Of a stretch of DNA of 64,000 bases, positions 1 through 64,000 are shown piece after piece. The stretch is from Roseicella frigidaeris (lineage in GTDB: Bacteria; Pseudomonadota; Alphaproteobacteria; Acetobacterales; Acetobacteraceae). How positions within the stretch are numbered: the stretch's first letter is position 1; each line of letters starts with the position of its first letter. A program made the position numbers and the translations under genes. The notes beneath the pieces are model-generated. The model was not told the DNA's origin, ran no database searches, and saw only the letters and a list, made by a program, of their open reading frames with translations. The DNA lies in NCBI RefSeq assembly GCF_003258945.1, contig NZ_QLIX01000007.1, forward strand, positions 1 through 64,000. Reading direction: 5' to 3'.

Positions 1-84
1 AGCTCATCGTCCTCGCCAACGCACTCATCCGCGACAACAAACCCTACGCCCCAGCCTAAAACACCACATTCACACAAAAGACAG
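1..84 (+). mobile_element. Right end of an IS110-family insertion sequence (cut by window edge)
   Basis: The first 59 bases encode the C-terminus of an IS110-type transposase, followed by a short non-coding tail that stops where a dispersed repeat begins at 85. The tail is only about 25 bases, which fits IS110-group elements with a short right end and their longer non-coding region, where the bridge RNA lies, on the other side. The element's left part is outside the window, so completeness and activity cannot be judged. The boundary at 84/85 is inferred from alignment of 85-132 to an uninterrupted repeat copy at 42731-42778. Confidence 0.6.
3..59 (+). CDS. IS110-family transposase, C-terminal 18 residues (partial)
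   Basis: Frame 3 reads LIVLANALIRDNKPYAPA and then stops with TAA. A Leu-Ile-Val-Leu-x-Asn-Ala-Leu-(I/L)-Arg-(D/E)-(N/G) ending is typical of IS110/IS116/IS902 transposases, which are DEDD-type recombinases guided in known members by a bridge RNA. Only the extreme C-terminus is visible, so the family call rests on this short signature and on the flanking sequence that looks like an IS end. Confidence 0.6.
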   Translation, partial: LIVLANALIRDNKPYAPA

Positions 85-132
85 TTGCTTGGCTTCGCGC
101 CACTGGGCGCGGCGCCCGTTCGGGCGCTCGGC
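85..132 (-). repeat. Family A palindromic repeat, copy A1, truncated by the IS110 element
   Basis: These 48 bases match the repeat copy at 42731-42778 at all but five positions, in the same orientation. The match stops abruptly at TTGC (85-88), where the complete copy continues into the CCGGTTTG arm of a conserved hairpin. The missing side is replaced by the IS110 end. The retained part has the hairpin with the GCGCCCGAACGGGCGC core (reverse strand), the middle hairpin and the conserved GCGAAGCCAAGC stretch. Confidence 0.65.
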
Positions 133-159
133 ATGAATGAATCCTTCATGCCGTTGGCA

Positions 160-1578
160 TCAGATCGCCCCCGCCGCGAAATCCGGCGCGACCGGCGCGG
201 CGCAGACCCCGGCCGCCTCCAGCGCCGCCGCGGCGCGGAACAGCACCGCCTCCTCGAAGGGCCGGCCGATGAGCTGCACGCCGATCGGCAGCGCCCCCTC
301 GGCCCGCGGCACCGGCGCGGCGATGACCGGCAGGCCGATGGCGCTGATCGGCTGGGTGAACAGCCCCAGGGAGGGCCGCAGCGGCAGGCTGGCGCCGTCC
401 AGCTCCAACGTCTCCTGGCCGATCGGCGTGGCCGGCACCGGCGTCGCCGGGGCGAGCAGGATGTCCCAGTCGCGTTGCAGGGCCCGCATCGACTCCCGCG
501 CCAGCCCCCGCACCCGCTGCGCCTGGGAGACCCAGGCCGCCGGCAGCAGCGCGCCGGCCAGCAGCCGGTCCTGGATCAGCGGCTCGTAATCCTCGAGCCG
601 CGTCCGCAGCGTCGGCAGGTGCAGCGCGCCGCCCTCGGCCGAGGTGATGAGGAAGGCGGCGGCGCGCGCGGCCTCCGCCATGTCCCATGCCACCGTCGCC
701 GTCGCGCCGAGCGCCCGCGCCACCGCGGCCACCGCCTTGCGCGCCGCCGCCGATTGCTGCCGGCCGAACCAGCCGCCCAGCACGGCGATGCGCAGGCCGC
801 CGATCCCGGCCCCCAGGCCGGGCAGCACCGGCGCCGGCGGCTGCGGCGCCTGCGCCGGATCCTCAGGATCGGGCCCCTGCAGGGCATCGTAGCCGGCGGC
901 GAGGTCGGCGACGCTGCGGGCGAAGGGCCCGACATGGTCGAGGGAATGGACGAAGGGAAAGGCGCCGTGGCGGGACAGCCGGCCATAGCTCGGCTTCAGG
1001 CCCCAGACGCCGTTCAGCGAGGCGGGGACGCGGATCGATCCATTGGTGTCGGTGCCGAGGCTGAGCGGCACCAGCCCGGCAGCGACGGCCGCCCCCGAGC
1101 CGCCGGAGGAGCCGCCGGCGATGCGCCCCACGGGGTGCGCCATGTCGTGCGGGTTGCGCGCCGGCCCGTCATGGCTGTTCTCGGTGGTGAAGCCATAGGC
1201 GAACTCGTCCATGTTGAGCGCGCCGAGGCAGATCGCCCCGGCCGCTTCCCATCGCCGGACCAGGAAGGCGTCGCGCGTCGCCGGCGGCGCGGTCCGGCGG
1301 ATGCGGCTGCCGGCCAGGGTCGGGATGCCGGCGAGGTCGAACAGGTTCTTGGCGGCGACGGGCAGGCCGGCCAGCGGCCCGACCGCCTCGCCGGCCGCGA
1401 TGCGCCGATCGAGGGCAGCGGCGGTGGCCAGTGCCCGGTCCGCGAGCAGGGCGGTGAAGGCGTTCACCGCCGGGCCGCGGTCCCGGATGCGGGCCAGCGC
1501 CGTCTCGGTCACGGCGCGCGCGGTGGTCTCGCCGGCCTGGATGCGGGCGGCGAGGGCGAGGGCCGGGCCCGGGGTCAT
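160..1578 (-). CDS. AtzE-family amidase (amidohydrolase)
   Basis: Amidase-signature hydrolase of 472 residues, the usual length for the AtzE group. The Ser-cisSer-Lys machinery is visible: Lys about 77 in GLPVAAKN, the Gly/Ser-rich segment AGGSSGGS around residue 157, and the nucleophile segment [12 protein letters not shown] around 176-187. GTDTNGS in place of GTDTGGS is the form common in AtzE. The start codon overlaps the stop of the small upstream gene (ATGA), so the two are translationally coupled. Known relatives hydrolyse biuret-type or oxalurate/carbamoyl amides with a small AtzG partner; the substrate here is unknown. A longer in-frame extension upstream overlaps the partner gene and is not the start. 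Confidence 0.85.
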
Positions 1579-1766
1579 GGCTGGTAGACCGGCGCCGGCT
1601 CGGCGGTCTCGTCGAGCGGGACCGCGAGCGCCGGCGCCCCGACCCGCGCCACCAGCGCCAGCGCCGCCGCGACCCTGGCCTGGCGCGCGGCATCGAGCCG
1701 CAACCCTACCGCGGGGGCGACACTGGCGACATACGCCGCTGGGTCGAAGCGGTCGGGCTCGGGCAT
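1575..1766 (-). CDS. AtzG-like small partner subunit (DUF4089)
   Basis: A 63-residue acidic, helical protein ([13 protein letters not shown]...). The position, size and sequence style fit the DUF4089/AtzG family, whose members sit directly upstream of AtzE-type amidases and form a complex with them that stabilises the amidase. The chosen ATG is preceded by a strong GAGGAGG ribosome site about five bases away; an upstream ATG at 1853 lacks this. It overlaps the amidase by ATGA. Family assignment is by context and general sequence pattern, without a clear catalytic motif. Confidence 0.75.
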
Positions 1767-1849
1767 GGGGGCCTCCTCGGGCGGTCTCGCCGGCTCCATG
1801 CCGGTTTCGTGCCGGGGCGCGCCGGCGCACATCTCGCGCATGCGTGATA

Positions 1850-1874
1850 CCAATCGATGGCGCCGATCGGTTGG
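1850..1874. promoter_or_regulatory. Inverted repeat in the atzG/glgE divergent region, candidate operator
   Basis: CCAATCGAT and ATCGGTTGG form a 9-base inverted repeat, with one position pairing only as a wobble, around a 7-base spacer. It lies between divergent genes, 84 bases upstream of atzG and 35 bases before the glgE start. Symmetry of this kind is typical of dimeric regulator sites. No regulator gene lies next to it, and no convincing -35/-10 pair was recognised. Confidence 0.35.
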
Positions 1875-1909
1875 AGCGGCGTTTCGCGCCGGACATGGCT
1901 ACGGGGGAC

Positions 1910-4900
1910 ATGATGGCAGCACGACGCGGCAGCAAGCCGAAAGCAGCGGCGCGTGCGGCAGCCGGGCCGACGCCGGCCACGCCGCCACGACAGCCGGCGG
2001 AGGCCCAGGCGGCGGCACCGGTGGCGCTCCCGGCGGCATCGGCGGCCGCCGTGGTGACGGGACCGCCGGCGCCCCGGATCTACCTGCTGCACCCGCTCCT
2101 GGTGGGGACCCTGCCGCAATGGGACGCGGCCTTCGCCCGGGTGGCGGAGCTCGGCTTCGACACCGCCCTGGTCGCCCCGCCCTTCGCCGCCGGACCCACC
2201 GGCAACATCTACCATCTGGCCGATCCGGATGCGCCGCATCCGATCCTCGACGCCGATGGCGATGCGACGGCGGCCCTGGCGGCGCTCGCCGCCAAGGCGA
2301 AAGCGGCCGGACTGGCCCTCTACCTCGACATCGTGCTCGACCGTGTCGCCGCCGAGGGCGCGATGCGGGCGGATCACCGCGACTGGTTCGAGGGCGATGG
2401 CCAGTCCGGCCCGCCCGATCCCCGGCAGGCGCCGCCCGAGCGCGGCACCGCCCGCGCCCGCTGGGAGGCGCCGGAGGTCGCCGAGGCGCTCGGCGCCTGG
2501 TGGGAGGCACGGCTCGGCCGCTTCGCCGAGGCCGGCATCGCCGGCTTCCGCTGCGACGCCCCGCACCGGGTGCCAGCCGCGGTCTGGCGCCGGCTCACCG
2601 CCGCGCTGCCGCACTGCCGCTTCCTCGCCTGGACCGCCGGCATCCCGGCCGGCGACCTGGCGCCGCTCGCCGGGGCCGGCTTCGCCGCGGTCTTCGACAG
2701 CCTCGGCTGGTGGGACCTGAAGGGCGGCTGGCTGGCCGAGGAGGCGGCGCGGCTGGCCGCCATCGCCCCGGTGATCGCCACCGTCGAGCCGCCCTTCGGC
2801 CCCCGTCTCGCCGCCCGCGACCCGGATAGCTGGAGCGCCGAGCGGGAGGCGCAGCGGCAGCTCCGCCTCGCCTGCGGCATCGGCAGCGGGCTTCTGGTGC
2901 CGATGGGCTTCGAATACGGCGCCCGCCGGCCGCTCGACCCGGCGCGCGACCGGCCCGGCGACTGGGAGTGGCTGCGCGCCCATACCGGCTTCGACCTCTC
3001 GGCCGAGCTGCGGGCGGCGAATGCGGCGCTGGCCGGGCGGGCGCTGACCCGGGCGGAGCTGCGTCCCCTCTCCGGCCCCGGCGCCTCCGTGACGGCGCTG
3101 CTGCGCGCGGTGGCGCCGGATGTGCGCGAGGCCGGGGCGGCGACACTGGTGCTCGCCAATGCCGACCTGCACGACGGCGCCAGCGTCGCCCTCGCCACGC
3201 TGCTGCCGGGCGCCGGCGCCGCCTTCGCGCGCTTCCGGTCGGTCTCGCCGGCAGCGGCCGAGGTGCTGACGCCGCTCGCCACGGTGCAGCTCGCCCCGGG
3301 CGAGGTGCGGCTCTACGCGGCCGAGCCGCCGCAGCCGATCCGCACCGCCGCGGCCGTCACCCCGGCCCCGGATGTCGCCGCCGCCGCGGCGGCGCCGCGC
3401 ATCGGCATCGAGGCGGTGGCGCCGGCGGTGGATGGCGGCCGCTTCCCCGTCAAGCGCACGGTCGGCGAGGTGGTCGAGGTCACCTGCGACCTGATCTGCG
3501 ACGGCCACGACAAGCTCGGCGCCGTGCTGCTCTGGCGCGCCGCCGACGAGACCGCCTGGTCCGAGACGCGCCTGACGCCGCTCGGCAACGACCGCTGGAT
3601 GGCGCGCTTCCCGCTCGAGCGCATGGGCCGCTACGTCTTCGCCGTCGAGGCCTGGCGCGACGCCTTCGCCACCTTCCGCGACGAGCTGGAGAAGAAGCAC
3701 GCCGCCAATGTCCCGATCGGCCTGGAGCTGGAGGAGGGACGCATCCTGGTCACCACGGCCGGCAAGCGCGCCGGCGGGGCGCTGTCGCAGCTCGCCGAGC
3801 GGCTGCAGGGCGCGCCGGACCAGGAGCGGCTGACGCTGCTGATGGCGCCCGAGACGGCGCGCTTCATGGCCGAGGCCGACGACCGCCCCTTCCGCGCCCG
3901 CAGCGCCGAGATGCCGCTCGACGCCGAGCGCACCGGTGCCGGCTTCGCCAGCTGGTACGAGCTGTTCCCGCGCAGCCAGAGCGGCGACGCGGCGCGGCAC
4001 GGCACCTTCGACGACGTCATCCGCCGCCTGCCGCATATCCGGGCGATGGGCTTCGACGTGCTGTACTTCCCGCCCATCCATCCGATCGGCCGGGCCTTCC
4101 GCAAGGGGCGCAACAACACGCTGACCCCGGGCCCGGACGATCCCGGCAGCCCCTACGCCATCGGCTCGGAGGAGGGCGGGCACGACGCGATCCATCCGCA
4201 GCTCGGCACGCTCGAGGATTTCCGCCGGCTGGTCGCGGCGGCGCGGGAGCACGGCCTCGAGCTGGCGCTCGACTTCGCCATCCAGTGCAGCCCGGACCAT
4301 CCCTGGCTGAAGCAGCACCGGGACTGGTTCGACTGGCGGCCGGACGGCTCGCTCCGCTACGCCGAGAACCCGCCGAAGAAGTACCAGGACATCGTCAACG
4401 TCGATTTCTACAACGAGGGCTCGGTGCCCTCGCTCTGGATCACGCTGCGCGACGTGGTGCGCTTCTGGGTGGACCAGGGCGTGCGGCTGTTCCGGGTGGA
4501 CAATCCGCACACCAAGCCCTTCCCCTTCTGGGAATGGCTGATCGCCGACATCCGCGCGCAATGCCCGGAGGCGGTGTTCCTGGCCGAGGCCTTCACCCGG
4601 CCGAAGGTGATGTACCGCCTGGCGAAGATCGGCTTCAGCCAGTCCTACACCTACTTCACCTGGCGCAATTACAAGCAGGAGATCCAGGACTACCTGACGG
4701 AGCTGACGACGACGGCGCCGCGCGACTTCTTCCGGCCGCATTTCTTCGTCAACACGCCCGACATCAACCCGCCCTTCCTGCAGACGGGCGGCCGCGCCGC
4801 GCACCTGATCCGCGCCTTCCTGGCGACCACGCTCTCGGGCCTCTGGGGCATGTACCAGGGCTTCGAGCTCTGCGAGGCGACGCCGCTGCCCGGGCGCGAG

Positions 4901-5320
4901 GAATACCTGGACTCGGAGAAATACGAGATCCGGGTCTGGCCGGAGCGGCGGCCCGGCGATATCGTGGAGGAGATCACCCGGCTGAACATGATCCGGCGCG
5001 GCAACCCGGCGCTGCAGACGCATCTGGGAATCGCCTTCCACAACGCCTTCAATGACCAGGTCCTGTGGTACCGCAAGGCCACCACGGACCGGAGCAACGT
5101 GGTGCTGTGCGCCGTCAGCCTCGATCCGCGCAACGTCCAGGAGGCGGCGGTCGAGCTGCCGCTCTGGGAATGGGGGCTGCCGGACGGGGCGGCGCTGGAG
5201 GCGGAGGATCTGATGACGGGCTGGCAGTTCACCTGGCAGGGCAAGGTGCAGCGACTTCGGCTGGATCCCGGCGGCCTGCCCTTCGGGATCTGGCGGGTGC
5301 GGCCGGCGGGGGGCGTGTGA
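1910..5320 (+). CDS. glgE: GlgE: alpha-1,4-glucan:maltose-1-phosphate maltosyltransferase, long form
   Basis: Transfers maltose from maltose-1-phosphate to alpha-1,4-glucan, a GH13 reaction in the cytoplasm. About 1136 residues. A degenerate GH13-like domain covers roughly 60-480, then comes the GlgE N-terminal beta domain (from about 500, [14 protein letters not shown]), and then the catalytic barrel with [20 protein letters not shown], the nucleophile Asp about 864 in [10 protein letters not shown] and the acid/base Glu about 893 in FLAEAFTRP. Actinobacterial GlgE is about 660-700 residues, so the front third is extra. ATGs at 1895, 1910 and 1913 are all possible; GGGGG at 1903-1907 favours the later two. 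The stop overlaps treS by TGATG. Confidence 0.93.
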
Positions 5321-8300
5321 TGTCCCGCCGCAGCGACGACGGCAGGGACCTCAGCCCCTCCATGGCCGAATTGCGCGCCACCCAGCCCCTCGCGCCGCGC
5401 CGCGGCGGCCCGGCCACGGTGCACCGGGTGGCATCGCATCCGCGCGACCCGCAATGGTACCGCGACGCGGTGGTCTACCAGCTCCACGTCAAGAGCTTCT
5501 TCGACGCCAACGACGACGGCATCGGCGACTTCGCCGGGCTGCTGCAGAAGCTCGACTACATCGCCGAGCTCGGCGTCGACACGCTCTGGCTGCTGCCCTT
5601 CTACCCGAGCCCGCTGCGCGACGATGGCTACGACATCGCCGACTATCGCGGGGTGAACCCGAGCTACGGCACGCTGCAGGATGCCCGCCGCTTCGTGCGG
5701 GAGGCGCATGCCCGCGGCCTCAAGGTCATCACCGAGCTGGTCATCAACCACACCAGCGACCAGCATCCCTGGTTCCAGCGCGCCCGCAGCGCGCCGCCCG
5801 GCTCGCTGCACCGCAACTACTATGTCTGGTCGGACAGCGACCAGAAGTACGACGGTACGCGCATCATCTTCCTCGATACGGAGAAGTCCAACTGGACCTT
5901 CGATTCGGTGGCCGGGCAATATTTCTGGCACCGCTTCTACAGCCACCAGCCGGATCTGAACTTCGAGAATCCGCGCGTCCTGTCGGAAGTGCTGAACGTC
6001 ATGCGCTTCTGGCTCGATATCGGGATCGACGGGCTGCGGCTCGACGCCGTGCCCTATCTGCGCGAGCGCGAGGGCACCAACAACGAGAACCTGCCGGAGA
6101 CGCACGAGGTGCTGCGGCTGATCCGCAGCAAGCTCGACCAGGGCTTCCAGGGCCGCATGCTGCTCGCCGAGGCCAACCAGTGGCCGGAGGACACGCAGCA
6201 GTATTTCGGCAACGGCGACGAATGCCAGATGGCCTTCCATTTCCCGCTGATGCCCCGGATGTACATGGGCATCGCGCAGGAGGACCGCTTCCCGATCACC
6301 GACATCCTGCGGCAGACCCCCGACATCCCGGATGGCTGCCAATGGGCGATCTTCCTGCGCAACCATGACGAGCTGACGCTCGAGATGGTCACCGACCGCG
6401 AGCGGGACTATCTCTGGAACACCTATGCCGCCGACAAGCGGGCGCGCATCAACCTCGGCATCCGCCGCCGTCTCGCGCCGCTGCTCGAGCGCGACCGTCG
6501 CCGCATCGAGCTGATGAACGGCCTGCTGCTCTCCATGCCCGGCACGCCGGTGATCTATTACGGCGACGAGATCGGCATGGGCGACAACATCTTCCTGCGC
6601 GACCGCGACGGCGTGCGCACGCCGATGCAGTGGTCGCCGGACCGCAATGGCGGCTTCTCGAAGGCCGATCCGGCGGCGCTGGTGCTGCCGGTGCTGCAGG
6701 ACCCGCTCTACGGCTACCAGGCCGTGAATGTCGAGACGCAGTCGCGCGACCCGCACAGCCTGCTGAACTGGATGCGCCGCATGCTGGCGGTGCGCAAGCG
6801 CAGCCGCGCCTTCGGCCGCGGCAGCATGCGGCTACTCTATCCGGCGAACCGCAAGGTGCTGGCCTATCTACGGGAATACGACGGCGACACAATCCTCTGC
6901 GTCTTCAACCTCTCCCGCTCGGCGCAGGCGGTGGAGCTCGACCTTTCCGCCTGCAGCGGGCAGGTGCCGGTGGAGATGCTGGGCGGCACGAGCTTCCCGC
7001 CGATCGGTCAGCTTCCCTACCTGCTGACCCTGCAGCCCTATGGCTTCTACTGGTTCGTCCTCGCCACCGAGAAGGCGCTGCCGCCCTGGCACGCCCCCTC
7101 GCCCGAGCCGCTGCCTGACCTCCGAACCCTTGTCCTGAAGGCCGACGTGAAGGAACTCCTTGGCGACGCCGTTCGCGGCGAGATCGAGCGGGACATCCTG
7201 CCTGCCTACCTCCCGAAGCGGCGCTGGTTCGCCGCCAAGGGCGAGACGCTGGAGGGTGTCCGCCTGACCGCCATCGCCGCCTTGCCCGAAGCGAAGGGCG
7301 CGGTGGTCATGGCCGAGGTTGAGGTCAGGCTGCCGGGGCGGGTGGAGCGCTATGCCCTGCCCCTCGGCGGCGTCGAGGACACGGATGGCATCGGCCCGCT
7401 GCCGGCGCAGCTGGCCCTGACGCGGCTGCGGCAGGGCCGGCGGGTCGGCTTCCTGACCGACGCCTTCGCCGACAACCGCCTGCCGACCGCCGCGCTGCAG
7501 GCGCTGCGCGACGGCCTGGCGCTGCAGACCGATGACGGCGAGATCCACTTCCGGTCCACCTCGCGCCTCGCCGAGCTGACCCTGCCGGACGCGCCGGAGA
7601 TCCGCCGGCTCTCGGCCGAGCAGTCCAACTCCTCGCTCATCTATGGCGACCAGGTCGTGCTGAAGATCATCCGGCGCATCAATCCCGGAATCCATCCGGA
7701 AGCCGAGATGACGCGCTACCTGACCGAGGCGGGATTCGCCAATACGGCGCCGCTGCTCGGCGAGGTGGTGCGCATCGCGCCGGACGGCACGCCGAACACG
7801 CTGATGCTGGCGCAGGGCTTCGTCCGCAACCAGGGCGATGGTTGGGCCTGGACGCTCGACTGGCTCGGCCGCGCCGTTGACGAGGCGGCGCTGACCGAAA
7901 CGCCGCCGGAGGACCCTTTCGCCGGCTATCTGGCCTTCGCCGGCGCGCTCGGCCGCCGCCTGGGCGAGTTGCACGCAGCCCTGGCGAAGCCGACCGACCA
8001 GCCGGCCTTCGCGCCGGAGACGGCGACGGAGGAGGACCGCGCGGGTTGGGCGAAGGGGGCGCTGGAACAGCTCGACCCGGCGCTCGAGCTGCTGCGCTCG
8101 CGTGAGTTGCCGGAGGATATCGCCCCGCTCGCCGAGCGGCTGCTGTCGCGGGCCGATGCGCTGCGCGCGGCGACGCACCGGCTGGCGCAATCGGCGGCGG
8201 GGGCGCTGAAGACGCGCGTGCATGGCGACTTCCATCTGGGCCAGGTGCTGGTGGCGCAGGGCGATGCCGTCATCGTCGACTTCGAGGGCGAGCCGGCGCG

Positions 8301-8679
8301 GCCGCTCTCCGAGCGGCGCGCCAAGGGCAGCCCGCTGCGCGATGTCGCCGGCCTGCTGCGCAGCTTCGACTACGTGTCGCACGTGGCGAACTCGACGGAA
8401 GGCTCGGGCGCTTCGGCGGCCGCGCCCTCCGAGCGGCGCACGGCGCTGATCGCCCGCTGGCAGCAGCAATCCGAGCGTGCCTTCCTCGATGCCTATCACG
8501 CGGCGGAGGCCGCCGCGCCCAATCCCTGGGTGCCGGCGGACGCCGAGGCTGCGCTGCTCGACCTCTTCCTGATCGAGAAGGCGGCCTATGAAATCCGCTA
8601 CGAGGCGGCGAACCGTCCGGCCTGGATCGGTGTGCCGCTGCGTGGCCTTGCCTCCCTGGCGGAGCGGATCACTGCATGA
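5320..8679 (+). CDS. treS: TreS-maltokinase fusion: trehalose synthase plus maltose-1-phosphate-forming kinase
   Basis: Two enzymes in one 1119-residue chain. The N-terminal GH13 domain (about 45-590) interconverts trehalose and maltose: Asp about 242 in [10 protein letters not shown], Glu about 284 in LLAEANQW, Asp about 350 in LRNHDEL. The C-terminal domain (about 610-1119) is a maltokinase (Mak/Pep2): [12 protein letters not shown] near its start and the kinase motif VHGDFHLGQ with Asp about 970, followed by VDFEGEP. The fusion converts trehalose directly to the GlgE donor maltose-1-phosphate. It overlaps glgE (TGATG) and glgB (ATGA), so all three are coupled. Confidence 0.95.
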
Positions 8680-10835
8680 ATCAGTCCTATGACGCGCTGG
8701 CCGCGGGCCGCCACGGCGACCCGTTCTCCCTCCTCGGTCCACATGACGGCGAGGTGCGCAGCTTCCAGCCTGGGGCGCGCGGCGTCGCGGTGCTGGCGCG
8801 CGATGGCGGCGAGGAGATCGGCCGGCTCGAGAAGGTGCATCCGGCCGGCCTCTTCTCCGGCCGGGTGTCGCGCCAGGTGCCCTACCGGTTGCGGATCGAA
8901 TGGCCGGGGCTGACGCAGGAGACCGAGGATCCCTATGCCTTCGGCCTGCTGCTCGGATCGCTCGACCTGCATCTCTTCAGCGAGGGCCGGCATTTCGAGC
9001 TGGCCAAGGTGTTCGGCGCGCAGGCGATGGAGATGGAGGGCGTGCCCGGCGTGCGCTTCGCGCTCTGGGCGCCGAATGCGCGCCGCGTCTCGGTCGTCGG
9101 CGATTTCAACGGATGGGATGGACGGCGCCATCCGATGCGGCTGCGGCCTGAAGCGGGCGTGTGGGAGCTGTTCATCCCGCGCCTGCAACCCGGAGCCGTC
9201 TACAAATACGAGTTGGTCGGGCCGGACGGGGCGCTTCTGCCGCTGAAGGCCGACCCGATCGCCCAGGCGACGGAGCTGCCGCCGGCCACCGCCTCCCGCG
9301 TCCTCGATCCGGCTCCCTTCGCCTGGACGGATGAGGGCTGGATGGCGCGGCGCGGCGCGGCACAGGCGCCGGGCGCGCCGATCTCCATCTACGAGGTGCA
9401 TGCCGGCTCCTGGTGGCGCGATGCGGAGGGCGAATCGCTCGACTGGGACCGGCTGGCCGACCGGCTGATCCCCTATGTGCAGGGCATGGGCTTCACCCAT
9501 CTCGAATTCCTGCCGATCATGGAGCATCCCTTCGGCGGCTCCTGGGGCTACCAGCCGCTCTCCATGTTCGCGCCGAGCGCCCGGTTCGGCTCGCCCACCG
9601 GCTTCGCCCGGTTCGTCGACCGTGCCCATGCCGCCGGCATCGGCGTCATCCTCGACTGGGTGCCGGCGCATTTCCCGACCGATGCGCATGGCCTCTACCG
9701 CTTCGACGGCACGGCGCTCTACGAGCATGCCGATCCGCGCGAGGGCTTCCACCGCGACTGGAACACGGCGATCTACAATTTCGGCCGCAACGAGGTGCGC
9801 GGCTTCCTGCTCGCCAGCGCGCTGCATTGGCTGGAGCACTACCATGTGGACGGGCTGCGCGTGGATGCCGTGGCCTCCATGCTCTACCGCGACTACTCCC
9901 GGCCGGCCGGCGAGTGGATCCCGAACCGCTTCGGCGGGCGGGAGAATCTCGAGGCCGTCGCCTTCCTGCAGGAGATGAACGCCGTCGTCGCGGAACGCTG
10001 CCCCGGCGCCGTCACCATCGCCGAGGAAAGCACGGCCTGGCCCGGCGTGACCCGGCCGACCGGCGAGGGCGGCCTCGGCTTCGACTACAAATGGAACATG
10101 GGCTGGATGCACGATTCGCTCCATTACATCGAGCAGAATCCGGTGCACCGACAGTACCACCACGACAGCATGACCTTCGGCCTGGTCTATGCCTGGAGCG
10201 AGAAGTTCATCCTGCCCCTCAGCCATGACGAGGTGGTCTATGGCAAGGGCTCGCTCGTTGGGAAGATGCCGGGCGACACCTGGCAGAAGCTCGCCAATCT
10301 GCGCGCCTATCTCGGCTTCATGTGGACGCATCCCGGCAAGAAGCTGCTCTTCATGGGCGGCGAGATCGCCCAGCCGGCGGAGTGGAACCACGATGCCAGC
10401 ATCGCCTGGCCGCTGCTCGACGATGCCGGCCATCGCGGCATCCAGCGCCTGGTGAACGACATCAACGCCGCCTATCGCGCGGTGCCGGCGCTGCACCGCC
10501 GCGACGCCGCGCCCGAGGGCTTCCGCTGGGTGGTGGGCGACGACCGGGCGCAGAGCGTCTTCGCCTTCCTGCGCTTCGGCGGCGCCAATGACCCGCCGGC
10601 CCTCGTCGTTTGCAACATGACGCCGGTGCCGCGCCACGGCTACCGGATCGGCGTTCCGCGCGGCGGCACCTGGCACGAGATGTTGAACACCGATGCCGCC
10701 GCCTATGGCGGGACCAACAGCGGCAACGGTGGTTGGATCACCGCGGAGCCCACGCCGAGTCACGGCTTCGGCGAGAGCCTCAGCCTCGTCCTGCCGCCGC
10801 TCGCGGTCCTCATCCTGGTGCCGCAGGGCGGCTGA
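8676..10835 (+). CDS. glgB: GlgB: 1,4-alpha-glucan branching enzyme
   Basis: Makes alpha-1,6 branches in glucan. It has 719 residues, with the usual bacterial layout: a short N-terminal module, a CBM48 domain around 110-210 ([21 protein letters not shown]), a GH13 barrel and a C-terminal beta domain. The nucleophile is Asp about 397 in [11 protein letters not shown] and the acid/base Glu about 450 in [24 protein letters not shown] supplies the third carboxylate region. Its start overlaps the treS stop (ATGA), so it branches the polymer made by the coupled GlgE. A 142-base gap follows. Confidence 0.95.
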
Positions 10836-10977
10836 GGGGCGGCAGCCATCGCGCCGGCGCGCCGGGGGCGAGGGTCCCGGCGGCCCGGGGCGCGCCACGC
10901 GGGGCCGCTGACAGGAGGGGCCGGCCTCCGCAGCCTCCAGGGCGTCCGGCCCGGCACATCCAGACCACAGGGGTAGC

Positions 10978-13083
10978 ATGCCGCCCACACCGAACCATTT
11001 GCTGCCCGGCCGGCCCGATCCGCTGGGGGCGAATTGGGACGGGCTCGGGGTCAATTTCGCCGTCTTCTCGGCGAATGCCGAACGCATCGATCTCTGTCTC
11101 TTCGATGCCTCCGGCCGGCGCGAGATCGCCCGCCTGCCCATGCCGGAATGCACCGACGAGGTCTGGCACGGCTACCTGCCCGAGGCGCGGCCGGGGCAGA
11201 TCTACGGCTACCGCGCCTACGGCCCCTACGAGCCGCGGCACGGCCATCGCTTCAACCCGCACAAGCTGCTGCTCGACCCCTATGCCAAGCAGTTGCATGG
11301 CGAGCTGCGCTGGTCCGACGTGCTGCTCGGCTACCGGCCGGGCGGCGGCCGCACCGACCTGTCCTTCGACCGCCGCGACAGCGCCCCCGCCATGCCGAAA
11401 TGCGTGGTGGTGGACGACAGCTTCGCCTGGGGCGACGACCGCAACCCGCAGGTGCCCTGGGACCGCACCGTCCTCTACGAGGCGCATGTCCGCGGCCTGA
11501 CCATGCGGCGCGAGGACATCGCCCCGCGCGAGCGCGGCACCTTCCGCGCCCTGGCCGATCCGCGGGTGATCGAGCACCTGCAGCGGCTCGGCGTCACCGC
11601 CATCGAGCTGCTGCCGATCCACGCCTTCCTGCAGGACCGTTTCCTGGTCGCCAAGGGGCTGCGGAATTACTGGGGCTACTCCACCCTCGCCTTCTTCGCG
11701 CCGGAGCCGCGCTACCTGATCGAATCCTGGATGCGCAACGAGCTGAAGGTGGCGGTGCGCCGCCTGCACGGCGCCGGCATCGAGGTCATCATGGACGTGG
11801 TCTACAACCACACCTGCGAGGGCAGCGAGCTCGGCCCGACGCTATGCTGGCGCGGGCTCGACAACGCCTCCTACTACCGGCTGATGCCGGGCGACGAGCG
11901 GCACTGCATCAACGACACCGGCACCGGCAACACCGTCAACCTCAGCCATCCGCGGGTGCTGCAGATGGTCATGGACAGCCTGCGCTACTGGGTGACGGAG
12001 TACCGGATCGACGGCTTCCGCTTCGATCTCGGCACCATCCTCGGCCGCGAGGGCACCGGCTTCGATCCGGGAAGCGGCTTCTTCGACGCGGTGCGGCAGG
12101 ACCCCATCCTCTCCCGCGTCAAGCTGATCTCGGAGCCCTGGGATATCGGCCCGGGCGGCTACCAGCTCGGCAACCACCCGCCCGGCTTCGCCGAGTGGAA
12201 CGACCGCTTCCGCGACGGCATCCGCCGCTTCTGGCGCGGCGATGCCGGCATGCGGGCCGAACTGGCCGCGCGGCTGACCGGCTCGGCCGAGCTCTTCGAC
12301 CATCGCCGGCGCCGCCCCTGGGCCAGCGTCAACTACGCCGCCTCGCATGACGGCTACCCGCTGCTCGACGTCGTCTCCTACGAACGCAAGCACAACGAGG
12401 CGAATGGCGAGGACAACCGCGACGGCCACAACGAGAATTTCAGCCGCAACTGGGGCGTCGAGGGCGAGACCCAGGACCCCGACATCGTCGCCGTCCGGCA
12501 TGCGGTGCTGCGCGCCATGCTGGTCACCGTCTTCGCCTCGGCCGGCACGCCGATGCTCTTGGCCGGCGACGAGATGCTGCGCACCCAGAAGGGCAACAAC
12601 AACGCCTACAACCAGGACAACGAGACCAATTGGGTGGATTGGGAACGCGCGGCGCGGCCTGAGGCGCTGGCGCTGCAACGCTTCACCGCCCGGCTGATCG
12701 CGCTCCGCCAGCGCCTCTCCCCCCTGCGCCCGCCGATCTTCCTGCATGGCGTGACGGAACTTCGGCCCGGCCTGAACGACATTGCATGGTTCGATCAGCA
12801 CGGAAGAGCCATGACGCCCGAGGCCTGGAACGATCCCGAGGCGCGCACCCTGGCGCTCCGCCGCGCCGCCGCCGCCGGGGATGGCAGCGTCGAGGTCACG
12901 CTGCTGCTGCTGAATGCCGACAGCGCCGGGCACGCCTTCGCCCTGCCGACGCCGCGGCTCGGCTGGACGCTGATGCTGGACAGCGGCCATCCCGAGGCCG
13001 AGGAACGACCGGTGCTGGACGAGGCGGTCCCCGTCGCGCCGCATGGCGCCGTATTGCTCGCGACGCGGCTGCCGGCGGCATGA
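10978..13083 (+). CDS. glgX: GlgX: glycogen debranching enzyme (isoamylase type)
   Basis: Hydrolyses alpha-1,6 branches. It has 701 residues: an N-terminal CBM48 domain (ANWDGLGVNFAVFSANAE) and a GH13 barrel with Asp about 350 in GFRFDLGTILGRE, Glu about 386 in ISEPWDIGPGGYQLG and YNQDNETNWVDW near the C-terminal part. The first ATG after glgB is used. The 142-base gap upstream holds only GC-rich sequence with a purine-rich stretch (gacaggagggg) and no open gene. The stop overlaps treZ by ATGA, which ties debranching to trehalose release. Confidence 0.95.
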   Translation: MPPTPNHLLPGRPDPLGANWDGLGVNFAVFSANAERIDLCLFDASGRREIARLPMPECTDEVWHGYLPEARPGQIYGYRAYGPYEPRHGHRFNPHKLLLDPYAKQLHGELRWSDVLLGYRPGGGRTDLSFDRRDSAPAMPKCVVVDDSFAWGDDRNPQVPWDRTVLYEAHVRGLTMRREDIAPRERGTFRALADPRVIEHLQRLGVTAIELLPIHAFLQDRFLVAKGLRNYWGYSTLAFFAPEPRYLIESWMRNELKVAVRRLHGAGIEVIMDVVYNHTCEGSELGPTLCWRGLDNASYYRLMPGDERHCINDTGTGNTVNLSHPRVLQMVMDSLRYWVTEYRIDGFRFDLGTILGREGTGFDPGSGFFDAVRQDPILSRVKLISEPWDIGPGGYQLGNHPPGFAEWNDRFRDGIRRFWRGDAGMRAELAARLTGSAELFDHRRRRPWASVNYAASHDGYPLLDVVSYERKHNEANGEDNRDGHNENFSRNWGVEGETQDPDIVAVRHAVLRAMLVTVFASAGTPMLLAGDEMLRTQKGNNNAYNQDNETNWVDWERAARPEALALQRFTARLIALRQRLSPLRPPIFLHGVTELRPGLNDIAWFDQHGRAMTPEAWNDPEARTLALRRAAAAGDGSVEVTLLLLNADSAGHAFALPTPRLGWTLMLDSGHPEAEERPVLDEAVPVAPHGAVLLATRLPAA

Positions 13084-14873
13084 GCGGCGTCGCGCAGGAG
13101 ACAGGGTGGGGCGCGACGCTGCTCGCCCCCGACCGCACGCGCTTCCGCCTCTGGGCCCCGGATGCGCCCGAGGTCACGCTCGAGATCGAGGGCCGGCCGC
13201 CGCAGCCGATGGTGCCGCAGGGCGAGGGCTGGCACGAAGCCACGGCCCCGGTCGGCGCCGGCGCGCGCTATCGCTTCCGGGTCTCGCCCGACCTGGCCGT
13301 GCCCGATCCCGCCTCGCGCCTGCAGGCGGGCGACGTGCACGACCCCTCCATCGTCCTCGACCCGCGCGCCTATGCCTGGCGCGAGCCGGGCTGGCGCGGC
13401 CGGCCCTGGCACGAGGTGGTGCTCTACGAGCTGCATGCCGGCGCCATGGGCGGCTTCGCCGGCGTCGAGGCGGCGCTGCCGCGCCTCGCCGAGCTCGGCG
13501 TCACGGCCATCGAGCTGATGCCGATCAACGACATCCCGGGCCGGCGGAATTGGGGCTATGACGGCGTGCTGCCCTATGCCCCCGATACCGCGCTCGGCAC
13601 GCCCGAGGCGCTGAAATCCCTCATCGATACGGCGCACGGCCACGGGCTGATGGTCTTCCTCGACGTCGTCTACAACCATTTCGGCCCGGACGGCGCCTAT
13701 CTGCATGCCTATGCCAAGCCCTTCTTCGACGAGGGCATCCACACCCCCTGGGGCGCCGCCATCGACTTCAAGAAGCCGGCGGTGCGCCGCTTCTTCGAGG
13801 ACAACGCCCTCTTCTGGCTGAACGAGTACCGCTTCGACGGGCTGCGCTTCGATGCCGTGCACGCCATCGCCGAGGAGTCCTGGCTCGATGCCCTCGCCGC
13901 CCGCATCCGGCGCGAGATCCCCGACCGGCATGTGCATCTGGTGCTGGAGAACGAGCGCAACGGCGCGCATCACCTGCGCCCCAGCGGCGCGTTCGACGCC
14001 CAGTGGAACGATGACGGCCACAACATCCTGCACCCGCTGCTGACCGGCGAGCGCGAGGGCTACTACGAGGATTTCGCCGAGGACGGCGCGGCGAAGCTGG
14101 CCAAGGTGCTGGCCGAGGGCTTCCTGTTCCAGGGCCAGCGCTCGGCGCATCTCGGCGAGGCGCGCGGCGAGCCCTCGGCGCATCTGCCGCCCACCGCCTT
14201 CGTCCTCTTCCTGCAGAACCACGACCAGGTGGGCAACCGCGCCTTCGGCGAACGGCTCGCCGCCCTCGCCGAGCCAGAGGCGCTGGCGGCGGCGACGGCG
14301 CTGCTGCTGCTCTCGCCGCAGATCCCGATGCTGTTCATGGGCGAGGAATGGGGCGCCAGCGCGCCCTTCCTCTTCTTCACCGACCACAATGCCGAGCTGG
14401 CGCCGCTGGTGACGGCGGGGCGGCGCAAGGAATTCGCCAAATTCGCCGCCTTCCAGGACCCGGCGCGGCGTGAGCGCATCCCCGACCCCAATGCCGAGGC
14501 GACCTTCCGCGCCTCCATCCCCGATCCGGCCGAGGCGGCGCGGCCGCCGCACGACGCCGTGCTGGCGCTGCACCGCCAACTGCTCGCCCTGCGGCGGGCG
14601 CGCCTCGTCCCGCACCTGCCCGGCGCCCGGGCGCTCGGCGCGCAGGCGGTCGGGCCGAAGGCCGTGCTCGCCCGCTGGCAGCTTGGCGATGGCAGCCTCC
14701 TGACGCTGGCGACCAATCTCGGCGAGGCGGCCACGGGCTGTGCCTTGCCGGCGGGTCCGGTTGGCGAGACGCTGTTCGAGGGCGCGCCGGGGGCCGCGGC
14801 GGCGCTGGCGGCCGGAACCCTCCCGCCCCGTTGCACGGTCGCCCTGCTGGCACCGCCGGCCGCCGGGGCATGA
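13080..14873 (+). CDS. treZ: TreZ: malto-oligosyltrehalose trehalohydrolase
   Basis: Releases trehalose from maltooligosyl-trehalose, the second step of the TreY/TreZ route. It has 597 residues, the normal size. An N-terminal CBM48-like domain (RFRLWAPDAPEVTLEI) precedes a GH13 barrel with Asp about 258 in GLRFDAVHAI, Glu about 290 in HLVLENERN, and LQNHDQVGNRAFGER, a TreZ hallmark. It begins inside the glgX stop (ATGA) and ends 13 bases before malQ. Its partner TreY is one gene further on. Confidence 0.95.
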   Translation: MSGVAQETGWGATLLAPDRTRFRLWAPDAPEVTLEIEGRPPQPMVPQGEGWHEATAPVGAGARYRFRVSPDLAVPDPASRLQAGDVHDPSIVLDPRAYAWREPGWRGRPWHEVVLYELHAGAMGGFAGVEAALPRLAELGVTAIELMPINDIPGRRNWGYDGVLPYAPDTALGTPEALKSLIDTAHGHGLMVFLDVVYNHFGPDGAYLHAYAKPFFDEGIHTPWGAAIDFKKPAVRRFFEDNALFWLNEYRFDGLRFDAVHAIAEESWLDALAARIRREIPDRHVHLVLENERNGAHHLRPSGAFDAQWNDDGHNILHPLLTGEREGYYEDFAEDGAAKLAKVLAEGFLFQGQRSAHLGEARGEPSAHLPPTAFVLFLQNHDQVGNRAFGERLAALAEPEALAAATALLLLSPQIPMLFMGEEWGASAPFLFFTDHNAELAPLVTAGRRKEFAKFAAFQDPARRERIPDPNAEATFRASIPDPAEAARPPHDAVLALHRQLLALRRARLVPHLPGARALGAQAVGPKAVLARWQLGDGSLLTLATNLGEAATGCALPAGPVGETLFEGAPGAAAALAAGTLPPRCTVALLAPPAAGA

Positions 14874-14886
14874 CGAAAGGGCAGGC

Positions 14887-16929
14887 ATGACCACGGACCA
14901 GGAGCTGCGCGACATGGCCGAGGCGGTGGGGATCGCCACCGCCTGGCGTGACGTGCGCGGGGAGGAGAAGCATGTCTCGCCCGAGACCCTGCGCGCCGTG
15001 CTCGCCTCGCTCGGCCTGCCGCCCGAGGCCCGGGAGGCGCAGGCGACGCTCGCGGCGCTGGCCGGGCGCCTGCCGCCCCTCATCACCCTGACCGTCGGCC
15101 CGGATGGCGCGCCCATCCCCGGCGCCACGGTCGGCCAGCGCTTCCGGCTGGAGATCGAGGGCGGCGACCGCATCGAGGGGCATCTGGAGCGCGGCTGGGG
15201 CGGCGAGCCGCGGCTGCCCGCCATCTCCACCCCGGGCTACCACCGGCTGCATCTCGACGACGCGCATTGCATCGTCGCCGCCGCGCCGCCGCGCTGCCTG
15301 ACGCTGGCCGATCTCGGCGCCGCCACGCATGGCGGCAGCCTGCCCTGGGCCCTGGCAGCGCAGATCTATTCCCTGCGCTCGCCGCACGACATGGGCATCG
15401 GCGATTTCGGCGGCGTCGCCGCGCTGGCGCACGCCGCCGGACGGCGCGGCTGCGCCGCCATCGCGGTCAGCCCGGCGCATGCGCTCTTCGCCGCCGATCC
15501 GGGGAAATACGGGCCCTACTCGCCCTCCTCCCGCATCTACCTCAACACCCTCTACGCCGATCCGGCGGCGGTGTTCGGCGCGCAGCCGCCGGAGCCGGCG
15601 CCGGAGCCGCGGGACGGGCTGATCGACTGGCCCGACGCGGCGCGGCGCAAGCAGGCGCGGCTGCGCCGCCTCTTCGCCGAGGCCGCCGACCATCCGGATT
15701 TCGTCGCCTATCGCAGCGAGGCCGGCGCGACGCTCGAGGCGCATGCCCGGTTCGAGGCGTTGCACGCGCATCTGCTGGCGCGCGATCCCGGCCTCTGGCA
15801 CTGGCGCGACTGGCCGGCCGAGTTCCAGGCGCCGGACAGCCCCGGGGTGCGGCGCTTCGCCCGCGACCATGCCACCGAGATCGCCTTCCATGCCTTCTGC
15901 CAATGGCTCGCCGACGCCTCACGCGGCGCCGCGCAACAGGCGGCGCGCGAGGCCGGCATGCCGATCGGCCTCATCGCCGACCTCGCCGTCGGCACGGATG
16001 GCGGCGGCAGCCATGCCTGGTCGCATCAGCGCGCCATCCTGCCCGATGTCACGGTCGGCGCGCCGCCCGACATCTTCTCGCCACTCGGCCAGGATTGGGG
16101 CCTCACCGCCTTCTCGCCGCTCGAGATGCGGGCCGGCGGCTTCGGCGCCTATCTCGAGCTGCTGCGCGCCGCCTTCCGCCATGCCGGCGGCGTGCGGGTG
16201 GACCATGCGATGGGGCTGCAACGCCTCTGGGTGGTGCCGCGCGGCGCCGGCCCGGCCGAGGGCGCCTATCTGCGCTACCCGATCGACGACCTGCTGCGGC
16301 TGCTCGCCCTCGAATCGCATCGCCACCGGGCGATCGTCATCGGCGAGGATCTCGGCACCCTGCCCGATGGCTTCCACGGCCGGATGGAGGCGGCGGGCAT
16401 CCTCGGCATGCGCGTCCTCTGGTTCGAGCAGGCGGCGGATGGCGGCTTCCGGCCGCCGCGGGACTGGTCGCGCAACGCCGCGGCGATGACGACGACGCAC
16501 GACCTGCCGACCGTGGTCGGCTGGTGGCAGGGCCGCGACATCGGCTGGCGCTCCCGGCTCGGCCTCTTCCCCGACGCGGCGACGACGGCGCACGAGGCGG
16601 AACAGCGGCAGGCGGACCGCGCCGCGCTCTGGACCGCCTTCCTCGAGAGCGGCGCCGCGACTGGCGACCAGCCGGCGGAGGCGGCGGCCGCGACGGTGGT
16701 GGAGGCCGCCCTCGCCCATGTCGGCGGCAGCGTCTGCGCCCTCGCCATTCTGCCGCTCGAGGATGCGCTCGCCCTCCCCGAGCAGCCGAACCTGCCCGGC
16801 ACCGTCGAGCAGCACCCCAACTGGCGCCGCCGCCTGCCCGGCGAGGCCAGCACGCTGCTCGACGAGCCCGCGGTGGCGCGGCGCCTCGGCCAGCTCGCCC
16901 GCGCCCGGCCGCAGGTCCCGCCGCACTGA
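14887..16929 (+). CDS. malQ: MalQ: 4-alpha-glucanotransferase
   Basis: GH77 disproportionating enzyme that moves glucan segments between malto-oligosaccharides. It has 680 residues, starting at an ATG with GAAAGGGCAGGC just upstream. The nucleophile is Asp about 439 in VRVDHAMGLQRLW, the acid/base Glu about 487 in VIGEDLGTLP, and TTHDLPTVVGWWQGRD carries the transition-state carboxylate. Its place between treZ and treY suggests that it rebuilds chains long enough for TreY from the short products of glucan breakdown. A 99-base spacer without visible genes follows. Confidence 0.94.
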   Translation: MTTDQELRDMAEAVGIATAWRDVRGEEKHVSPETLRAVLASLGLPPEAREAQATLAALAGRLPPLITLTVGPDGAPIPGATVGQRFRLEIEGGDRIEGHLERGWGGEPRLPAISTPGYHRLHLDDAHCIVAAAPPRCLTLADLGAATHGGSLPWALAAQIYSLRSPHDMGIGDFGGVAALAHAAGRRGCAAIAVSPAHALFAADPGKYGPYSPSSRIYLNTLYADPAAVFGAQPPEPAPEPRDGLIDWPDAARRKQARLRRLFAEAADHPDFVAYRSEAGATLEAHARFEALHAHLLARDPGLWHWRDWPAEFQAPDSPGVRRFARDHATEIAFHAFCQWLADASRGAAQQAAREAGMPIGLIADLAVGTDGGGSHAWSHQRAILPDVTVGAPPDIFSPLGQDWGLTAFSPLEMRAGGFGAYLELLRAAFRHAGGVRVDHAMGLQRLWVVPRGAGPAEGAYLRYPIDDLLRLLALESHRHRAIVIGEDLGTLPDGFHGRMEAAGILGMRVLWFEQAADGGFRPPRDWSRNAAAMTTTHDLPTVVGWWQGRDIGWRSRLGLFPDAATTAHEAEQRQADRAALWTAFLESGAATGDQPAEAAAATVVEAALAHVGGSVCALAILPLEDALALPEQPNLPGTVEQHPNWRRRLPGEASTLLDEPAVARRLGQLARARPQVPPH

Positions 16930-17028
16930 GGGCGACGGTGCCGCGCGATCTTGTGAGGGAGCCGCAGCGGCCCCGCCGGTGCTTCTGCCCTGCAGCGATC
17001 TGTTCCTGAACCGACGGAGACCCAACCG

Positions 17029-19830
17029 ATGGCGAACCCGGCGCGCGACACCGGGCCGCAAGGCCCGCGCGCTACCGCACGCCTACAATTCCACGCCGGC
17101 TTCACCCTCGACGATGCGGTGCCGCTGGTGCCCTACCTGGCGCGGCTCGGCGTCAGCCATCTCTACGCCTCGCCGATCCTGAAGGCGCGGCCGGGCTCGA
17201 CGCATGGCTACGACATCGTCGACCACAACCAGATCAATCCCGAGCTCGGCGGCGAGCCGGCCTTCCGCCGGCTCTCGGCGGCGCTGAAGGCGCATGGCCT
17301 CGGCCTCGTCATCGACATCGTGCCGAACCACATGGGCGTCGGCGGCTCGGACAACGCCTGGTGGCTCGACGTGCTCGAATGGGGCCGCCAGAGCCCCTAC
17401 GCCACCTTCTTCGACATCGACTGGGACCCGCCGGACCGCACGCTCTCCGGCCGCATGCTGGCCCCCTTCCTCGGCGCGCCCTATGGCGAGGCGCTGGCCT
17501 CGGGCGACCTCACCCTGCAATTCGACCGCGCCGAGGGGCGCTTCCACGCGCAGTATTTCGAGCACCGCTTCCCGATCGCGCCGCAGCACTACCACCACAT
17601 CCTGCAGGCGGCGGGCGATCCGCAGCTCGCCGATTTCGCGCTCGAATTCGGCCGCGTCGGCCTGCAGCAGCGCGAGCGCGCCCAGGCGCGGGAACAGGCG
17701 GCGGCGCTGCGCGGCGCCCTCTCGGCGCGGGCCGAGACGGAGGCGGGCGCGACGGGCATCGCCACCGCCCTCGCCGCCTTCGATCCGCGCGACGAGAAGG
17801 GCCGGCAATCCCTGCACCGGCTGCTGGAGCGGCAGCACTACCGCCTCGCCTGGTGGCGCGCCGCGGCGGACGAGATCAACTGGCGGCGCTTCTTCGACAT
17901 CACCTCCCTCGCCGGCATGCGGGTCGAGCTGCCGGAGGTGTTCGACGCGACGCATGAGCTGATCCTGAAGCTCTACGCCGAGGGCGCGGTGGACGGGCTG
18001 CGCATCGACCATGTCGATGGCCTGGCGGATCCGCGCGGCTATTGCCGCAAGCTGCACCGCCGGATGCAGGCGGTGCGGCCGGGCCATCCGCCGCTGATCT
18101 GGGTGGAGAAGATCCTCGCCCCCTTCGAAGCGCTGCGCACCGACTGGATGGTGGACGGCACCACCGGCTACGACTTCATGGACGAGGCCGCGGGCGTGCT
18201 GCACGACCCGGAGGGCGAGGCGCCGCTCACCACGCTCTGGACCGAGAGCACCGGCCGGCCCGGCGCCTTCGACGAGGAGGCGCGCCTCGCCAAGCGGCAG
18301 ATCCTGCGCGACAACCTCGCCTCCGAGCTGAACGGCACCGCGGCGGCGCTGAAGCGCGTGGCGATGCGCGACCTGACGACGCGCGACTTCACGCTCACCG
18401 GCCTGCGCCGCGCGCTGACCGAGGTGCTGGTGCATTTCCCGGTCTACCGGCTCTACATCACCCAGGGCGGCCGCAGCGCCGAGGACAAGCGCATCCTCGA
18501 CTGGGCGCTGGCCGGGGCGCGGCGGACCGTGCGGGCCACCGACCGGCCGCTGCTCGAGCTGCTCGATAGCTGGCTCGGCGGCGAGCCGCCGCGCAGCCTG
18601 CCGCCGGTGCAGCGGCGCGAGCGCCTGGCGGCGGCGGTGCGGGTGCAGCAGCTCTCCGCCCCGGTCACGGCGAAGAGCATCGAGGACACCGCCTTCTACC
18701 GCTACGGCCGGCTGCTCTCGCGCAACGAGGTCGGCTCCGACCCCGGCCGCTTCGCGGTGACGCCCGCCGGCTTCCACGCCTCGGCCCGGGCGCGGGCACG
18801 GCATTTCCCCCGCGCCCTGCTGGCGACCGCGACGCATGACCACAAGCGCGGCGAGGATGTCCGGGCCCGTCTCGCCGTGCTCTCCGAGCTGCACGAGGAA
18901 TGGGGCGCGGCGGTGCGCCGCTGGTCGCGGCTGAACGCCTCCCTGCGCAAGGAGCTGCCGGACGGCGCCGCGCCGGGGATGAGCGCCCAGCTCATGCTCT
19001 ACCAGACGCTCGTCGGCGCCTGGCCGCTCGACCTCGCGCCCGGGGACGAGGCGGGGGTCGGCGCCTTCCTCGAGCGGGTCGCCGCCTGGCAGGAGAAGGC
19101 GCTGCGCGAGGCCAAGCGCCGCACCGAATGGGCGGTGCCCAACCTCGACTACGAGGCCGCCTGCCAGGAGTTCATCACCGCCATCATGGCGCCCGAGCGG
19201 GCCAGCCACATGCGCGAGGAGATCGCCGGCTTCGCCGCGCGCATCGCCCCGGCCGGCGCGGCGAACGGCCTCGCTCAGGCGCTGCTCCGCTGCACCGCGC
19301 CCGGCGTGCCGGACCTCTACCAGGGCACCGAGTTCTGGGATCTCTCCCTGGTCGATCCCGACAACCGCCGCCCGGTCGACTGGGAGGGCCGGCGCGTCGC
19401 GCTGGAGGCCGCCGCGCCGCCCGATGCCCTGCTGGAGACCTGGCGGGACGGGCGGGTGAAGCAGGCGGTGATCGCCCGCGCCCTCGCCCTGCGCGGCGCG
19501 CATGCGGCGCTCTTCGCCACGGGCGACTACCAGCCGCTTGCCGTCGAGGGGCCAATGGCGCAGCACGTCCTCGCCTTCCTCCGCAGCCGGCAGGACAAGG
19601 CCGTGCTCACGGTCGTGATGCGGCTGCCGGGCCGGCCGCTCGGCGATTCGGCGTTGCCGCTGCTGCCGGCGGCGGAATGGCGCGGAACCGATCTGCTTCT
19701 CCCGCCTTCATGGCATGCACGGCACTGGCGGGACGCACTGACCGGGGAGGGTCAGCCGGCCCGAGGTGACCGCCTGCCCGTCGGGCAGGTGCTCGCCCGC
19801 CTACCGGTGGCGCTGCTGGAGGTGGGATGA
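17029..19830 (+). CDS. treY: TreY: malto-oligosyltrehalose synthase
   Basis: Intramolecular transglycosylase that converts the reducing-end maltose unit of malto-oligosaccharides to a trehalosyl end. It has 933 residues, at the upper end of the usual range. The signature LYASPILKARPGSTHGYD near the N-terminus is typical of TreY. Catalytic residues are Asp about 327 in GLRIDHVDGLADP and Glu about 360 in WVEKILAP, and ATHDHKRGEDVRAR supplies the third site. It overlaps otsA by ATGA. With TreZ it forms a glucan-to-trehalose branch. Confidence 0.95.
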   Translation: MANPARDTGPQGPRATARLQFHAGFTLDDAVPLVPYLARLGVSHLYASPILKARPGSTHGYDIVDHNQINPELGGEPAFRRLSAALKAHGLGLVIDIVPNHMGVGGSDNAWWLDVLEWGRQSPYATFFDIDWDPPDRTLSGRMLAPFLGAPYGEALASGDLTLQFDRAEGRFHAQYFEHRFPIAPQHYHHILQAAGDPQLADFALEFGRVGLQQRERAQAREQAAALRGALSARAETEAGATGIATALAAFDPRDEKGRQSLHRLLERQHYRLAWWRAAADEINWRRFFDITSLAGMRVELPEVFDATHELILKLYAEGAVDGLRIDHVDGLADPRGYCRKLHRRMQAVRPGHPPLIWVEKILAPFEALRTDWMVDGTTGYDFMDEAAGVLHDPEGEAPLTTLWTESTGRPGAFDEEARLAKRQILRDNLASELNGTAAALKRVAMRDLTTRDFTLTGLRRALTEVLVHFPVYRLYITQGGRSAEDKRILDWALAGARRTVRATDRPLLELLDSWLGGEPPRSLPPVQRRERLAAAVRVQQLSAPVTAKSIEDTAFYRYGRLLSRNEVGSDPGRFAVTPAGFHASARARARHFPRALLATATHDHKRGEDVRARLAVLSELHEEWGAAVRRWSRLNASLRKELPDGAAPGMSAQLMLYQTLVGAWPLDLAPGDEAGVGAFLERVAAWQEKALREAKRRTEWAVPNLDYEAACQEFITAIMAPERASHMREEIAGFAARIAPAGAANGLAQALLRCTAPGVPDLYQGTEFWDLSLVDPDNRRPVDWEGRRVALEAAAPPDALLETWRDGRVKQAVIARALALRGAHAALFATGDYQPLAVEGPMAQHVLAFLRSRQDKAVLTVVMRLPGRPLGDSALPLLPAAEWRGTDLLLPPSWHARHWRDALTGEGQPARGDRLPVGQVLARLPVALLEVG

Positions 19831-21221
19831 GCCGGATCGTCGTCGTCTCCAACCGTGTGCCGGTGCCACAGGGCAATGCCGGGCAGGCAGGCGGGCTGGC
19901 GGTTGCGCTCCTCGGGCTGATGCAGCGCCGGGGCGGGCTTTGGTTCGGATGGAGCGGCGCGGTCACCGACGCCGCCGCGCCGCCCGGCCTCACGCAGCGG
20001 GGTGGCGTCGGCTACGCCACCATCGACCTGACAGAAGCCGAGCATCGCGGCTACTACACCGGTTACAGCAACGGCGTGCTCTGGCCGATGCTGCACGGCC
20101 TGCCGCATCTGATGAGCTTCCGCCGGCAGGACCTCGACATCTACCGCAAGGTCAACCGGCGCTTCGCCGACAACCTCGTCCCGCTGCTGCGACGGGACGA
20201 CCGCATCTGGGTGCACGACTACCACCTGCTCGCCCTGCCCGGGGCGCTGCGGCAGCGCGGCGTGCTGGGCGCGACCGGCTTCTTCCTGCACGTCCCCTTC
20301 CCGGCCCCGGATGCCGCGGCCGTGGCCCCCGGCATCCGCGGCCTGGTGCAGGACGTGCTGCAGGCCGATCTGCTCGGCTTCCAGACCCTGGCGGACCGCG
20401 ACAATTTCGCCGCGACGGCGGTCGGCTTCGCCGGCGCGGCGCGGCTGGCCGAGGATGTGCTGGAGCTCGGCGGCCGCCCGGTGCGGCTCGGCGTCTTCCC
20501 GGCCGAGATCGCCGCCCCGGAATTCGCCGCCACCGCCGCGGCCCAGGCCGCGACCGAGCCCTACCAGCTCCTCTCCCGCTCGCTGCGCGGCCAGGCGCTG
20601 CTGCTCGGCGTCGACCGGCTCGATCCGACCAAGGGCCTGCCCGAGCGGCTGGAGGCCTTCCGCCGCGTCGTCGCCCGCCGCACCCCGCGCAGCCTCGCCA
20701 TGCTGCAGATCGCCGCCCCCTCGCGCGAGGATGTCGTGGCCTATCGCCGCCTGCGGCAGGAGCTCGACAGCGCCGCGGGCGCCATCAACAGCGAGTTCGG
20801 CGAGCCCGACTGGGTGCCGCTGCGCCTCCTCGCCCGGCCGCAGACCCGCGACACCGTCGCCGGCTTCATGCGGCAGGCGCGCGTCGGCGTGGTGACGCCG
20901 CTGCGCGACGGCATGAACCTGGTGGCGAAGGAGTATGTGGCGGCGCAGGACCCGGCGGATCCCGGCGTGCTGGTGCTCTCGCGCTTCGCCGGCGCGGCGG
21001 CGCAGCTTGCCGCCGCCCTGCTGGTCAACCCGCACGACGCGGAGGGCATGGCGGAGACGATCTGCGCCGCGCTCGACATGCCGCTCGCCGAGCGCCGGGC
21101 GCGCTGGCGGGAGTGCTGGGCGGCGATCGCCGAGACCTCGCCCGAGGGCTGGGGCGAGAATTTCCTGCGCGCCCTCGGGCCCGACGACCTCGCCCGCCTG
21201 CCGGCCGCCGGCACGGCCTGA
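19827..21221 (+). CDS. otsA: OtsA: UDP/NDP-glucose trehalose-6-phosphate synthase
   Basis: GT20 enzyme that makes trehalose-6-phosphate from an NDP-glucose and glucose-6-phosphate. It has 464 residues, the typical single-domain length. N-terminal VVSNRVP and the Gly-rich QAGGLAVAL segment, IWVHDYHLLALP, GVDRLDPTKGLPERL and LRDGMNLVAKEYVAAQ are all present. No OtsB phosphatase domain is fused and none is encoded nearby, so dephosphorylation must depend on a gene outside the window. It is coupled to treY (ATGA) and ends the eight-gene block. Confidence 0.95.
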   Translation: MSRIVVVSNRVPVPQGNAGQAGGLAVALLGLMQRRGGLWFGWSGAVTDAAAPPGLTQRGGVGYATIDLTEAEHRGYYTGYSNGVLWPMLHGLPHLMSFRRQDLDIYRKVNRRFADNLVPLLRRDDRIWVHDYHLLALPGALRQRGVLGATGFFLHVPFPAPDAAAVAPGIRGLVQDVLQADLLGFQTLADRDNFAATAVGFAGAARLAEDVLELGGRPVRLGVFPAEIAAPEFAATAAAQAATEPYQLLSRSLRGQALLLGVDRLDPTKGLPERLEAFRRVVARRTPRSLAMLQIAAPSREDVVAYRRLRQELDSAAGAINSEFGEPDWVPLRLLARPQTRDTVAGFMRQARVGVVTPLRDGMNLVAKEYVAAQDPADPGVLVLSRFAGAAAQLAAALLVNPHDAEGMAETICAALDMPLAERRARWRECWAAIAETSPEGWGENFLRALGPDDLARLPAAGTA

Positions 21222-21254
21222 AGGCCCCGGGCGGGGCACACCGCGGGCCGCCGG

Positions 21255-22454
21255 CTAGGGCCGGAGCGTCACCGCCAGCACTTGCCCCTGGTTGTTCAGG
21301 CGGTAGCGGCGGCCGGCCCAGGTGATCTCCCGGCCGAGGCCGCTGGCGAGGAAGCAGGCCGCGGCCAGCAGCGCCGGGGCCGGTTGCAGCCAGGCGTCGC
21401 GCGCCAGGGCCCGCCGCGCCAGCGCCGCCTCCGTCGGCGGCAGCACCCGATCGGCGATGGCGCCGCGCAGCCGCGCCCTGAGCCCGGCCAGCAGCGCCGC
21501 GCCGCCGAGCGCCGCCAGCCCGGCCGGCGCCCCGTGCAGCGCCGCGGCCAGCGCCGCCCCCCCGCCCAGCACCGGCAGCAGGGCGGCCAGCCCCGCCAGC
21601 AGCCAGGCCCGCGGCAGGTGCAGGCGCAGCAGCCGGTATTGCCGGCGGCCGAATTCCAGCACCCCCCGCGCGTCCAGCGCCACCGGCCCCGGCACCCGCG
21701 CGGTGAGCGGGCTGTAGATCAGCAGCCCCGCCGCCTGCGCCGCCCGGGTCAGGACCAGGTCGTCCGACATGGCGCGGTCCCAGAGGCGCGGCAGGTCCAG
21801 CCGGTCGAGCGCCTCCCGGCCGATGGCGGTGGCGCCGCCCCAGCAGATATTCGCCGCGGCCCGGCGCGGCAGGGTGGCGATGCCGGCCTCGATCAGGCAG
21901 AGCGCCCGGCTGGCCCAGCCCGCCCCGGTTCCAGGAGCCGAAGCCTGGGCGGGCAGGCTCCAGCGATAGCCGCTGGCGATCGCCCCCTGGCCGGTCAGCA
22001 CCGGCCGCAGCAGCGCCCGCAGCAGGCCGGGCGGCGGCAGCATGTCGGCATCGAGCGTCACCACCGCCGCATCCCCCGGGCGCAGCGCGGCGAGCGCCGC
22101 CAGCAGGTTCTGCACCTTCTGGCCGCGCCGCGTCGCCGGGCCGGCGATGGCGAGGCTGGCCCGGCCGGGATGCGCGGCGACGAAGCGGGCGAGCACGGCA
22201 TGCGCCGGGTCCGCCGCGGATTCGACCGCGAAGGCGACGCGCCAGCTTGGCCAGTCCTGCGCCGCGAGGCCGGCGAGGAAGTCGGGCAGCAGCGGCCCGG
22301 CGCCGCGCACCGGGACGAGCACCAGCACCTCCGGCGTCGCCTCCGGCCAGGGCTGCGGCCGGCGCAGCAGGCGCAGGGTCAGCGCGCTGCCGAGCGTCGC
22401 CGCCAGGGCCAGGACCAGCCAGGACGCGACCAGCCCCGCCGCCAGCATCCCCAT
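21255..22454 (-). CDS. Membrane-associated family 2/21 glycosyltransferase
   Basis: A 399-residue protein. It has an N-terminal membrane segment (about 4-28), a GT-A domain with VLVPVRG, the metal-binding VTLDADMLPP, a GATAIGREALD region, MSDDLVLTRAA and a (R)QYRLLRLH motif like the Q/RxxRW of processive or ceramide-type transferases, then C-terminal hydrophobic segments. HpnI-like and ceramide glucosyltransferase-like enzymes share this layout, but no hopanoid or sphingolipid genes adjoin it. The start ATG follows GGAGAGGAAGG. It is convergent with otsA, with 33 bases between stops, and divergent from the dihydropyrimidinase gene. Confidence 0.75.
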   Translation of the reverse strand: MGMLAAGLVASWLVLALAATLGSALTLRLLRRPQPWPEATPEVLVLVPVRGAGPLLPDFLAGLAAQDWPSWRVAFAVESAADPAHAVLARFVAAHPGRASLAIAGPATRRGQKVQNLLAALAALRPGDAAVVTLDADMLPPPGLLRALLRPVLTGQGAIASGYRWSLPAQASAPGTGAGWASRALCLIEAGIATLPRRAAANICWGGATAIGREALDRLDLPRLWDRAMSDDLVLTRAAQAAGLLIYSPLTARVPGPVALDARGVLEFGRRQYRLLRLHLPRAWLLAGLAALLPVLGGGAALAAALHGAPAGLAALGGAALLAGLRARLRGAIADRVLPPTEAALARRALARDAWLQPAPALLAAACFLASGLGREITWAGRRYRLNNQGQVLAVTLRP

Positions 22455-22539
22455 TCCCTTCCTCTCCTCCCGGGTTTGCGCCGCAACAGGGGCGGCGGCA
22501 TCCTTCCACAAGTGGGAGCATCTTCGGCGGAGAGCGGCG

Positions 22540-24042
22540 ATGGCGGAATATGATCTCGTGGTGCGCGGCGGCGAGGTGGCGACCGGCTTCGGCACGACGC
22601 GCTGCGACATCGGCATCCGCGAGGGCCGCATCGCCGCGCTGGCCGAGCGGCTGACCGATGCCGCGGCGGTGGTGGAGGCCGGCGGGCTGCTGGTGCTGCC
22701 GGGCGGCATCGACAGCCATTGCCATATCGAGGAGCCGGCGCGCGGCGGCTATGTCAGCGCCCGTGGCGACGCCCCGCCGCCGGTGACGGTGAACGAGGAG
22801 AGCTTCGTCAGCGCCAGCACCTCGGCCTTCGCCGGGGGGACGACCAGCGTGGTGTGCTTCGTGCCGCAGTGGAAGGGCGAGGGGATCCTGCCGCGCCTCG
22901 CCGATTACGAGCAGCGCGCCGCCCGGGGCATGCTGGACTACAGCTTCCACCAGATCATCACCGACCCGACCGATGCGGTGCTGGAGCGCGAGGTGCCGGA
23001 GATCGTCGCCCGCGGCATCCGCAGCCTGAAGGTCTTCCTCACCTACGAGCCGCTGCACCTGAGCGACGAGGACTATCTCCGCGTGCTGGTCACGGCGCGG
23101 CGGAATGGCTGCCTGGTGACGGTGCACTGCGAGAATTACGCCGCCATCAAGTGGCGTACCGAGGCGCTGCTGCGGGCCGGGCTGACCGGGCCGAAATACC
23201 ATGCCTGGTCCCGCCCGACCGTGGTGGAGCGCGAGGCGACGCACCGCGCCATCGCGCTCGCCGAGCTGGTGGACCAGCCGATCCAGGTCTTCCATGTGAG
23301 CTGCGCCGAGGCGGCCGAGGAGATCGCCCGGGCGCAGCATCGCGGCCTCAAGGTCTGGGGCGAGACCTGCCCGCAATACCTGATGCTGACCGGTGCCGAC
23401 ATGGACCGCAGCACGCCGGAGCAGGGCGCCTTCGCCGGCGCCGCCTTCATGTGCAGCCCCTCCCCCCGCACCCCGGCGGAACAGGCGCGGATCTGGGAGA
23501 TGATCCGCCGCGGCACGCTCGACATCGTCTCCTCCGACCATTGCGGCTTCTCGATGGGCGGCGAGCGGGGTAAGGCCGCCAATGGCCGCGACGCCAGCTT
23601 CGACGCCATCCCGAACGGCATCCCCGGCCTCGCCGCGCGGCTGCCGATCCTGTTCAGCGAGGGGGTCTCGAAGGGCCGCCTCTCGCTCGACGAATTCGTG
23701 CGGCTGACCGCCACCAACCCGGCGCGGCTGATGGGCCTGGCGCCGCGCAAGGGGGTGATCGCCGTCGGCGCCGATGCCGACCTGGCGCTCTGGGACCCGG
23801 CGAAGCGGGTGAGGCTGACCAATGCGCTGATGCAGCACGCCATCGACTACACCCCCTATGAGGGGCTGGAGGTGACGGGCTGGCCGGTGACGGTGCTGCG
23901 CCGCGGCGCGGTGGTGATGCGCGACGGCGTGGTGCAGGCCGAGCCCGGCACCGGCCGCTTCCTGCCGCGCGGGCCCTACGCCATGGTCCGGCCGCGCGGC
24001 GTGCTGGCGGATGGCTTCGACGCGGCGCCGCCCCCGGCCTGA
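22540..24042 (+). CDS. Dihydropyrimidinase / D-hydantoinase
   Basis: Cyclic amide hydrolase of the amidohydrolase superfamily, 500 residues. The binuclear zinc site is intact: H60-C-H62 in DSHCHIEEP, the carboxylated Lys about 164 in SLKVFLTYEP, His in VHCENY, His in FHVSCAEA and Asp in SSDHCGFS. The family opens dihydropyrimidines and 5-substituted hydantoins. No dihydropyrimidine dehydrogenase or carbamoylase gene lies next to it, so the physiological substrate is open. The ATG at 22540 was chosen over a long upstream extension because the core begins MAEYDLVVRGG and a GGCGGAGAG site precedes it. Confidence 0.9.
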   Translation: MAEYDLVVRGGEVATGFGTTRCDIGIREGRIAALAERLTDAAAVVEAGGLLVLPGGIDSHCHIEEPARGGYVSARGDAPPPVTVNEESFVSASTSAFAGGTTSVVCFVPQWKGEGILPRLADYEQRAARGMLDYSFHQIITDPTDAVLEREVPEIVARGIRSLKVFLTYEPLHLSDEDYLRVLVTARRNGCLVTVHCENYAAIKWRTEALLRAGLTGPKYHAWSRPTVVEREATHRAIALAELVDQPIQVFHVSCAEAAEEIARAQHRGLKVWGETCPQYLMLTGADMDRSTPEQGAFAGAAFMCSPSPRTPAEQARIWEMIRRGTLDIVSSDHCGFSMGGERGKAANGRDASFDAIPNGIPGLAARLPILFSEGVSKGRLSLDEFVRLTATNPARLMGLAPRKGVIAVGADADLALWDPAKRVRLTNALMQHAIDYTPYEGLEVTGWPVTVLRRGAVVMRDGVVQAEPGTGRFLPRGPYAMVRPRGVLADGFDAAPPPA

Positions 24043-24108
24043 GGCCGGCCGCGACGGATCGTCACCCGGCCCCGGAACCCGGGGCCCGGCGCCGCATTGA
24101 AGCCAATC

Positions 24109-24513
24109 ATGCTGCGCATCCGATCCATTCCCCGACTGGCGGCGCTGGCGCTGCTCGGCGCCTGCGCGTCCCGCACCCCCGAAGCCTTCGACCAGCGCAT
24201 GACGCCCTATGTCGGCCGGCCGGAGGCGGAGCTGGTCGCCGGGCTCGGGGTGCCGAGCCGGAGCTACGAGGCGGATGGCCGCCGGCTGCTGCAATGGGAT
24301 TTCCTGCAGCAGAGCTCGGCGCCGGCCGTCACGCCGAGCATCGGCCTCGGCTTCGGCAGCTTCGGCTGGGGCGGCAGCGGCGTCGGGGTGGGCACCGGGG
24401 TCGGTGTCGGGCTCGGCGGCGCCGGCCGGCCGCTCGGCTGCTCGGTGGTCTTCGAGGTGCGCGAGGGCATCGTCCAGAGCTTCAACCGCAACGGGCCCGG
24501 CTGCGTCGCCTGA
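24109..24513 (+). CDS. Small glycine-rich lipoprotein of unknown function
   Basis: A 134-residue predicted lipoprotein. It has a signal segment with lipobox LLGAC ending at about Cys 18, then about 45 residues containing YVGRPEAELVAGLGVPSR, a pattern seen in several small proteobacterial lipoproteins, then a Gly/Val-rich stretch (about 78-108) and a Cys-containing tail. The mature protein should be anchored in the outer or inner membrane. ATG at 24109 is preferred over the in-frame TTG at 24097; the ribosome site is weak either way. Function not recognised. Confidence 0.7.
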   Translation: MLRIRSIPRLAALALLGACASRTPEAFDQRMTPYVGRPEAELVAGLGVPSRSYEADGRRLLQWDFLQQSSAPAVTPSIGLGFGSFGWGGSGVGVGTGVGVGLGGAGRPLGCSVVFEVREGIVQSFNRNGPGCVA

Positions 24514-24550
24514 CGACGGCCTGCCCCGGGGACAGGATCTGGGGACGAGG

Positions 24551-24680
24551 GCCGATGCCGGGCGCAGGACGTCCCGACTGATGGCCCGCAGGGCCGGGCG
24601 CCCGAATGGGCGCCACGCCCCGTGGCGCGAAGGCCCAGGCAAACCGGAGGTTTGGGCTTGGCACCTGGTCTGAGGACGGG
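24551..24680 (+). repeat. Family A palindromic repeat, copy A2
   Basis: Intergenic repeat between two converging genes. Three hairpins follow one another: GGCGCCC-GAAT-GGGCGCC (24597-24614), GCCACG-CCC-CGTGGC (24612-24626) and CAAACC-GGA-GGTTTG (24640-24654), with the conserved link GCGAAGGCCCAGGC before the third. Outer words GTCCCG (24571) and CGGGAC (24676) are also inverted. The same arrangement recurs at 85, 33457, 42668 and 62572. Confidence 0.7.
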
Positions 24681-24685
24681 ACGCC

Positions 24686-25408
24686 TCAGCCATCCTCCAC
24701 CACGGCGCGCCCGGTGACGAAGCGCCAGTGATGCCAGAGCAGCCGCGCCGCCAGCGAGCGCCAGGGCGCCCAACCCTGGGCGATCGCCGCCAGCGCCTTC
24801 GGCCCCGGCCGCGCCGGCAGCTCCAGCAGATGCGCGGCGCTCGCCGCCAGGGCGAGGTCGCCGCTCGGGAAGATGTCGGGCCGGGCCTCGGCGAAGAGCA
24901 GGTGGATCTCCGCCGTCCAGGGGCCGAGGCCGCGGATGGCGGCGATATGCGCGACGGCCGCCGCATCCGGCATCCCGGCGAGGCCGGCGAGGTCGAGCCG
25001 CCCCTCCAGGCAGGCGGCGGCCAGGGAGCGGGCATGCGCCGCCTTCGGCCGCGAGAGGCCGGCCACGCCGCAGAGCGTGGCGTCGTCGAGGGCGAGCAGC
25101 CCCGCCGGCTCCAGCGCCCCGGGCAATGCCGCCAGCCGCTTCCAGATCGCCGAGGCCGCCTGGTTGCTGATCTGCTGGCCGCAGATCGCCCGCAGCAGGC
25201 CGGGAAAGCCCGGCTGGCGCACGCGCCAGGCCAGCGGCCCCGCCGCCGGCTCGATCACGGCGAGCCGGGGATCGGCCGCGACCAGCGCGGCGATGCCGGC
25301 CCGCGCCCAGTCCGGCGCATGCGGGAAGGCGGCATCCGCCCGGGGCGGCGGGGGAGAGGGGCACGGCGGCGGGGTGGCTGAAGAGGGGGGAACCATCCCC
25401 GCCGCCAT
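24686..25408 (-). CDS. AlkA-like DNA-3-methyladenine glycosylase (HhH-GPD)
   Basis: Base-excision repair glycosylase of about 240 residues without the N-terminal TATA-like domain of E. coli AlkA. The core shows ICGQQISNQAASAIWKRL, a helix-hairpin-helix in IRGLGPWTAEIHLL, and the catalytic Asp in FPSGDLALAAS. It should excise alkylated purines. The start at 25408 (MAAGMVPP) or the Met four codons later cannot be separated. It is transcribed away from the response regulator, with a 307-base intergenic region between them. Confidence 0.83.
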   Translation of the reverse strand: MAAGMVPPSSATPPPCPSPPPPRADAAFPHAPDWARAGIAALVAADPRLAVIEPAAGPLAWRVRQPGFPGLLRAICGQQISNQAASAIWKRLAALPGALEPAGLLALDDATLCGVAGLSRPKAAHARSLAAACLEGRLDLAGLAGMPDAAAVAHIAAIRGLGPWTAEIHLLFAEARPDIFPSGDLALAASAAHLLELPARPGPKALAAIAQGWAPWRSLAARLLWHHWRFVTGRAVVEDG

Positions 25409-25627
25409 AGAGCGATCGGCATTGCGCGGCCATGGCTGCGGACCAGGCGACGCACCGACTGCCCCTCACGGCCATCGCTGGGGCGCCCGCCCTGGGGGGA
25501 GGGCGACTCGGCGCCTCGATGGTCGCGCTCTGCGGGCCGGCCCCGGGAGGGGATGTGGGCGGGGCCGGCCACTCCCCGAAGCTGCGCCCCGGATGTTGCT
25601 GCGCGAAGCCCCGGGACATGCCGAATT

Positions 25628-25670
25628 GCAACGCCCTGCAACAGGCGCCGCTTCGGCAACATGGCGCAAC
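25628..25670 (+). promoter_or_regulatory. Four phased GCAAC half-sites upstream of the OmpR-type regulator
   Basis: GCAAC occurs at 25628, 25638, 25656 and 25666: two pairs, each with a 10-base step, with pair starts 28 bases apart. Direct repeats one helical turn apart are how OmpR/PhoB-class regulators bind, and the repeats end 45 bases before the regulator start. One inverted match (GTTGC) lies at 25595. The remainder of the 307-base gap (25409-25715) holds no supported gene. Confidence 0.45.
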
Positions 25671-25715
25671 AGCCACCCGGCCAAGACCGCAACGGCACGC
25701 TATGCTGGCCGGGCC

Positions 25716-26435
25716 ATGGAGCCGCAACCCCATATCCTGGTCGTCGATGACGACCGCGAGATCCGCGACCTTCTGTCGAAATTCCTCGAACGCCAGGGGA
25801 TGCGCGTCTCCGCCGCGCGCGACGCGAAGGAGGCCCGCAAGCTCTGGCCGCTCGGCCGCTACCACCTGGTGGTGCTCGACCTGATGCTGCCGGGCGAGAG
25901 CGGGCTCGACTTCGCCAAATGGCTGCGCAGCCAGGGCGAGGTGCCGATCGTCATGCTGACGGCGATGAGCGAGGAGACCGACCGCATCGTCGGGCTCGAG
26001 CTCGGCGCCGACGACTATCTCGGCAAGCCCTTCAACCCGCGCGAGCTGCTGGCCCGCATCCGCGCCGTGCTGCGCCGGGCGAGCGGCGAGCCGGGGGCGG
26101 CGAAGGAGCCGCCGGCCCGGGCCATCCGCTTCTCCGGCTGGACGCTGGAGCCGACGCGCCGCCGGCTGCTGAACCCGGACGGCGCCGAGGTGCCGCTCAC
26201 CGGCGGCGAGTACGAGCTGCTGCAGGTGCTGGTGGAGCGCCCGAACCGGGTGCTGACCCGCGACATGCTGATGGACCTGCTGCGCGGCCGCCAGGCCGGC
26301 CCCTTCGACCGGGCGATCGACGTCGCCGTCTCCCGCCTCCGCCGCAAGCTCGAGGATGACGGGCGCAACCCGAACCTCATCAAGACGGTGCGGGGCGGCG
26401 GCTACGTACTGGCGGCGACGGTGGAGAAGGGTTGA
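25716..26435 (+). CDS. OmpR-family response regulator
   Basis: A 239-residue DNA-binding response regulator. The receiver domain (about 6-120) has the acidic pocket VVDDD, phosphoacceptor Asp about 55 in VLDLMLPGE and Lys about 104 in YLGKPF. The C-terminal winged helix (about 140-235) ends in VSRLRRKLEDDG and IKTVRGGGYVLA. It is coupled to the histidine kinase by a TTGA overlap. A long upstream extension of the frame is rejected because the receiver starts at MEPQPHILVVDDD. The phased GCAAC sites upstream suggest autoregulation. Confidence 0.93.
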   Translation: MEPQPHILVVDDDREIRDLLSKFLERQGMRVSAARDAKEARKLWPLGRYHLVVLDLMLPGESGLDFAKWLRSQGEVPIVMLTAMSEETDRIVGLELGADDYLGKPFNPRELLARIRAVLRRASGEPGAAKEPPARAIRFSGWTLEPTRRRLLNPDGAEVPLTGGEYELLQVLVERPNRVLTRDMLMDLLRGRQAGPFDRAIDVAVSRLRRKLEDDGRNPNLIKTVRGGGYVLAATVEKG

Positions 26436-27850
26436 GCCAGGCCCCCGCCACGCCGGCGGCCGCGCCGTCGCCCCTGGTCACGCCGGCCCCCGCCAGGCAG
26501 GCCCCCGCCGCCTGGCGCTTCCGGCCGCGCAGCCTCGCCGGCCGCACCGCCCTGGTCCTGCTGCTGGCGCTGGCGGTGGTGCAGGCGGCCGGGCTCACCA
26601 TCCATGCGCTGGACCGCGTCGATCTGCAGCGCTTCGCCCAGGCGCGGGAGATCTCGCAGCGCTCGATCAGCGCCTGGCGCACCGTGCTGCTCGCCCCGCC
26701 CGACCGGCGGGCGCAGATGCTGGCCGAGATGGAGCTGCCGAGCAGCCTGACGGCGACGCTCGACGACCGGCCCCTGGCGCGGCCGGACCAGCCGCCGATG
26801 CCGTTGCCGGTGGCGCGGCAGCTCCGCCTCGACCTCTTCGCCGCCAGCCCGCCGCGCTACCGGCCGCGCGAGATCATCACCGCCTGGGAGCCGGGCGGGC
26901 CGAGCTTCATCGCCAGCCTCAGGCTGCCGAGCGGCGAGTGGCTGAACCTGCATATCCGCCTGCCGCCGCCCCGGCCCTGGCATTCCGAGACCTTCCTGAT
27001 CGCCTTCGTGGCGATGACGCTGGCGGCCGGGCTGCTCATCCTCTGGGCGGTGCGGCGGCTGACCTTCCCGGTGCGCGCCCTGGCCGAGGCCGCCGACCGG
27101 CTGGGCCGCGACGTGAACGCCCCGCCGATGCCCGAGCAGGGGCCGGCCGAGGTGGCGCGCGCGGCGCATGCCTTCAACACCATGGCCGAGCGCATCCGCC
27201 GCTTCGTCGGCGACCGCACCCAGATGCTCGCCGCCATCGGCCACGACCTGCGCACCCCGATCACCCGGCTGCGGCTGCGCGCCGAGTTCATGGACGATGA
27301 CGAGCAGCGCCGGAAGATGCTGGCCGATCTCGACGAGATGGAGGCGATGGTGGCGGCGACGCTGGCCTTCGCCCGGGACGACGCCGCGGCCGAGCCGACG
27401 GTCGCGGTGGACATCGCCGCGCTCTGCCGCACCGTGCTCGACGAGGCGGCGGATGCGCATCCCGACCTGGCCGAGGACATCGCCTATCGCGGGCCGGAGC
27501 GGCTGACGGCGCCGGCCCGGCCGGTGGCGCTGAAGCGGGCCATCGCCAACCTCGTCGGCAATGCGCTCGCCTATGGCGGGGCGGCGCAGCTCAGCCTCTC
27601 GCCGCCCGAGGGGCCGGGACGGCCGATCCATCTCAAGGTCGAGGATGACGGGCCGGGCATCCCGCTCGGCGAGCTCGAGGCGGTCTTCCAGCCCTTCCAC
27701 CGGCTGGAGGTCAGCCGCAACCGGGAGACCGGCGGCACCGGGCTCGGCCTGCCGATCGCCCGCAACATCTTCCGCGCCCATGGCGGCGACGTGGTGCTGC
27801 GCAACCGCCCCGAGGGCGGGCTGGCGGCGCTGGCGACGCTGCCGGCCTAG
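26432..27850 (+). CDS. EnvZ-type sensor histidine kinase (TTG start)
   Basis: A 472-residue inner-membrane kinase. It has TM1 (about 37-58), a periplasmic sensor segment of about 125 residues, TM2 (about 187-207), HAMP (208-260), a HisKA box with His about 271 in IGHDLRTPITRLRLR, and an HATPase with NLVGNALAYGG, DDGPGIP and GGTGLGLPIARN. No ATG exists before about residue 94. The only start that keeps both membrane segments is TTG at 26432, which overlaps the regulator stop and is preceded by GGAGAAGGG. The stimulus is unknown. Confidence 0.92.
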   Translation: MSQAPATPAAAPSPLVTPAPARQAPAAWRFRPRSLAGRTALVLLLALAVVQAAGLTIHALDRVDLQRFAQAREISQRSISAWRTVLLAPPDRRAQMLAEMELPSSLTATLDDRPLARPDQPPMPLPVARQLRLDLFAASPPRYRPREIITAWEPGGPSFIASLRLPSGEWLNLHIRLPPPRPWHSETFLIAFVAMTLAAGLLILWAVRRLTFPVRALAEAADRLGRDVNAPPMPEQGPAEVARAAHAFNTMAERIRRFVGDRTQMLAAIGHDLRTPITRLRLRAEFMDDDEQRRKMLADLDEMEAMVAATLAFARDDAAAEPTVAVDIAALCRTVLDEAADAHPDLAEDIAYRGPERLTAPARPVALKRAIANLVGNALAYGGAAQLSLSPPEGPGRPIHLKVEDDGPGIPLGELEAVFQPFHRLEVSRNRETGGTGLGLPIARNIFRAHGGDVVLRNRPEGGLAALATLPA

Positions 27851-27855
27851 GATTT

Positions 27856-27986
27856 CCCCACGAAGCCGCTGCGCGGCTTCGCGGGGTCCCCGTGATCGCC
27901 CCTGGCCGAGGATCCGTCACAGCCTGTCATGGCCAAGCCATGGCAGGGCAACGGGCAGCGACGGCTTTGATGGGCGGCTCAAAGCC
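27856..27986 (+). repeat. Family B double-hairpin repeat, copy B1, at the kinase 3' end
   Basis: The copy starts five bases after the kinase stop. The first hairpin pairs CCCCACGAAGCCGC (27856-27869) with 27873-27886 around loop TGC, with one mismatch. The second pairs CCTGTCATGGC with GCCATGGCAGG around CAA (27923-27947). A third stem, GGCTTTGA/TCAAAGCC, lies at 27963-27986. The first hairpin could end transcription, though no U-run follows. Related copies are at 40585, 46719, 53510 and 58016. Confidence 0.65.
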
Positions 27987-28015
27987 AAGGGAGCGGTCGC
28001 AGGGGCCGCCGCGGC

Positions 28016-29098
28016 TCAGGCGGCGGGCCGCATCGCCTGGACGCGCGGCATCACCTCCTCGGCGAAGAGGCGGATCGTCCCGTGCCGCACCGCCCGCGGC
28101 ACGCCATAGGTGGCGTTGCTGACGACGAGGTAGTTGAAGCCGAGATCGAGGATCTCCCGCACCCGCCGCGCCACCGTCTCCGGCGAGCCGACGAGGTTCT
28201 GCGCGATATAGCCATCGAGGTTGGCCGGGTCCGAGAGCTGCCGCAGGTTGGCGAACATGCGGTTGAACTGCTGGTAGCCCGGGATGTCGCCCCAGGGCGC
28301 GTGGTCGGACTGGTAGTGCTCGACCTGCAGGGCGAAGAAGCGCGGCAGGTGCTCCAGCGCCTGGGCACGGGCCTCCTCGTCGGTGCGGGCGACGAAGCAT
28401 TTCACCGAGATCGGCCTGGTCACGGCGGGGCTGCCGCCGAGCGCCGCGGTGCGCGCCGTCCAGGTCTCGAGGATGCGGCGCAGCAGCTTGTCGGGGAAGG
28501 AGGAGAGGCAGAGCGGCGGCAGGCCGAGCTCGGCCATGATGGCGGCGCTCTCCGGACTGCCGATGGCGCCGTAGAAGCTGGGGCGCGCGCCCTCGGGCGC
28601 CGGCCGCAGCGTGGTCGGGCGCGGCCAGTGCACATGCTGCCCGGCGAAGGTGACCGGCCCGCCGGCGAGCGCCGCCCGGGTGAACTCCCAGGTCTCGCGG
28701 AAGCGGTCGCGCGCCGTCTCCATGCCGATGCCGAAGGCGTCGTATTCCGACTTCGCCGTGCCGCGGCCCATGCCGATATGCAGCGGGCCCTGCGCCAGGG
28801 TCTGCAGCATCGCCACATCCTCGGCGAAGCGCACCGGGTCGTACCAGGGCAGCACCATCACCGCGGTGCCGAGGCCGAGCCCCGGGCAGGCGGCGGCGAG
28901 ATGCGAGAGGAAGAGCAGCGGGTTGGGCTGCGGGTAGTAGTCGCTGAAATGGTGCTCGACCATCCAGGCGGCGTCGTAGCCGAGGCGGTGCAGCAGCTCG
29001 GCATCGGCGATGGCCTCGCGGTAGAGCTGGCGGTCCGTCAGCCCCTCCTCCCCCACGGCGCCGATCTGGTAGCCGAAACGCGCGGCGGCCTCTGTCAT
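28016..29098 (-). CDS. Luciferase-like (LLM) flavin-dependent monooxygenase, probably FMN type
   Basis: A 360-residue TIM-barrel protein of the bacterial luciferase superfamily. The EHHFSDY motif near residue 50 and the long GxGMGRGTAKSEYDAFG segment are more typical of FMN-dependent alkanal-monooxygenase-like members than of F420-dependent ones. The start follows GGGGAGGGACGG. It is divergent from the next luciferase-like gene across 127 bases. Substrate unknown; it may border the F420 island without being part of it. Confidence 0.8.
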   Translation of the reverse strand: MTEAAARFGYQIGAVGEEGLTDRQLYREAIADAELLHRLGYDAAWMVEHHFSDYYPQPNPLLFLSHLAAACPGLGLGTAVMVLPWYDPVRFAEDVAMLQTLAQGPLHIGMGRGTAKSEYDAFGIGMETARDRFRETWEFTRAALAGGPVTFAGQHVHWPRPTTLRPAPEGARPSFYGAIGSPESAAIMAELGLPPLCLSSFPDKLLRRILETWTARTAALGGSPAVTRPISVKCFVARTDEEARAQALEHLPRFFALQVEHYQSDHAPWGDIPGYQQFNRMFANLRQLSDPANLDGYIAQNLVGSPETVARRVREILDLGFNYLVVSNATYGVPRAVRHGTIRLFAEEVMPRVQAMRPAA

Positions 29099-29225
29099 CC
29101 GTCCCTCCCCGGGATCTGGTCTTGCCGGAAAGGGTAGCCTCCTATCGGCCCGGAAGGGAACCGGCGGGGGTGCAGTGGCGGCCCCGGCCGGACCGGCCCA
29201 TAATGCCGGGGAGAGGAGACGCAGC

Positions 29226-30086
29226 ATGGATCTCGGACGTCTCGGCGTTTGGTACCCCACCGACCGGCTCGACGCCGCCGGGCTGCGCGCCCTGCTGGGC
29301 GTGGTCGAGGGGCATGGCTACGGCACGCTCTGGTATCCGGAATCCACCGGCTACGAGAGCATCGCGCTGGCCGGCTTCCTGCTGGCGAACAGCCGCCGTC
29401 TCGCCATCGGCAGCTCCATCGCCAATATCTATGCGCGCGACCCCTTCACCGCGCGCCGCGCCCTCGCCACGCTGAACCGGCTGCATGGCGGCCGCTTCGC
29501 GCTCGGCCTCGGCGTCAGCCACGTGCCGCTGGTCGAGGGGGTGCGCGGCCATCGCTACGACAAGCCGGTGCCGGCGATGCGCGCCTATCTCGAGGGCATG
29601 CGGAAGGGCGGCAAGGGCGCGCCGGAGGGCAAGGTGCTGCTCGCCGCCCTCGGGCCGCGGATGCTCGCCCTGGCGGCGGCGGAGACGGATGGCGCCGTCC
29701 CCTACAACGTGACGCCCGAGCATACCCGCCAGGCGGCGCAGGCGCTCGGGCCGGGCAAGGTGCTGGCGGTGGAGCAGAAGGTCTGCGTCGAGACCGACAA
29801 GGCCCGCGCCCGCGCCCTCGGCCGCAAGGAGCTGGCGCGCTACATGGTGCTGCCGAATTACGTGAACAACTGGCTGCGGCTCGGCTTCACCGAGGCCGAC
29901 CTCGCCGAGGGCGGCAGCGACCGCTTCATCGACGCCATGGTGCTCTCGGGCGACGCCGATGCCGTGAAGGCCGGGCTGCGGGCGCATTTCGAGGCCGGCG
30001 CCACGCATGTCTGCCTCCAGCCGGTGACCGAGGAGGGCGACGTGGCGGCGCGCGACGCCATGATCGCCGCCCTCGCCGACACCTGA
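29226..30086 (+). CDS. Luciferase-like oxidoreductase, probably F420-dependent (MSMEG_4141-like)
   Basis: A 286-residue luciferase-superfamily protein starting [13 protein letters not shown], with [17 protein letters not shown] in the barrel. The opening and size resemble the group of probable F420-dependent oxidoreductases named after MSMEG_4141. It has a strong ribosome site (GGGGAGAGGAG). The stop lies 14 bases before fgd, so it is very probably the first gene of the fgd-cofEDC operon, which supports an F420-linked role. Substrate unknown. Confidence 0.8.
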
Positions 30087-30100
30087 CAGGGACAACATCC

Positions 30101-31105
30101 ATGCTGAAGCTCGGATATAAGGCCTCGGCGGAGCAATTCGCCCCGGCGCGGCTGCTGGACTACGGCATCCTCGCCGAGCAGGCCGGCTTCGAGTCCTGCT
30201 TCATCTCCGACCATTTCCAACCCTGGAAGCACACCGACGGGCACGCGCCGAACTCGCTGGTCTGGCTCGGCGCGCTCGGGGCGCGCACCGAGCGGCTGGT
30301 GATCGGCACCAGCGTGCTGACGCCGACCTTCCGCTACCATCCCTCCATCGTCGCCCAGGCCTTCGGCACGCTGGGCGCGATGTATCCCGGCCGCGTCATC
30401 CTCGGCATCGGCACCGGCGAGGGGCTGAACGAGGTGCCCTCGACCGGCGCGCCCTGGCCGGAGTTCAAGGAGCGCTTCGCCCGGATGCGCGAGGCGGTGC
30501 AGCTCATGCGCCGGCTCTGGACCGAGGAGCGCGTCAGCTTCGAGGGCCAGTACTACCGCACCGAGAAGGCGACGATCTACGACCGGCCGGAGCGGCCGGT
30601 GCCGGTCTATGTCGCCGCCGCCGGCGCGCTGGTGGCGAAATATGCCGGCCGCAGCGGCGACGGCTTCATCTGCACCAGCGGCAAGAAGCCCGAGCTCTAC
30701 ACCGAGACGCTGCTGCCCAATGTCGCGGCGGGGCTGGAGGCGGCGGCGGCGCCGAAGCCGGACTATGAGCGGATGATCGAGATCAAGGTCTCCTTCGACA
30801 CCGACCGCGAGCGGGCGATGCAGGATACCCGGCATTGGGCCGCCCTCGCCCTCTCGCCCGAGGAGAAGATGCAGGTCGAGGACCCGGTCGAGATGGAGCG
30901 GCTCGCCGATGCGCTGCCGGTCGAGCGGGCGGCGAGCCGCTGGATCGTCTCCGCCGACCCGGAGGAGCAGGTGGAGAAGATCGGGTATTACATCGGCCTC
31001 GGCTTCAACCACCTCGTCTTCCACGCCCCCGGCCCCGACCAGGCGCGCTTCCTGACCCTGTTCGGGGAGCGGGTGCTGCCCCTGCTGCGCCGCCGCTTCG
31101 GGTGA
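30101..31105 (+). CDS. fgd: Fgd-type F420-dependent glucose-6-phosphate dehydrogenase
   Basis: Reduces coenzyme F420 with glucose-6-phosphate, giving 6-phosphogluconolactone and F420H2. It has 334 residues against about 336 in mycobacterial Fgd1, and shares [21 protein letters not shown] (Asp 37, His 38 and Trp 42 in the catalytic positions), [16 protein letters not shown]-type [24 protein letters not shown] and [13 protein letters not shown]. This is far closer to Fgd than to generic luciferase-like enzymes. The stop overlaps cofE (GTGA), which places the reductase in the same transcript as cofactor synthesis. Unusual for Proteobacteria. Confidence 0.9.
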
Positions 31106-31842
31106 CCGATACGCTGAGCCTGACCGCCCTGCCGGACCTGCCCATGGTCCGGGCGGGCGACGACCTCGCGGCGCTGCTGCAGGCCGGGCTCGACCACGCC
31201 GGGCTGCGGCCCGCGCCGGGCGACGTGCTCGCCGTGGCGCAGAAGGTGGTGAGCAAGGCGGAGGGGCGCAGCGTGCCCCTCGCCTCCGTCACCCCCTCGG
31301 CCGCGGCGCTCCGCCTCGCCGCGGAGACCGGCAAGGACCCGCGGCTGGTCGAGCTGATCCTCTCGGAATCCGTGCGCGTCGTGCGGTCGCGGCCGAACCT
31401 CATCATCGTCGAGCACCGGCTCGGCTGCGTCATGGCCAATGCCGGCATCGACCAGTCCAATCTCGGCCAGGAGGGGCACGCGCTGCTGCTGCCGGCGGAT
31501 CCCGATGCCAGCGCCGCCCGCCTCGCCGCGCGGCTCGGCCTCGCCGTCGTCGTCACCGACAGCTTCGGCCGGGCCTGGCGGCGCGGCACGGTCGGGGTGG
31601 CGATCGGCGCCGCCGGCCTGCCCGCCCTGCTCGACCTGCGCGGCCAGCCGGACCTCTTCGGCCGCAGCCTGCAGGTGAGCATCACCGGCTTCGCCGACGA
31701 GATCGCCGCCGCCGCCGGCCTCGTCATGGGCCAGGGCGCCGAGGGGCGGCCGGCGGTGCTGCTGCGCGGCCTGGCCTGGACGGCGCCGCCCCTCCCCGCC
31801 GCGGAGCTCATCCGTAGCGAGGCGGAGGACCTGTTCCGGTGA
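31102..31842 (+). CDS. cofE: CofE: coenzyme F420 gamma-glutamyl ligase, single-domain form
   Basis: Adds glutamate residues to F420-0 using GTP. A GTG start overlaps the fgd stop, giving 246 residues, the size of archaeal CofE. Family features include [53 protein letters not shown] and the [16 protein letters not shown] stretch. The actinobacterial FbiB homologue carries an extra nitroreductase domain that reduces dehydro-F420; it is absent here. It is coupled to cofD by GTGA. Confidence 0.92.
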
Positions 31843-32759
31843 TCGTCGCGCTCTCGGGCGGCATCGGCGGGGCGAAGCTGGCGCTCGGCCTGGCGCAGCT
31901 CCTGCCGCCGGAGGAGCTGCTGGTCGTCGCCAATACCGGCGATGATTTCGAGCATCTCGGCCTCGCCATCAGCCCCGATATCGACACCCTCACCTACACC
32001 CTCGCCGGCCTCGACAATCCGGAGCTCGGCTGGGGCCGGCGCGACGAGAGCTGGGCCTGCATGGAGACCCTGGCGGCGCTCGGCGGCCCGGACTGGTTCC
32101 GCCTCGGCGACCGCGACCTGGCGCTGCACCTGCTGCGCACCGCGCGCCTGCGGGCCGGGGAGACGCTCTCGGCCGTCACCGACGATATCCGCCGCCGCCT
32201 CGGCATCGGCGCCCGCATCCTGCCGATGAGCGACGACCCGGTGCGCACCCGCATCGGCACCGATACCGGCTGGCTCGACTTCCAGGACTGGTTCGTCGGC
32301 CGGCGCGCCGGGCCGGCGGTGCGGGCGATCGACTTCGCCGGCGCTGGCAAGGCCCGGCCGCTGCCGGCGGTGCTCGCGGCGCTGGCCGCCCGGCCGCGCG
32401 CCGTGGTGATCTGCCCAAGCAACCCCTTCATCAGCATCGAGCCGATCCTCGCCCTGCCGGGGATGCGCGAGGCGATCCAGGCGAGCGGCGCGCCCGTCAT
32501 CGCCGTCTCGCCCATCATCGCCGGCCAGGCGGTGAAGGGGCCGACGGCGAAGATCTTCGCCGAGCTCGGCACCCCGCCCACCGCCGCCGCCGTCGCCGCC
32601 CGCTATGGCGGGCTGCTGCATGGCTTCGTCATGGAGGAGGGCGACGAGGCCGCCGGCATCGCCCCCCGCGTCTTCCGCGCCGCGACGCTGATGCGGAGCC
32701 TCGAGGACAAGGTGTCGCTGGCCCGCGCCGTGCTCGCCGCCGCCGAGGCGCTGCGGTGA
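31839..32759 (+). CDS. cofD: CofD: 2-phospho-L-lactate (or analogue) transferase
   Basis: Joins the phospho-hydroxyacid moiety, supplied as a GDP-activated donor, to Fo, giving F420-0 or a variant. It has 306 residues with the GTG start inside the cofE stop. The N-terminal [15 protein letters not shown] nucleotide loop, [28 protein letters not shown] and [13 protein letters not shown] are characteristic of CofD/FbiA. GTGA coupling continues to cofC. Which hydroxyacid is transferred cannot be read from the sequence by eye. Confidence 0.94.
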
Positions 32760-33421
32760 GCATGGGCGCGATCTGGGCCATCCTGCCGGTGAAGGAGATG
32801 CAGGGCTCGAAGCAGCGCCTCTCGCCGCTGCTCTCGCCGGAGGAGCGGGTGGCGCTGATGCGGGTGATGGCGGGCGAGGTGCTGGACGCGCTCTGCGCCG
32901 CGCGCGGCCTGGCCGGCGTCGCCGTCGTCACCCTCGATGCCTGGACCACGGCCGAGGCGGCGCGGCGCGGCGCCCGGGTGATCACCGAGGGCGCGCGCGA
33001 GGGGCATACCGGCAGCGTCACCGCCGCGGCGCGGCTTCTGGCGGCGGAGGGCGCCGCGGGCGTGCTGACCATGCCGGGCGACATCCCGGCGGTGACGCCG
33101 GCCGAGGTGGAGGCGCTGGTCGCGGCGCATGGCGCGGCGCCGGCCTTCACCATCGCCCCCTCGCATGACGAGATGGGCTCGAACGGCGTGGTGCTCTCGC
33201 CGCCGGACGCCGTGCCGCTGCGCTTCGGCGATGACAGCTACCGCCCGCACCTCGCCGCGGCCCGGGCCCAGGGCATCGCGCCGCGGGTGGTGCCCCTGCC
33301 GGGCGTGGCGATGGATATCGACCATCCGGCGGATCTGGCGATGTTCGCCGGCCTTGCCCTGGCGCGCCCGACCCGGACGCTGGCCTGGCTGCGCGAGAGC
33401 GGCGTGCTGGCGCGGCTGTAA
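32756..33421 (+). CDS. cofC: CofC: phospholactate (or 3-phosphoglycerate/PEP) guanylyltransferase
   Basis: Activates a phosphorylated hydroxyacid with GTP for CofD. It has 221 residues and a nucleotidyltransferase fold: ILPVKEMQGSKQRLSPLL at the N-terminus, LTMPGDIPAVTPAEVEAL and GSNGVVLSPPDAVPLRFGDDS, then DIDHPADLAMF. A GTG at 32756 overlaps the cofD stop; ATG at 32762 is the alternative. Substrate choice varies in this family: 2-phospholactate in archaea, PEP in actinobacteria, 3-phosphoglycerate in some Proteobacteria. It ends the four-gene fgd-cofEDC run. Confidence 0.92.
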   Translation: MSMGAIWAILPVKEMQGSKQRLSPLLSPEERVALMRVMAGEVLDALCAARGLAGVAVVTLDAWTTAEAARRGARVITEGAREGHTGSVTAAARLLAAEGAAGVLTMPGDIPAVTPAEVEALVAAHGAAPAFTIAPSHDEMGSNGVVLSPPDAVPLRFGDDSYRPHLAAARAQGIAPRVVPLPGVAMDIDHPADLAMFAGLALARPTRTLAWLRESGVLARL

Positions 33422-33456
33422 GGATCGCCGCGCAGCGGCGAACATCTCCTGCGAAC

Positions 33457-33550
33457 GGACTGGTCCTTGACCGGTCCGAGGCCCCGAATGGGGCCCGCGG
33501 CCTATGCCGCGAAGCCAAGCAAACCGGAGGTTTGCGCCCGGCGTCTGAGG
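33457..33550 (+). repeat. Family A palindromic repeat, copy A3
   Basis: Lies between the converging cofC and cofGH genes. Hairpins: GGACTGG/CCGGTCC (33457-33477), GGCCCC-GAAT-GGGGCC, CGCGGC-CTAT-GCCGCG (33496-33511) and CAAACC-GGA-GGTTTG, the last preceded by the conserved GCGAAGCCAAGC. Compared with A2, the first GAAT hairpin and the middle hairpin have different stem bases that still pair. A separate small hairpin, CGCCGC-GCA-GCGGCG, lies at 33426-33440 just after cofC. Confidence 0.7.
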
Positions 33551-33551
33551 G

Positions 33552-33579
33552 GGCCGTTGATGGGTCACCATCAACGGCC
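33552..33579. terminator. Perfect 11-bp hairpin between convergent cofC and cofGH
   Basis: GGCCGTTGATG and CATCAACGGCC form a perfect 11-bp stem around loop GGTCAC, ending eight bases from the cofGH stop codon. Read from the minus strand it follows the cofGH stop directly, and from the plus strand it lies beyond cofC, so it could serve as a two-way terminator. There is no long U-run, so it might act instead as an mRNA-end stabiliser. Confidence 0.55.
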
Positions 33580-33586
33580 GCTGGTA

Positions 33587-35932
<2,346 letters not shown>

Positions 35933-35995
35933 GCTTGCGCTCCCCCGCCACTCCCCCGCATCGTGGGCGCTGACCGGGCCGGATGCAATGCGCCC

Positions 35996-36022
35996 CCGGG
36001 GCGCTCCCCAGGAGCGCCCCGG
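35996..36022. promoter_or_regulatory. Perfect 12-bp hairpin in the cofGH/LLM divergent promoter region
   Basis: CCGGGGCGCTCC and GGAGCGCCCCGG pair perfectly around loop CCA. The hairpin lies 63 bases upstream of the cofGH start and 41 bases upstream of the divergent luciferase-like gene at 36064. It could be an operator for both genes or a leader RNA structure; the sequence alone does not decide. No other feature was seen in this 131-base region. Confidence 0.4.
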
Positions 36023-36063
36023 AGCGATGCCCCGAGGCAGCCCGCCCCAGCGGAGGAAACAGC

Positions 36064-37017
36064 ATGCAGATCGGCTTCAGCGCGCCGAGCGGTGGCCCGC
36101 TCGCCACCCCGGACGCCCTGACCCGGCTGGCGCAGGAGGCCGAGTCCCTGGGCTTCGGCTACGCCACCGTCAGCGACCACGTGGTGATCCCGACCGACAT
36201 CCACGCGAAATATCCCTATACCGACAGCGGCGAATTCCCCGCCAGCTCGCGCGGCGAGCGGCACGAGCAGCTCACGCAGGTGATGTTCCTCGCGGCGCGG
36301 ACGACGCGGCTGCGCTTCGTCACCTCGGTCATGGTGGTGCCGCACCGGCCGGCGCTGCTGACCGCGAAGATCCTCTCGACCATCGATGTCCTCTCCGGCG
36401 GCCGGCTGACGCTCGGCATCGGCGCGGGCTGGCTGCGCGAGGAGTTCGAGGCGCTGCAGGTGCCGGACTTCGCCGCCCGCGGCAAGGTGACGGACGAGTA
36501 CATCCTGGCGGCCAAGACCCTCTGGACAGAGCCGAAGCCGCGCTTTGCCGGCGAGCATGTCCGCTTCGGCGACATCACCTTCGAGCCGAAGCCGGTGCAG
36601 CGGGGCGGGCCGCCGATCTGGGTGGGCGGCGAGAGCGGCCCGGCGCTGCGCCGCACGGCCCGGCTCGGCGATGCCTGGTACCCGATCGGCACCAACCCCG
36701 CCTTCCCGCTGGAGAGCCTCGCCCGCTACCGCGCCGCGGTGGCGAAGCTGCGGGGCCTGGCCGAGAAGGAGGGCCGCGACCCCGGCGCCATCGGCCTCGC
36801 CTACCGCGTCCAGCGCTACGGGCCGGAGGTGCCGCCGACCGCGGGGGATGGCGAGCGGCGGCTCTTCTCCGGCCAGCCGGCGCAGATCGCCGACGACCTG
36901 AAGGCGCTGCGGGACATGGGCGTCATCGGCGTCGACCTCACCTTCCCCGGCGACACGGTCGAGGCGGTGCTGGCGAGCATGCGCGCCTTCCGCGACGATG
37001 CGATGCGGGGGCTCTGA
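36064..37017 (+). CDS. Probable F420-dependent luciferase-like oxidoreductase (Rv2161c-like)
   Basis: A 317-residue luciferase-superfamily protein beginning MQIGFSAPSGGPLATPD, with YATVSDHVVIPTDIHAKYPY, GGRLTLGIGAGWLREEFEAL and a PPIWVGGESGPALRR segment, the pattern of the Rv2161c-type probable F420-dependent group. The ribosome site GGAGGAAAC fixes the start. The next gene begins one base after its stop, and both diverge from cofGH, which makes F420 use likely. Substrate unknown. Confidence 0.83.
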   Translation: MQIGFSAPSGGPLATPDALTRLAQEAESLGFGYATVSDHVVIPTDIHAKYPYTDSGEFPASSRGERHEQLTQVMFLAARTTRLRFVTSVMVVPHRPALLTAKILSTIDVLSGGRLTLGIGAGWLREEFEALQVPDFAARGKVTDEYILAAKTLWTEPKPRFAGEHVRFGDITFEPKPVQRGGPPIWVGGESGPALRRTARLGDAWYPIGTNPAFPLESLARYRAAVAKLRGLAEKEGRDPGAIGLAYRVQRYGPEVPPTAGDGERRLFSGQPAQIADDLKALRDMGVIGVDLTFPGDTVEAVLASMRAFRDDAMRGL

Positions 37018-37018
37018 G

Positions 37019-38047
37019 ATGCGGCTCGGCCTCACCCTCGGCATGGGCGCCGGCGTCGACATCGCGCTGGTGCTGGAAGCGGAACGCCTCGGCTACAGCA
37101 GCGTCTGGTGCGGCGAGAGCTACGGCAACGACGCCGTCAGCCCGGTCGCCTGGGTGCTCGCCCGCACCTCGCGCATCAAGGCCGGCACCGGCATCATGCA
37201 GATGCCCGCCCGCACCCCGGCCTGCGCCGCCAGCACGGCGATGACGCTGCAGATGCTCTCGGGCGACCGCTTCCTCTGCGGCGTCGGCCCCTCCGGCCCG
37301 CAGGTGGTGGAGGGCTGGCACGGCCAGCCCTACGGCACGCCGATGACCCGCACGCGCGAATACATCTCCATCATCCGGGCGATCGTCGCGCGCGAGGCGC
37401 CGCTGGAGCACCAGGGCGAGCATTACCGCATCCCCTATGACGGGCCGGACGCGACCGGGCTCGGCAAGCCGCTGAAGAGCATCCTGCACGGCCGGCCGCT
37501 GCGCTTCTACTGCGCCTCCATCACCCCGGGCGGCATGCGGCTGGCGGGCGAGGTGGCCGACGGCAACCTGCCGATCTTCATGTCGCCCGAGGGCGCCGAC
37601 CTCGTCGTGAAGCCGACGCTCGAGGGCATGGCGAAGGCGGGCAAGCCGGCCGACCTCTCGGGCTTCGACATCGCGCCCTACACCAAGATCCGCCTCGGCG
37701 ACGACCTCCAGGCCTGCCGGGACGCGGTGAAGCCGGAGCTCGCGCTCTATATCGGCGGCATGGGCGCGCGGGGGAAGAATTTCTACAACGACTATGTCCG
37801 CCGCCTCGGCTACCCCGATGCGGCGGCGGCGATCCAGGACGCCTATCTGGCGCGGCGCCAGCGCGAGGCCGCGGCGCTGGTGCCGGACAAGCTGGTGGAC
37901 GAGATCGCGCTGGTCGGGCCGGCCGACCGCATCCGCGGCCGGCTGCAGGACTGGAAGGCGGTGGCGCGCGACGGGAAGATCGGCACGCTGGTCCTGACCG
38001 GCGCCACCCAGGCCGCGCTGCGCGTCGTGGCGGAGGCGGTGCTGTGA
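37019..38047 (+). CDS. Probable F420-dependent luciferase-like oxidoreductase (Rv3520c-like)
   Basis: A 342-residue protein opening MRLGLTLGMGAGVDIALVLE, with GERYGND-type GESYGNDAVSP, RIKAGTGIMQMPARTPA, VGPSGPQVVEGWHGQPYG and TRTREYISIIRAIV. The SGPQVVEGWxGQPY string is characteristic of the Rv3520c-type F420-dependent group. It starts one base after the previous luciferase-like gene and overlaps the NHL-repeat gene by GTGA, so three genes are co-transcribed. Substrate unknown. Confidence 0.83.
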   Translation: MRLGLTLGMGAGVDIALVLEAERLGYSSVWCGESYGNDAVSPVAWVLARTSRIKAGTGIMQMPARTPACAASTAMTLQMLSGDRFLCGVGPSGPQVVEGWHGQPYGTPMTRTREYISIIRAIVAREAPLEHQGEHYRIPYDGPDATGLGKPLKSILHGRPLRFYCASITPGGMRLAGEVADGNLPIFMSPEGADLVVKPTLEGMAKAGKPADLSGFDIAPYTKIRLGDDLQACRDAVKPELALYIGGMGARGKNFYNDYVRRLGYPDAAAAIQDAYLARRQREAAALVPDKLVDEIALVGPADRIRGRLQDWKAVARDGKIGTLVLTGATQAALRVVAEAVL

Positions 38048-39000
38048 GCGGCCCCTTCGGCGAGGGCGGTTTCCGCTACGAGCCGGTGCCCGGCTGGGGC
38101 AGCCTGCCGCCGGGATGGTCGCTGAAGGAGGTGGCCGCCGTCGCGGTGGACAGCCAGGACCGCGTCTACGCCTTCAACCGCGGCGAGCACCCGATGGTGG
38201 TCTTCGACCGCGCGGGCCGCTTCCTGACCTCCTGGGGCGAGGGCCTCTTCACCCGCGCGCATGGCCTGCATATCGGCCCCGACGACATGCTCTGGTGCAC
38301 CGATGACGGCGACCACACGGTGCGCAAATGCACGCCGGAGGGCGAGGTGCTGATGACCATCGGCCTGCCCGGCCGGCCGGCGCCCTTCATGTCGGGCCGG
38401 CCCTTCAACCGCTGCACCCATACCGCGCTCTCGCCCGAGGGCGACCTCTACGTCTCCGACGGCTACGGCAATGCCGCGGTGCATAAATACGCGCCGGATG
38501 GCCGCCACCTCCTCTCCTGGGGGCGGCCCGGCACCGGGCCGGGCGAGTTCAACCTGCCGCACAACATCGTCTGCGACGAGGCCGGCCTCGTCTATGTCGC
38601 GGACCGGGAGAGCCACCGCATCCAGATCTTCGACGGCAAGGGCGGCGTCCAGGGCGAATGGACGAATGTCCACCGCCCCTGCGCCCTCTTCCTCGGCAAG
38701 GGCCGCTGCCCCTGCTGCTATGTCGGCGAGCTCGGCCCGCAGCTCCCGGTGAACCAGGCCTTCCCCAATCTCGGCCCGCGCATCAGCGTGCTCGACATGC
38801 AGGGCAAGCCGCTCTCGCGCTTCGGCACGCTCGGCGACGGCGCGGGGCAGTTCTGGTCGCCGCACGGGCTGGCGGTGGATTCCCGGGGCGACCTCTATGT
38901 CGGCGAGGTCAGCTTCACCGCCTGGCCGCGCTACCATGACGGGCAGCCGCCGCCGCCCGAGGGCGTGCGCTGCCTGCAGAAATACCGGCGTCTCGGCTGA
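38044..39000 (+). CDS. NHL-repeat beta-propeller protein (amidating-lyase-like)
   Basis: A 318-residue cytoplasmic beta-propeller. NHL-type blades recur: AVDSQDRVYAFNRGEHPMVV, ALSPEGDLYVSDGYGNAAVH, IVCDEAGLVYVADRESHRIQ and AVDSRGDLYVGEV. Many such bacterial proteins are annotated as peptidyl-alpha-hydroxyglycine alpha-amidating-lyase-like, but that activity is unproven for them. A GKGRCPCCYVGEL segment with three Cys is an unusual insertion. A GTG start overlaps the preceding LLM stop. No signal peptide is seen. Confidence 0.75.
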   Translation: MSGPFGEGGFRYEPVPGWGSLPPGWSLKEVAAVAVDSQDRVYAFNRGEHPMVVFDRAGRFLTSWGEGLFTRAHGLHIGPDDMLWCTDDGDHTVRKCTPEGEVLMTIGLPGRPAPFMSGRPFNRCTHTALSPEGDLYVSDGYGNAAVHKYAPDGRHLLSWGRPGTGPGEFNLPHNIVCDEAGLVYVADRESHRIQIFDGKGGVQGEWTNVHRPCALFLGKGRCPCCYVGELGPQLPVNQAFPNLGPRISVLDMQGKPLSRFGTLGDGAGQFWSPHGLAVDSRGDLYVGEVSFTAWPRYHDGQPPPPEGVRCLQKYRRLG

Positions 39001-39010
39001 GCCCCGCGCC

Positions 39011-40582
39011 ATGGCCGCCGGTCTCGACCCTGGTCTCGCCACCCGCCTCGACCGCCTGGCCCGGCGCCTGCCCCGGACCTATCCCGGCCCGGGCGGCGCG
39101 CTCGCGGTGCTGCGCCAGGGCGAGGTGCTGCTGCGCCATGCCTGGGGCTTCGCCAATGCCGAGCGGCGCATCCCCTTCACGCCGCAGACCCTGTTCCGCC
39201 TCTGCTCGATCACCAAGCAGTTCACCTGCGCGGCGATGCTGGAGGCCTGCCCGGACCCGGCCGTGCTCGATGCGGCGATCCGCGCCCGGCTGCCGCGCCT
39301 CGGCGCCGCGGCGCCCGGTGCGCTGCACTGCGCGCACAACCAGTCGGGCCTGCGCGACTACTGGGCGGTCGCCATGCTGCATGGCTCGCCGGTCGAGGCG
39401 CCCTTCGGCGATGCCGAGGCGATGCGGGTCATCGCCGGCACCGCCTCGCTGCACTTCGCGCCGGGCACGCGCTATTCCTATGTGAACCAGAATTTCCGCC
39501 TGCTCTCCGAGGCGCTGGAGACGGAGACCGGCCAGGGCTTCGCGGCGCTGCTGCGCCGCCTCTTCGAGCGCGCCGGCATGCCGACCGCCTTCCTCGCCGC
39601 CGATACCCGCGCCATGCCGGATGGCACCGAGGGCTATGAGGGCAGCCAGGCCGGCGGCTTCCGCGCCGCCGAGAACCGCATCCTCTGGACCGGCGATGCC
39701 GGGCTCGGCGCCAGCCTCGAGGACATGATCGCCTGGGAGCGCTTCCTCGATGCCGGGCGGGACGATCCTGGCTCGCTGCCCGCCCGACTCGCCGCGCCGG
39801 TTGCCTTCGCCGGCGGCGCGCCGGCCCCCTACGGCTTCGGCCTGGCGCGCGGCACCGCCTTCGGCCATGCCCTGCTCGGCCATGGCGGGGCGCTGCGCGG
39901 CTGGCGCAGCCACCGGCTCTACGTCCCGGCCGAGCGGATCTCGGTGGTCGTGCTGTTCAACCACCTCTCGGACGCGCATGCGGCGGCGATGGAGGCGCTC
40001 GCCACCGTGCTGGACGCGCCCATGCCGGGCCCCGATGCCGCGCTGCCGATGCCGGCCTGGGCGGGCGCCTATGCCGAGCCGGAGACCGGCCTGCTCGCCC
40101 GCATCGAGCCGGCGATGCCGGGCCGGCTGCGGCTGCGCTTCGGCCATTCGCCGGAGTTGCTCGACCTGCAGCCGGATGGCAGCGCGACGAACGGCCAGAC
40201 CAGGCTGCAGCCAGGCCCGGCCGGCCTTTGGCTGGAGCGGCCACAGGAGAATTTCCGCAGTCGCCTCGAGCCGCTCAACGGCATGCCGGCCACGGACATC
40301 GCCGGCCGCTATCGCTGCGAGGAGCTGGAGGCGGAGCTGCACATCGCCGCGGCCGGCGGCCTGCCCTATGGCGGCTTCGCCGGTGTCCTCGGCCAGGGCC
40401 GGATGGAGCTGCTGGAGCCGGTGGCGCAGGATGTCTGGACCCTGCCCTGCCCCCGCGCGCTGGACCACACGCCGCCGGGCGACTGGACCCTCGCCTTCCG
40501 CCGCGGCGCGGACGGGCAGGTGGAGGGCGTTCGCCTCGGCTGCTGGCTGGCGCGCGGGCTGGACTACCGCCGCATCGGGTAG
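39011..40582 (+). CDS. dap: D-aminopeptidase (DAP, penicillin-recognising serine hydrolase)
   Basis: Releases N-terminal D-residues from peptides, amides and esters. It has 523 residues against about 520 for the Ochrobactrum anthropi enzyme, and follows it closely: RYPGPGG-type TYPGPGGALAVL near the N-terminus, Ser 66-x-x-Lys 69 in SITKQFTCA, Tyr 157-Val-Asn 159, His 291-Gly-Gly in LLGHGGALRGWR, and the closing GCWLARGLDYRRIG. Two C-terminal beta domains follow the catalytic domain, as in DAP. It lies ten bases after the NHL gene. Confidence 0.9.
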   Translation: MAAGLDPGLATRLDRLARRLPRTYPGPGGALAVLRQGEVLLRHAWGFANAERRIPFTPQTLFRLCSITKQFTCAAMLEACPDPAVLDAAIRARLPRLGAAAPGALHCAHNQSGLRDYWAVAMLHGSPVEAPFGDAEAMRVIAGTASLHFAPGTRYSYVNQNFRLLSEALETETGQGFAALLRRLFERAGMPTAFLAADTRAMPDGTEGYEGSQAGGFRAAENRILWTGDAGLGASLEDMIAWERFLDAGRDDPGSLPARLAAPVAFAGGAPAPYGFGLARGTAFGHALLGHGGALRGWRSHRLYVPAERISVVVLFNHLSDAHAAAMEALATVLDAPMPGPDAALPMPAWAGAYAEPETGLLARIEPAMPGRLRLRFGHSPELLDLQPDGSATNGQTRLQPGPAGLWLERPQENFRSRLEPLNGMPATDIAGRYRCEELEAELHIAAAGGLPYGGFAGVLGQGRMELLEPVAQDVWTLPCPRALDHTPPGDWTLAFRRGADGQVEGVRLGCWLARGLDYRRIG

Positions 40583-40584
40583 CT

Positions 40585-40631
40585 CCCCACGACCTCGCTA
40601 CGCGCCGCAGTCGGAGGCCCGTGATTCGCCC
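40585..40631 (+). repeat. Family B repeat, degenerate copy B6, at the dap 3' end
   Basis: Two bases after the dap stop the sequence CCCCACGACCTCGCTACGCG, then GGAGGCCCGTGATTCGCCCC, can be aligned to the start of copy B1 (CCCCACGAAGCCGCTGCGCG, then GGGTCCCCGTGATCGCCCC). The stem has decayed and the second hairpin is missing. It is included as a weak copy because its distance from the stop codon matches the others. Confidence 0.4.
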
Positions 40632-40643
40632 CCGGGCCTGCCG

Positions 40644-41495
40644 CTACCTCACCGCCTCGACCAGCTTCGCCCAGCGGTCGAGCTGCGGCAGGATGACATC
40701 GGATTTCGCCGCCTCCAGGCTCACCACCACGCGCTCGATCCCGAGGTCGCGGTCGGCGAGCAGCGCGTCGCGGTCCTCCTTCGCGCCCCAGATCGTCACC
40801 GGGCAGTCCGCCTCGCTGCGGCCGGCCTCGGCCAACAGGGCGCGGAATTGCGGCACCAGCGCCGCCACATCGGCATAGTGCTGGCGCACCCGGTGCGGCA
40901 TCCAGCCATTGCCGTAGCGCACCGCGCGCTTCGCGCCCCAGGGGAAGGCGCCGCCGACGATGATCGGCGGGTGCGGCGTCTGCACCGGCTTCGGCCAGGT
41001 CATCATCGGGCCGAAGGCGACGAACTCGCCCTGGTATTCCGGCTTGGTTTGCGTCCAGATCGCCTGCATCGCCTCGATCCGCTCGCGCGCCAGCTTGTGC
41101 CGGGTCTCGAAGACGGTGCCGTGGTCCTCGATCTCGTCGCGGTTCCAGCCATTGCCGACGCCGAAGAGGAAGCGCCCGCCCGAGACCTGGTCGATCGAGG
41201 CGACCAGCTTCGCGGTCTGGATCGGGTCGCGCTGCACGACGAGGCAAATGCCGGTGCCGAGGCGGAGCGTCGTCGTCGCCCCCGCCGCGGCGGTCAGCGT
41301 CACGAAGGGGTCCATGACGTCGTAATACATCTTCGGCAGCTCGCCGCCGCCCGGATAGGCCGCCTTGCGGCCGAGCGGGATGTGCGAGTGCTCCGGCGCC
41401 CAGAGGCTCTCGAAGCCGCGCTCCTCCAGCGCCCGGGCGAGCTCCGCCGGATGCATGGAATAGTCGGTGAAGAACATCCCGGCGCCGATCTTCAT
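40644..41495 (-). CDS. Probable F420-dependent luciferase-like oxidoreductase
   Basis: A 283-residue luciferase-superfamily protein: MKIGAGMFFTDYSMHPAELA, LWAPEHSHIPLGRKAAYPGG, LGTGICLVVQRDPIQTAKLVASIDQ, GRFLFGVGNGWNRDEIEDHG and PPIIVGGAFPWGAKRAVRYG. The opening and these blocks fit the Rv2161c-like group. The start follows GGGGAGGCAAGG. It is transcribed convergently with dap and lies downstream of a periplasmic binding-protein gene. It is the sixth luciferase-like gene in 13.5 kb. Confidence 0.82.
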   Translation of the reverse strand: MKIGAGMFFTDYSMHPAELARALEERGFESLWAPEHSHIPLGRKAAYPGGGELPKMYYDVMDPFVTLTAAAGATTTLRLGTGICLVVQRDPIQTAKLVASIDQVSGGRFLFGVGNGWNRDEIEDHGTVFETRHKLARERIEAMQAIWTQTKPEYQGEFVAFGPMMTWPKPVQTPHPPIIVGGAFPWGAKRAVRYGNGWMPHRVRQHYADVAALVPQFRALLAEAGRSEADCPVTIWGAKEDRDALLADRDLGIERVVVSLEAAKSDVILPQLDRWAKLVEAVR

Positions 41496-41574
41496 GGCCT
41501 TGCCTCCCCTGTTGCCGGAGAGGCTCGCGCGCCGATGCCGCCGGGGCAAGCCCGGCGGCCCCGCCGCGGCAGCC

Positions 41575-42570
41575 CTATTCCGCCTGCGCGCCGCTGATCT
41601 CGACCAGCGTCCTCCAGCGCCCTTCCTCGGCGGCGAGGAAGCGGCCGAATTCCTCCGGGCTGGCATCGGTGACCGGCTGGAAGCCGAGCGGCACCAGGCG
41701 CTCGCCGAACTCCGGCGCCCGCGCCACTTGGGTAATCGTCGCATGCAGCCGCGCCAGCGCCGGCTGCGGCGTGCCGGCCGGCGCCATGATGGCGTACCAG
41801 ACCTGCGCGTCCACGCCCTTGCCGGGCAGCAGCTCGTCCATGCCCGGCACCGCCTCGAGCCCCGGCACATAGGTGACGCGCCTGGCGCTGCCGACCGCGA
41901 GCGCCCGGAACCGCCCCTCCCGCACATGCGGCATCAGCGCCGGCATGACGTCGAACATCATGTCGATATTGCCCGAGAGCAGGTCCTGGATGGCCGGCCC
42001 GCCGCCGCGATAGGGCACATGGGTGATGTCGATGCCGGCCACCTTCTTCACCAGCTCCATGGTGAGATGGCTGGTGGTGCCGGTGCCGGAGGAGCCCATG
42101 GTGATCTTCCCCGGCGCCGCCCTGGCGGCGGCCACCAGCTCGGCGAAGCTCGTCCAGGGACGCTTCGCGTTCACCACCATCAGGATGGTGCCGGTCGAGA
42201 CGCGGCTGATCGGCGCCAGGTCCTTCAACGGGTCGAGCGGCATGCGCGAGCCGTAGAGGTACTTGTTGGCGACCAGCGTGTTCGCCGCGCCGATCAGCAG
42301 CGTATGGCCGTCCTTCTCCGCCCGGGCGACGAATTCGGCGCCGATATTGCCGCCGGCGCCGGCGCGGTTCTCCACCACCACGCTCTGGCCGAGCAGCGGC
42401 TGCAGCCGCTCGCCCAGCATGCGGGCGGTGATGTCGAGGGCGCCGCCGGGCGCGATCGGCACGATGAGGTGCAGCGGGCGGTTCGGGGCCCAGCCCGGGG
42501 TCGGGGCCTGGGCACGGGCGGCAACGGGCGCAAGCGCGGCGAGGCCCAGCAGGGGGCGGCGAGAAACCAT
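41575..42570 (-). CDS. Orphan tripartite-tricarboxylate-type periplasmic binding protein (TctC/Bug)
   Basis: A 331-residue secreted binding protein. It has a twin-arginine-like signal (MVSRRPLLGLAALAPVAARA) and then the Bug fold, with RPLHLIVPIAPGGALDITAR, VVENRAGAGGNIGAEFVARA, HVPYRGGGPAIQDLLSGNIDM and VPGMDELLPG. The family binds small carboxylates or aromatic acids in a venus-flytrap cleft. No TctA/TctB membrane genes accompany it. The start is supported by GGGAGC upstream. Ligand unknown. Confidence 0.88.
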   Translation of the reverse strand: MVSRRPLLGLAALAPVAARAQAPTPGWAPNRPLHLIVPIAPGGALDITARMLGERLQPLLGQSVVVENRAGAGGNIGAEFVARAEKDGHTLLIGAANTLVANKYLYGSRMPLDPLKDLAPISRVSTGTILMVVNAKRPWTSFAELVAAARAAPGKITMGSSGTGTTSHLTMELVKKVAGIDITHVPYRGGGPAIQDLLSGNIDMMFDVMPALMPHVREGRFRALAVGSARRVTYVPGLEAVPGMDELLPGKGVDAQVWYAIMAPAGTPQPALARLHATITQVARAPEFGERLVPLGFQPVTDASPEEFGRFLAAEEGRWRTLVEISGAQAE

Positions 42571-42667
42571 TTGGATGCTCCCGGTCGAAGCCCGCATGTC
42601 GCGAGGCATGGGCGGCGGGGTCAAGCGCGGTGCCTCCTGGAGACGATCCCGATCGGGTGGACTCGCC

Positions 42668-42795
42668 TGATGCCGGGCGCAGGACGGTTTCACCGCCCCG
42701 CCCCTCACGCGCCGGGCGCAACCCTCCGGTTTGCCTGGCTGCGCGCCACGGGGCGCGGCGCCCATCCGGGCGCTCGGCCCCGCGGGCCGTAGGCC
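42668..42795 (-). repeat. Family A palindromic repeat, copy A4 (reverse orientation)
   Basis: Located between divergent genes. On the minus strand it reads GCGCCC-GGAT-GGGCGC, then GCCGCG-CCC-CGTGGC (with one G-T pair), then the link GCGCAGCCAGGC and CAAACC-GGA-GGGTTG. It is the best uninterrupted match to the IS-truncated copy at 85-132. The rest of the 293-base gap (42571-42863) holds no supported gene. Confidence 0.7.
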
Positions 42796-42863
42796 AGCAC
42801 GTCGTGCGCCGGGTATGATCGGGTGCAGATGCTCCAGCCGGCCCGGGAGGTTCTGGAAGGTCG

Positions 42864-43292
42864 ATGTCGGATGCTGCCCCGCCCATGCTGGCGCTGATCG
42901 AGGGAAGGCTGGATCGCCTCGGCCTGACGCCCGAGGAGGCCTGCCGCCAGGCCGGCCTGCCGCCGGACTTCCTCGACCGCCTGGCCGCCGGCAAGGTGCC
43001 GCCGCCGCGCGGCCAGCGGCTGATCCGGCTGGCGGAGGCGCTGGCGACCAGCGTCTCCTATCTCGTCGGGCTCGATCCGGACACGCCGCCGCCGGCCGAG
43101 CTGCTGGAGGAGGACCAGGCCTCCCTCGGCCTGCTGGCCGGCGACGAGGAGGCGCTGCTGCGCGCCTATCGGCGGCTGGACCTGCCGGCCAAGGCGGCGG
43201 TGGTGCTGATCCTCCGCACCATGGCGGGGCCGGAGCCGGTGCCGGATGCGGTGCCGCCGAAGCAGCTCGGCCGCGGTCGCCGCCCGGGCTGA
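42864..43292 (+). CDS. Small helix-turn-helix protein (XRE-like)
   Basis: A 142-residue protein with an N-terminal helix-turn-helix (about 10-65: RLGLTPEEACRQAGLPPDFLDRLAAGK, then RGQRLIRLAEALATSVSYLVGLD), typical of XRE/Cro-C1 regulators. The C-terminal half is a Leu/Ala-rich helical part with an RRLDLPAKAAVVLIL stretch. It could be a soluble transcription regulator. The start follows GGAAGG closely. It converges with the binding-protein gene at 43307, with 14 bases between stops. Confidence 0.72.
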   Translation: MSDAAPPMLALIEGRLDRLGLTPEEACRQAGLPPDFLDRLAAGKVPPPRGQRLIRLAEALATSVSYLVGLDPDTPPPAELLEEDQASLGLLAGDEEALLRAYRRLDLPAKAAVVLILRTMAGPEPVPDAVPPKQLGRGRRPG

Positions 43293-43306
43293 CCCGGCCG
43301 GCATGC

Positions 43307-44290
43307 CTACTCGATCCGGATCCCGGCCGCCTTGATCAGCCCGGCATAGCGCGCGGCATCCCGGCGGAGCAGCGCCGCCGCATCCTCGCTGCTGCCGCCG
43401 CCGGGGATGAAGCCGGCCTCGCGGATGCGCGGCTGCAGCACCGGGTCCTGCAGCGCCCGGTTGACCGCCGCCGCCCAGCGATCGCGGATCGGCGCCGGCA
43501 GCCCGGCCGGGCCCATCAGCATGTACCAGACATCGGCATCGAAGCCGGGGAAGCCGCTCTCGGCCACGGTCGGCAGGTCGGGCAGCCATTCGATCCGCCG
43601 CGGCATGGTGGTGGCGAGCGCCCGCACCCGCTCGCCGCGGATATGCGGCAGGTAGGTCGGGAAGGTGTCGATGGCGAGGTCGATCCGCCCGGCCAGGATC
43701 TCGTTCACCGCCTGGCCGGTGCCGCGGAAGGGCACATGCGTCATGCGGAGGCCGGCCTCGGCGCAGAGCAGCTCGGCCGCCAGGTGCTGCTGCGTGGCGA
43801 CGCCGGAGGAGGAGTAGTTGAGCTGCCCCGGCCTCGCCCTGGCGTAGTCGATGAAGGCCCCGAGGTCGCGCGCCGGCGAGCTCATCGGCACCACCGCGAC
43901 CAGCGGCACCGTGGCGGCGAGGCAGATGGCCGTCTGGTCGCGGTGGATGTCGAAGGGCGGCGGCTGCATCAGCGGCGGCACCACGGCCGAGGCGCTGACC
44001 GTCGTCATGAAGAGGGTCTGGCCATCCGGCGCGGCGCGGCAGCCGGCCAGCGCCGCGATGGTGCCGCTCGCCCCTGGGCGGTTCTCCACCGCGATGGGCT
44101 GGCCGAGCTCGGCCTGCAGCGCCGGGGCGAGGAGGCGGGTGATGATGTCGGTGCCGCCGCCGGGCGCGAAGCCGACCAGCATGGTGACCGGCCGGTCCGG
44201 CGCCCAGGCGGCGCGGGCGGGGCCAGGGGCCAGGAGCGGGGCGGCGAAGGGCAGCGCGGTGGCGGCCAGCAGGCGGCGGCGCGGAATCAT
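43307..44290 (-). CDS. Orphan TctC/Bug-type periplasmic binding protein
   Basis: A 327-residue secreted protein. It has a signal peptide (MIPRRRLLAATALPFAAPLL...ARA), then RPVTMLVGFAPGGGTDIITR, VENRPGASGTIAALAG, HVPFRGTGQAVNEILAGRIDLA and LPTVAESGFPGFDADVWYML, all Bug-family landmarks. It is a likely carboxylate receptor without a co-encoded transporter. The ribosome site GGGGAGGATACC supports the start. It lies downstream of the zinc-ribbon/enoyl-CoA hydratase pair, on the same strand. Confidence 0.87.
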   Translation of the reverse strand: MIPRRRLLAATALPFAAPLLAPGPARAAWAPDRPVTMLVGFAPGGGTDIITRLLAPALQAELGQPIAVENRPGASGTIAALAGCRAAPDGQTLFMTTVSASAVVPPLMQPPPFDIHRDQTAICLAATVPLVAVVPMSSPARDLGAFIDYARARPGQLNYSSSGVATQQHLAAELLCAEAGLRMTHVPFRGTGQAVNEILAGRIDLAIDTFPTYLPHIRGERVRALATTMPRRIEWLPDLPTVAESGFPGFDADVWYMLMGPAGLPAPIRDRWAAAVNRALQDPVLQPRIREAGFIPGGGSSEDAAALLRRDAARYAGLIKAAGIRIE

Positions 44291-44385
44291 GCGTGGTATC
44301 CTCCCCGGCGTCGGCCACATGGCCGACCGCCCTCTCATGCATCCCAGGGCCGGCATCCTCCAGCCGGCCTGGTGGCCTGGCGGCC

Positions 44386-44616
44386 TCAGTGCCGCGGCTC
44401 GCGCCGCCGCCCCTGCGCGGTCCCCGTCCGCCCGTGCTGCCGGTCCCAGCGATGGCCGCAATCAGGGCATTCCCAGACCGGATCGCCCGCCGCATCGCTC
44501 AGGCTGCGGGCGCGCGAGCGGCGGGCACTGGGCGCGAGATGCCGCAACGCCGGCGAGCCGGCGCGATCCGTCAGCTCCGCCCGGCAGGCCGGGCAGCGCT
44601 CCGGCGCCGGGCTCAT
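44386..44616 (-). CDS. Small zinc-ribbon protein coupled to an enoyl-CoA hydratase
   Basis: A 76-residue, Arg-rich protein, MSPAPERCPACRAEL... with a second pair in WECPDCGHRWD. Cys-Pro-x-Cys twice, about 42 residues apart, is the layout of a zinc ribbon. The start overlaps the hydratase stop (ATGA at 44613-44616), so it is translated with it. The long basic linker and tail might bind nucleic acid or CoA, but this is a guess. No family was recognised. The 95 bases after it, up to 44290, hold nothing else visible. Confidence 0.7.
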   Translation of the reverse strand: MSPAPERCPACRAELTDRAGSPALRHLAPSARRSRARSLSDAAGDPVWECPDCGHRWDRQHGRTGTAQGRRREPRH

Positions 44617-45389
44617 CGCCCCCTCCAGGCCATGGGGCGCTTGGCGAGGAAGCTCGCCACCCCCTCGCGGAAATCCTCGCTGGTGAAGCACATCGTCACC
44701 AGGTCGTCGCCCTCCACCTGGCGCGCCGCCAGGCGCAGCCGGCGCATCGCCTCCTTCGTCGCCCGCAGCGTCAGCGGAGCGTGGCCGGCGATCGTCGTGG
44801 CGAGTTCGGCCGCGCGCGCCTGCAGCGCCGCATGGTCGGGCAGCACCTCGGAGAGCAGGCCGATCGCCTTCGCCTCCTCCGCCTCGACCAGCCGCGCGGT
44901 GTAGATCAGGTCGATCACCCGCGCCGGGCCGATCAGCGCGGCGAGGCGGCCGTAATTCGCCATCGACAGGCAATTGCCGAGCGTCCGGGCGATGGGAAAG
45001 CCGATGCGCGCATTGGCCGCGGCGATGCGCAGGTCGCAGACCGCGGCGATGGCGGCGCCGCCGCCGGTGCAGGCGCCGGCGATGGCGGCGATGGTCGGCT
45101 TCGGGCATTCCTCGAGCGCGACCAGTACCCGGTCGATCCGCGCCTCATAGTCGAGCGCGTCCTGCGGCGTGCTGAAGCTGCGGAACTGGGCGATGTCGGT
45201 GCCGGCGGCGAAGGCCTTCTCGCCGGCACCGGTGATGACGATGGCCCGCAGCGCCGGGTCCTCCCCGGCCGCCAGCGCGATCTCCCGCAGCCGTTCGTAC
45301 ATCGGGAAGGTCAGGGCGTTGCGCGCCTGGGGCCGGTTCAGCGTGACGAAGCCGATGCCGTCGCGGGTCTCGTAGAGCAGCTCGTCCAT
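44613..45389 (-). CDS. Enoyl-CoA hydratase/isomerase family protein
   Basis: A 258-residue crotonase-fold protein: FVTLNRPQARNALTFPM, AFAAGTDIAQF (oxyanion segment), AIAGACTGGGAAIAAVCDLR and a C-terminal FREGVASFLAKRPMAWRGR. Where classical hydratases have a catalytic Glu, this one shows Gly/Ala-rich sequence, so its reaction may differ from simple hydration. The start follows GGGGAGGAACC. It is divergent from the CoA-transferase gene at 45542, which suggests a shared acyl-CoA pathway. Confidence 0.85.
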   Translation of the reverse strand: MDELLYETRDGIGFVTLNRPQARNALTFPMYERLREIALAAGEDPALRAIVITGAGEKAFAAGTDIAQFRSFSTPQDALDYEARIDRVLVALEECPKPTIAAIAGACTGGGAAIAAVCDLRIAAANARIGFPIARTLGNCLSMANYGRLAALIGPARVIDLIYTARLVEAEEAKAIGLLSEVLPDHAALQARAAELATTIAGHAPLTLRATKEAMRRLRLAARQVEGDDLVTMCFTSEDFREGVASFLAKRPMAWRGR

Positions 45390-45541
45390 GGGTTCCTCCC
45401 CGGGTCGGGCCCATTGGTGCCGGGGCCGGGGCCGGTTATCAAGCCGTGGCTGTCGCGGCCCGGGGGCGCTCCCGGGCGGTGCGGCTTTCGTGGCAGGCCG
45501 GTCGCGGCGCGTCCGGCGGCCTGGACCAGGAGGCACGACCC

Positions 45542-46714
45542 ATGCTGCCGCTCGCCCGCTTCACCGTCCTCGACCTCACCCGCGTCCGCTCCGGCCCCAC
45601 CTGCGTGCGCCAGCTCGCCGATTGGGGCGCCAATGTCATCAAGATCGAGGCCCCGGAGGAGATCGACACCGGCAGCGGCATGGGCGGGGACCGGCACGGG
45701 CCGGATTTCCAGCAGGTGCACCGCAACAAGCGCGGCATCACCCTGAACCTGAAGCAGCCGGACGGGCTGGCCCTGTTCCGGCGGATGGTCGAGAAAGCCG
45801 ATGTGGTGGTGGAGAATTACCGCCCGGACGTGAAGGACCGGCTCGGCATCGGCTACGAGGCGCTCTCGGCCATCAACCCGCGCATCGTGCTCGGCTCGAT
45901 CGGCGGCTTCGGCCAGACCGGCCCCTATGCCCGCCGCCCCGGCTTCGACCAGATCGCCCAGGGCATGGGCGGGCTGATGAGCGTGACCGGCCTGCCGGGA
46001 CAAGGCCCCGTGCGCGTCGGCATCCCGGTCGCCGACCTGACCGCCGGCCTCTACACCGCCATCGGCATCCTCGTCGCCCTGCTGGAGCGCGAGCAGACCG
46101 GCAAGGGGCGCTGGGTGCATACCTCGCTGCTGGAGGCCATGGTGGCGATGATGGATTTCCAGGCGACGCGCTGGACCATGGCGCATGAGGTGCCGAAGCA
46201 GGCCGGCAACGACCACCCGACCACGGTGCCGACCGGGCTGTTCCGCACCAGCGACGGGCTGATGAACCTGGCCGGCGGCGGCCAGGAGATGTGGAACCGC
46301 ATCGTCGCCACCCTCGGCCTCGAGGAGCAGGCGAAGGACCCGGCCTTCGCCACCGACCGCAGCCGCGCCCAGAACCGCGAGAAGACCAACGCCCTGCTGC
46401 AATCGGTGCTGGAGACCGACACCGCGGCGAACTGGATCGCCCGGCTGAACAAGGCCGGCGTGCCGAGCGGCCCGGTCTATGCCATGGACGAGGTCTTCGC
46501 CGACCCGCAGGTACGGCATCTCGGCCTCGAATGGCCGGTGGAGCATCCGAGCCTCGGCACCCTCAACCTGGTGCGGTCGCCGATGACCCTGGAGGGGGTC
46601 GAGCCGCCGCGCCGGCCGACGCCGGAGCGGGGCGAGCATACCGCCGAGGTGCTGGCGGAGTTCGGCGTCTCGGCCGAGGAGCTGGCGGCACTCCGGGCCA
46701 AGGGAGCGGTCTGA
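45542..46714 (+). CDS. CaiB/BaiF family (class III) CoA-transferase
   Basis: Moves CoA between carboxylic acids through an Asp-linked intermediate. It has 390 residues: FTVLDLTRVRSGPTCVRQLA, WGANVIKIEAPEEIDTG, the catalytic-Asp region QVHRNKRGITLNLKQPDG to DVVVENYRPDVKDRLG, and FGQTGPYARRPGFDQIAQGM. The ribosome site AGGAGG is clear. It is divergent from the enoyl-CoA hydratase over 152 bases. A family B hairpin lies four bases past the stop. Acyl specificity unknown. Confidence 0.9.
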   Translation: MLPLARFTVLDLTRVRSGPTCVRQLADWGANVIKIEAPEEIDTGSGMGGDRHGPDFQQVHRNKRGITLNLKQPDGLALFRRMVEKADVVVENYRPDVKDRLGIGYEALSAINPRIVLGSIGGFGQTGPYARRPGFDQIAQGMGGLMSVTGLPGQGPVRVGIPVADLTAGLYTAIGILVALLEREQTGKGRWVHTSLLEAMVAMMDFQATRWTMAHEVPKQAGNDHPTTVPTGLFRTSDGLMNLAGGGQEMWNRIVATLGLEEQAKDPAFATDRSRAQNREKTNALLQSVLETDTAANWIARLNKAGVPSGPVYAMDEVFADPQVRHLGLEWPVEHPSLGTLNLVRSPMTLEGVEPPRRPTPERGEHTAEVLAEFGVSAEELAALRAKGAV

Positions 46715-46718
46715 TACG

Positions 46719-46826
46719 CCCCACGAAACCGCTGCGCGGTTCCGTGGGGGCCCCGGGATGCCCTCCCCGGCACGGCCTCGCACAGCCTGCCGCGGCCAAG
46801 CCGCGGCAGGGCAACGGGTGGCGACG
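46719..46826 (+). repeat. Family B double-hairpin repeat, copy B2
   Basis: Begins four bases after the CoA-transferase stop. CCCCACGAAACCGC (46719-46732) pairs with 46736-46749 around TGC with one mismatch. CCTGCCGCGGC (46786-46796) pairs perfectly with GCCGCGGCAGG (46800-46810) around CAA. Relative to B1, paired bases differ together (AAGCC/GGCTT against AAACC/GGTT; ATGGC/GCCAT against GCGGC/GCCGC). The tail GGGCAACGGGYRGCGACGG is shared with B1. Confidence 0.68.
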
Positions 46827-46877
46827 GGCGCGGGCGGGCGTTCTGGGCTATGCTGGGTCCGATGAGTGGAGGCGGCG

Positions 46878-47468
46878 ATGGACGGCGACAGGCCAGGGCT
46901 GCTGGAGCGGGTTCCCGAGGTGCGGCGGCACAAGCTGGACATCCATGGCTACTACCGGATGGCGGAAGCCGGCATCCTGACGCGCGACGACCGCGTCGAG
47001 CTGATCGAGGGGGAGATCGTCGACATGGTGCCCATCGGCAGCCCGCACAGCGCGGCCGTGAACGGCCTCATCGCCGTGCTGGCCGGCGCCGTGCAGGGCC
47101 GGGCGACCGTGACGGCGCAGAGCCCGCTGCGGCTCTCCGACACCAATGAGCCGCAGCCGGATTTCATGCTCCTGCGGCCGCGCGCCGACTTCTATCGCGG
47201 CGCGCATCCCACCGCGGCCGACGTCCTCTTGCTGGTCGAGGTCGCGCAGAGCAGCCTCGCCTATGACCGGCGGGTGAAGCTCCCGCTCTATGCCCGACAC
47301 AAGGTGCCGGAGGTCTGGATCGTCAATCTCGGGGAGGGCGTGGTGGAGGTGTACCGCGAGCCGAAGGACGAGGCCTATCTGGCCACCACGCGCGCCGCGC
47401 GCGGCGACATGCTGGAACCCGCGGCGCTGCCCGGCCTCCGCATCGCTGTCACCGAGGTCATCGGCTGA
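46878..47468 (+). CDS. Uma2-family (DUF820) putative nuclease
   Basis: A 196-residue protein of the Uma2/DUF820 family, which has a PD-(D/E)XK-like core: YYRMAEAGILTRDDRVELIEGEIVDM, EPQPDFMLLRP, VLLLVEVAQSSLAYDRRVKLPLYA and VPEVWIVNLGEGVVEVYREP. The candidate metal ligands are the Asp in PDF and the Glu in VEV followed by the Lys in RVKLP. Its cellular role is unclear in all organisms. ATG at 46878 has GGAGG in front. The stop overlaps the tartrate dehydratase start (TGATG). Confidence 0.85.
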   Translation: MDGDRPGLLERVPEVRRHKLDIHGYYRMAEAGILTRDDRVELIEGEIVDMVPIGSPHSAAVNGLIAVLAGAVQGRATVTAQSPLRLSDTNEPQPDFMLLRPRADFYRGAHPTAADVLLLVEVAQSSLAYDRRVKLPLYARHKVPEVWIVNLGEGVVEVYREPKDEAYLATTRAARGDMLEPAALPGLRIAVTEVIG

Positions 47469-48646
47469 TGCGCATCGCCTCGGTCCGCGACGGCGTGGTG
47501 CCGATCGCCTCCGCCATCGCCAATGCCTATATCGACTTCTCCAAGATGACCGCCTCGGTCGTCGCGGTGACGGTCGAGGACGGGCATGGCCGCAGCGCCA
47601 CCGGCTACGGCTTCAACAGCAACGGCCGCTACGCCCAGCCCGGCCTGCTGCGCGAGCGCTTCATCCCCCGTCTGCTGGAGACGCCGGAGGCCCTGCTCGC
47701 CCATGCCGATGGCGGGCTGGAGCCGGCCGGCGCCTGGGCGGCGATGATGCGCAACGAGAAGCCGGGCGGCCATGGCGACCGCAGCGTCGCGGTCGGGGTG
47801 CTCGACATGGCGCTCTGGGACGCCGCGGCGAAGCTCGCCGGCAAGCCGCTCTGGCGGCTGCTGGCCGACCGCTACCGCGGCGGCGAGGCGGATGCGAGCG
47901 CCTGGATCTATGCCGCCGGCGGCTACTACTACCCCGGCAAGGGGCTGGACGAGCTGGTGGCCGAGATGCAGCGCTATCTCGACCTCGGCTACAGCGTGGT
48001 GAAGATGAAGATCGGCGGCGCCCCCGGCACCGCCATCAAGGATGCGCTGACCCTCGACCTGGCGCGGATCGAGGCGGTGCTGAAGCTGCTCGGCGGCGAC
48101 GGCTCGCGGCTCTGCGTCGATGTCAACGGCCGCTTCGGCCTGCATGCGGCGCTCGCCTATGGCGCCGCCCTCGCCCCCTATCGGCTGCGCTGGTACGAGG
48201 AGCCGCTCGACCCGCTCGACTACGCCACGCATGCGACCCTCGCCGAGCATTATGCCGGGCCGCTGGCGACCGGCGAGAACCTGTTCTCGATGCAGGACGC
48301 CCGCAACCTGATCCGCCATGGCGGGCTGCGCGCCGACCGCGACATCCTGCAATTCGACCCTGCCCTCTCCTACGGCCTGGTCGAATACCTCCGCACCCTC
48401 GCCATGCTGCAGGAGCACGGCTGGTCGCCGCGCCGCTGCGTGCCGCATGGCGGGCACCAATTCGCGCTGAACATCGCGGTCGGGCTCGGCCTCGGCGGCA
48501 ATGAGAGCTATCCGGAGGTCTTCGCGCCCTTCGGCGGCTTCGCCGACAGCACGCCGGTGCAGGACAGCCGCATCCGCATGCCGGACCTCCCCGGCATCGG
48601 CTTCGAGGGCAAGGCCAATCTCTGGGCGGTGCTGAAGGATCTGTAG
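47468..48646 (+). CDS. tarD: D(-)-tartrate dehydratase (enolase superfamily)
   Basis: Dehydrates D-tartrate to oxaloacetate. The 392 residues track the Bradyrhizobium TarD sequence from end to end (AYIDFSKMT, GYGFNSNGRYAQ, NEKPGGHGDRSVAVG, IYAAGGYYYPGKGL, VPHGGHQ, MPDLPGIGFEGK). Catalytic Lys 181 in VVKMKIGG, metal ligands Asp 218, Glu 244 and Glu 270, and His 327 fall where the family has them. There is a small insertion after KMKIGGAP. It is coupled to the Uma2-like gene. The neighbouring binding-protein gene could supply tartrate. Confidence 0.9.
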   Translation: MRIASVRDGVVPIASAIANAYIDFSKMTASVVAVTVEDGHGRSATGYGFNSNGRYAQPGLLRERFIPRLLETPEALLAHADGGLEPAGAWAAMMRNEKPGGHGDRSVAVGVLDMALWDAAAKLAGKPLWRLLADRYRGGEADASAWIYAAGGYYYPGKGLDELVAEMQRYLDLGYSVVKMKIGGAPGTAIKDALTLDLARIEAVLKLLGGDGSRLCVDVNGRFGLHAALAYGAALAPYRLRWYEEPLDPLDYATHATLAEHYAGPLATGENLFSMQDARNLIRHGGLRADRDILQFDPALSYGLVEYLRTLAMLQEHGWSPRRCVPHGGHQFALNIAVGLGLGGNESYPEVFAPFGGFADSTPVQDSRIRMPDLPGIGFEGKANLWAVLKDL

Positions 48647-48713
48647 GGGCGGCGGGGGCTTCCCCGGCCGGCGGCGGCGGGCGAGGCTGCGCCGGCCGCG
48701 CCGGAGACCCCGC

Positions 48714-49451
48714 ATGACCCGCCTCCTCGTCCTCAACGGCAACACCACCGAGGCCGTGACCGAGCGCATCGCCGCGGCCGCCCGCGCCGCCGCCCCGGCG
48801 GGCGTCGCCATCGAGGCGGCGACCGCGCCCTATGGCCTGCCGCTGATCGTCACCCGCGCCGACTGGCTGCTGGCCGGCCCGCCGATCCTGGCGGCGCTGG
48901 CCGCCCACCGCGGCGCCTACGACGCCGCCGTCATCGCGGTCTTCGGCGATCCGGCGCTGGAGGCGGCGAAGCTGCTGCTGGACGTGCCGGTGATCGGCCT
49001 CTCCGAGGCCGCCTTCCACGCCGCCGCCATGCTCGGCCGGCGCTTCGGCATCGTCTCCTTCTCCGCGGCGCTGCGGCCGATGTTCGAGGATTGCCTCGAC
49101 CATCACGGGCTGCGCGGGCGCTGCGCCGGCTTCCGCATGGGGCCGCCGGACGCCGCCTATCCGGCAGTCTTCGGCGCGGCCGAGCAGGCCGCCCTGCTCG
49201 CCCTGGTGCGGGACAGCATCGCGCAGGACGGGGCGGAGGCGGTGATCCTGGCCGGCGGGCCGCTGGCCGGCCTGGCGCCGCTGCTGCAGCCGGCGGTGCC
49301 GGTGCCGCTCATCGACGGCACGGCGGCGGCGGTGCGGCTCGCCGCGGCGCTGGCCGGCCTGCCGCGCCCGGCCCGGCCCCGCGCCGCCCGGCCGCTCAGC
49401 GGCTACGGGCCGGAGATCGCCGCGCTCTATGCGGGATCGGGACCGAGCTGA
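48714..49451 (+). CDS. Asp/Glu/hydantoin racemase homologue lacking both catalytic cysteines
   Basis: A 245-residue protein with the hydantoin-racemase fold: LVLNGNTTEAVTERI, AVIAVFGDPALEAAKLLLDVPVIGLSEAAFHAAAML and AEAVILAGGPLAGLAPLL. Active family members carry Cys in the IACFGDP and LGCAGM segments. Here these read IAVFGDP (Val 76) and LAGGPL (Gly 181), so both acid/base Cys are gone. The remaining Cys 127 and 137 lie elsewhere. It may be a lyase, isomerase or binding protein, or inactive. It sits 67 bases after tarD, and the gap holds no gene. Confidence 0.8.
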   Translation: MTRLLVLNGNTTEAVTERIAAAARAAAPAGVAIEAATAPYGLPLIVTRADWLLAGPPILAALAAHRGAYDAAVIAVFGDPALEAAKLLLDVPVIGLSEAAFHAAAMLGRRFGIVSFSAALRPMFEDCLDHHGLRGRCAGFRMGPPDAAYPAVFGAAEQAALLALVRDSIAQDGAEAVILAGGPLAGLAPLLQPAVPVPLIDGTAAAVRLAAALAGLPRPARPRAARPLSGYGPEIAALYAGSGPS

Positions 49452-49463
49452 GCCGCGACGGCC

Positions 49464-50450
49464 CTATTCGAGCGGCGCGATCCGCGCCTCCTGCACCACT
49501 CGGGTCCAGAGCGCGAGGTCGCGCGCCACCACCTGCCGCAGCGTCTCGGGATCGGAGCCGACCGGCTCGAAGCCCAGCATCTCCAGCCGCTCGCGCATCG
49601 CCGGGTCGTGCATGGCGGCGGCGATCTCCCGCTGCAGCCAGGCGATGCGCGCCGGCGGCGTGCCGCCAGGCACGAAATAAGCGAGCCAGGCGGTGGTCTC
49701 GATCCCCGGCGCGAGCCCCGTCTCGGCCAGGGTCGGCACGTCGGGCAGCGCCGCCATCCGGGCCGCGCCGGTGACCGCCATGGCCCGCACCGAGCCGGCA
49801 TCGACGAAGGGCTTGGTGCTGCCGGAGACGGCGATGGTCCAATGCGCCTCGCCATTCGCCACGGCCTGCACCGCCAGCCCGTCGCCGCGATAGGGCACCA
49901 TGGTGCCCTGCAGCCCGCCGGCCCGCAGGCAGAACAGCTCGCAGAGCAGATGCACGGTGGCGCCGATGCCGGAGGTGGCGCAATTCCACCGCCCGGGATG
50001 CGCCTTCAGCCAGGCGACGAAGCCGGCGATGTCGCGCGCCGGCAGCTTCGGGCTGGCCACCAGGAGGAAGGGACCGCTGCCGGCGATGGTCACCGGGTCG
50101 AAGGCGGTGCGGACATCGATCTCCCGGGCGAAGGCCCGGTTCATCACCGGCAGGATGACGAAATTGGGCCCGCCATAGAACAGCGTGTAGCCATCGGCGG
50201 GCTGGGTGACCGCATGCCGCGCGCCGATCGCGCCGGCCGCGCCGTTGCGGTTGTCGATGACGAAGGCGCAGCCGGTGCGCCGCTGCAGGACATCGGCCAG
50301 GGCGCGCGTCAGGATGTCGACGCCCGAACCCGGCGAGGCCGGCATCACGAAGCGCACCGGCCGGGTCGGGTAGTCCTCGGCGGCCAGCCCGGGCCGGGCC
50401 AGCAGGCCGAGGGGCGCGGCCAGCAACCCGCGCCGCGAGGCGTGCGTCAT
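49464..50450 (-). CDS. Orphan TctC/Bug-type periplasmic binding protein next to tarD
   Basis: A 328-residue secreted receptor. It has an Arg-Arg signal (MTHASRRGLLAAPLGLL...LAA), RPVRFVMPASPGSGVDILTRAL, VIDNRNGAAGAIGARHAV, MVPYRGDGLAVQAVANGEAHW and LPDVPTLAETGLAPGIETTAW. The start has GGGAGGAGAC upstream. It converges with the racemase-like gene, 12 bases between stops. Its position beside the tartrate dehydratase makes a hydroxy-dicarboxylate a reasonable guess for the ligand; this is inference. Confidence 0.87.
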   Translation of the reverse strand: MTHASRRGLLAAPLGLLARPGLAAEDYPTRPVRFVMPASPGSGVDILTRALADVLQRRTGCAFVIDNRNGAAGAIGARHAVTQPADGYTLFYGGPNFVILPVMNRAFAREIDVRTAFDPVTIAGSGPFLLVASPKLPARDIAGFVAWLKAHPGRWNCATSGIGATVHLLCELFCLRAGGLQGTMVPYRGDGLAVQAVANGEAHWTIAVSGSTKPFVDAGSVRAMAVTGAARMAALPDVPTLAETGLAPGIETTAWLAYFVPGGTPPARIAWLQREIAAAMHDPAMRERLEMLGFEPVGSDPETLRQVVARDLALWTRVVQEARIAPLE

Positions 50451-50523
50451 GATGTCTCCTCCCGCCGGGCGGCCCTTGGGGCGCCGCCGCCTTGCCGGCC
50501 AGGCTACACCCGGGCCGGGCGGA

Positions 50524-51282
50524 TCAGGCAATCTCCGCCGCGAGCCGCGCCGGCTCCCGGCTGGCATAGACATCGCCGCTATTGGCCGCGGCCGGCAGGG
50601 CGGCGATCCAGCCGGCCATGGCCTCCAGCCCGATCGGCTGGCGATGCTCGAAGCGCATGCTCTCGCCGAGGCAGGCATTGCAGGCGCGGTAGCCCAGCGC
50701 CGCGAGGCGGTCGAGGCAGGCCAGCGCCACGCCGGGCTGGAGGGTGGTGAACTCGAAGGAGAGGCTGCGCGGCGCGGCGGTGAGCCCGGCCAGCGCCGCC
50801 GCCTCCTGGCCCTCGACATCGATCTTGATGAAATCCGGCTGCTCCGCCGCCGCGATCAGGGCATCGAGGCTCGTCACCGGCAGCGCCAGTTCGGCATCCC
50901 AGGCCTGCCCCTCCCAGCCCGGCGCCCCGGCCGCCGCGGCGATGAAGTCCGGGCTGGCGCTGGCCACCGTCGGGTTCGCCGTGTTCAGCCGCAGCACCGC
51001 CTCGCCCGGCGCCGCGCCGACTAGCACCGCCTGCAAGGCCACGCCGGCATCCCGGCCGAAGAGCAGCCGCAGCAGCCGGGCCAGGCGGGGCTGCGGCTCC
51101 ACCGCCACCACCCGCGCGCCGAGCCGGCGGAAGCTCGCCACCCGGTCGCCGACATGCGCGCCGATATCGAAGGCGAGCTCCCCCGGCCCGAGGAAGCGGC
51201 GATGGAAGGCATCCAGCCGCGCCGCCCGGCCGGGCGCGTAATAGGTGCGCAGCGAGCGGCCGATGGCGCGCGCGGTGGTCAC
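50524..51282 (-). CDS. FkbM-family SAM-dependent methyltransferase
   Basis: A 252-residue class I methyltransferase: SAM-binding AFDIGAHVGDRVASFRRLGA, VVAVEPQPRLARLLRLLFG, the FkbM hallmark PDFIKIDVEGQEAAALAGL and SFEFTTLQPG. FkbM proteins O-methylate sugars, lipids or polyketide parts. GTG at 51282 overlaps the GST stop (GTGA), so the pair is coupled; the open frame extends upstream through the GST gene, but only as a shadow. Substrate unknown. Confidence 0.85.
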   Translation of the reverse strand: MTTARAIGRSLRTYYAPGRAARLDAFHRRFLGPGELAFDIGAHVGDRVASFRRLGARVVAVEPQPRLARLLRLLFGRDAGVALQAVLVGAAPGEAVLRLNTANPTVASASPDFIAAAAGAPGWEGQAWDAELALPVTSLDALIAAAEQPDFIKIDVEGQEAAALAGLTAAPRSLSFEFTTLQPGVALACLDRLAALGYRACNACLGESMRFEHRQPIGLEAMAGWIAALPAAANSGDVYASREPARLAAEIA

Positions 51283-51950
51283 GTCGCCGGCGGCGTCTCG
51301 TAGCCGGCGAGCTGCCAGGCCTCGGGCTCGGCCAGCGCCTCGGCATACCAGCGCTCGACCAGCGGATGCCGGCGCACCGCCTGCACATAGGCCTCCGTGG
51401 TCGCCGCAAGCGCCGGCCGCCAGGTGAGGAAGCGGCCGACCACCGGCGCGTACATCGCATCCACCAGGGTGAAGCGGGCGCCGCCGAGGAAGGGGCCGCC
51501 GCCCGCATCGAGCGCCTCGGCCCAGGCGCGCTCGATGCGGGCGATATCGGCCAGCGCCTCGGGCGTGCGGCCGAGACCGCTGAAATCCCGCCCGGCATTG
51601 AACCACATCGCCTGGCGCAGGCCGCGGAAGCCGGCATGCATCTCGGCGGCCATCGACCGGGCGCGGGCGCGGGCGGCGCGCTCCTCCGGCCAGAGGCCGG
51701 GGGCCTGCTCGGCGCAGTATTCGCAGATGGCGAGGCTCTCCCAGACCCGGGCGCCGCGATGCTCCAGATAGGGCACCAGCCCGGCCGGCGTGGCGTCCAG
51801 GATCGCCGGGGTGCTGGCGATGCCCTCGCCGCGGACGAAGGGGATCAGCACCTCCTCCACCTCGAGCCCGGCCAGGTGCACCGCCAGCCAGCCGCGCAGC
51901 GACCAGGAGGAGTAGCGCTTGTTGCCGATGAGCAGGCGGCCTTCCGACAT
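51279..51950 (-). CDS. Glutathione S-transferase family protein
   Basis: A 223-residue GST-fold protein. The N-terminal thioredoxin-like half starts LLIGNKRYSSWSLRGWLAVH, with TPAGLVPYLEHRGARVWESLAICEYCAE, the ESxAI glutathione-binding segment. The C-terminal helical domain has RSMAAEMHAGFRGLRQAMWFN. The NKRYSSWSLRGWL opening matches a common proteobacterial GST subgroup. It is likely cytoplasmic detoxification or reduction; the activity is not specified. It is coupled to the FkbM gene and divergent from the aminotransferase across 224 bases with no visible gene. Confidence 0.87.
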   Translation of the reverse strand: MSEGRLLIGNKRYSSWSLRGWLAVHLAGLEVEEVLIPFVRGEGIASTPAILDATPAGLVPYLEHRGARVWESLAICEYCAEQAPGLWPEERAARARARSMAAEMHAGFRGLRQAMWFNAGRDFSGLGRTPEALADIARIERAWAEALDAGGGPFLGGARFTLVDAMYAPVVGRFLTWRPALAATTEAYVQAVRRHPLVERWYAEALAEPEAWQLAGYETPPAT

Positions 51951-52174
51951 CGATCTGGCTCCCGGAAGCGGCCGGGCGCAGCCGGCCCGGCGGATGGGAG
52001 GCGAGACTGGGCCGGGGCGGCCGGCGCTTCAATCCCGCTGGCGGCGCGGCAGGTCCGCCCCGCCCTCCGCGCATGGCCCGCGCGGCGGCCGCGGCCTCTC
52101 GCATGGTCCTTGCATCTCCCTTGCCCTGGGGCAGCCGCGGGTGTTCCTTGGCCGCAGCCGGCGGAGTTTCTTGC

Positions 52175-53506
52175 ATGAACGAGATGAGCGTGTCGCGTCC
52201 GAACAACCTGGACGCCTATTGGATGCCCTTTTCCGACAACCGCTACTTCAAGGCGCATCCGCGCATGCTCGCCCGCGCCGAGGGCATGTCCTACTACACG
52301 CCCGAGGGGAAGGAGGTGCTGGACGGCACCGCCGGCCTTTGGTGCTGCAATGCCGGCCACGGGCGGGTCGAGATCAAGGAGGCGATCCAGAAGCAGGCCG
52401 CCATCCTCGACTACGCCCCCACCTTCCAGCTCGGCCATCCCATCGCCTTCGAGGCGGCGGCGCGCATCGCCGAGATGACGCCGGAGGGCATGGACCGGAT
52501 CTTCTTCACCAATTCCGGCAGCGAGAGCGCCGACACCGCCCTCAAGATCGCCCTCGCCTATCACAAGGCCCGCGGCGAGAGCAGCCGGGTGCGGCTGATC
52601 GGGCGGGAGCGCGGCTATCACGGCGTCGGCTTCGGCGGCATGTCGGTGGGCGGCATCGGCGGCAACCGCAAGCAATTCGGCGCCCTGCTGCCCTATGTCG
52701 ACCACCTGCCGCACACCCATGGCCTGGCGGCCAACCTCTTCGCCAAGGGCCAGCCGGCCGAGGGCGCGCATCTCGCCGACGCGCTGGAGGCCCTGGTCGC
52801 GCTGCACGGCGCCGAGACCATCGCCGCGGTGATGGTGGAGCCGGTGGCGGGCAGCACCGGCGTGCTGGTGCCGCCGGTCGGCTATCTGGAGCGGCTGCGC
52901 GAGCTATGCACCAGGCACGGCATCCTGCTGATCTTCGACGAGGTCATCACCGGCTTCGGCCGCCTCGGCACCCCCTTCGGCGCCGAGCGGCTGGGCGTCA
53001 CGCCCGACATCATGACCATGGCCAAGGGCCTGACCAACGCCGCGGTGCCGATGGGCGCGGTCGCGGTGCAGAACGCCGTCTACGACGCGGTGGTGGACGG
53101 CGCGGCGGCCGGCATCGAGCTGTTCCACGGCTACACCTATTCCGGCCATCCGCTGGCGGCGGCGGCGGCGATCGCCACGCTCGACCTGCACCGGGCGGAG
53201 GACCTGCCGGGCCGGGCGCGCGCCATCGAGCCCTATTGGCAGGAGGCGGCGCACAGCCTGCGCAGCCTGCCGAACGTCATCGACATCCGCGATTGCGGCC
53301 TGATCGCCGGCATCGAGCTGGCGCCGCGCGCCGGCAAGCCCGGGGCGCGGGCGACGGAGGTCTTCCGCCGCTGCTTCGACGATGGCGTGCTGATCCGGGT
53401 GACGGGCGACATCATCGCCCTCTCGCCGCCGCTGATCGTCGAGCGCCCGCATGTCGACCGGCTGTTCGGGGTGCTGGGCGAGGCCATCCGCGCCGAGGCG
53501 GCCTGA
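52175..53506 (+). CDS. Class III omega-aminotransferase (beta-alanine:pyruvate type)
   Basis: PLP enzyme of 443 residues: NNLDAYWMPFSDNRYFKAHP, FFTNSGSESADTALKIA, GRERGYHGVGFGGMSVGGI, the Asp in IFDEVITGFGR (about 255) and PLP-Lys about 284 in MAKGLTNAAVPMGA. The MPFxxNRxFKxxPR opening is typical of omega-amino-acid:pyruvate transaminases such as BauA, which form malonate semialdehyde and alanine from beta-alanine. The ATG at 52175 has GGAG upstream; an upstream in-frame ATG at 52073 is less likely. A family B hairpin lies three bases past the stop. Confidence 0.88.
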   Translation: MNEMSVSRPNNLDAYWMPFSDNRYFKAHPRMLARAEGMSYYTPEGKEVLDGTAGLWCCNAGHGRVEIKEAIQKQAAILDYAPTFQLGHPIAFEAAARIAEMTPEGMDRIFFTNSGSESADTALKIALAYHKARGESSRVRLIGRERGYHGVGFGGMSVGGIGGNRKQFGALLPYVDHLPHTHGLAANLFAKGQPAEGAHLADALEALVALHGAETIAAVMVEPVAGSTGVLVPPVGYLERLRELCTRHGILLIFDEVITGFGRLGTPFGAERLGVTPDIMTMAKGLTNAAVPMGAVAVQNAVYDAVVDGAAAGIELFHGYTYSGHPLAAAAAIATLDLHRAEDLPGRARAIEPYWQEAAHSLRSLPNVIDIRDCGLIAGIELAPRAGKPGARATEVFRRCFDDGVLIRVTGDIIALSPPLIVERPHVDRLFGVLGEAIRAEAA

Positions 53507-53509
53507 ACG

Positions 53510-53671
53510 CCCCATCGAGCCGCTTCGCGGCTTCGTGGGGGCTCATGGATGCCCCCTGGGTCCGAGGTTGGGTCACAGCCGGCCGCGGCCAGGCCGCGGC
53601 GGGCCGTGACGCCCCTCCGAGGCGAGGCGGGTCACGGGGTCCCCACGGAGCCGCGCAGCGGCTTCGTGGGG
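53510..53671. repeat. Family B inverted pair (copies B3 and B4) between convergent genes
   Basis: Two stop-proximal hairpins face each other. The left one starts three bases after the aminotransferase stop: CCCCATCGAGCCGC pairs with 53527-53540 around TTC. The right one ends six bases from the stop of the minus-strand small gene: CCCCACGGAGCCGC (53641-53654) pairs with 53658-53671 around GCA, with a single G-T. Between them GTCAC/GTGAC (53572-53610) encloses a GGCCGCGGCC palindrome. Each converging gene so has a family B hairpin at its own end. Confidence 0.68.
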
Positions 53672-53677
53672 ATTGGA

Positions 53678-53866
53678 TCAGTGCCCCACCTGGTCCTTGA
53701 AGGCTCCCTTCGTTTCGTCGCCGCGCGGCGCCGGCTCCGCCGGCTTTTCGGCCGCCCGCTCGGCATGCGGCTTCACCTCGTCGGCCTGCTTGCCCCGGGC
53801 GTCGCTGCTCCGCGTATCGATCCCGCCCTTCTTCGAGCTGCCGGGATTGGGGTCTCCGATGGCCAT
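53678..53866 (-). CDS. Small, highly charged hypothetical protein
   Basis: A 62-residue hydrophilic protein ([20 protein letters not shown]...) without hydrophobic stretches, rich in Lys, Asp, Glu, Pro and Ala, and probably disordered. A GGAGACG ribosome site stands before the ATG, and a family B hairpin lies just after the stop, which both support a real gene. Function not recognised. It diverges from cobW; the 206-base region between them has no other gene and no clear zinc-regulator box. Confidence 0.6.
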
Positions 53867-54072
53867 GGCGCGTCTCCGGGTTGCCTGCTCCCTTAACCCG
53901 GGGCGGCGGCGATCGTTGTGGCCGGCCGGGCGATTTCCCCGCCGGACCGCCTCCTTCCCCCTTCCCTGGGGGCCGCTCTTTGCCCGCCGCCGCCGCTGCA
54001 CCATATTGCGCGCGAAGCATTCCTCCCTTTGGCCCCCTCTCGGGGCCCTTCCGTACCCCTGGAGTTCCCCGG

Positions 54073-55047
54073 ATGAGCGAAGCCTCTCCCGTCCCGGTCA
54101 CCGTCCTCACCGGCTATCTCGGCGCCGGCAAGACCACCCTGCTGAACCGCATCCTCAGCGAGAACCACGGCAAGAAATTCGCCGTGGTGATCAACGAGTT
54201 CGGCGAGCTCGGCGTGGACAACGACCTCGTCGTCGATGCCGACGAGGAAGTCTTCGAGATGAACAACGGCTGCATCTGCTGCACCGTCCGCGGCGACCTG
54301 ATCCGCATCATCGGCGGCTTGATGAAGCGTCGCGGCAAATTCGACGGCATCATCGTCGAGACCACCGGCCTCGCCGATCCCGCCCCGGTCGCCCAGACCT
54401 TCTTCGCCGACGAGGACGTCAAGCGCGCCACCCGGCTGGACGCCATCGTCACAGTGGTGGACGCCAAGAACCTGCCGGCGCGCCTCGCCGACAGCAAGGA
54501 GGCGGAGGAGCAGATCGCCTTCGCCGACATCATCCTGCTGAACAAGATGGACCTCGTCTCGCCGGAGGAGGCGGAGGCGGTGGAGCGCAAGGTGCGCGCC
54601 CTCAACCCCTGGGCCGAGATCCGCCGCAGCACCAAGTCCGACGTGCCGATCGAGGCGGTGATCGGCCGCGAGGCCTTCGACCTCAAGCGCATCCTGGAGC
54701 GGGAGCCGGAATTCCTCTCGGGCGAGGACGAGCACGAGCACGACAGCGAGGTGATGAGCGTCTCCTTCGAGGTCTCCCGCCCCATGGACCCGGAGCGCTT
54801 CAATGCCTGGATGACGCAGCTCCTCGCCAACAAGGGCCAGGACCTGCTGCGCACCAAGGGCATCCTCTACTACGCCAATGACGACCGCCGCTTCGCCTTC
54901 CAGGCGGTGCACATGATCGCCGATGGCGACTTCATCGGCCCGGTGAAGGAGGGCGATCCGCGCAGGTCGAAGATCGTCTTCATCGGCCGCGACCTGAACC
55001 GGCCGCAGCTCCGCCGCGGCTTCGAGAGCTGCCAGGTGGACGCGTGA
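54073..55047 (+). CDS. CobW-family (COG0523) metal-chaperone GTPase
   Basis: G3E GTPase of 324 residues: Walker [13 protein letters not shown] (14-25), metal-binding CxCC at Cys 67-69-70 in [27 protein letters not shown], guanine motif LLNKMD, and a His/Glu-rich loop EDEHEHD near 220, then the CobW C-terminal domain. These proteins insert zinc (or cobalt) into client enzymes. No cobalamin genes are near, so a zinc role is more likely. It is coupled to the WD40 gene by GTGA. Confidence 0.9.
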
Positions 55048-56078
55048 GCGACGAGGCGGCGGATTTCCTGCTCGAGACGCGCGGCGCCTCGCGCGAGCTC
55101 GGCGCCTGGGTGGTCGGCCTCGCCTTCGGACGGGACGGCAGCCTCGGCTTCGGGCTCGGCGACGGCACGCTCCGCATCGTCCAGCCGGCGGCGCCGGAGC
55201 AGGACTGGCGGAGCGTCGCGGCGCATGACGGCGCGGTGCTCTCGCTCGCGGCCGATGCGAAGGACGGCTACCTCACCGGCGGCGATGATGGCCGCCTGCT
55301 GCGCACCGCCCCGGATGGCACGACGACCGAGATCGCCAGCCTCGGCGCCATGAAATGGGTGGAGCATGTGGCGGCGCATGAGAGCGGGCTGCGCGCCGCG
55401 AGCCTCGGCAAGCAGCTCCACCTCTTCGACGGCAAGGGGCAGCGGCTGAAGACGCTCCTGCACCCCTCCTCGGTCGGCGGCATTGCCTTCGACGCCAAGG
55501 GCAAGCGCGTCGCCGCCAGCCACTACAACGGCGCCAGCCTCTGGTTCGTCGCCTCGAAGGAGGACAAGCCGCGGTTGCTGGAATGGAAGGGCAGCCATGC
55601 CGCCATCGCCATCAGCCCGGACGGCACGCATGTGGTCACGGCGATGCAGGAGAACGCCCTGCATGGCTGGCGCCTGGCCGATGGCCAACACATGCGCATG
55701 TCGGGCTATCCCTCGAAGACGCAGTTCCTGTCCTTCACCGCCCGCGGCCGCTGGCTGGCGACCAGCGGCGCCGATGCGATCGTGATCTGGCCCTTCTTCG
55801 GCGGCGGCCCGATGGGCAAGGCGCCGACCGAGCTGGCCGGCGGCGATGGCGTGCTCTGCAACGCCGTCGCCTGCCATCCGCAGCACGAGGTGGTGGCCGC
55901 CGGCTTCGCCGATGGGCTGGTGCTGATCGCCGAGATCGCCTCGGGCAAGGTGGTGCCGGTGGCCGCCCCCGGGCATGGCGGCATCTCGGCCCTCGGCTGG
56001 AACGCCGCCGGCACGCATCTCGCCTTCGGCACCGAGGATGGCTTCGCCGGGCTGGTCGATCTCTCCCGGCGCGTCTAG
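55044..56078 (+). CDS. WD40-type beta-propeller coupled to cobW
   Basis: A 344-residue WD40-like propeller without a signal peptide. Repeating blades can be seen: [76 protein letters not shown] and [22 protein letters not shown] start lies in the cobW stop codon. WD40 proteins directly behind CobW are common in Alphaproteobacteria and probably act as scaffolds for the GTPase, but no function is proven. Confidence 0.85.
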
Positions 56079-56131
56079 GGCGTGAAGCGCGCGACCAGAC
56101 AACGACCGGGACCATGATCCGCGGCGGCCGC

Positions 56132-56497
56132 TCAGCTGCGCCGGACGGGCCCGCTGGCACGCCAGCCCTGGATCACGGGCTGCGGCCGCGGCGCGGCGCC
56201 GCGGCAGGTGAAGAAGGCGTGCATCGCCACCGCCGGCGCCTCCAGCGGCTCGGCCTCCGGCACGGCCGGCGCCGAGGCCTGGCTGCGCGGCCGCTCGGCC
56301 CGCACCAGCCCCGGCTCGAGCACCGCCGGCAGCCCCTCCGGCCTGCCGCAGGAGGGCCCCGGACCCGCCGGCCCGGTCGACATGGCATGGGCGGCCGAGC
56401 CGCCCTCCTTCGGCAGGGGCAGCAGCGCTCCGGCAAGCACGACCCCAAGGGCGATGAGACGCCACCCGGGCGTCGCGCTTGCACGCAACTTGAGCAT
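56132..56497 (-). CDS. Hypothetical exported protein
   Basis: A 121-residue protein with a plausible signal peptide (MLKLRASATPGWRLIALGVVL..., cleavage after SAAHA near residue 38) and a Pro/Ala/Glu-rich mature part with two Cys. An AGAGG site lies about 14 bases upstream of the ATG. It converges with the WD40 gene, 53 bases between stops. There is no recognised domain. Codon bias fits coding, but a chance frame in GC-rich DNA cannot be excluded. The 169 bases up to 56666 show nothing else. Confidence 0.5.
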   Translation of the reverse strand: MLKLRASATPGWRLIALGVVLAGALLPLPKEGGSAAHAMSTGPAGPGPSCGRPEGLPAVLEPGLVRAERPRSQASAPAVPEAEPLEAPAVAMHAFFTCRGAAPRPQPVIQGWRASGPVRRS

Positions 56498-56666
56498 CGT
56501 CTAAGGACCTCTGTCCGATTGCGCGCTCTGGCGCGGGGAATTGCCCCCGCCAACGCGGGCGTTCGGCCTTCTGTTCCCAGCGAAGATTCCCGCCGCGGGC
56601 GGGAACCGCCATGCAACCGAAGTGGCCTTTGCGGCCTTACCGGGGCTTTCGAGGGATCGACCCGCC

Positions 56667-57092
56667 ATGGCCAGAGCGCCCGACGACGACGATGACGTGG
56701 ATCTCGGCATCAGCCTCGAGACGGTTGCAACCGTCGTGGATCATGCGCGCGCCGTGCAGGTGACCGAGGAGACCGATCCGGCGCAGCTCTCCGAGGACGA
56801 GAACAGCGAGGCGGCGCTGTTGCAGGAGAATCCGGACGACCTGACCGAGGACTCGCTGCGCGAGTTCATCGACGGGCTCAACGAGGACGAGCAGGCGGCG
56901 CTCATCGCCCTCGCCTGGGTCGGCCGCGGCGATTTCGGGTCGGAGGAATGGGAGGAGGCGCTGCGCCTCGCCGCCGAGCGGAACGAGAATGGCGGCGCCG
57001 GCGACTACCTGCTCGGCATGGACATGGTGGGCGACCTGCTCTCCGAGGGCGTCGCCGCCTTCGGCCTCTCGCTCGAGGAGATCGAGCGCTGA
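56667..57092 (+). CDS. DUF3775 domain protein
   Basis: A 141-residue acidic protein: LGISLETVATVVDHARAV, DDLTEDSLREFIDGLNEDEQ, LIALAWVGRGDFGSEEWEEALRLA and a C-terminal GLSLEEIER. The LNEDEQ..LVALxWxGRGD pattern is that of DUF3775, common in Alphaproteobacteria and of unknown function. The start has GAGGG upstream. The following 129 bases, up to the SDR gene, contain no supported gene. Confidence 0.8.
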   Translation: MARAPDDDDDVDLGISLETVATVVDHARAVQVTEETDPAQLSEDENSEAALLQENPDDLTEDSLREFIDGLNEDEQAALIALAWVGRGDFGSEEWEEALRLAAERNENGGAGDYLLGMDMVGDLLSEGVAAFGLSLEEIER

Positions 57093-57221
57093 TCCGCCGT
57101 GCCGTGAACCACCCCACCCTGGGCCGCCCCGACCTGGGCTGACGCCGCCGCCCATTGTCTCCCGCCGCCGCTGCCGGCAGCATGCCTGGGCAACCGTCGC
57201 CAGGGCGGAGGGGAGGAACAC

Positions 57222-58013
57222 ATGGATTTCAGCGGCAAGGTCGCCCTCGTCACCGGGGGCGCGAACGGCATCGGCGCGGCGACCGTCCGCGGCTTCGTCG
57301 CGCGCGGCGCCAGGGTCGCCATCGTCGACCGCGATGCCGAGGCGGGCGCCGCGCTCGCCGCCGAGTTCGGCCAGGCGGCGATCTTCCGCCAGGCGGACGT
57401 GACCCGCGGCGCCGATGTCGCGGCCTATGTGCAGGCGACGCTGGATGCCTTCGGCGCCATCGACTGCTTCCACAACAATGCCGGCATCGAGGGCAAGGTG
57501 GCGCCCACCGCCGAGTATGAGGAGGCGATCTTCGACGCGGTGATGGGCGTCAACGTCAAGGGCGTCTTCCTCGGCCTGCGGCACGTGTTGCCGGTGATGA
57601 TCCGCCAGGAGCGCGGCGCGGTGGTGAACACCGCCTCCATCGCCGGCCTCGTCGGCACGGCGGGCATGCCGGCCTATGTCGCCTCGAAGCATGCGGTGAT
57701 CGGGCTGACCAAGGTGGCCGCCGGCGAGGTCGGGCGGCTCGGCATCCGGGTGAACGCCATCTGCCCTGGCCCGATCGACACCCGCATGGTCCGCGACATC
57801 GCCAAGCAGGTCTCGCCCAACCGCCCGGAGGCGGTGGAGGAGGGCTATGCCGCCGGCCTGCCGCTGCGCCGCTACGGCAGGGCGGAGGAGGTGGCGAATC
57901 TCGTGCTGTTCCTGTGCAGCGACCTCGCCAGCAACATCACCGGCGCGCAATACGTGGTCGATGGCGGCCGCACCGCCGTGCCGGTCGGCATCTCGCAGAA
58001 CGGCGTGCGGTAG
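57222..58013 (+). CDS. Short-chain dehydrogenase/reductase
   Basis: A 263-residue classical SDR: TGGANGIG at 11-18, Asp 36 after the second strand (favouring NAD), NNAG at 85-88, catalytic Ser 139, Tyr 152-x3-Lys 156 in YVASK and the PGPIDT segment. It is a probable alcohol or 3-hydroxyacyl oxidoreductase; the substrate is unclear. The purine-rich GGCGGAGGGGAGGAAC precedes the ATG. It lies upstream of a CoA-transferase gene with a truncated family B repeat between them. Confidence 0.88.
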   Translation: MDFSGKVALVTGGANGIGAATVRGFVARGARVAIVDRDAEAGAALAAEFGQAAIFRQADVTRGADVAAYVQATLDAFGAIDCFHNNAGIEGKVAPTAEYEEAIFDAVMGVNVKGVFLGLRHVLPVMIRQERGAVVNTASIAGLVGTAGMPAYVASKHAVIGLTKVAAGEVGRLGIRVNAICPGPIDTRMVRDIAKQVSPNRPEAVEEGYAAGLPLRRYGRAEEVANLVLFLCSDLASNITGAQYVVDGGRTAVPVGISQNGVR

Positions 58014-58015
58014 CT

Positions 58016-58050
58016 CTCCCCGAAGCCGCGGCAGGGCAACGGGCGGCAGC
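58016..58050 (+). repeat. Family B repeat, deletion copy B5
   Basis: Two bases after the SDR stop, CTCCCCGAAGCCGCGGCAGGG followed by CAACGGGCGGC joins the left arm of the first family B hairpin directly to the right arm and tail of the second. It looks like an internal deletion of a full copy. The remaining bases up to the CoA-transferase start at 58132 show no gene. Confidence 0.5.
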
Positions 58051-58131
58051 CGGATGCGGCGCGCGCGATCTCCGGTTGCAGCCGCTGCCCCATCGCCGCA
58101 GCATGGCGGCAAAACAGGGGAGACGTCGCCA

Positions 58132-59328
58132 ATGACCGGGATCTTCGCCGGGCTCAGGGTGATCGACGCCGCCAGCTATGTCGCCGCGCCCGCGGCCGCG
58201 ACCATCCTCGGCGATTTCGGCGCCGAGGTGATCAAGCTGGAGCCGCCGGGCGGCGACGCCTATCGCGCCCTCGCCACCGCCCCCGGCCAGCCGCGCGGCG
58301 AGACCGACTATCCCTGGGTGCTCGACAACCGCGGCAAGCGCGGCCTGGTGCTGGACCTGAAGCGGCCGGAGGCGCAGGCGGTGCTGCACCGGCTGATCCG
58401 CGACACCGATGTCTTCGTCACCAACGCCATCCCGCGGCTGCGCGCCGGGCTCGGCATCGCGCCGGAGACGCTGCTCGGCCTGAACCCGCGGCTGATCTAC
58501 GCCGCGCTCACCGCCTATGGCGAGACCGGGCCGGAGGCGGACAAGACCGGCTTCGACGCCACCGCCTACTGGGCCCGCAGCGGGCTGATGGACCTGGTGC
58601 GGTCCGATGCCACCGCGCCCCCGGCCCGCTCCGTCGCCGGCCTCGGCGACCACCCGACCGGCGTCGCGCTCTATGGCGCCATCGCCACCGCCCTCTACCG
58701 GCGGGAGCGCACCGGCCAGGGCGGGCTGGTCTCGGCGACGCTGCTCGGCGCCGGGCTCTGGGCCAATGGCTTCATGGTGCAGGCGGCGCTGGACGAGGCG
58801 CGCTTCATCCCCCGCCCGCCGCGCGAGCGGGCGCCGAGCGCGCTGACCAACCTCTACCGCGCCGGCTGCGGGCGCTGGTTCCTGCTCGCCCTGCTGAACG
58901 AGGCGCGGCAATGGCCGGCGCTGCTCGCCATCCTCGGCCACCCCGCCTGGGGCGAGGACCCGCGCTTCGCCACCCAGGCGCTGCGGCGCGAGCATGCGCA
59001 GGCGCTGATCCCGCTGCTCGATGCCGGCTTCGCCGCCCGCAGCCTCGCCGACTGGCGGCCGGTGCTGGATGCCGCCGGCCTCACCTTCGATGCGGTGACG
59101 ACGACCGGGGAGGCGGCGGCCTCGGAGCAGGCGCGGGCCATGGGCGCCATCCGCCCCACCACCACCGGCGGCTGGACGGTGGACAGCCCGCTGCACCTCG
59201 CCGGCGAGACCAAGGCGCCGGCCACCCCGCCGCCCGCGCTCGGCGGCGACACCGAGGCGATCCTGGCCGAGCACGGCTATGCCCCGGCCGAGATCCGGCG
59301 GCTGCGGGAGGCGGGGGCGCTGGGCTGA
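58132..59328 (+). CDS. CaiB/BaiF family (class III) CoA-transferase
   Basis: A 398-residue CoA-transferase: LRVIDAASYVAAPAAATILG, FGAEVIKLEPPGGDAYRALA, PWVLDNRGKRGLVLDLKRPE, TNAIPRLRAGLGIAPE and TGVALYGAIATALYRRERTG. It differs clearly from the copy at 45542. GGGGAGA precedes the ATG. It converges with the HpcH aldolase gene with a single base between the two stop codons (TGAATCA). It probably activates the acid that feeds the nearby acyl-CoA dehydrogenases. Confidence 0.88.
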   Translation: MTGIFAGLRVIDAASYVAAPAAATILGDFGAEVIKLEPPGGDAYRALATAPGQPRGETDYPWVLDNRGKRGLVLDLKRPEAQAVLHRLIRDTDVFVTNAIPRLRAGLGIAPETLLGLNPRLIYAALTAYGETGPEADKTGFDATAYWARSGLMDLVRSDATAPPARSVAGLGDHPTGVALYGAIATALYRRERTGQGGLVSATLLGAGLWANGFMVQAALDEARFIPRPPRERAPSALTNLYRAGCGRWFLLALLNEARQWPALLAILGHPAWGEDPRFATQALRREHAQALIPLLDAGFAARSLADWRPVLDAAGLTFDAVTTTGEAAASEQARAMGAIRPTTTGGWTVDSPLHLAGETKAPATPPPALGGDTEAILAEHGYAPAEIRRLREAGALG

Positions 59329-59329
59329 A

Positions 59330-60097
59330 TCAACCGCCCGGCCGGCGCCAGGCCGCGGCCTGGCGGACGGCGTTGGCCAGCATCAGCACGTCGAAGCCAT
59401 GCACCGGCAGGCGGTGGCCGCGCGCGAGCAGCGCCGCCGTCTGCTCCTGCGTCAGCGCGGCGGCGCCGAGCGGGATGCCGGCGCCGAGGATCGCGTGTTC
59501 CAGATGCGCGAAGGCGTCGCGGAATTCGGGCGCATCGAAGCGGCCCGGCACGCCGAGTTCCACCGCGAGGTCGAACTGGGCGATGATCATGGCATCCACC
59601 CCTTCCACCCGGCAGATCGCCTCGATGTTCTCCACCGCCGCCCGCGTCTCGATCAGCAGCACGCAGACCGTCGCCGCCGCCCGTTGCGGCAGGTAGTCCT
59701 GCAGGCCGGTGCCCCAGCGGGCATGCGCGACGAAGGGGCCCCAGCCGCGTCGGCCGGCAGGCGGGTAGCGGGTCAGCGCGACGCAGGCCGCCGCCTCCTC
59801 GGCCGAGCGGATCTGCGGGAAGACGATGCCCTCGGCGCCGAGGTCGAGCGCCGGCTTCACCCAGCCCTCGTCCTGGCGCGGCACCCGGACCAGCGGCGCG
59901 CAGCCCGTGCCCGTCGTCGCCGCGATCATGGCGTGCAGGCTCTCCGGCCCGACCGCGCCATGCTCCTGGTCGATGACGAGGAAATCGGCGCCCGCGGCGG
60001 CGATGGCCTGGGCCGAGACCGCCGAGGGTATGGTCGCCACGAAGCCGGCGAGGGTCTCGCCGGCCCGCAGCCGCTGCTTCATGCCGGCGATCGCCAT
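59330..60097 (-). CDS. HpcH/HpaI family class II aldolase
   Basis: A 255-residue pyruvate-type aldolase: DFLVIDQEHGAVGPESLHAM (base His), PLVRVPRQDEGWVKPALDLGAEGIVFPQ (Arg and metal region), LIETRAAVENIEAI (Glu ligand) and VDAMIIAQFDLAVELG (Asp ligand; usual IGPxDLA). It cleaves or forms 4-hydroxy-2-oxo acids. The substituted residues before the Asp ligand suggest an altered pocket. The start follows GGGAGGACC. Confidence 0.85.
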   Translation of the reverse strand: MAIAGMKQRLRAGETLAGFVATIPSAVSAQAIAAAGADFLVIDQEHGAVGPESLHAMIAATTGTGCAPLVRVPRQDEGWVKPALDLGAEGIVFPQIRSAEEAAACVALTRYPPAGRRGWGPFVAHARWGTGLQDYLPQRAAATVCVLLIETRAAVENIEAICRVEGVDAMIIAQFDLAVELGVPGRFDAPEFRDAFAHLEHAILGAGIPLGAAALTQEQTAALLARGHRLPVHGFDVLMLANAVRQAAAWRRPGG

Positions 60098-60197
60098 GTC
60101 CCGGTCCTCCCGCGGCGGAGCCTAGCGCGACGAAGGCCGGCGGACGAAGCCCGAAGCCACCGCGGCAGCTGTGGCGTCCCTCCGCCCTGAGAGGACT

Positions 60198-61334
60198 CTA
60201 GCTCACCTGATCAGCCAGCCGGTCCAGATGCGTCGCGGTGTCGCCGAAGAGGTGCTCGATCACCATGACGCGGCGGAAGAAATGCCCGACCGCGTATTCC
60301 TCCGTCATGCCGATGCCGCCATGCAGCTGCACGGCATTCTGCGAGACGAAGCGCCCGGCCTGCCCGACCCCGACCTTGGCCATGGAGATGGCGCGCGCCC
60401 GCTCGGCGGCGTCCTCCTCCTCCAGCGACATGGTCGCCAGCATGGCCATGGACCGCCCCTGCTCCAGCGCCACCAGCATCTCCGCCGCGCGGTGCTGCAG
60501 CGCCTGGTTGTCGCCGATCGGCCGGCCGAATTGCTGGCGCGTCTTCAGATAGTCGAGGGTCATGGCCTGCATCGTCTCCATCGCGCCGATCACCTCGGCC
60601 GCGGTCGCGGCGATGCCCGCCTCCACCACCCGCGCGACGATGGGCAGGCCGCCATCGAGCGGCCCGAGCAGCGCCTCGCGCGGCAGCTCGACGCCGCTCA
60701 GCGAGAGCTCGGCCGCCCGCGTGCCGTCGCGCAGCGCATAGCCGCGCCGCGCCAGGCCCGGCGCCTCCGCATCGACGAGGAAGAGCGAGATGCCCTCCGG
60801 CTCGTCCTCCCGCCCGGCAGTGCGGGCGCTGACCACCAGCCGGTCGGCGCAGTCGCCATGCAGGACGACGCTTTTCGCCCCCTCCAGCACGAAGCCCTCG
60901 CCGCGGCGCGTCGCGGTGGTGCGCACGTCGGAGAGGTCGTAGCGCGCCTGCCGCTCGCCATGCGCGACGGCGAGCTTCAGGCTGCCCTCGGCGATCGCCG
61001 GCAGGATCTCCTCCTGCTGCGCCGCGGTGCCGGCGAGGCGGAGGGCGGTGCCGCCCAGCACCACCGTCGCCAGATAGGGCTCCAGCACCAGATGCCGGCC
61101 GAAGGCCTGCATCAGCAGCATCACATCGACGGGGCCGCCGCCGAAGCCACCATGCTCCTCGCTGATCGGCAGGCCGAGCAGGCCGAGCTCGGCATAGCGC
61201 GACCAGAGCCGCTCGCTCCAGCCGGTCGGCGTGCCGAGCAGGGATTTGCGCTGCTCGAAGCTGTATTCGCTGGCCAGCAGGCGGGCGACGCTGTCGCCCA
61301 GCAGGCGCTGGTCCTCGGTCGGGTCGAAATCCAT
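60198..61334 (-). CDS. Acyl-CoA dehydrogenase (second of a pair)
   Basis: FAD-dependent acyl-CoA dehydrogenase fold, 378 residues: LGLPISEEHGGFGGGPVDVM, a middle beta domain with LAVAHGERQARYDLSDVR, and KTRQQFGRPIGDNQALQHRAAEM and HGGIGMTEEY in the C-terminal helical part. It starts one base after the stop of the other dehydrogenase gene. Paired genes of this kind often encode hetero-oligomeric enzymes. No Glu of the usual Y-E-G-T type is seen near the C-terminus, so it may be the non-catalytic partner. Confidence 0.87.
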   Translation of the reverse strand: MDFDPTEDQRLLGDSVARLLASEYSFEQRKSLLGTPTGWSERLWSRYAELGLLGLPISEEHGGFGGGPVDVMLLMQAFGRHLVLEPYLATVVLGGTALRLAGTAAQQEEILPAIAEGSLKLAVAHGERQARYDLSDVRTTATRRGEGFVLEGAKSVVLHGDCADRLVVSARTAGREDEPEGISLFLVDAEAPGLARRGYALRDGTRAAELSLSGVELPREALLGPLDGGLPIVARVVEAGIAATAAEVIGAMETMQAMTLDYLKTRQQFGRPIGDNQALQHRAAEMLVALEQGRSMAMLATMSLEEEDAAERARAISMAKVGVGQAGRFVSQNAVQLHGGIGMTEEYAVGHFFRRVMVIEHLFGDTATHLDRLADQVS

Positions 61335-61335
61335 C

Positions 61336-62541
61336 TCAGAGTCCCAGCACGGCCTTGTTGAGGATGTTCTTCTGAATCTCGTTGGTGCCGCCATAGATCG
61401 AGGCGGCCCGCAGCATCAGGTAGTTGGGCGCCATCTGCGGCGCCCAGTCCGGCCCGATCGCCGGCTCGTTCGCCAGCGCCGCCAGCTCCTGCTGCCAGAC
61501 CGGCATCGCCTGCGGCCCGCCGACATCCATCACCAGCTCGCTGCTCGCCTGCAGCAGCTCCGTCCCCTTGATCTTCAGCACCGAGGAGAGCGGGTCCGGC
61601 CGGTTGCCGCCGGCCTTGGCATAGGCGGAGACGACGCGGAGCTGGGTGATCTCCAGCGCCTTCATGTCGACCTCGAGCTGGGCGACGCGGGCGCGGAAGC
61701 CGCGATCCTCGATCAGCGGCCGGCCCTCCTTGCGCACCTCGCGTGCCACCTCCTTGGCGAAGCGCACCCGCTCCTTGCTCTTGCCGAGCCGGGCGATGCC
61801 GGTGCGCTCGTTGCCGAGCAGGTATTTCGCCACCGACCAGCCGCGATTCTCCTCGCCGACCAGGTTCTCCGCCGGCACCTTCACATCGGTGAAGAACACC
61901 TCGTTCAGATGGTGGCTGCCGTCGATGGAGATGATCGGCCGCACCTCGATCCCGGGCGTCCGCAGGTCGATCAGCAGGAAGGAGATGCCCTCCTGCCGCT
62001 TCTTGGCCGTCGGGTCGGTGCGCACCAGGCAGAAGCACCAGTCGGCATTGTGCGCCGTCGAGGTCCAGATCTTCTGGCCGTTGACGATGTAGTGGTCGCC
62101 CTCCCGCTTCGCCGCGGTGCGCAGGCTGGCAAGGTCGGAGCCGGCGCCGGGCTCGGAGAAGCCCTGGCACCACCAGTCGTCCAGGTTGGCGGCGCGCGGC
62201 AGGAAGCGCTTCTTCTGCGCCTCGGTGCCGAACTGGATCAGCACCGGGCCGAGCATGGTGATGTTGAAGGAGAGCAGCTCCGGCGCCGGGGCGGAGAGGT
62301 TCTCCTCGAGGAAGATCATGCGCTGGATCGGGCTCCAGCCCGGCCCGCCATGCGCCTTCGGCCAGTTGTAGGCGGCCCAGCCCTGGGCGTTCAGGATGCG
62401 CTGCCAGGCGATGGTGTCCTGCTTGCGCGGCGGATAGCCGAGGCGCATGCGCTCGTGGATCTCGCGCGGCAGGTTGTCCCGGATGAAGCCGCGCACCTCC
62501 TCGCGGAAGGCGGCCTCCTCGGGCGTGAATCGCAGGTCCAT
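61336..62541 (-). CDS. Acyl-CoA dehydrogenase (first of a pair)
   Basis: A 401-residue acyl-CoA dehydrogenase: GWAAYNWPKAHGGPGWSPIQ, CQGFSEPGAGSDLASLRTAA, NGQKIWTSTAHNADWCFCLVR, LLGNERTGIARLGKSKERV and the C-terminal IYGGTNEIQKNILNKAVLGL with FAD/acyl contacts. The Gly in YGGT occupies the position where medium-chain enzymes have the catalytic Glu, as in large subgroups of paired dehydrogenases. The start follows GGGAAGGGAC. It is coupled to the downstream dehydrogenase. Confidence 0.9.
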   Translation of the reverse strand: MDLRFTPEEAAFREEVRGFIRDNLPREIHERMRLGYPPRKQDTIAWQRILNAQGWAAYNWPKAHGGPGWSPIQRMIFLEENLSAPAPELLSFNITMLGPVLIQFGTEAQKKRFLPRAANLDDWWCQGFSEPGAGSDLASLRTAAKREGDHYIVNGQKIWTSTAHNADWCFCLVRTDPTAKKRQEGISFLLIDLRTPGIEVRPIISIDGSHHLNEVFFTDVKVPAENLVGEENRGWSVAKYLLGNERTGIARLGKSKERVRFAKEVAREVRKEGRPLIEDRGFRARVAQLEVDMKALEITQLRVVSAYAKAGGNRPDPLSSVLKIKGTELLQASSELVMDVGGPQAMPVWQQELAALANEPAIGPDWAPQMAPNYLMLRAASIYGGTNEIQKNILNKAVLGL

Positions 62542-62571
62542 GGACGTGTCCCTTCCCGTGGTTCTACCGAC

Positions 62572-62660
62572 GGACCGGTCTCCTGGCCGGTCCGAGGCCC
62601 TCCGCAGGTGCGGCGAAGGCCCAAGCCAGCCGGAGGATTGCGCCCGGCGTCCGAGGGCGA
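62572..62660 (+). repeat. Family A palindromic repeat, copy A5
   Basis: Between two same-strand genes. GGACCGG/CCGGTCC (62572-62593) matches the leading hairpin of A3 with the G-T pair replaced by C-G. CCGCA-GG-TGCGG (62602-62613) is the middle hairpin with new stem bases. Then come the link GCGAAGGCCCAAGC, a decayed AGCCGGAGGATTG hairpin, and the shared tail CGCCCGGCGTCCGAGGG. The GAAT hairpin is missing. Confidence 0.62.
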
Positions 62661-62665
62661 TGGTG

Positions 62666-64000
<1,335 letters not shown>

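What the first reader, a model, noticed from the sequence alone, without database searches (positions are those of the whole stretch)
29226..38047. Complete coenzyme F420 island with Fgd in an alphaproteobacterium
Fgd, CofE, CofD and CofC are translationally coupled (three GTGA overlaps), the fused CofGH lies convergent, and F420-type luciferase-like genes start the operon and diverge from cofGH. F420 synthesis is classically archaeal and actinobacterial, and proteobacterial cases are few. A co-transcribed Fgd means this organism likely makes F420H2 from glucose-6-phosphate, as mycobacteria do, which has rarely been described outside Actinobacteria and Chloroflexi.
Basis: partly seen in the sequence, partly recalled or inferred. 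Interest (0 to 1): 0.7.

Follow-up and report, generated by a model that had tools for sequence, protein, structure and literature searches.

The report
F420 cofactor gene cluster with Fgd
This stretch carries the genes that an alphaproteobacterium needs to make the redox cofactor F420 and to charge it with electrons from glucose-6-phosphate; the cluster is real and shared by many relatives, so it is not a rarity, but here the usual NADP enzyme for that sugar step appears to be missing.

Summary
Confirmed: an F420 cluster at 29226-38047, i.e. an LLM oxidoreductase, fgd, cofE, cofD, cofC (three GTGA overlaps), convergent cofGH and two divergent LLM genes. Each cof gene and fgd passes an NCBIfam equivalog cut-off.

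The rarity claim fails. The 80 best loci kept from named genomes (Fgd 76-91% identical) are titled alphaproteobacterial or proteobacterial. Fgd is over cut-off in 58 of 248 sampled genomes of the window's family, and a 2021 review already predicts alphaproteobacterial Fgd. The CofD tree shows long residence, not a recent import.

(1) No zwf was found in this 98.5%-complete genome, yet gnd is present, so Fgd is the only glucose-6-phosphate dehydrogenase recognised. 31 of 58 Fgd genomes in the family lack zwf and all 31 keep gnd; but 27 genomes without zwf or Fgd keep gnd too. (2) No F420:NADP reductase passes in 13 Fgd-bearing genomes, unlike 7 of 7 proteobacterial plasmid clusters read. (3) No dehydro-F420 reductase was recognised, and CofC has His at the FbiD-Leu92 position in 72 of 72 rows, so the linker chemistry is unsettled.

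Verdict: new member of a known kind, with two testable open points.

The parts
29226..30086 (+). LLM-class oxidoreductase, TIGR03620 family (F420-type); first gene of the run; 14 nt before fgd
   Evidence: NCBIfam TIGR03620 282 bits, cut-off 220; start and spacing read
30101..31105 (+). [quoted passage not shown]
   Evidence: TIGR03554 485.9 bits, cut-off 420; best PDB match 5lxe Rhodococcus FGD1, 468 bits; active-site residues kept
31102..31842 (+). cofE: F420-0 glutamate ligase, single domain, no FbiB C-terminal reductase domain
   Evidence: TIGR01916 253 bits, cut-off 181; PDB CofE 168 bits; GTGA overlap with fgd
31839..32759 (+). cofD: transferase that puts the phospho-acid onto FO
   Evidence: TIGR01819 296 bits, cut-off 257; equally near archaeal CofD (200 bits) and FbiA (199 bits) in PDB
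32756..33421 (+). cofC: guanylyltransferase; His84 at the Mycetohabitans-Met91 / FbiD-Leu92 position, Gly158 at the 3-PG-diagnostic Ser162 position
   Evidence: TIGR03552 122 bits, cut-off 105; residue counts, numbering checked; model pLDDT 96, best fold 7p97
33422..33586 (.). intergenic stretch of about seven short hairpins between the convergent cofC and cofGH, with a perfect 12-bp inverted repeat at 33552-33579; possibly a two-way terminator (guess)
   Evidence: fold z -6.3, 0 of 200 shuffles as stable, but in plain energy not out of range for this GC-rich window; inverted repeat; no terminator-like T-run
33587..35932 (-). cofGH (fbiC): fused FO synthase, two radical-SAM domains
   Evidence: NF006687 1127 bits, cut-off 1018; CofG and CofH domain models both over cut-off
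35983..37017 (+). LLM oxidoreductase TIGR03619, diverges from cofGH
   Evidence: 231 bits, cut-off 167; beside cofGH in many relatives
36998..38047 (+). LLM oxidoreductase TIGR03559
   Evidence: 350 bits, cut-off 335; follows TIGR03619 in many relatives

Best explanation
The region is the fgd-type F420 module of Acetobacteraceae, Reyranella and Bradyrhizobium-like Alphaproteobacteria. CofGH makes FO; CofC and CofD add a phospho-acid linker; CofE adds the glutamate tail; Fgd then reduces F420 with glucose-6-phosphate; LLM-class oxidoreductases coded at both ends are likely users of F420H2. Because no zwf was found but a short NAD-type gnd is present, Fgd is probably the main and perhaps the only enzyme that oxidises glucose-6-phosphate in this organism, so the first step of its oxidative pentose phosphate path would run on F420. 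Shown from sequence: the gene set, family membership, active-site residues, synteny and placement in a CofD tree. Inferred: that F420 is made, that Fgd uses it in the cell, which linker is used, and what the LLM enzymes act on.
For: All five enzymes over curated cut-offs. fgd-cofE-cofD-cofC in this order and strand in 66 of the 80 loci from named genomes, with convergent cofGH behind in 39 (many loci are cut by contig ends). Fgd 60% identical to the assayed R. jostii enzyme (201 of 333), with its phosphate-binding Lys197, Lys258 and Arg282 kept in 93 of 93 rows (some genomes are in twice). fgd sits with gnd in other genomes: gnd-cofGH-fgd-cofE-cofD-cofC in G288 (L135), gnd about 4 and 9 kb from fgd in G103 and G050, gnd-fgd-pgi on one Rhodococcus plasmid, gnd-glpX-fgd-tkt-tal on another. 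zwf: no candidate in G000 even in the loose first look; gnd present, TIGR00872 368 bits. No F420:NADP reductase over cut-off in 13 Fgd-bearing genomes. CofD tree: window in a starred clade (100/99) with Dankookia, Roseicella, Paracraurococcus and a Roseomonas MAG.
Against: 27 of 248 family genomes lack both zwf and Fgd and still carry gnd, so gnd without zwf does not by itself show that Fgd feeds it; a gluconate route is possible and was not searched. The zwf-Fgd association (zwf missing in 31 of 58 with Fgd, 42 of 190 without; Fisher p 1e-5) ignores shared ancestry. 7 of the 13 Fgd genomes first searched do have zwf. The genome is a draft in 87 contigs (98.5% complete), so a missed gene is not excluded. 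A non-Zwf type of glucose-6-phosphate dehydrogenase was not searched. No reductase for dehydro-F420 was recognised, so the final product is uncertain. F420 was found only in traces in the two Alphaproteobacteria tested by others (PMC8498797, section read).
Confidence: 0.8

Rival explanations
1. Fgd is an accessory F420 reducer only; glucose-6-phosphate flux is small, gnd is fed by gluconate and gluconokinase, and F420H2 merely serves LLM-type catabolic reductases.
For: 27 of 248 family genomes have gnd without zwf or Fgd; G000 has 24 matches to the Fgd model, i.e. many LLM genes; in genera g256, g296, g300 and g306 members without Fgd also lack zwf.
Against: All 31 Fgd genomes without zwf keep gnd, against 27 of 42 without Fgd and zwf; fgd-gnd neighbourhoods in several lineages.
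Confidence: 0.35
2. The product is not classical F420 but a variant: dehydro-F420 or another linker, because no dehydro-F420 reductase was recognised and CofC has an altered substrate pocket.
For: FbiB C-terminal domain model: over cut-off in 0 of 13 Fgd genomes; all nine G000 nitroreductase places score 25.5 bits or less, against 163 bits for the nitroreductase beside cofDC of Thermomicrobium. His at FbiD-Leu92, a PEP-contacting residue (PMC8764529), in 72 of 72 rows; 7 of 7 npdG-type proteobacterial CofCs aligned do not have it.
Against: The 3-PG-diagnostic Ser162 is Gly in 72 of 72 rows, so 3PG-F420 is unlikely. 2-phospho-L-lactate was the best substrate of the other CofCs assayed, Oligotropha and Paracoccus among them, and would need no reductase; the authors caution that the archaeal CofD used may bias this. 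One G000 nitroreductase (L126) is 32% identical to the Thermomicrobium one over 201 aa and could be a distant stand-in.
Confidence: 0.2
3. The cluster was recently imported from an actinobacterium.
For: Fgd is best known from Actinobacteria; Rhodococcus plasmids carry Fgds up to 61.6% identical.
Against: All five genomes of the genus searched carry Fgd; window CofD lies in an alphaproteobacterial fgd-type clade (99/97, 23 rows) and with its own relatives (100/99); base composition of the region matches the window.
Confidence: 0.03

Closest known systems
Alphaproteobacterial F420 clusters with Fgd predicted by Ney et al. 2017, as reported in Grinter and Greening 2021 (PMC8498797; passages and sections read; Ney not held)
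   Same: F420 genes with Fgd in Alphaproteobacteria; fused CofGH
   Different: The review says Fgd occurs in addition to Fno; in G000 and in 13 of 13 Fgd-bearing genomes searched no Fno passes the cut-off
npdG-type proteobacterial F420 clusters on plasmids (Sinorhizobium, Aromatoleum, Paracoccus, Leisingera, Paraburkholderia, Croceicoccus, Variovorax)
   Same: cofC, cofD and cofG/cofH in all seven, cofE listed in six, an LLM gene nearby in six; CofD of four of the seven falls in the same starred proteobacterial group as the window's
   Different: 7 of 7 carry npdG and none lists fgd in the stretch read; at E 1e-60 the plasmid collection has Fgd relatives only in Rhodococcus and Nocardia (17 records)
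Mycobacterial and rhodococcal Fgd1
   Same: Same equivalog family, 60% identity to R. jostii Fgd, same phosphate-binding residues
   Different: Mycobacteria keep NADP-type ZWF1 and ZWF2; no zwf found here
FbiD/FbiA/FbiB pathway of mycobacteria and Thermomicrobium (phosphoenolpyruvate route)
   Same: CofC and CofD homologues
   Different: No dehydro-F420 reductase domain or FbiE-like enzyme recognised here

Membership tests
[quoted passage not shown]
   485.9 bits, 488.2 in the genome search
[quoted passage not shown] jostii numbering) | tested here: met
   All three kept in the window and in 93 of 93 rows; mutagenesis in PMC5352752, abstract and passages read
[quoted passage not shown]
   Needs purified enzyme
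F420 biosynthesis (CofC, CofD, CofE, CofGH) | All four present and over a curated cut-off | tested here: met
F420 biosynthesis (CofC, CofD, CofE, CofGH) | F420 present in cells | not testable with these tools
   Needs extracts
Phosphoenolpyruvate route (FbiB or FbiE dehydro-F420 reductase) | FbiB C-terminal domain or stand-alone homologue | tested here: not met
   0 of 13 Fgd-bearing genomes over cut-off, 0 matches in G000; nine of nine G000 nitroreductase places at 25.5 bits or less against 163.4 for the Thermomicrobium control; an unrelated or distant reductase is not excluded
3PG-F420 route | Ser or Thr at Mycetohabitans CofC position 162 | tested here: not met
   Gly in the window and in 72 of 72 rows (position checked)
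Fno (npdG)-driven F420 reduction | TIGR01915 over cut-off | tested here: not met
   No match in G000; 0 of 13 Fgd-bearing genomes over cut-off, best 49.6 bits against 149.8
Mycobacterium-like dual G6PDH arrangement (Fgd beside Zwf) | zwf (TIGR00871) present | tested here: not met
   0 candidates in G000; control rang in 9 of 14 known genomes

The most novel reading that the evidence does not exclude
In this organism and in about half of the Fgd-bearing Acetobacteraceae, Fgd has taken over from the NADP enzyme Zwf: the oxidative pentose phosphate path starts only through F420, followed by a short NAD-type Gnd, so that the step usually credited with making NADPH makes F420H2, and no known F420:NADP reductase is there to convert it. 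The cofactor itself may be made through an alphaproteobacterial CofC with a His in the substrate pocket and without any known dehydro-F420 reductase, leaving room for an undescribed linker form.
Probability: 0.3. Interest if true: 0.65.

Novelty: new member of a known kind. Interest (0 to 1): 0.38.

Why it matters
The cluster as such is expected from published surveys. What would matter is a bacterium outside Actinobacteria whose only route for oxidising glucose-6-phosphate depends on F420: it would turn F420 from a niche cofactor into a central one there and give a clean genetic test of what F420H2 is for. The unexplained linker step (no dehydro-F420 reductase recognised, altered CofC pocket) is a direct, cheap question for mass spectrometry and could add a new form of the cofactor or point to the missing reductase.

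Tried and rejected
Rejected: recent transfer. Rejected: 3PG-F420, although the CofC's best PDB match by sequence and by fold is the 3-PG enzyme 7p97. Rejected as sufficient evidence: gnd presence alone, because 27 genomes without zwf or Fgd also have it. Looked for a dehydro-F420 reductase among the nine PF00881 places of G000: all nine scanned against NCBIfam (seven; L114, which I had first read on the wrong strand, and L151); the nearest to the Thermomicrobium enzyme is L126, 32% over 201 aa, too weak to name. Entner-Doudoroff dehydratase: nothing over cut-off in G000. Not searched: gluconokinase, glucose dehydrogenase, 6-phosphogluconolactonase, SDR-type glucose-6-phosphate dehydrogenase. 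A tree of Fgd, CofC or CofGH was not built; outside groups at hand were too few (mostly Rhodococcus and Nocardia).
Full report
Observation. The window holds, on the + strand, an LLM oxidoreductase (29226-30086), fgd (30101-31105), cofE (31102-31842), cofD (31839-32759) and cofC (32756-33421); on the - strand cofGH (33587-35932); then on the + strand two LLM oxidoreductases (35983-37017, 36998-38047). Fgd, CofE, CofD, CofC and CofGH each pass an NCBIfam equivalog cut-off, and the three LLM genes pass F420-type models. The three GTGA overlaps are there. G+C by codon position follows these frames.

Host and distribution. The nearest named Fgds are those of Dankookia rubra (91%) and Roseicella aerolata (90%). 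In the window's family 58 of 248 genomes, in 25 of 77 genera, have Fgd over the cut-off. In the class, 46 of 289 sampled genomes have CofGH at E 1e-100 or better, 42 of them over the cut-off; of 44 of these 46 that I searched, 6 have Fgd over the cut-off, and the other two, G000 and G050, were known to have it, so 8 of 46. Fgd is thus common in some alphaproteobacterial lines and absent from most cofGH-bearing genomes of the class. Of the 80 named loci, 66 show fgd-cofE-cofD-cofC in this order on one strand and 39 show convergent cofGH behind it; many loci are cut by contig ends. They include Acetobacteraceae, Reyranella, Vineibacter and Bradyrhizobium.

Literature. [quoted passage not shown] F420 had been found in traces in Oligotropha and Paracoccus. 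The primary paper, Ney et al. 2017, is not held. In ten library searches I saw no paper on Fgd as the only glucose-6-phosphate dehydrogenase or on the missing reductase in Alphaproteobacteria; most hits were seen as listings with the start of the abstract, and most subscription journals are not in the library.

Fgd. It is 60% identical to the R. jostii enzyme (201 of 333 positions), whose Lys197, Lys258 and Arg282 were shown by mutagenesis to bind the phosphate (PMC5352752, abstract and passages). These three, and the residues at His39, Trp43 and Glu108, are the same in 93 of 93 alphaproteobacterial rows (a few genomes are present twice). That the last three are catalytic is recalled, not from a call.

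Is Fgd the only enzyme for this step? zwf (TIGR00871) gave no candidate in G000, and no match in G001, G003, G019, G025 or G050, which also carry Fgd; the other 7 of the 13 Fgd genomes do have it. In the family sample, 31 of 58 Fgd genomes lack zwf, against 42 of 190 without Fgd (Fisher p 1e-5, not corrected for kinship; by genus, 15 of 25 Fgd genera have at least one member without zwf). gnd (TIGR00872) is present in all 31 Fgd genomes without zwf, and in G000 at 368 bits. Against this, 27 genomes with neither zwf nor Fgd have gnd too, and in four genera (g256, g296, g300, g306) members without Fgd lack zwf as well. No edd over cut-off in G000. Neighbourhoods help: gnd-cofGH-fgd-cofE-cofD-cofC in G288, gnd near fgd in G103 and G050, a cluster of 8 loci whose representative, from a Reyranella bin, is gnd, gnd-fgd-pgi and gnd-glpX-fgd-tkt-tal on two Rhodococcus plasmids; a third Rhodococcus plasmid shows no such genes around fgd and the Nocardia stretch bears no annotation. 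In G000 itself gnd is not near fgd. I read this as good support that Fgd serves the pentose phosphate path, and as moderate support that it is the sole entry here.

Reducing partner. Fno (TIGR01915) is over cut-off in 0 of 13 Fgd genomes, G000 included; among the three other genomes of that search one, G045, has it. By contrast 7 of 7 proteobacterial plasmid clusters that I read with cofC, cofD and cofG/cofH carry npdG and list no fgd in the stretch shown (in the Sinorhizobium record no cofE is listed; an eighth record, Novosphingobium, lists only cofE and cofD). Proteobacterial clusters thus come in an fgd form and an npdG form.

Linker step. The FbiB C-terminal model is over cut-off in 0 of 16 genomes (best sub-threshold 51.7 bits). 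As a control, the separate nitroreductase beside cofDC in Thermomicrobium scores 163 bits (itself below the curated 250, but far above the rest), while the nine G000 nitroreductase places reach at most 25.5. CofC has Gly at the position whose Ser marks 3-PG use, in 72 of 72 rows, and His where FbiD has the PEP-contacting Leu92, also 72 of 72 (positions checked; a few genomes are in twice; roles of the residues from PMC8764529, parts 1-3 of the text, the discussion and passages read). The seven npdG-type CofCs aligned do not have that His. The CofC model is good (pLDDT 96) and is nearest to the 3-PG enzyme 7p97, then FbiD. So either 2-phospho-L-lactate is used, or dehydro-F420 is reduced by an unrecognised enzyme, or the cofactor differs.

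History. In a CofD tree of 39 rows the window sits with Dankookia, Roseicella, Paracraurococcus and a Roseomonas MAG (100/99), within an fgd-type alphaproteobacterial clade of 23 rows (99/97), inside a proteobacterial group that also holds four npdG-type rows and two further fgd-bearing genomes, G094 and G288 (98/94); three npdG-type rows (Paracoccus, Leisingera, Variovorax) lie outside it, and fgd-type rows need two changes on the tree. Some rows have long branches. This speaks for long residence, not for a recent donor; no species tree was compared. A donor for Fgd was not determined.

Verdict. The gene cluster is real and correctly named. It is a new member of a known kind. The remaining interest lies in the apparent loss of zwf and in the unsettled linker chemistry.

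Noticed in passing
window 33422-33586: About seven consecutive short GC-rich hairpins fill the gap between convergent cofC and cofGH (fold z -6.3), with a perfect 12-bp inverted repeat at 33552-33579. In plain energy it is not exceptional among 355 tiles of this window. In the relative G003 the two genes almost abut, so the stretch is not conserved.
   Followed up: partly
window 24873-27850: An OmpR/EnvZ-like response regulator and sensor kinase pair lies upstream, also found in G003 and Dankookia rubra; whether it controls the F420 genes is unknown.
   Followed up: no
window 28016-29260, - strand: A further LLM-class protein that passes the cut-off of no NCBIfam model diverges from the first gene of the cluster.
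   Followed up: no
window 38044-40582: An NHL-repeat protein overlaps the last LLM gene by GTGA and is followed by a D-aminopeptidase (PRK13128, 663 bits); both are also found in G003 and Dankookia rubra. They could be co-transcribed with the LLM genes.
   Followed up: partly
L074, L086, L089, L103 (after cofD): Some relatives have fgd-cofE-cofD with no cofC found next to it; in L089 a short-chain dehydrogenase follows cofD.
   Followed up: partly
L066:9430-10050, - strand: A small kinase with a weak shikimate-kinase match (possibly a gluconokinase, not tested) lies just upstream of fgd; its cluster has four loci.
   Followed up: no
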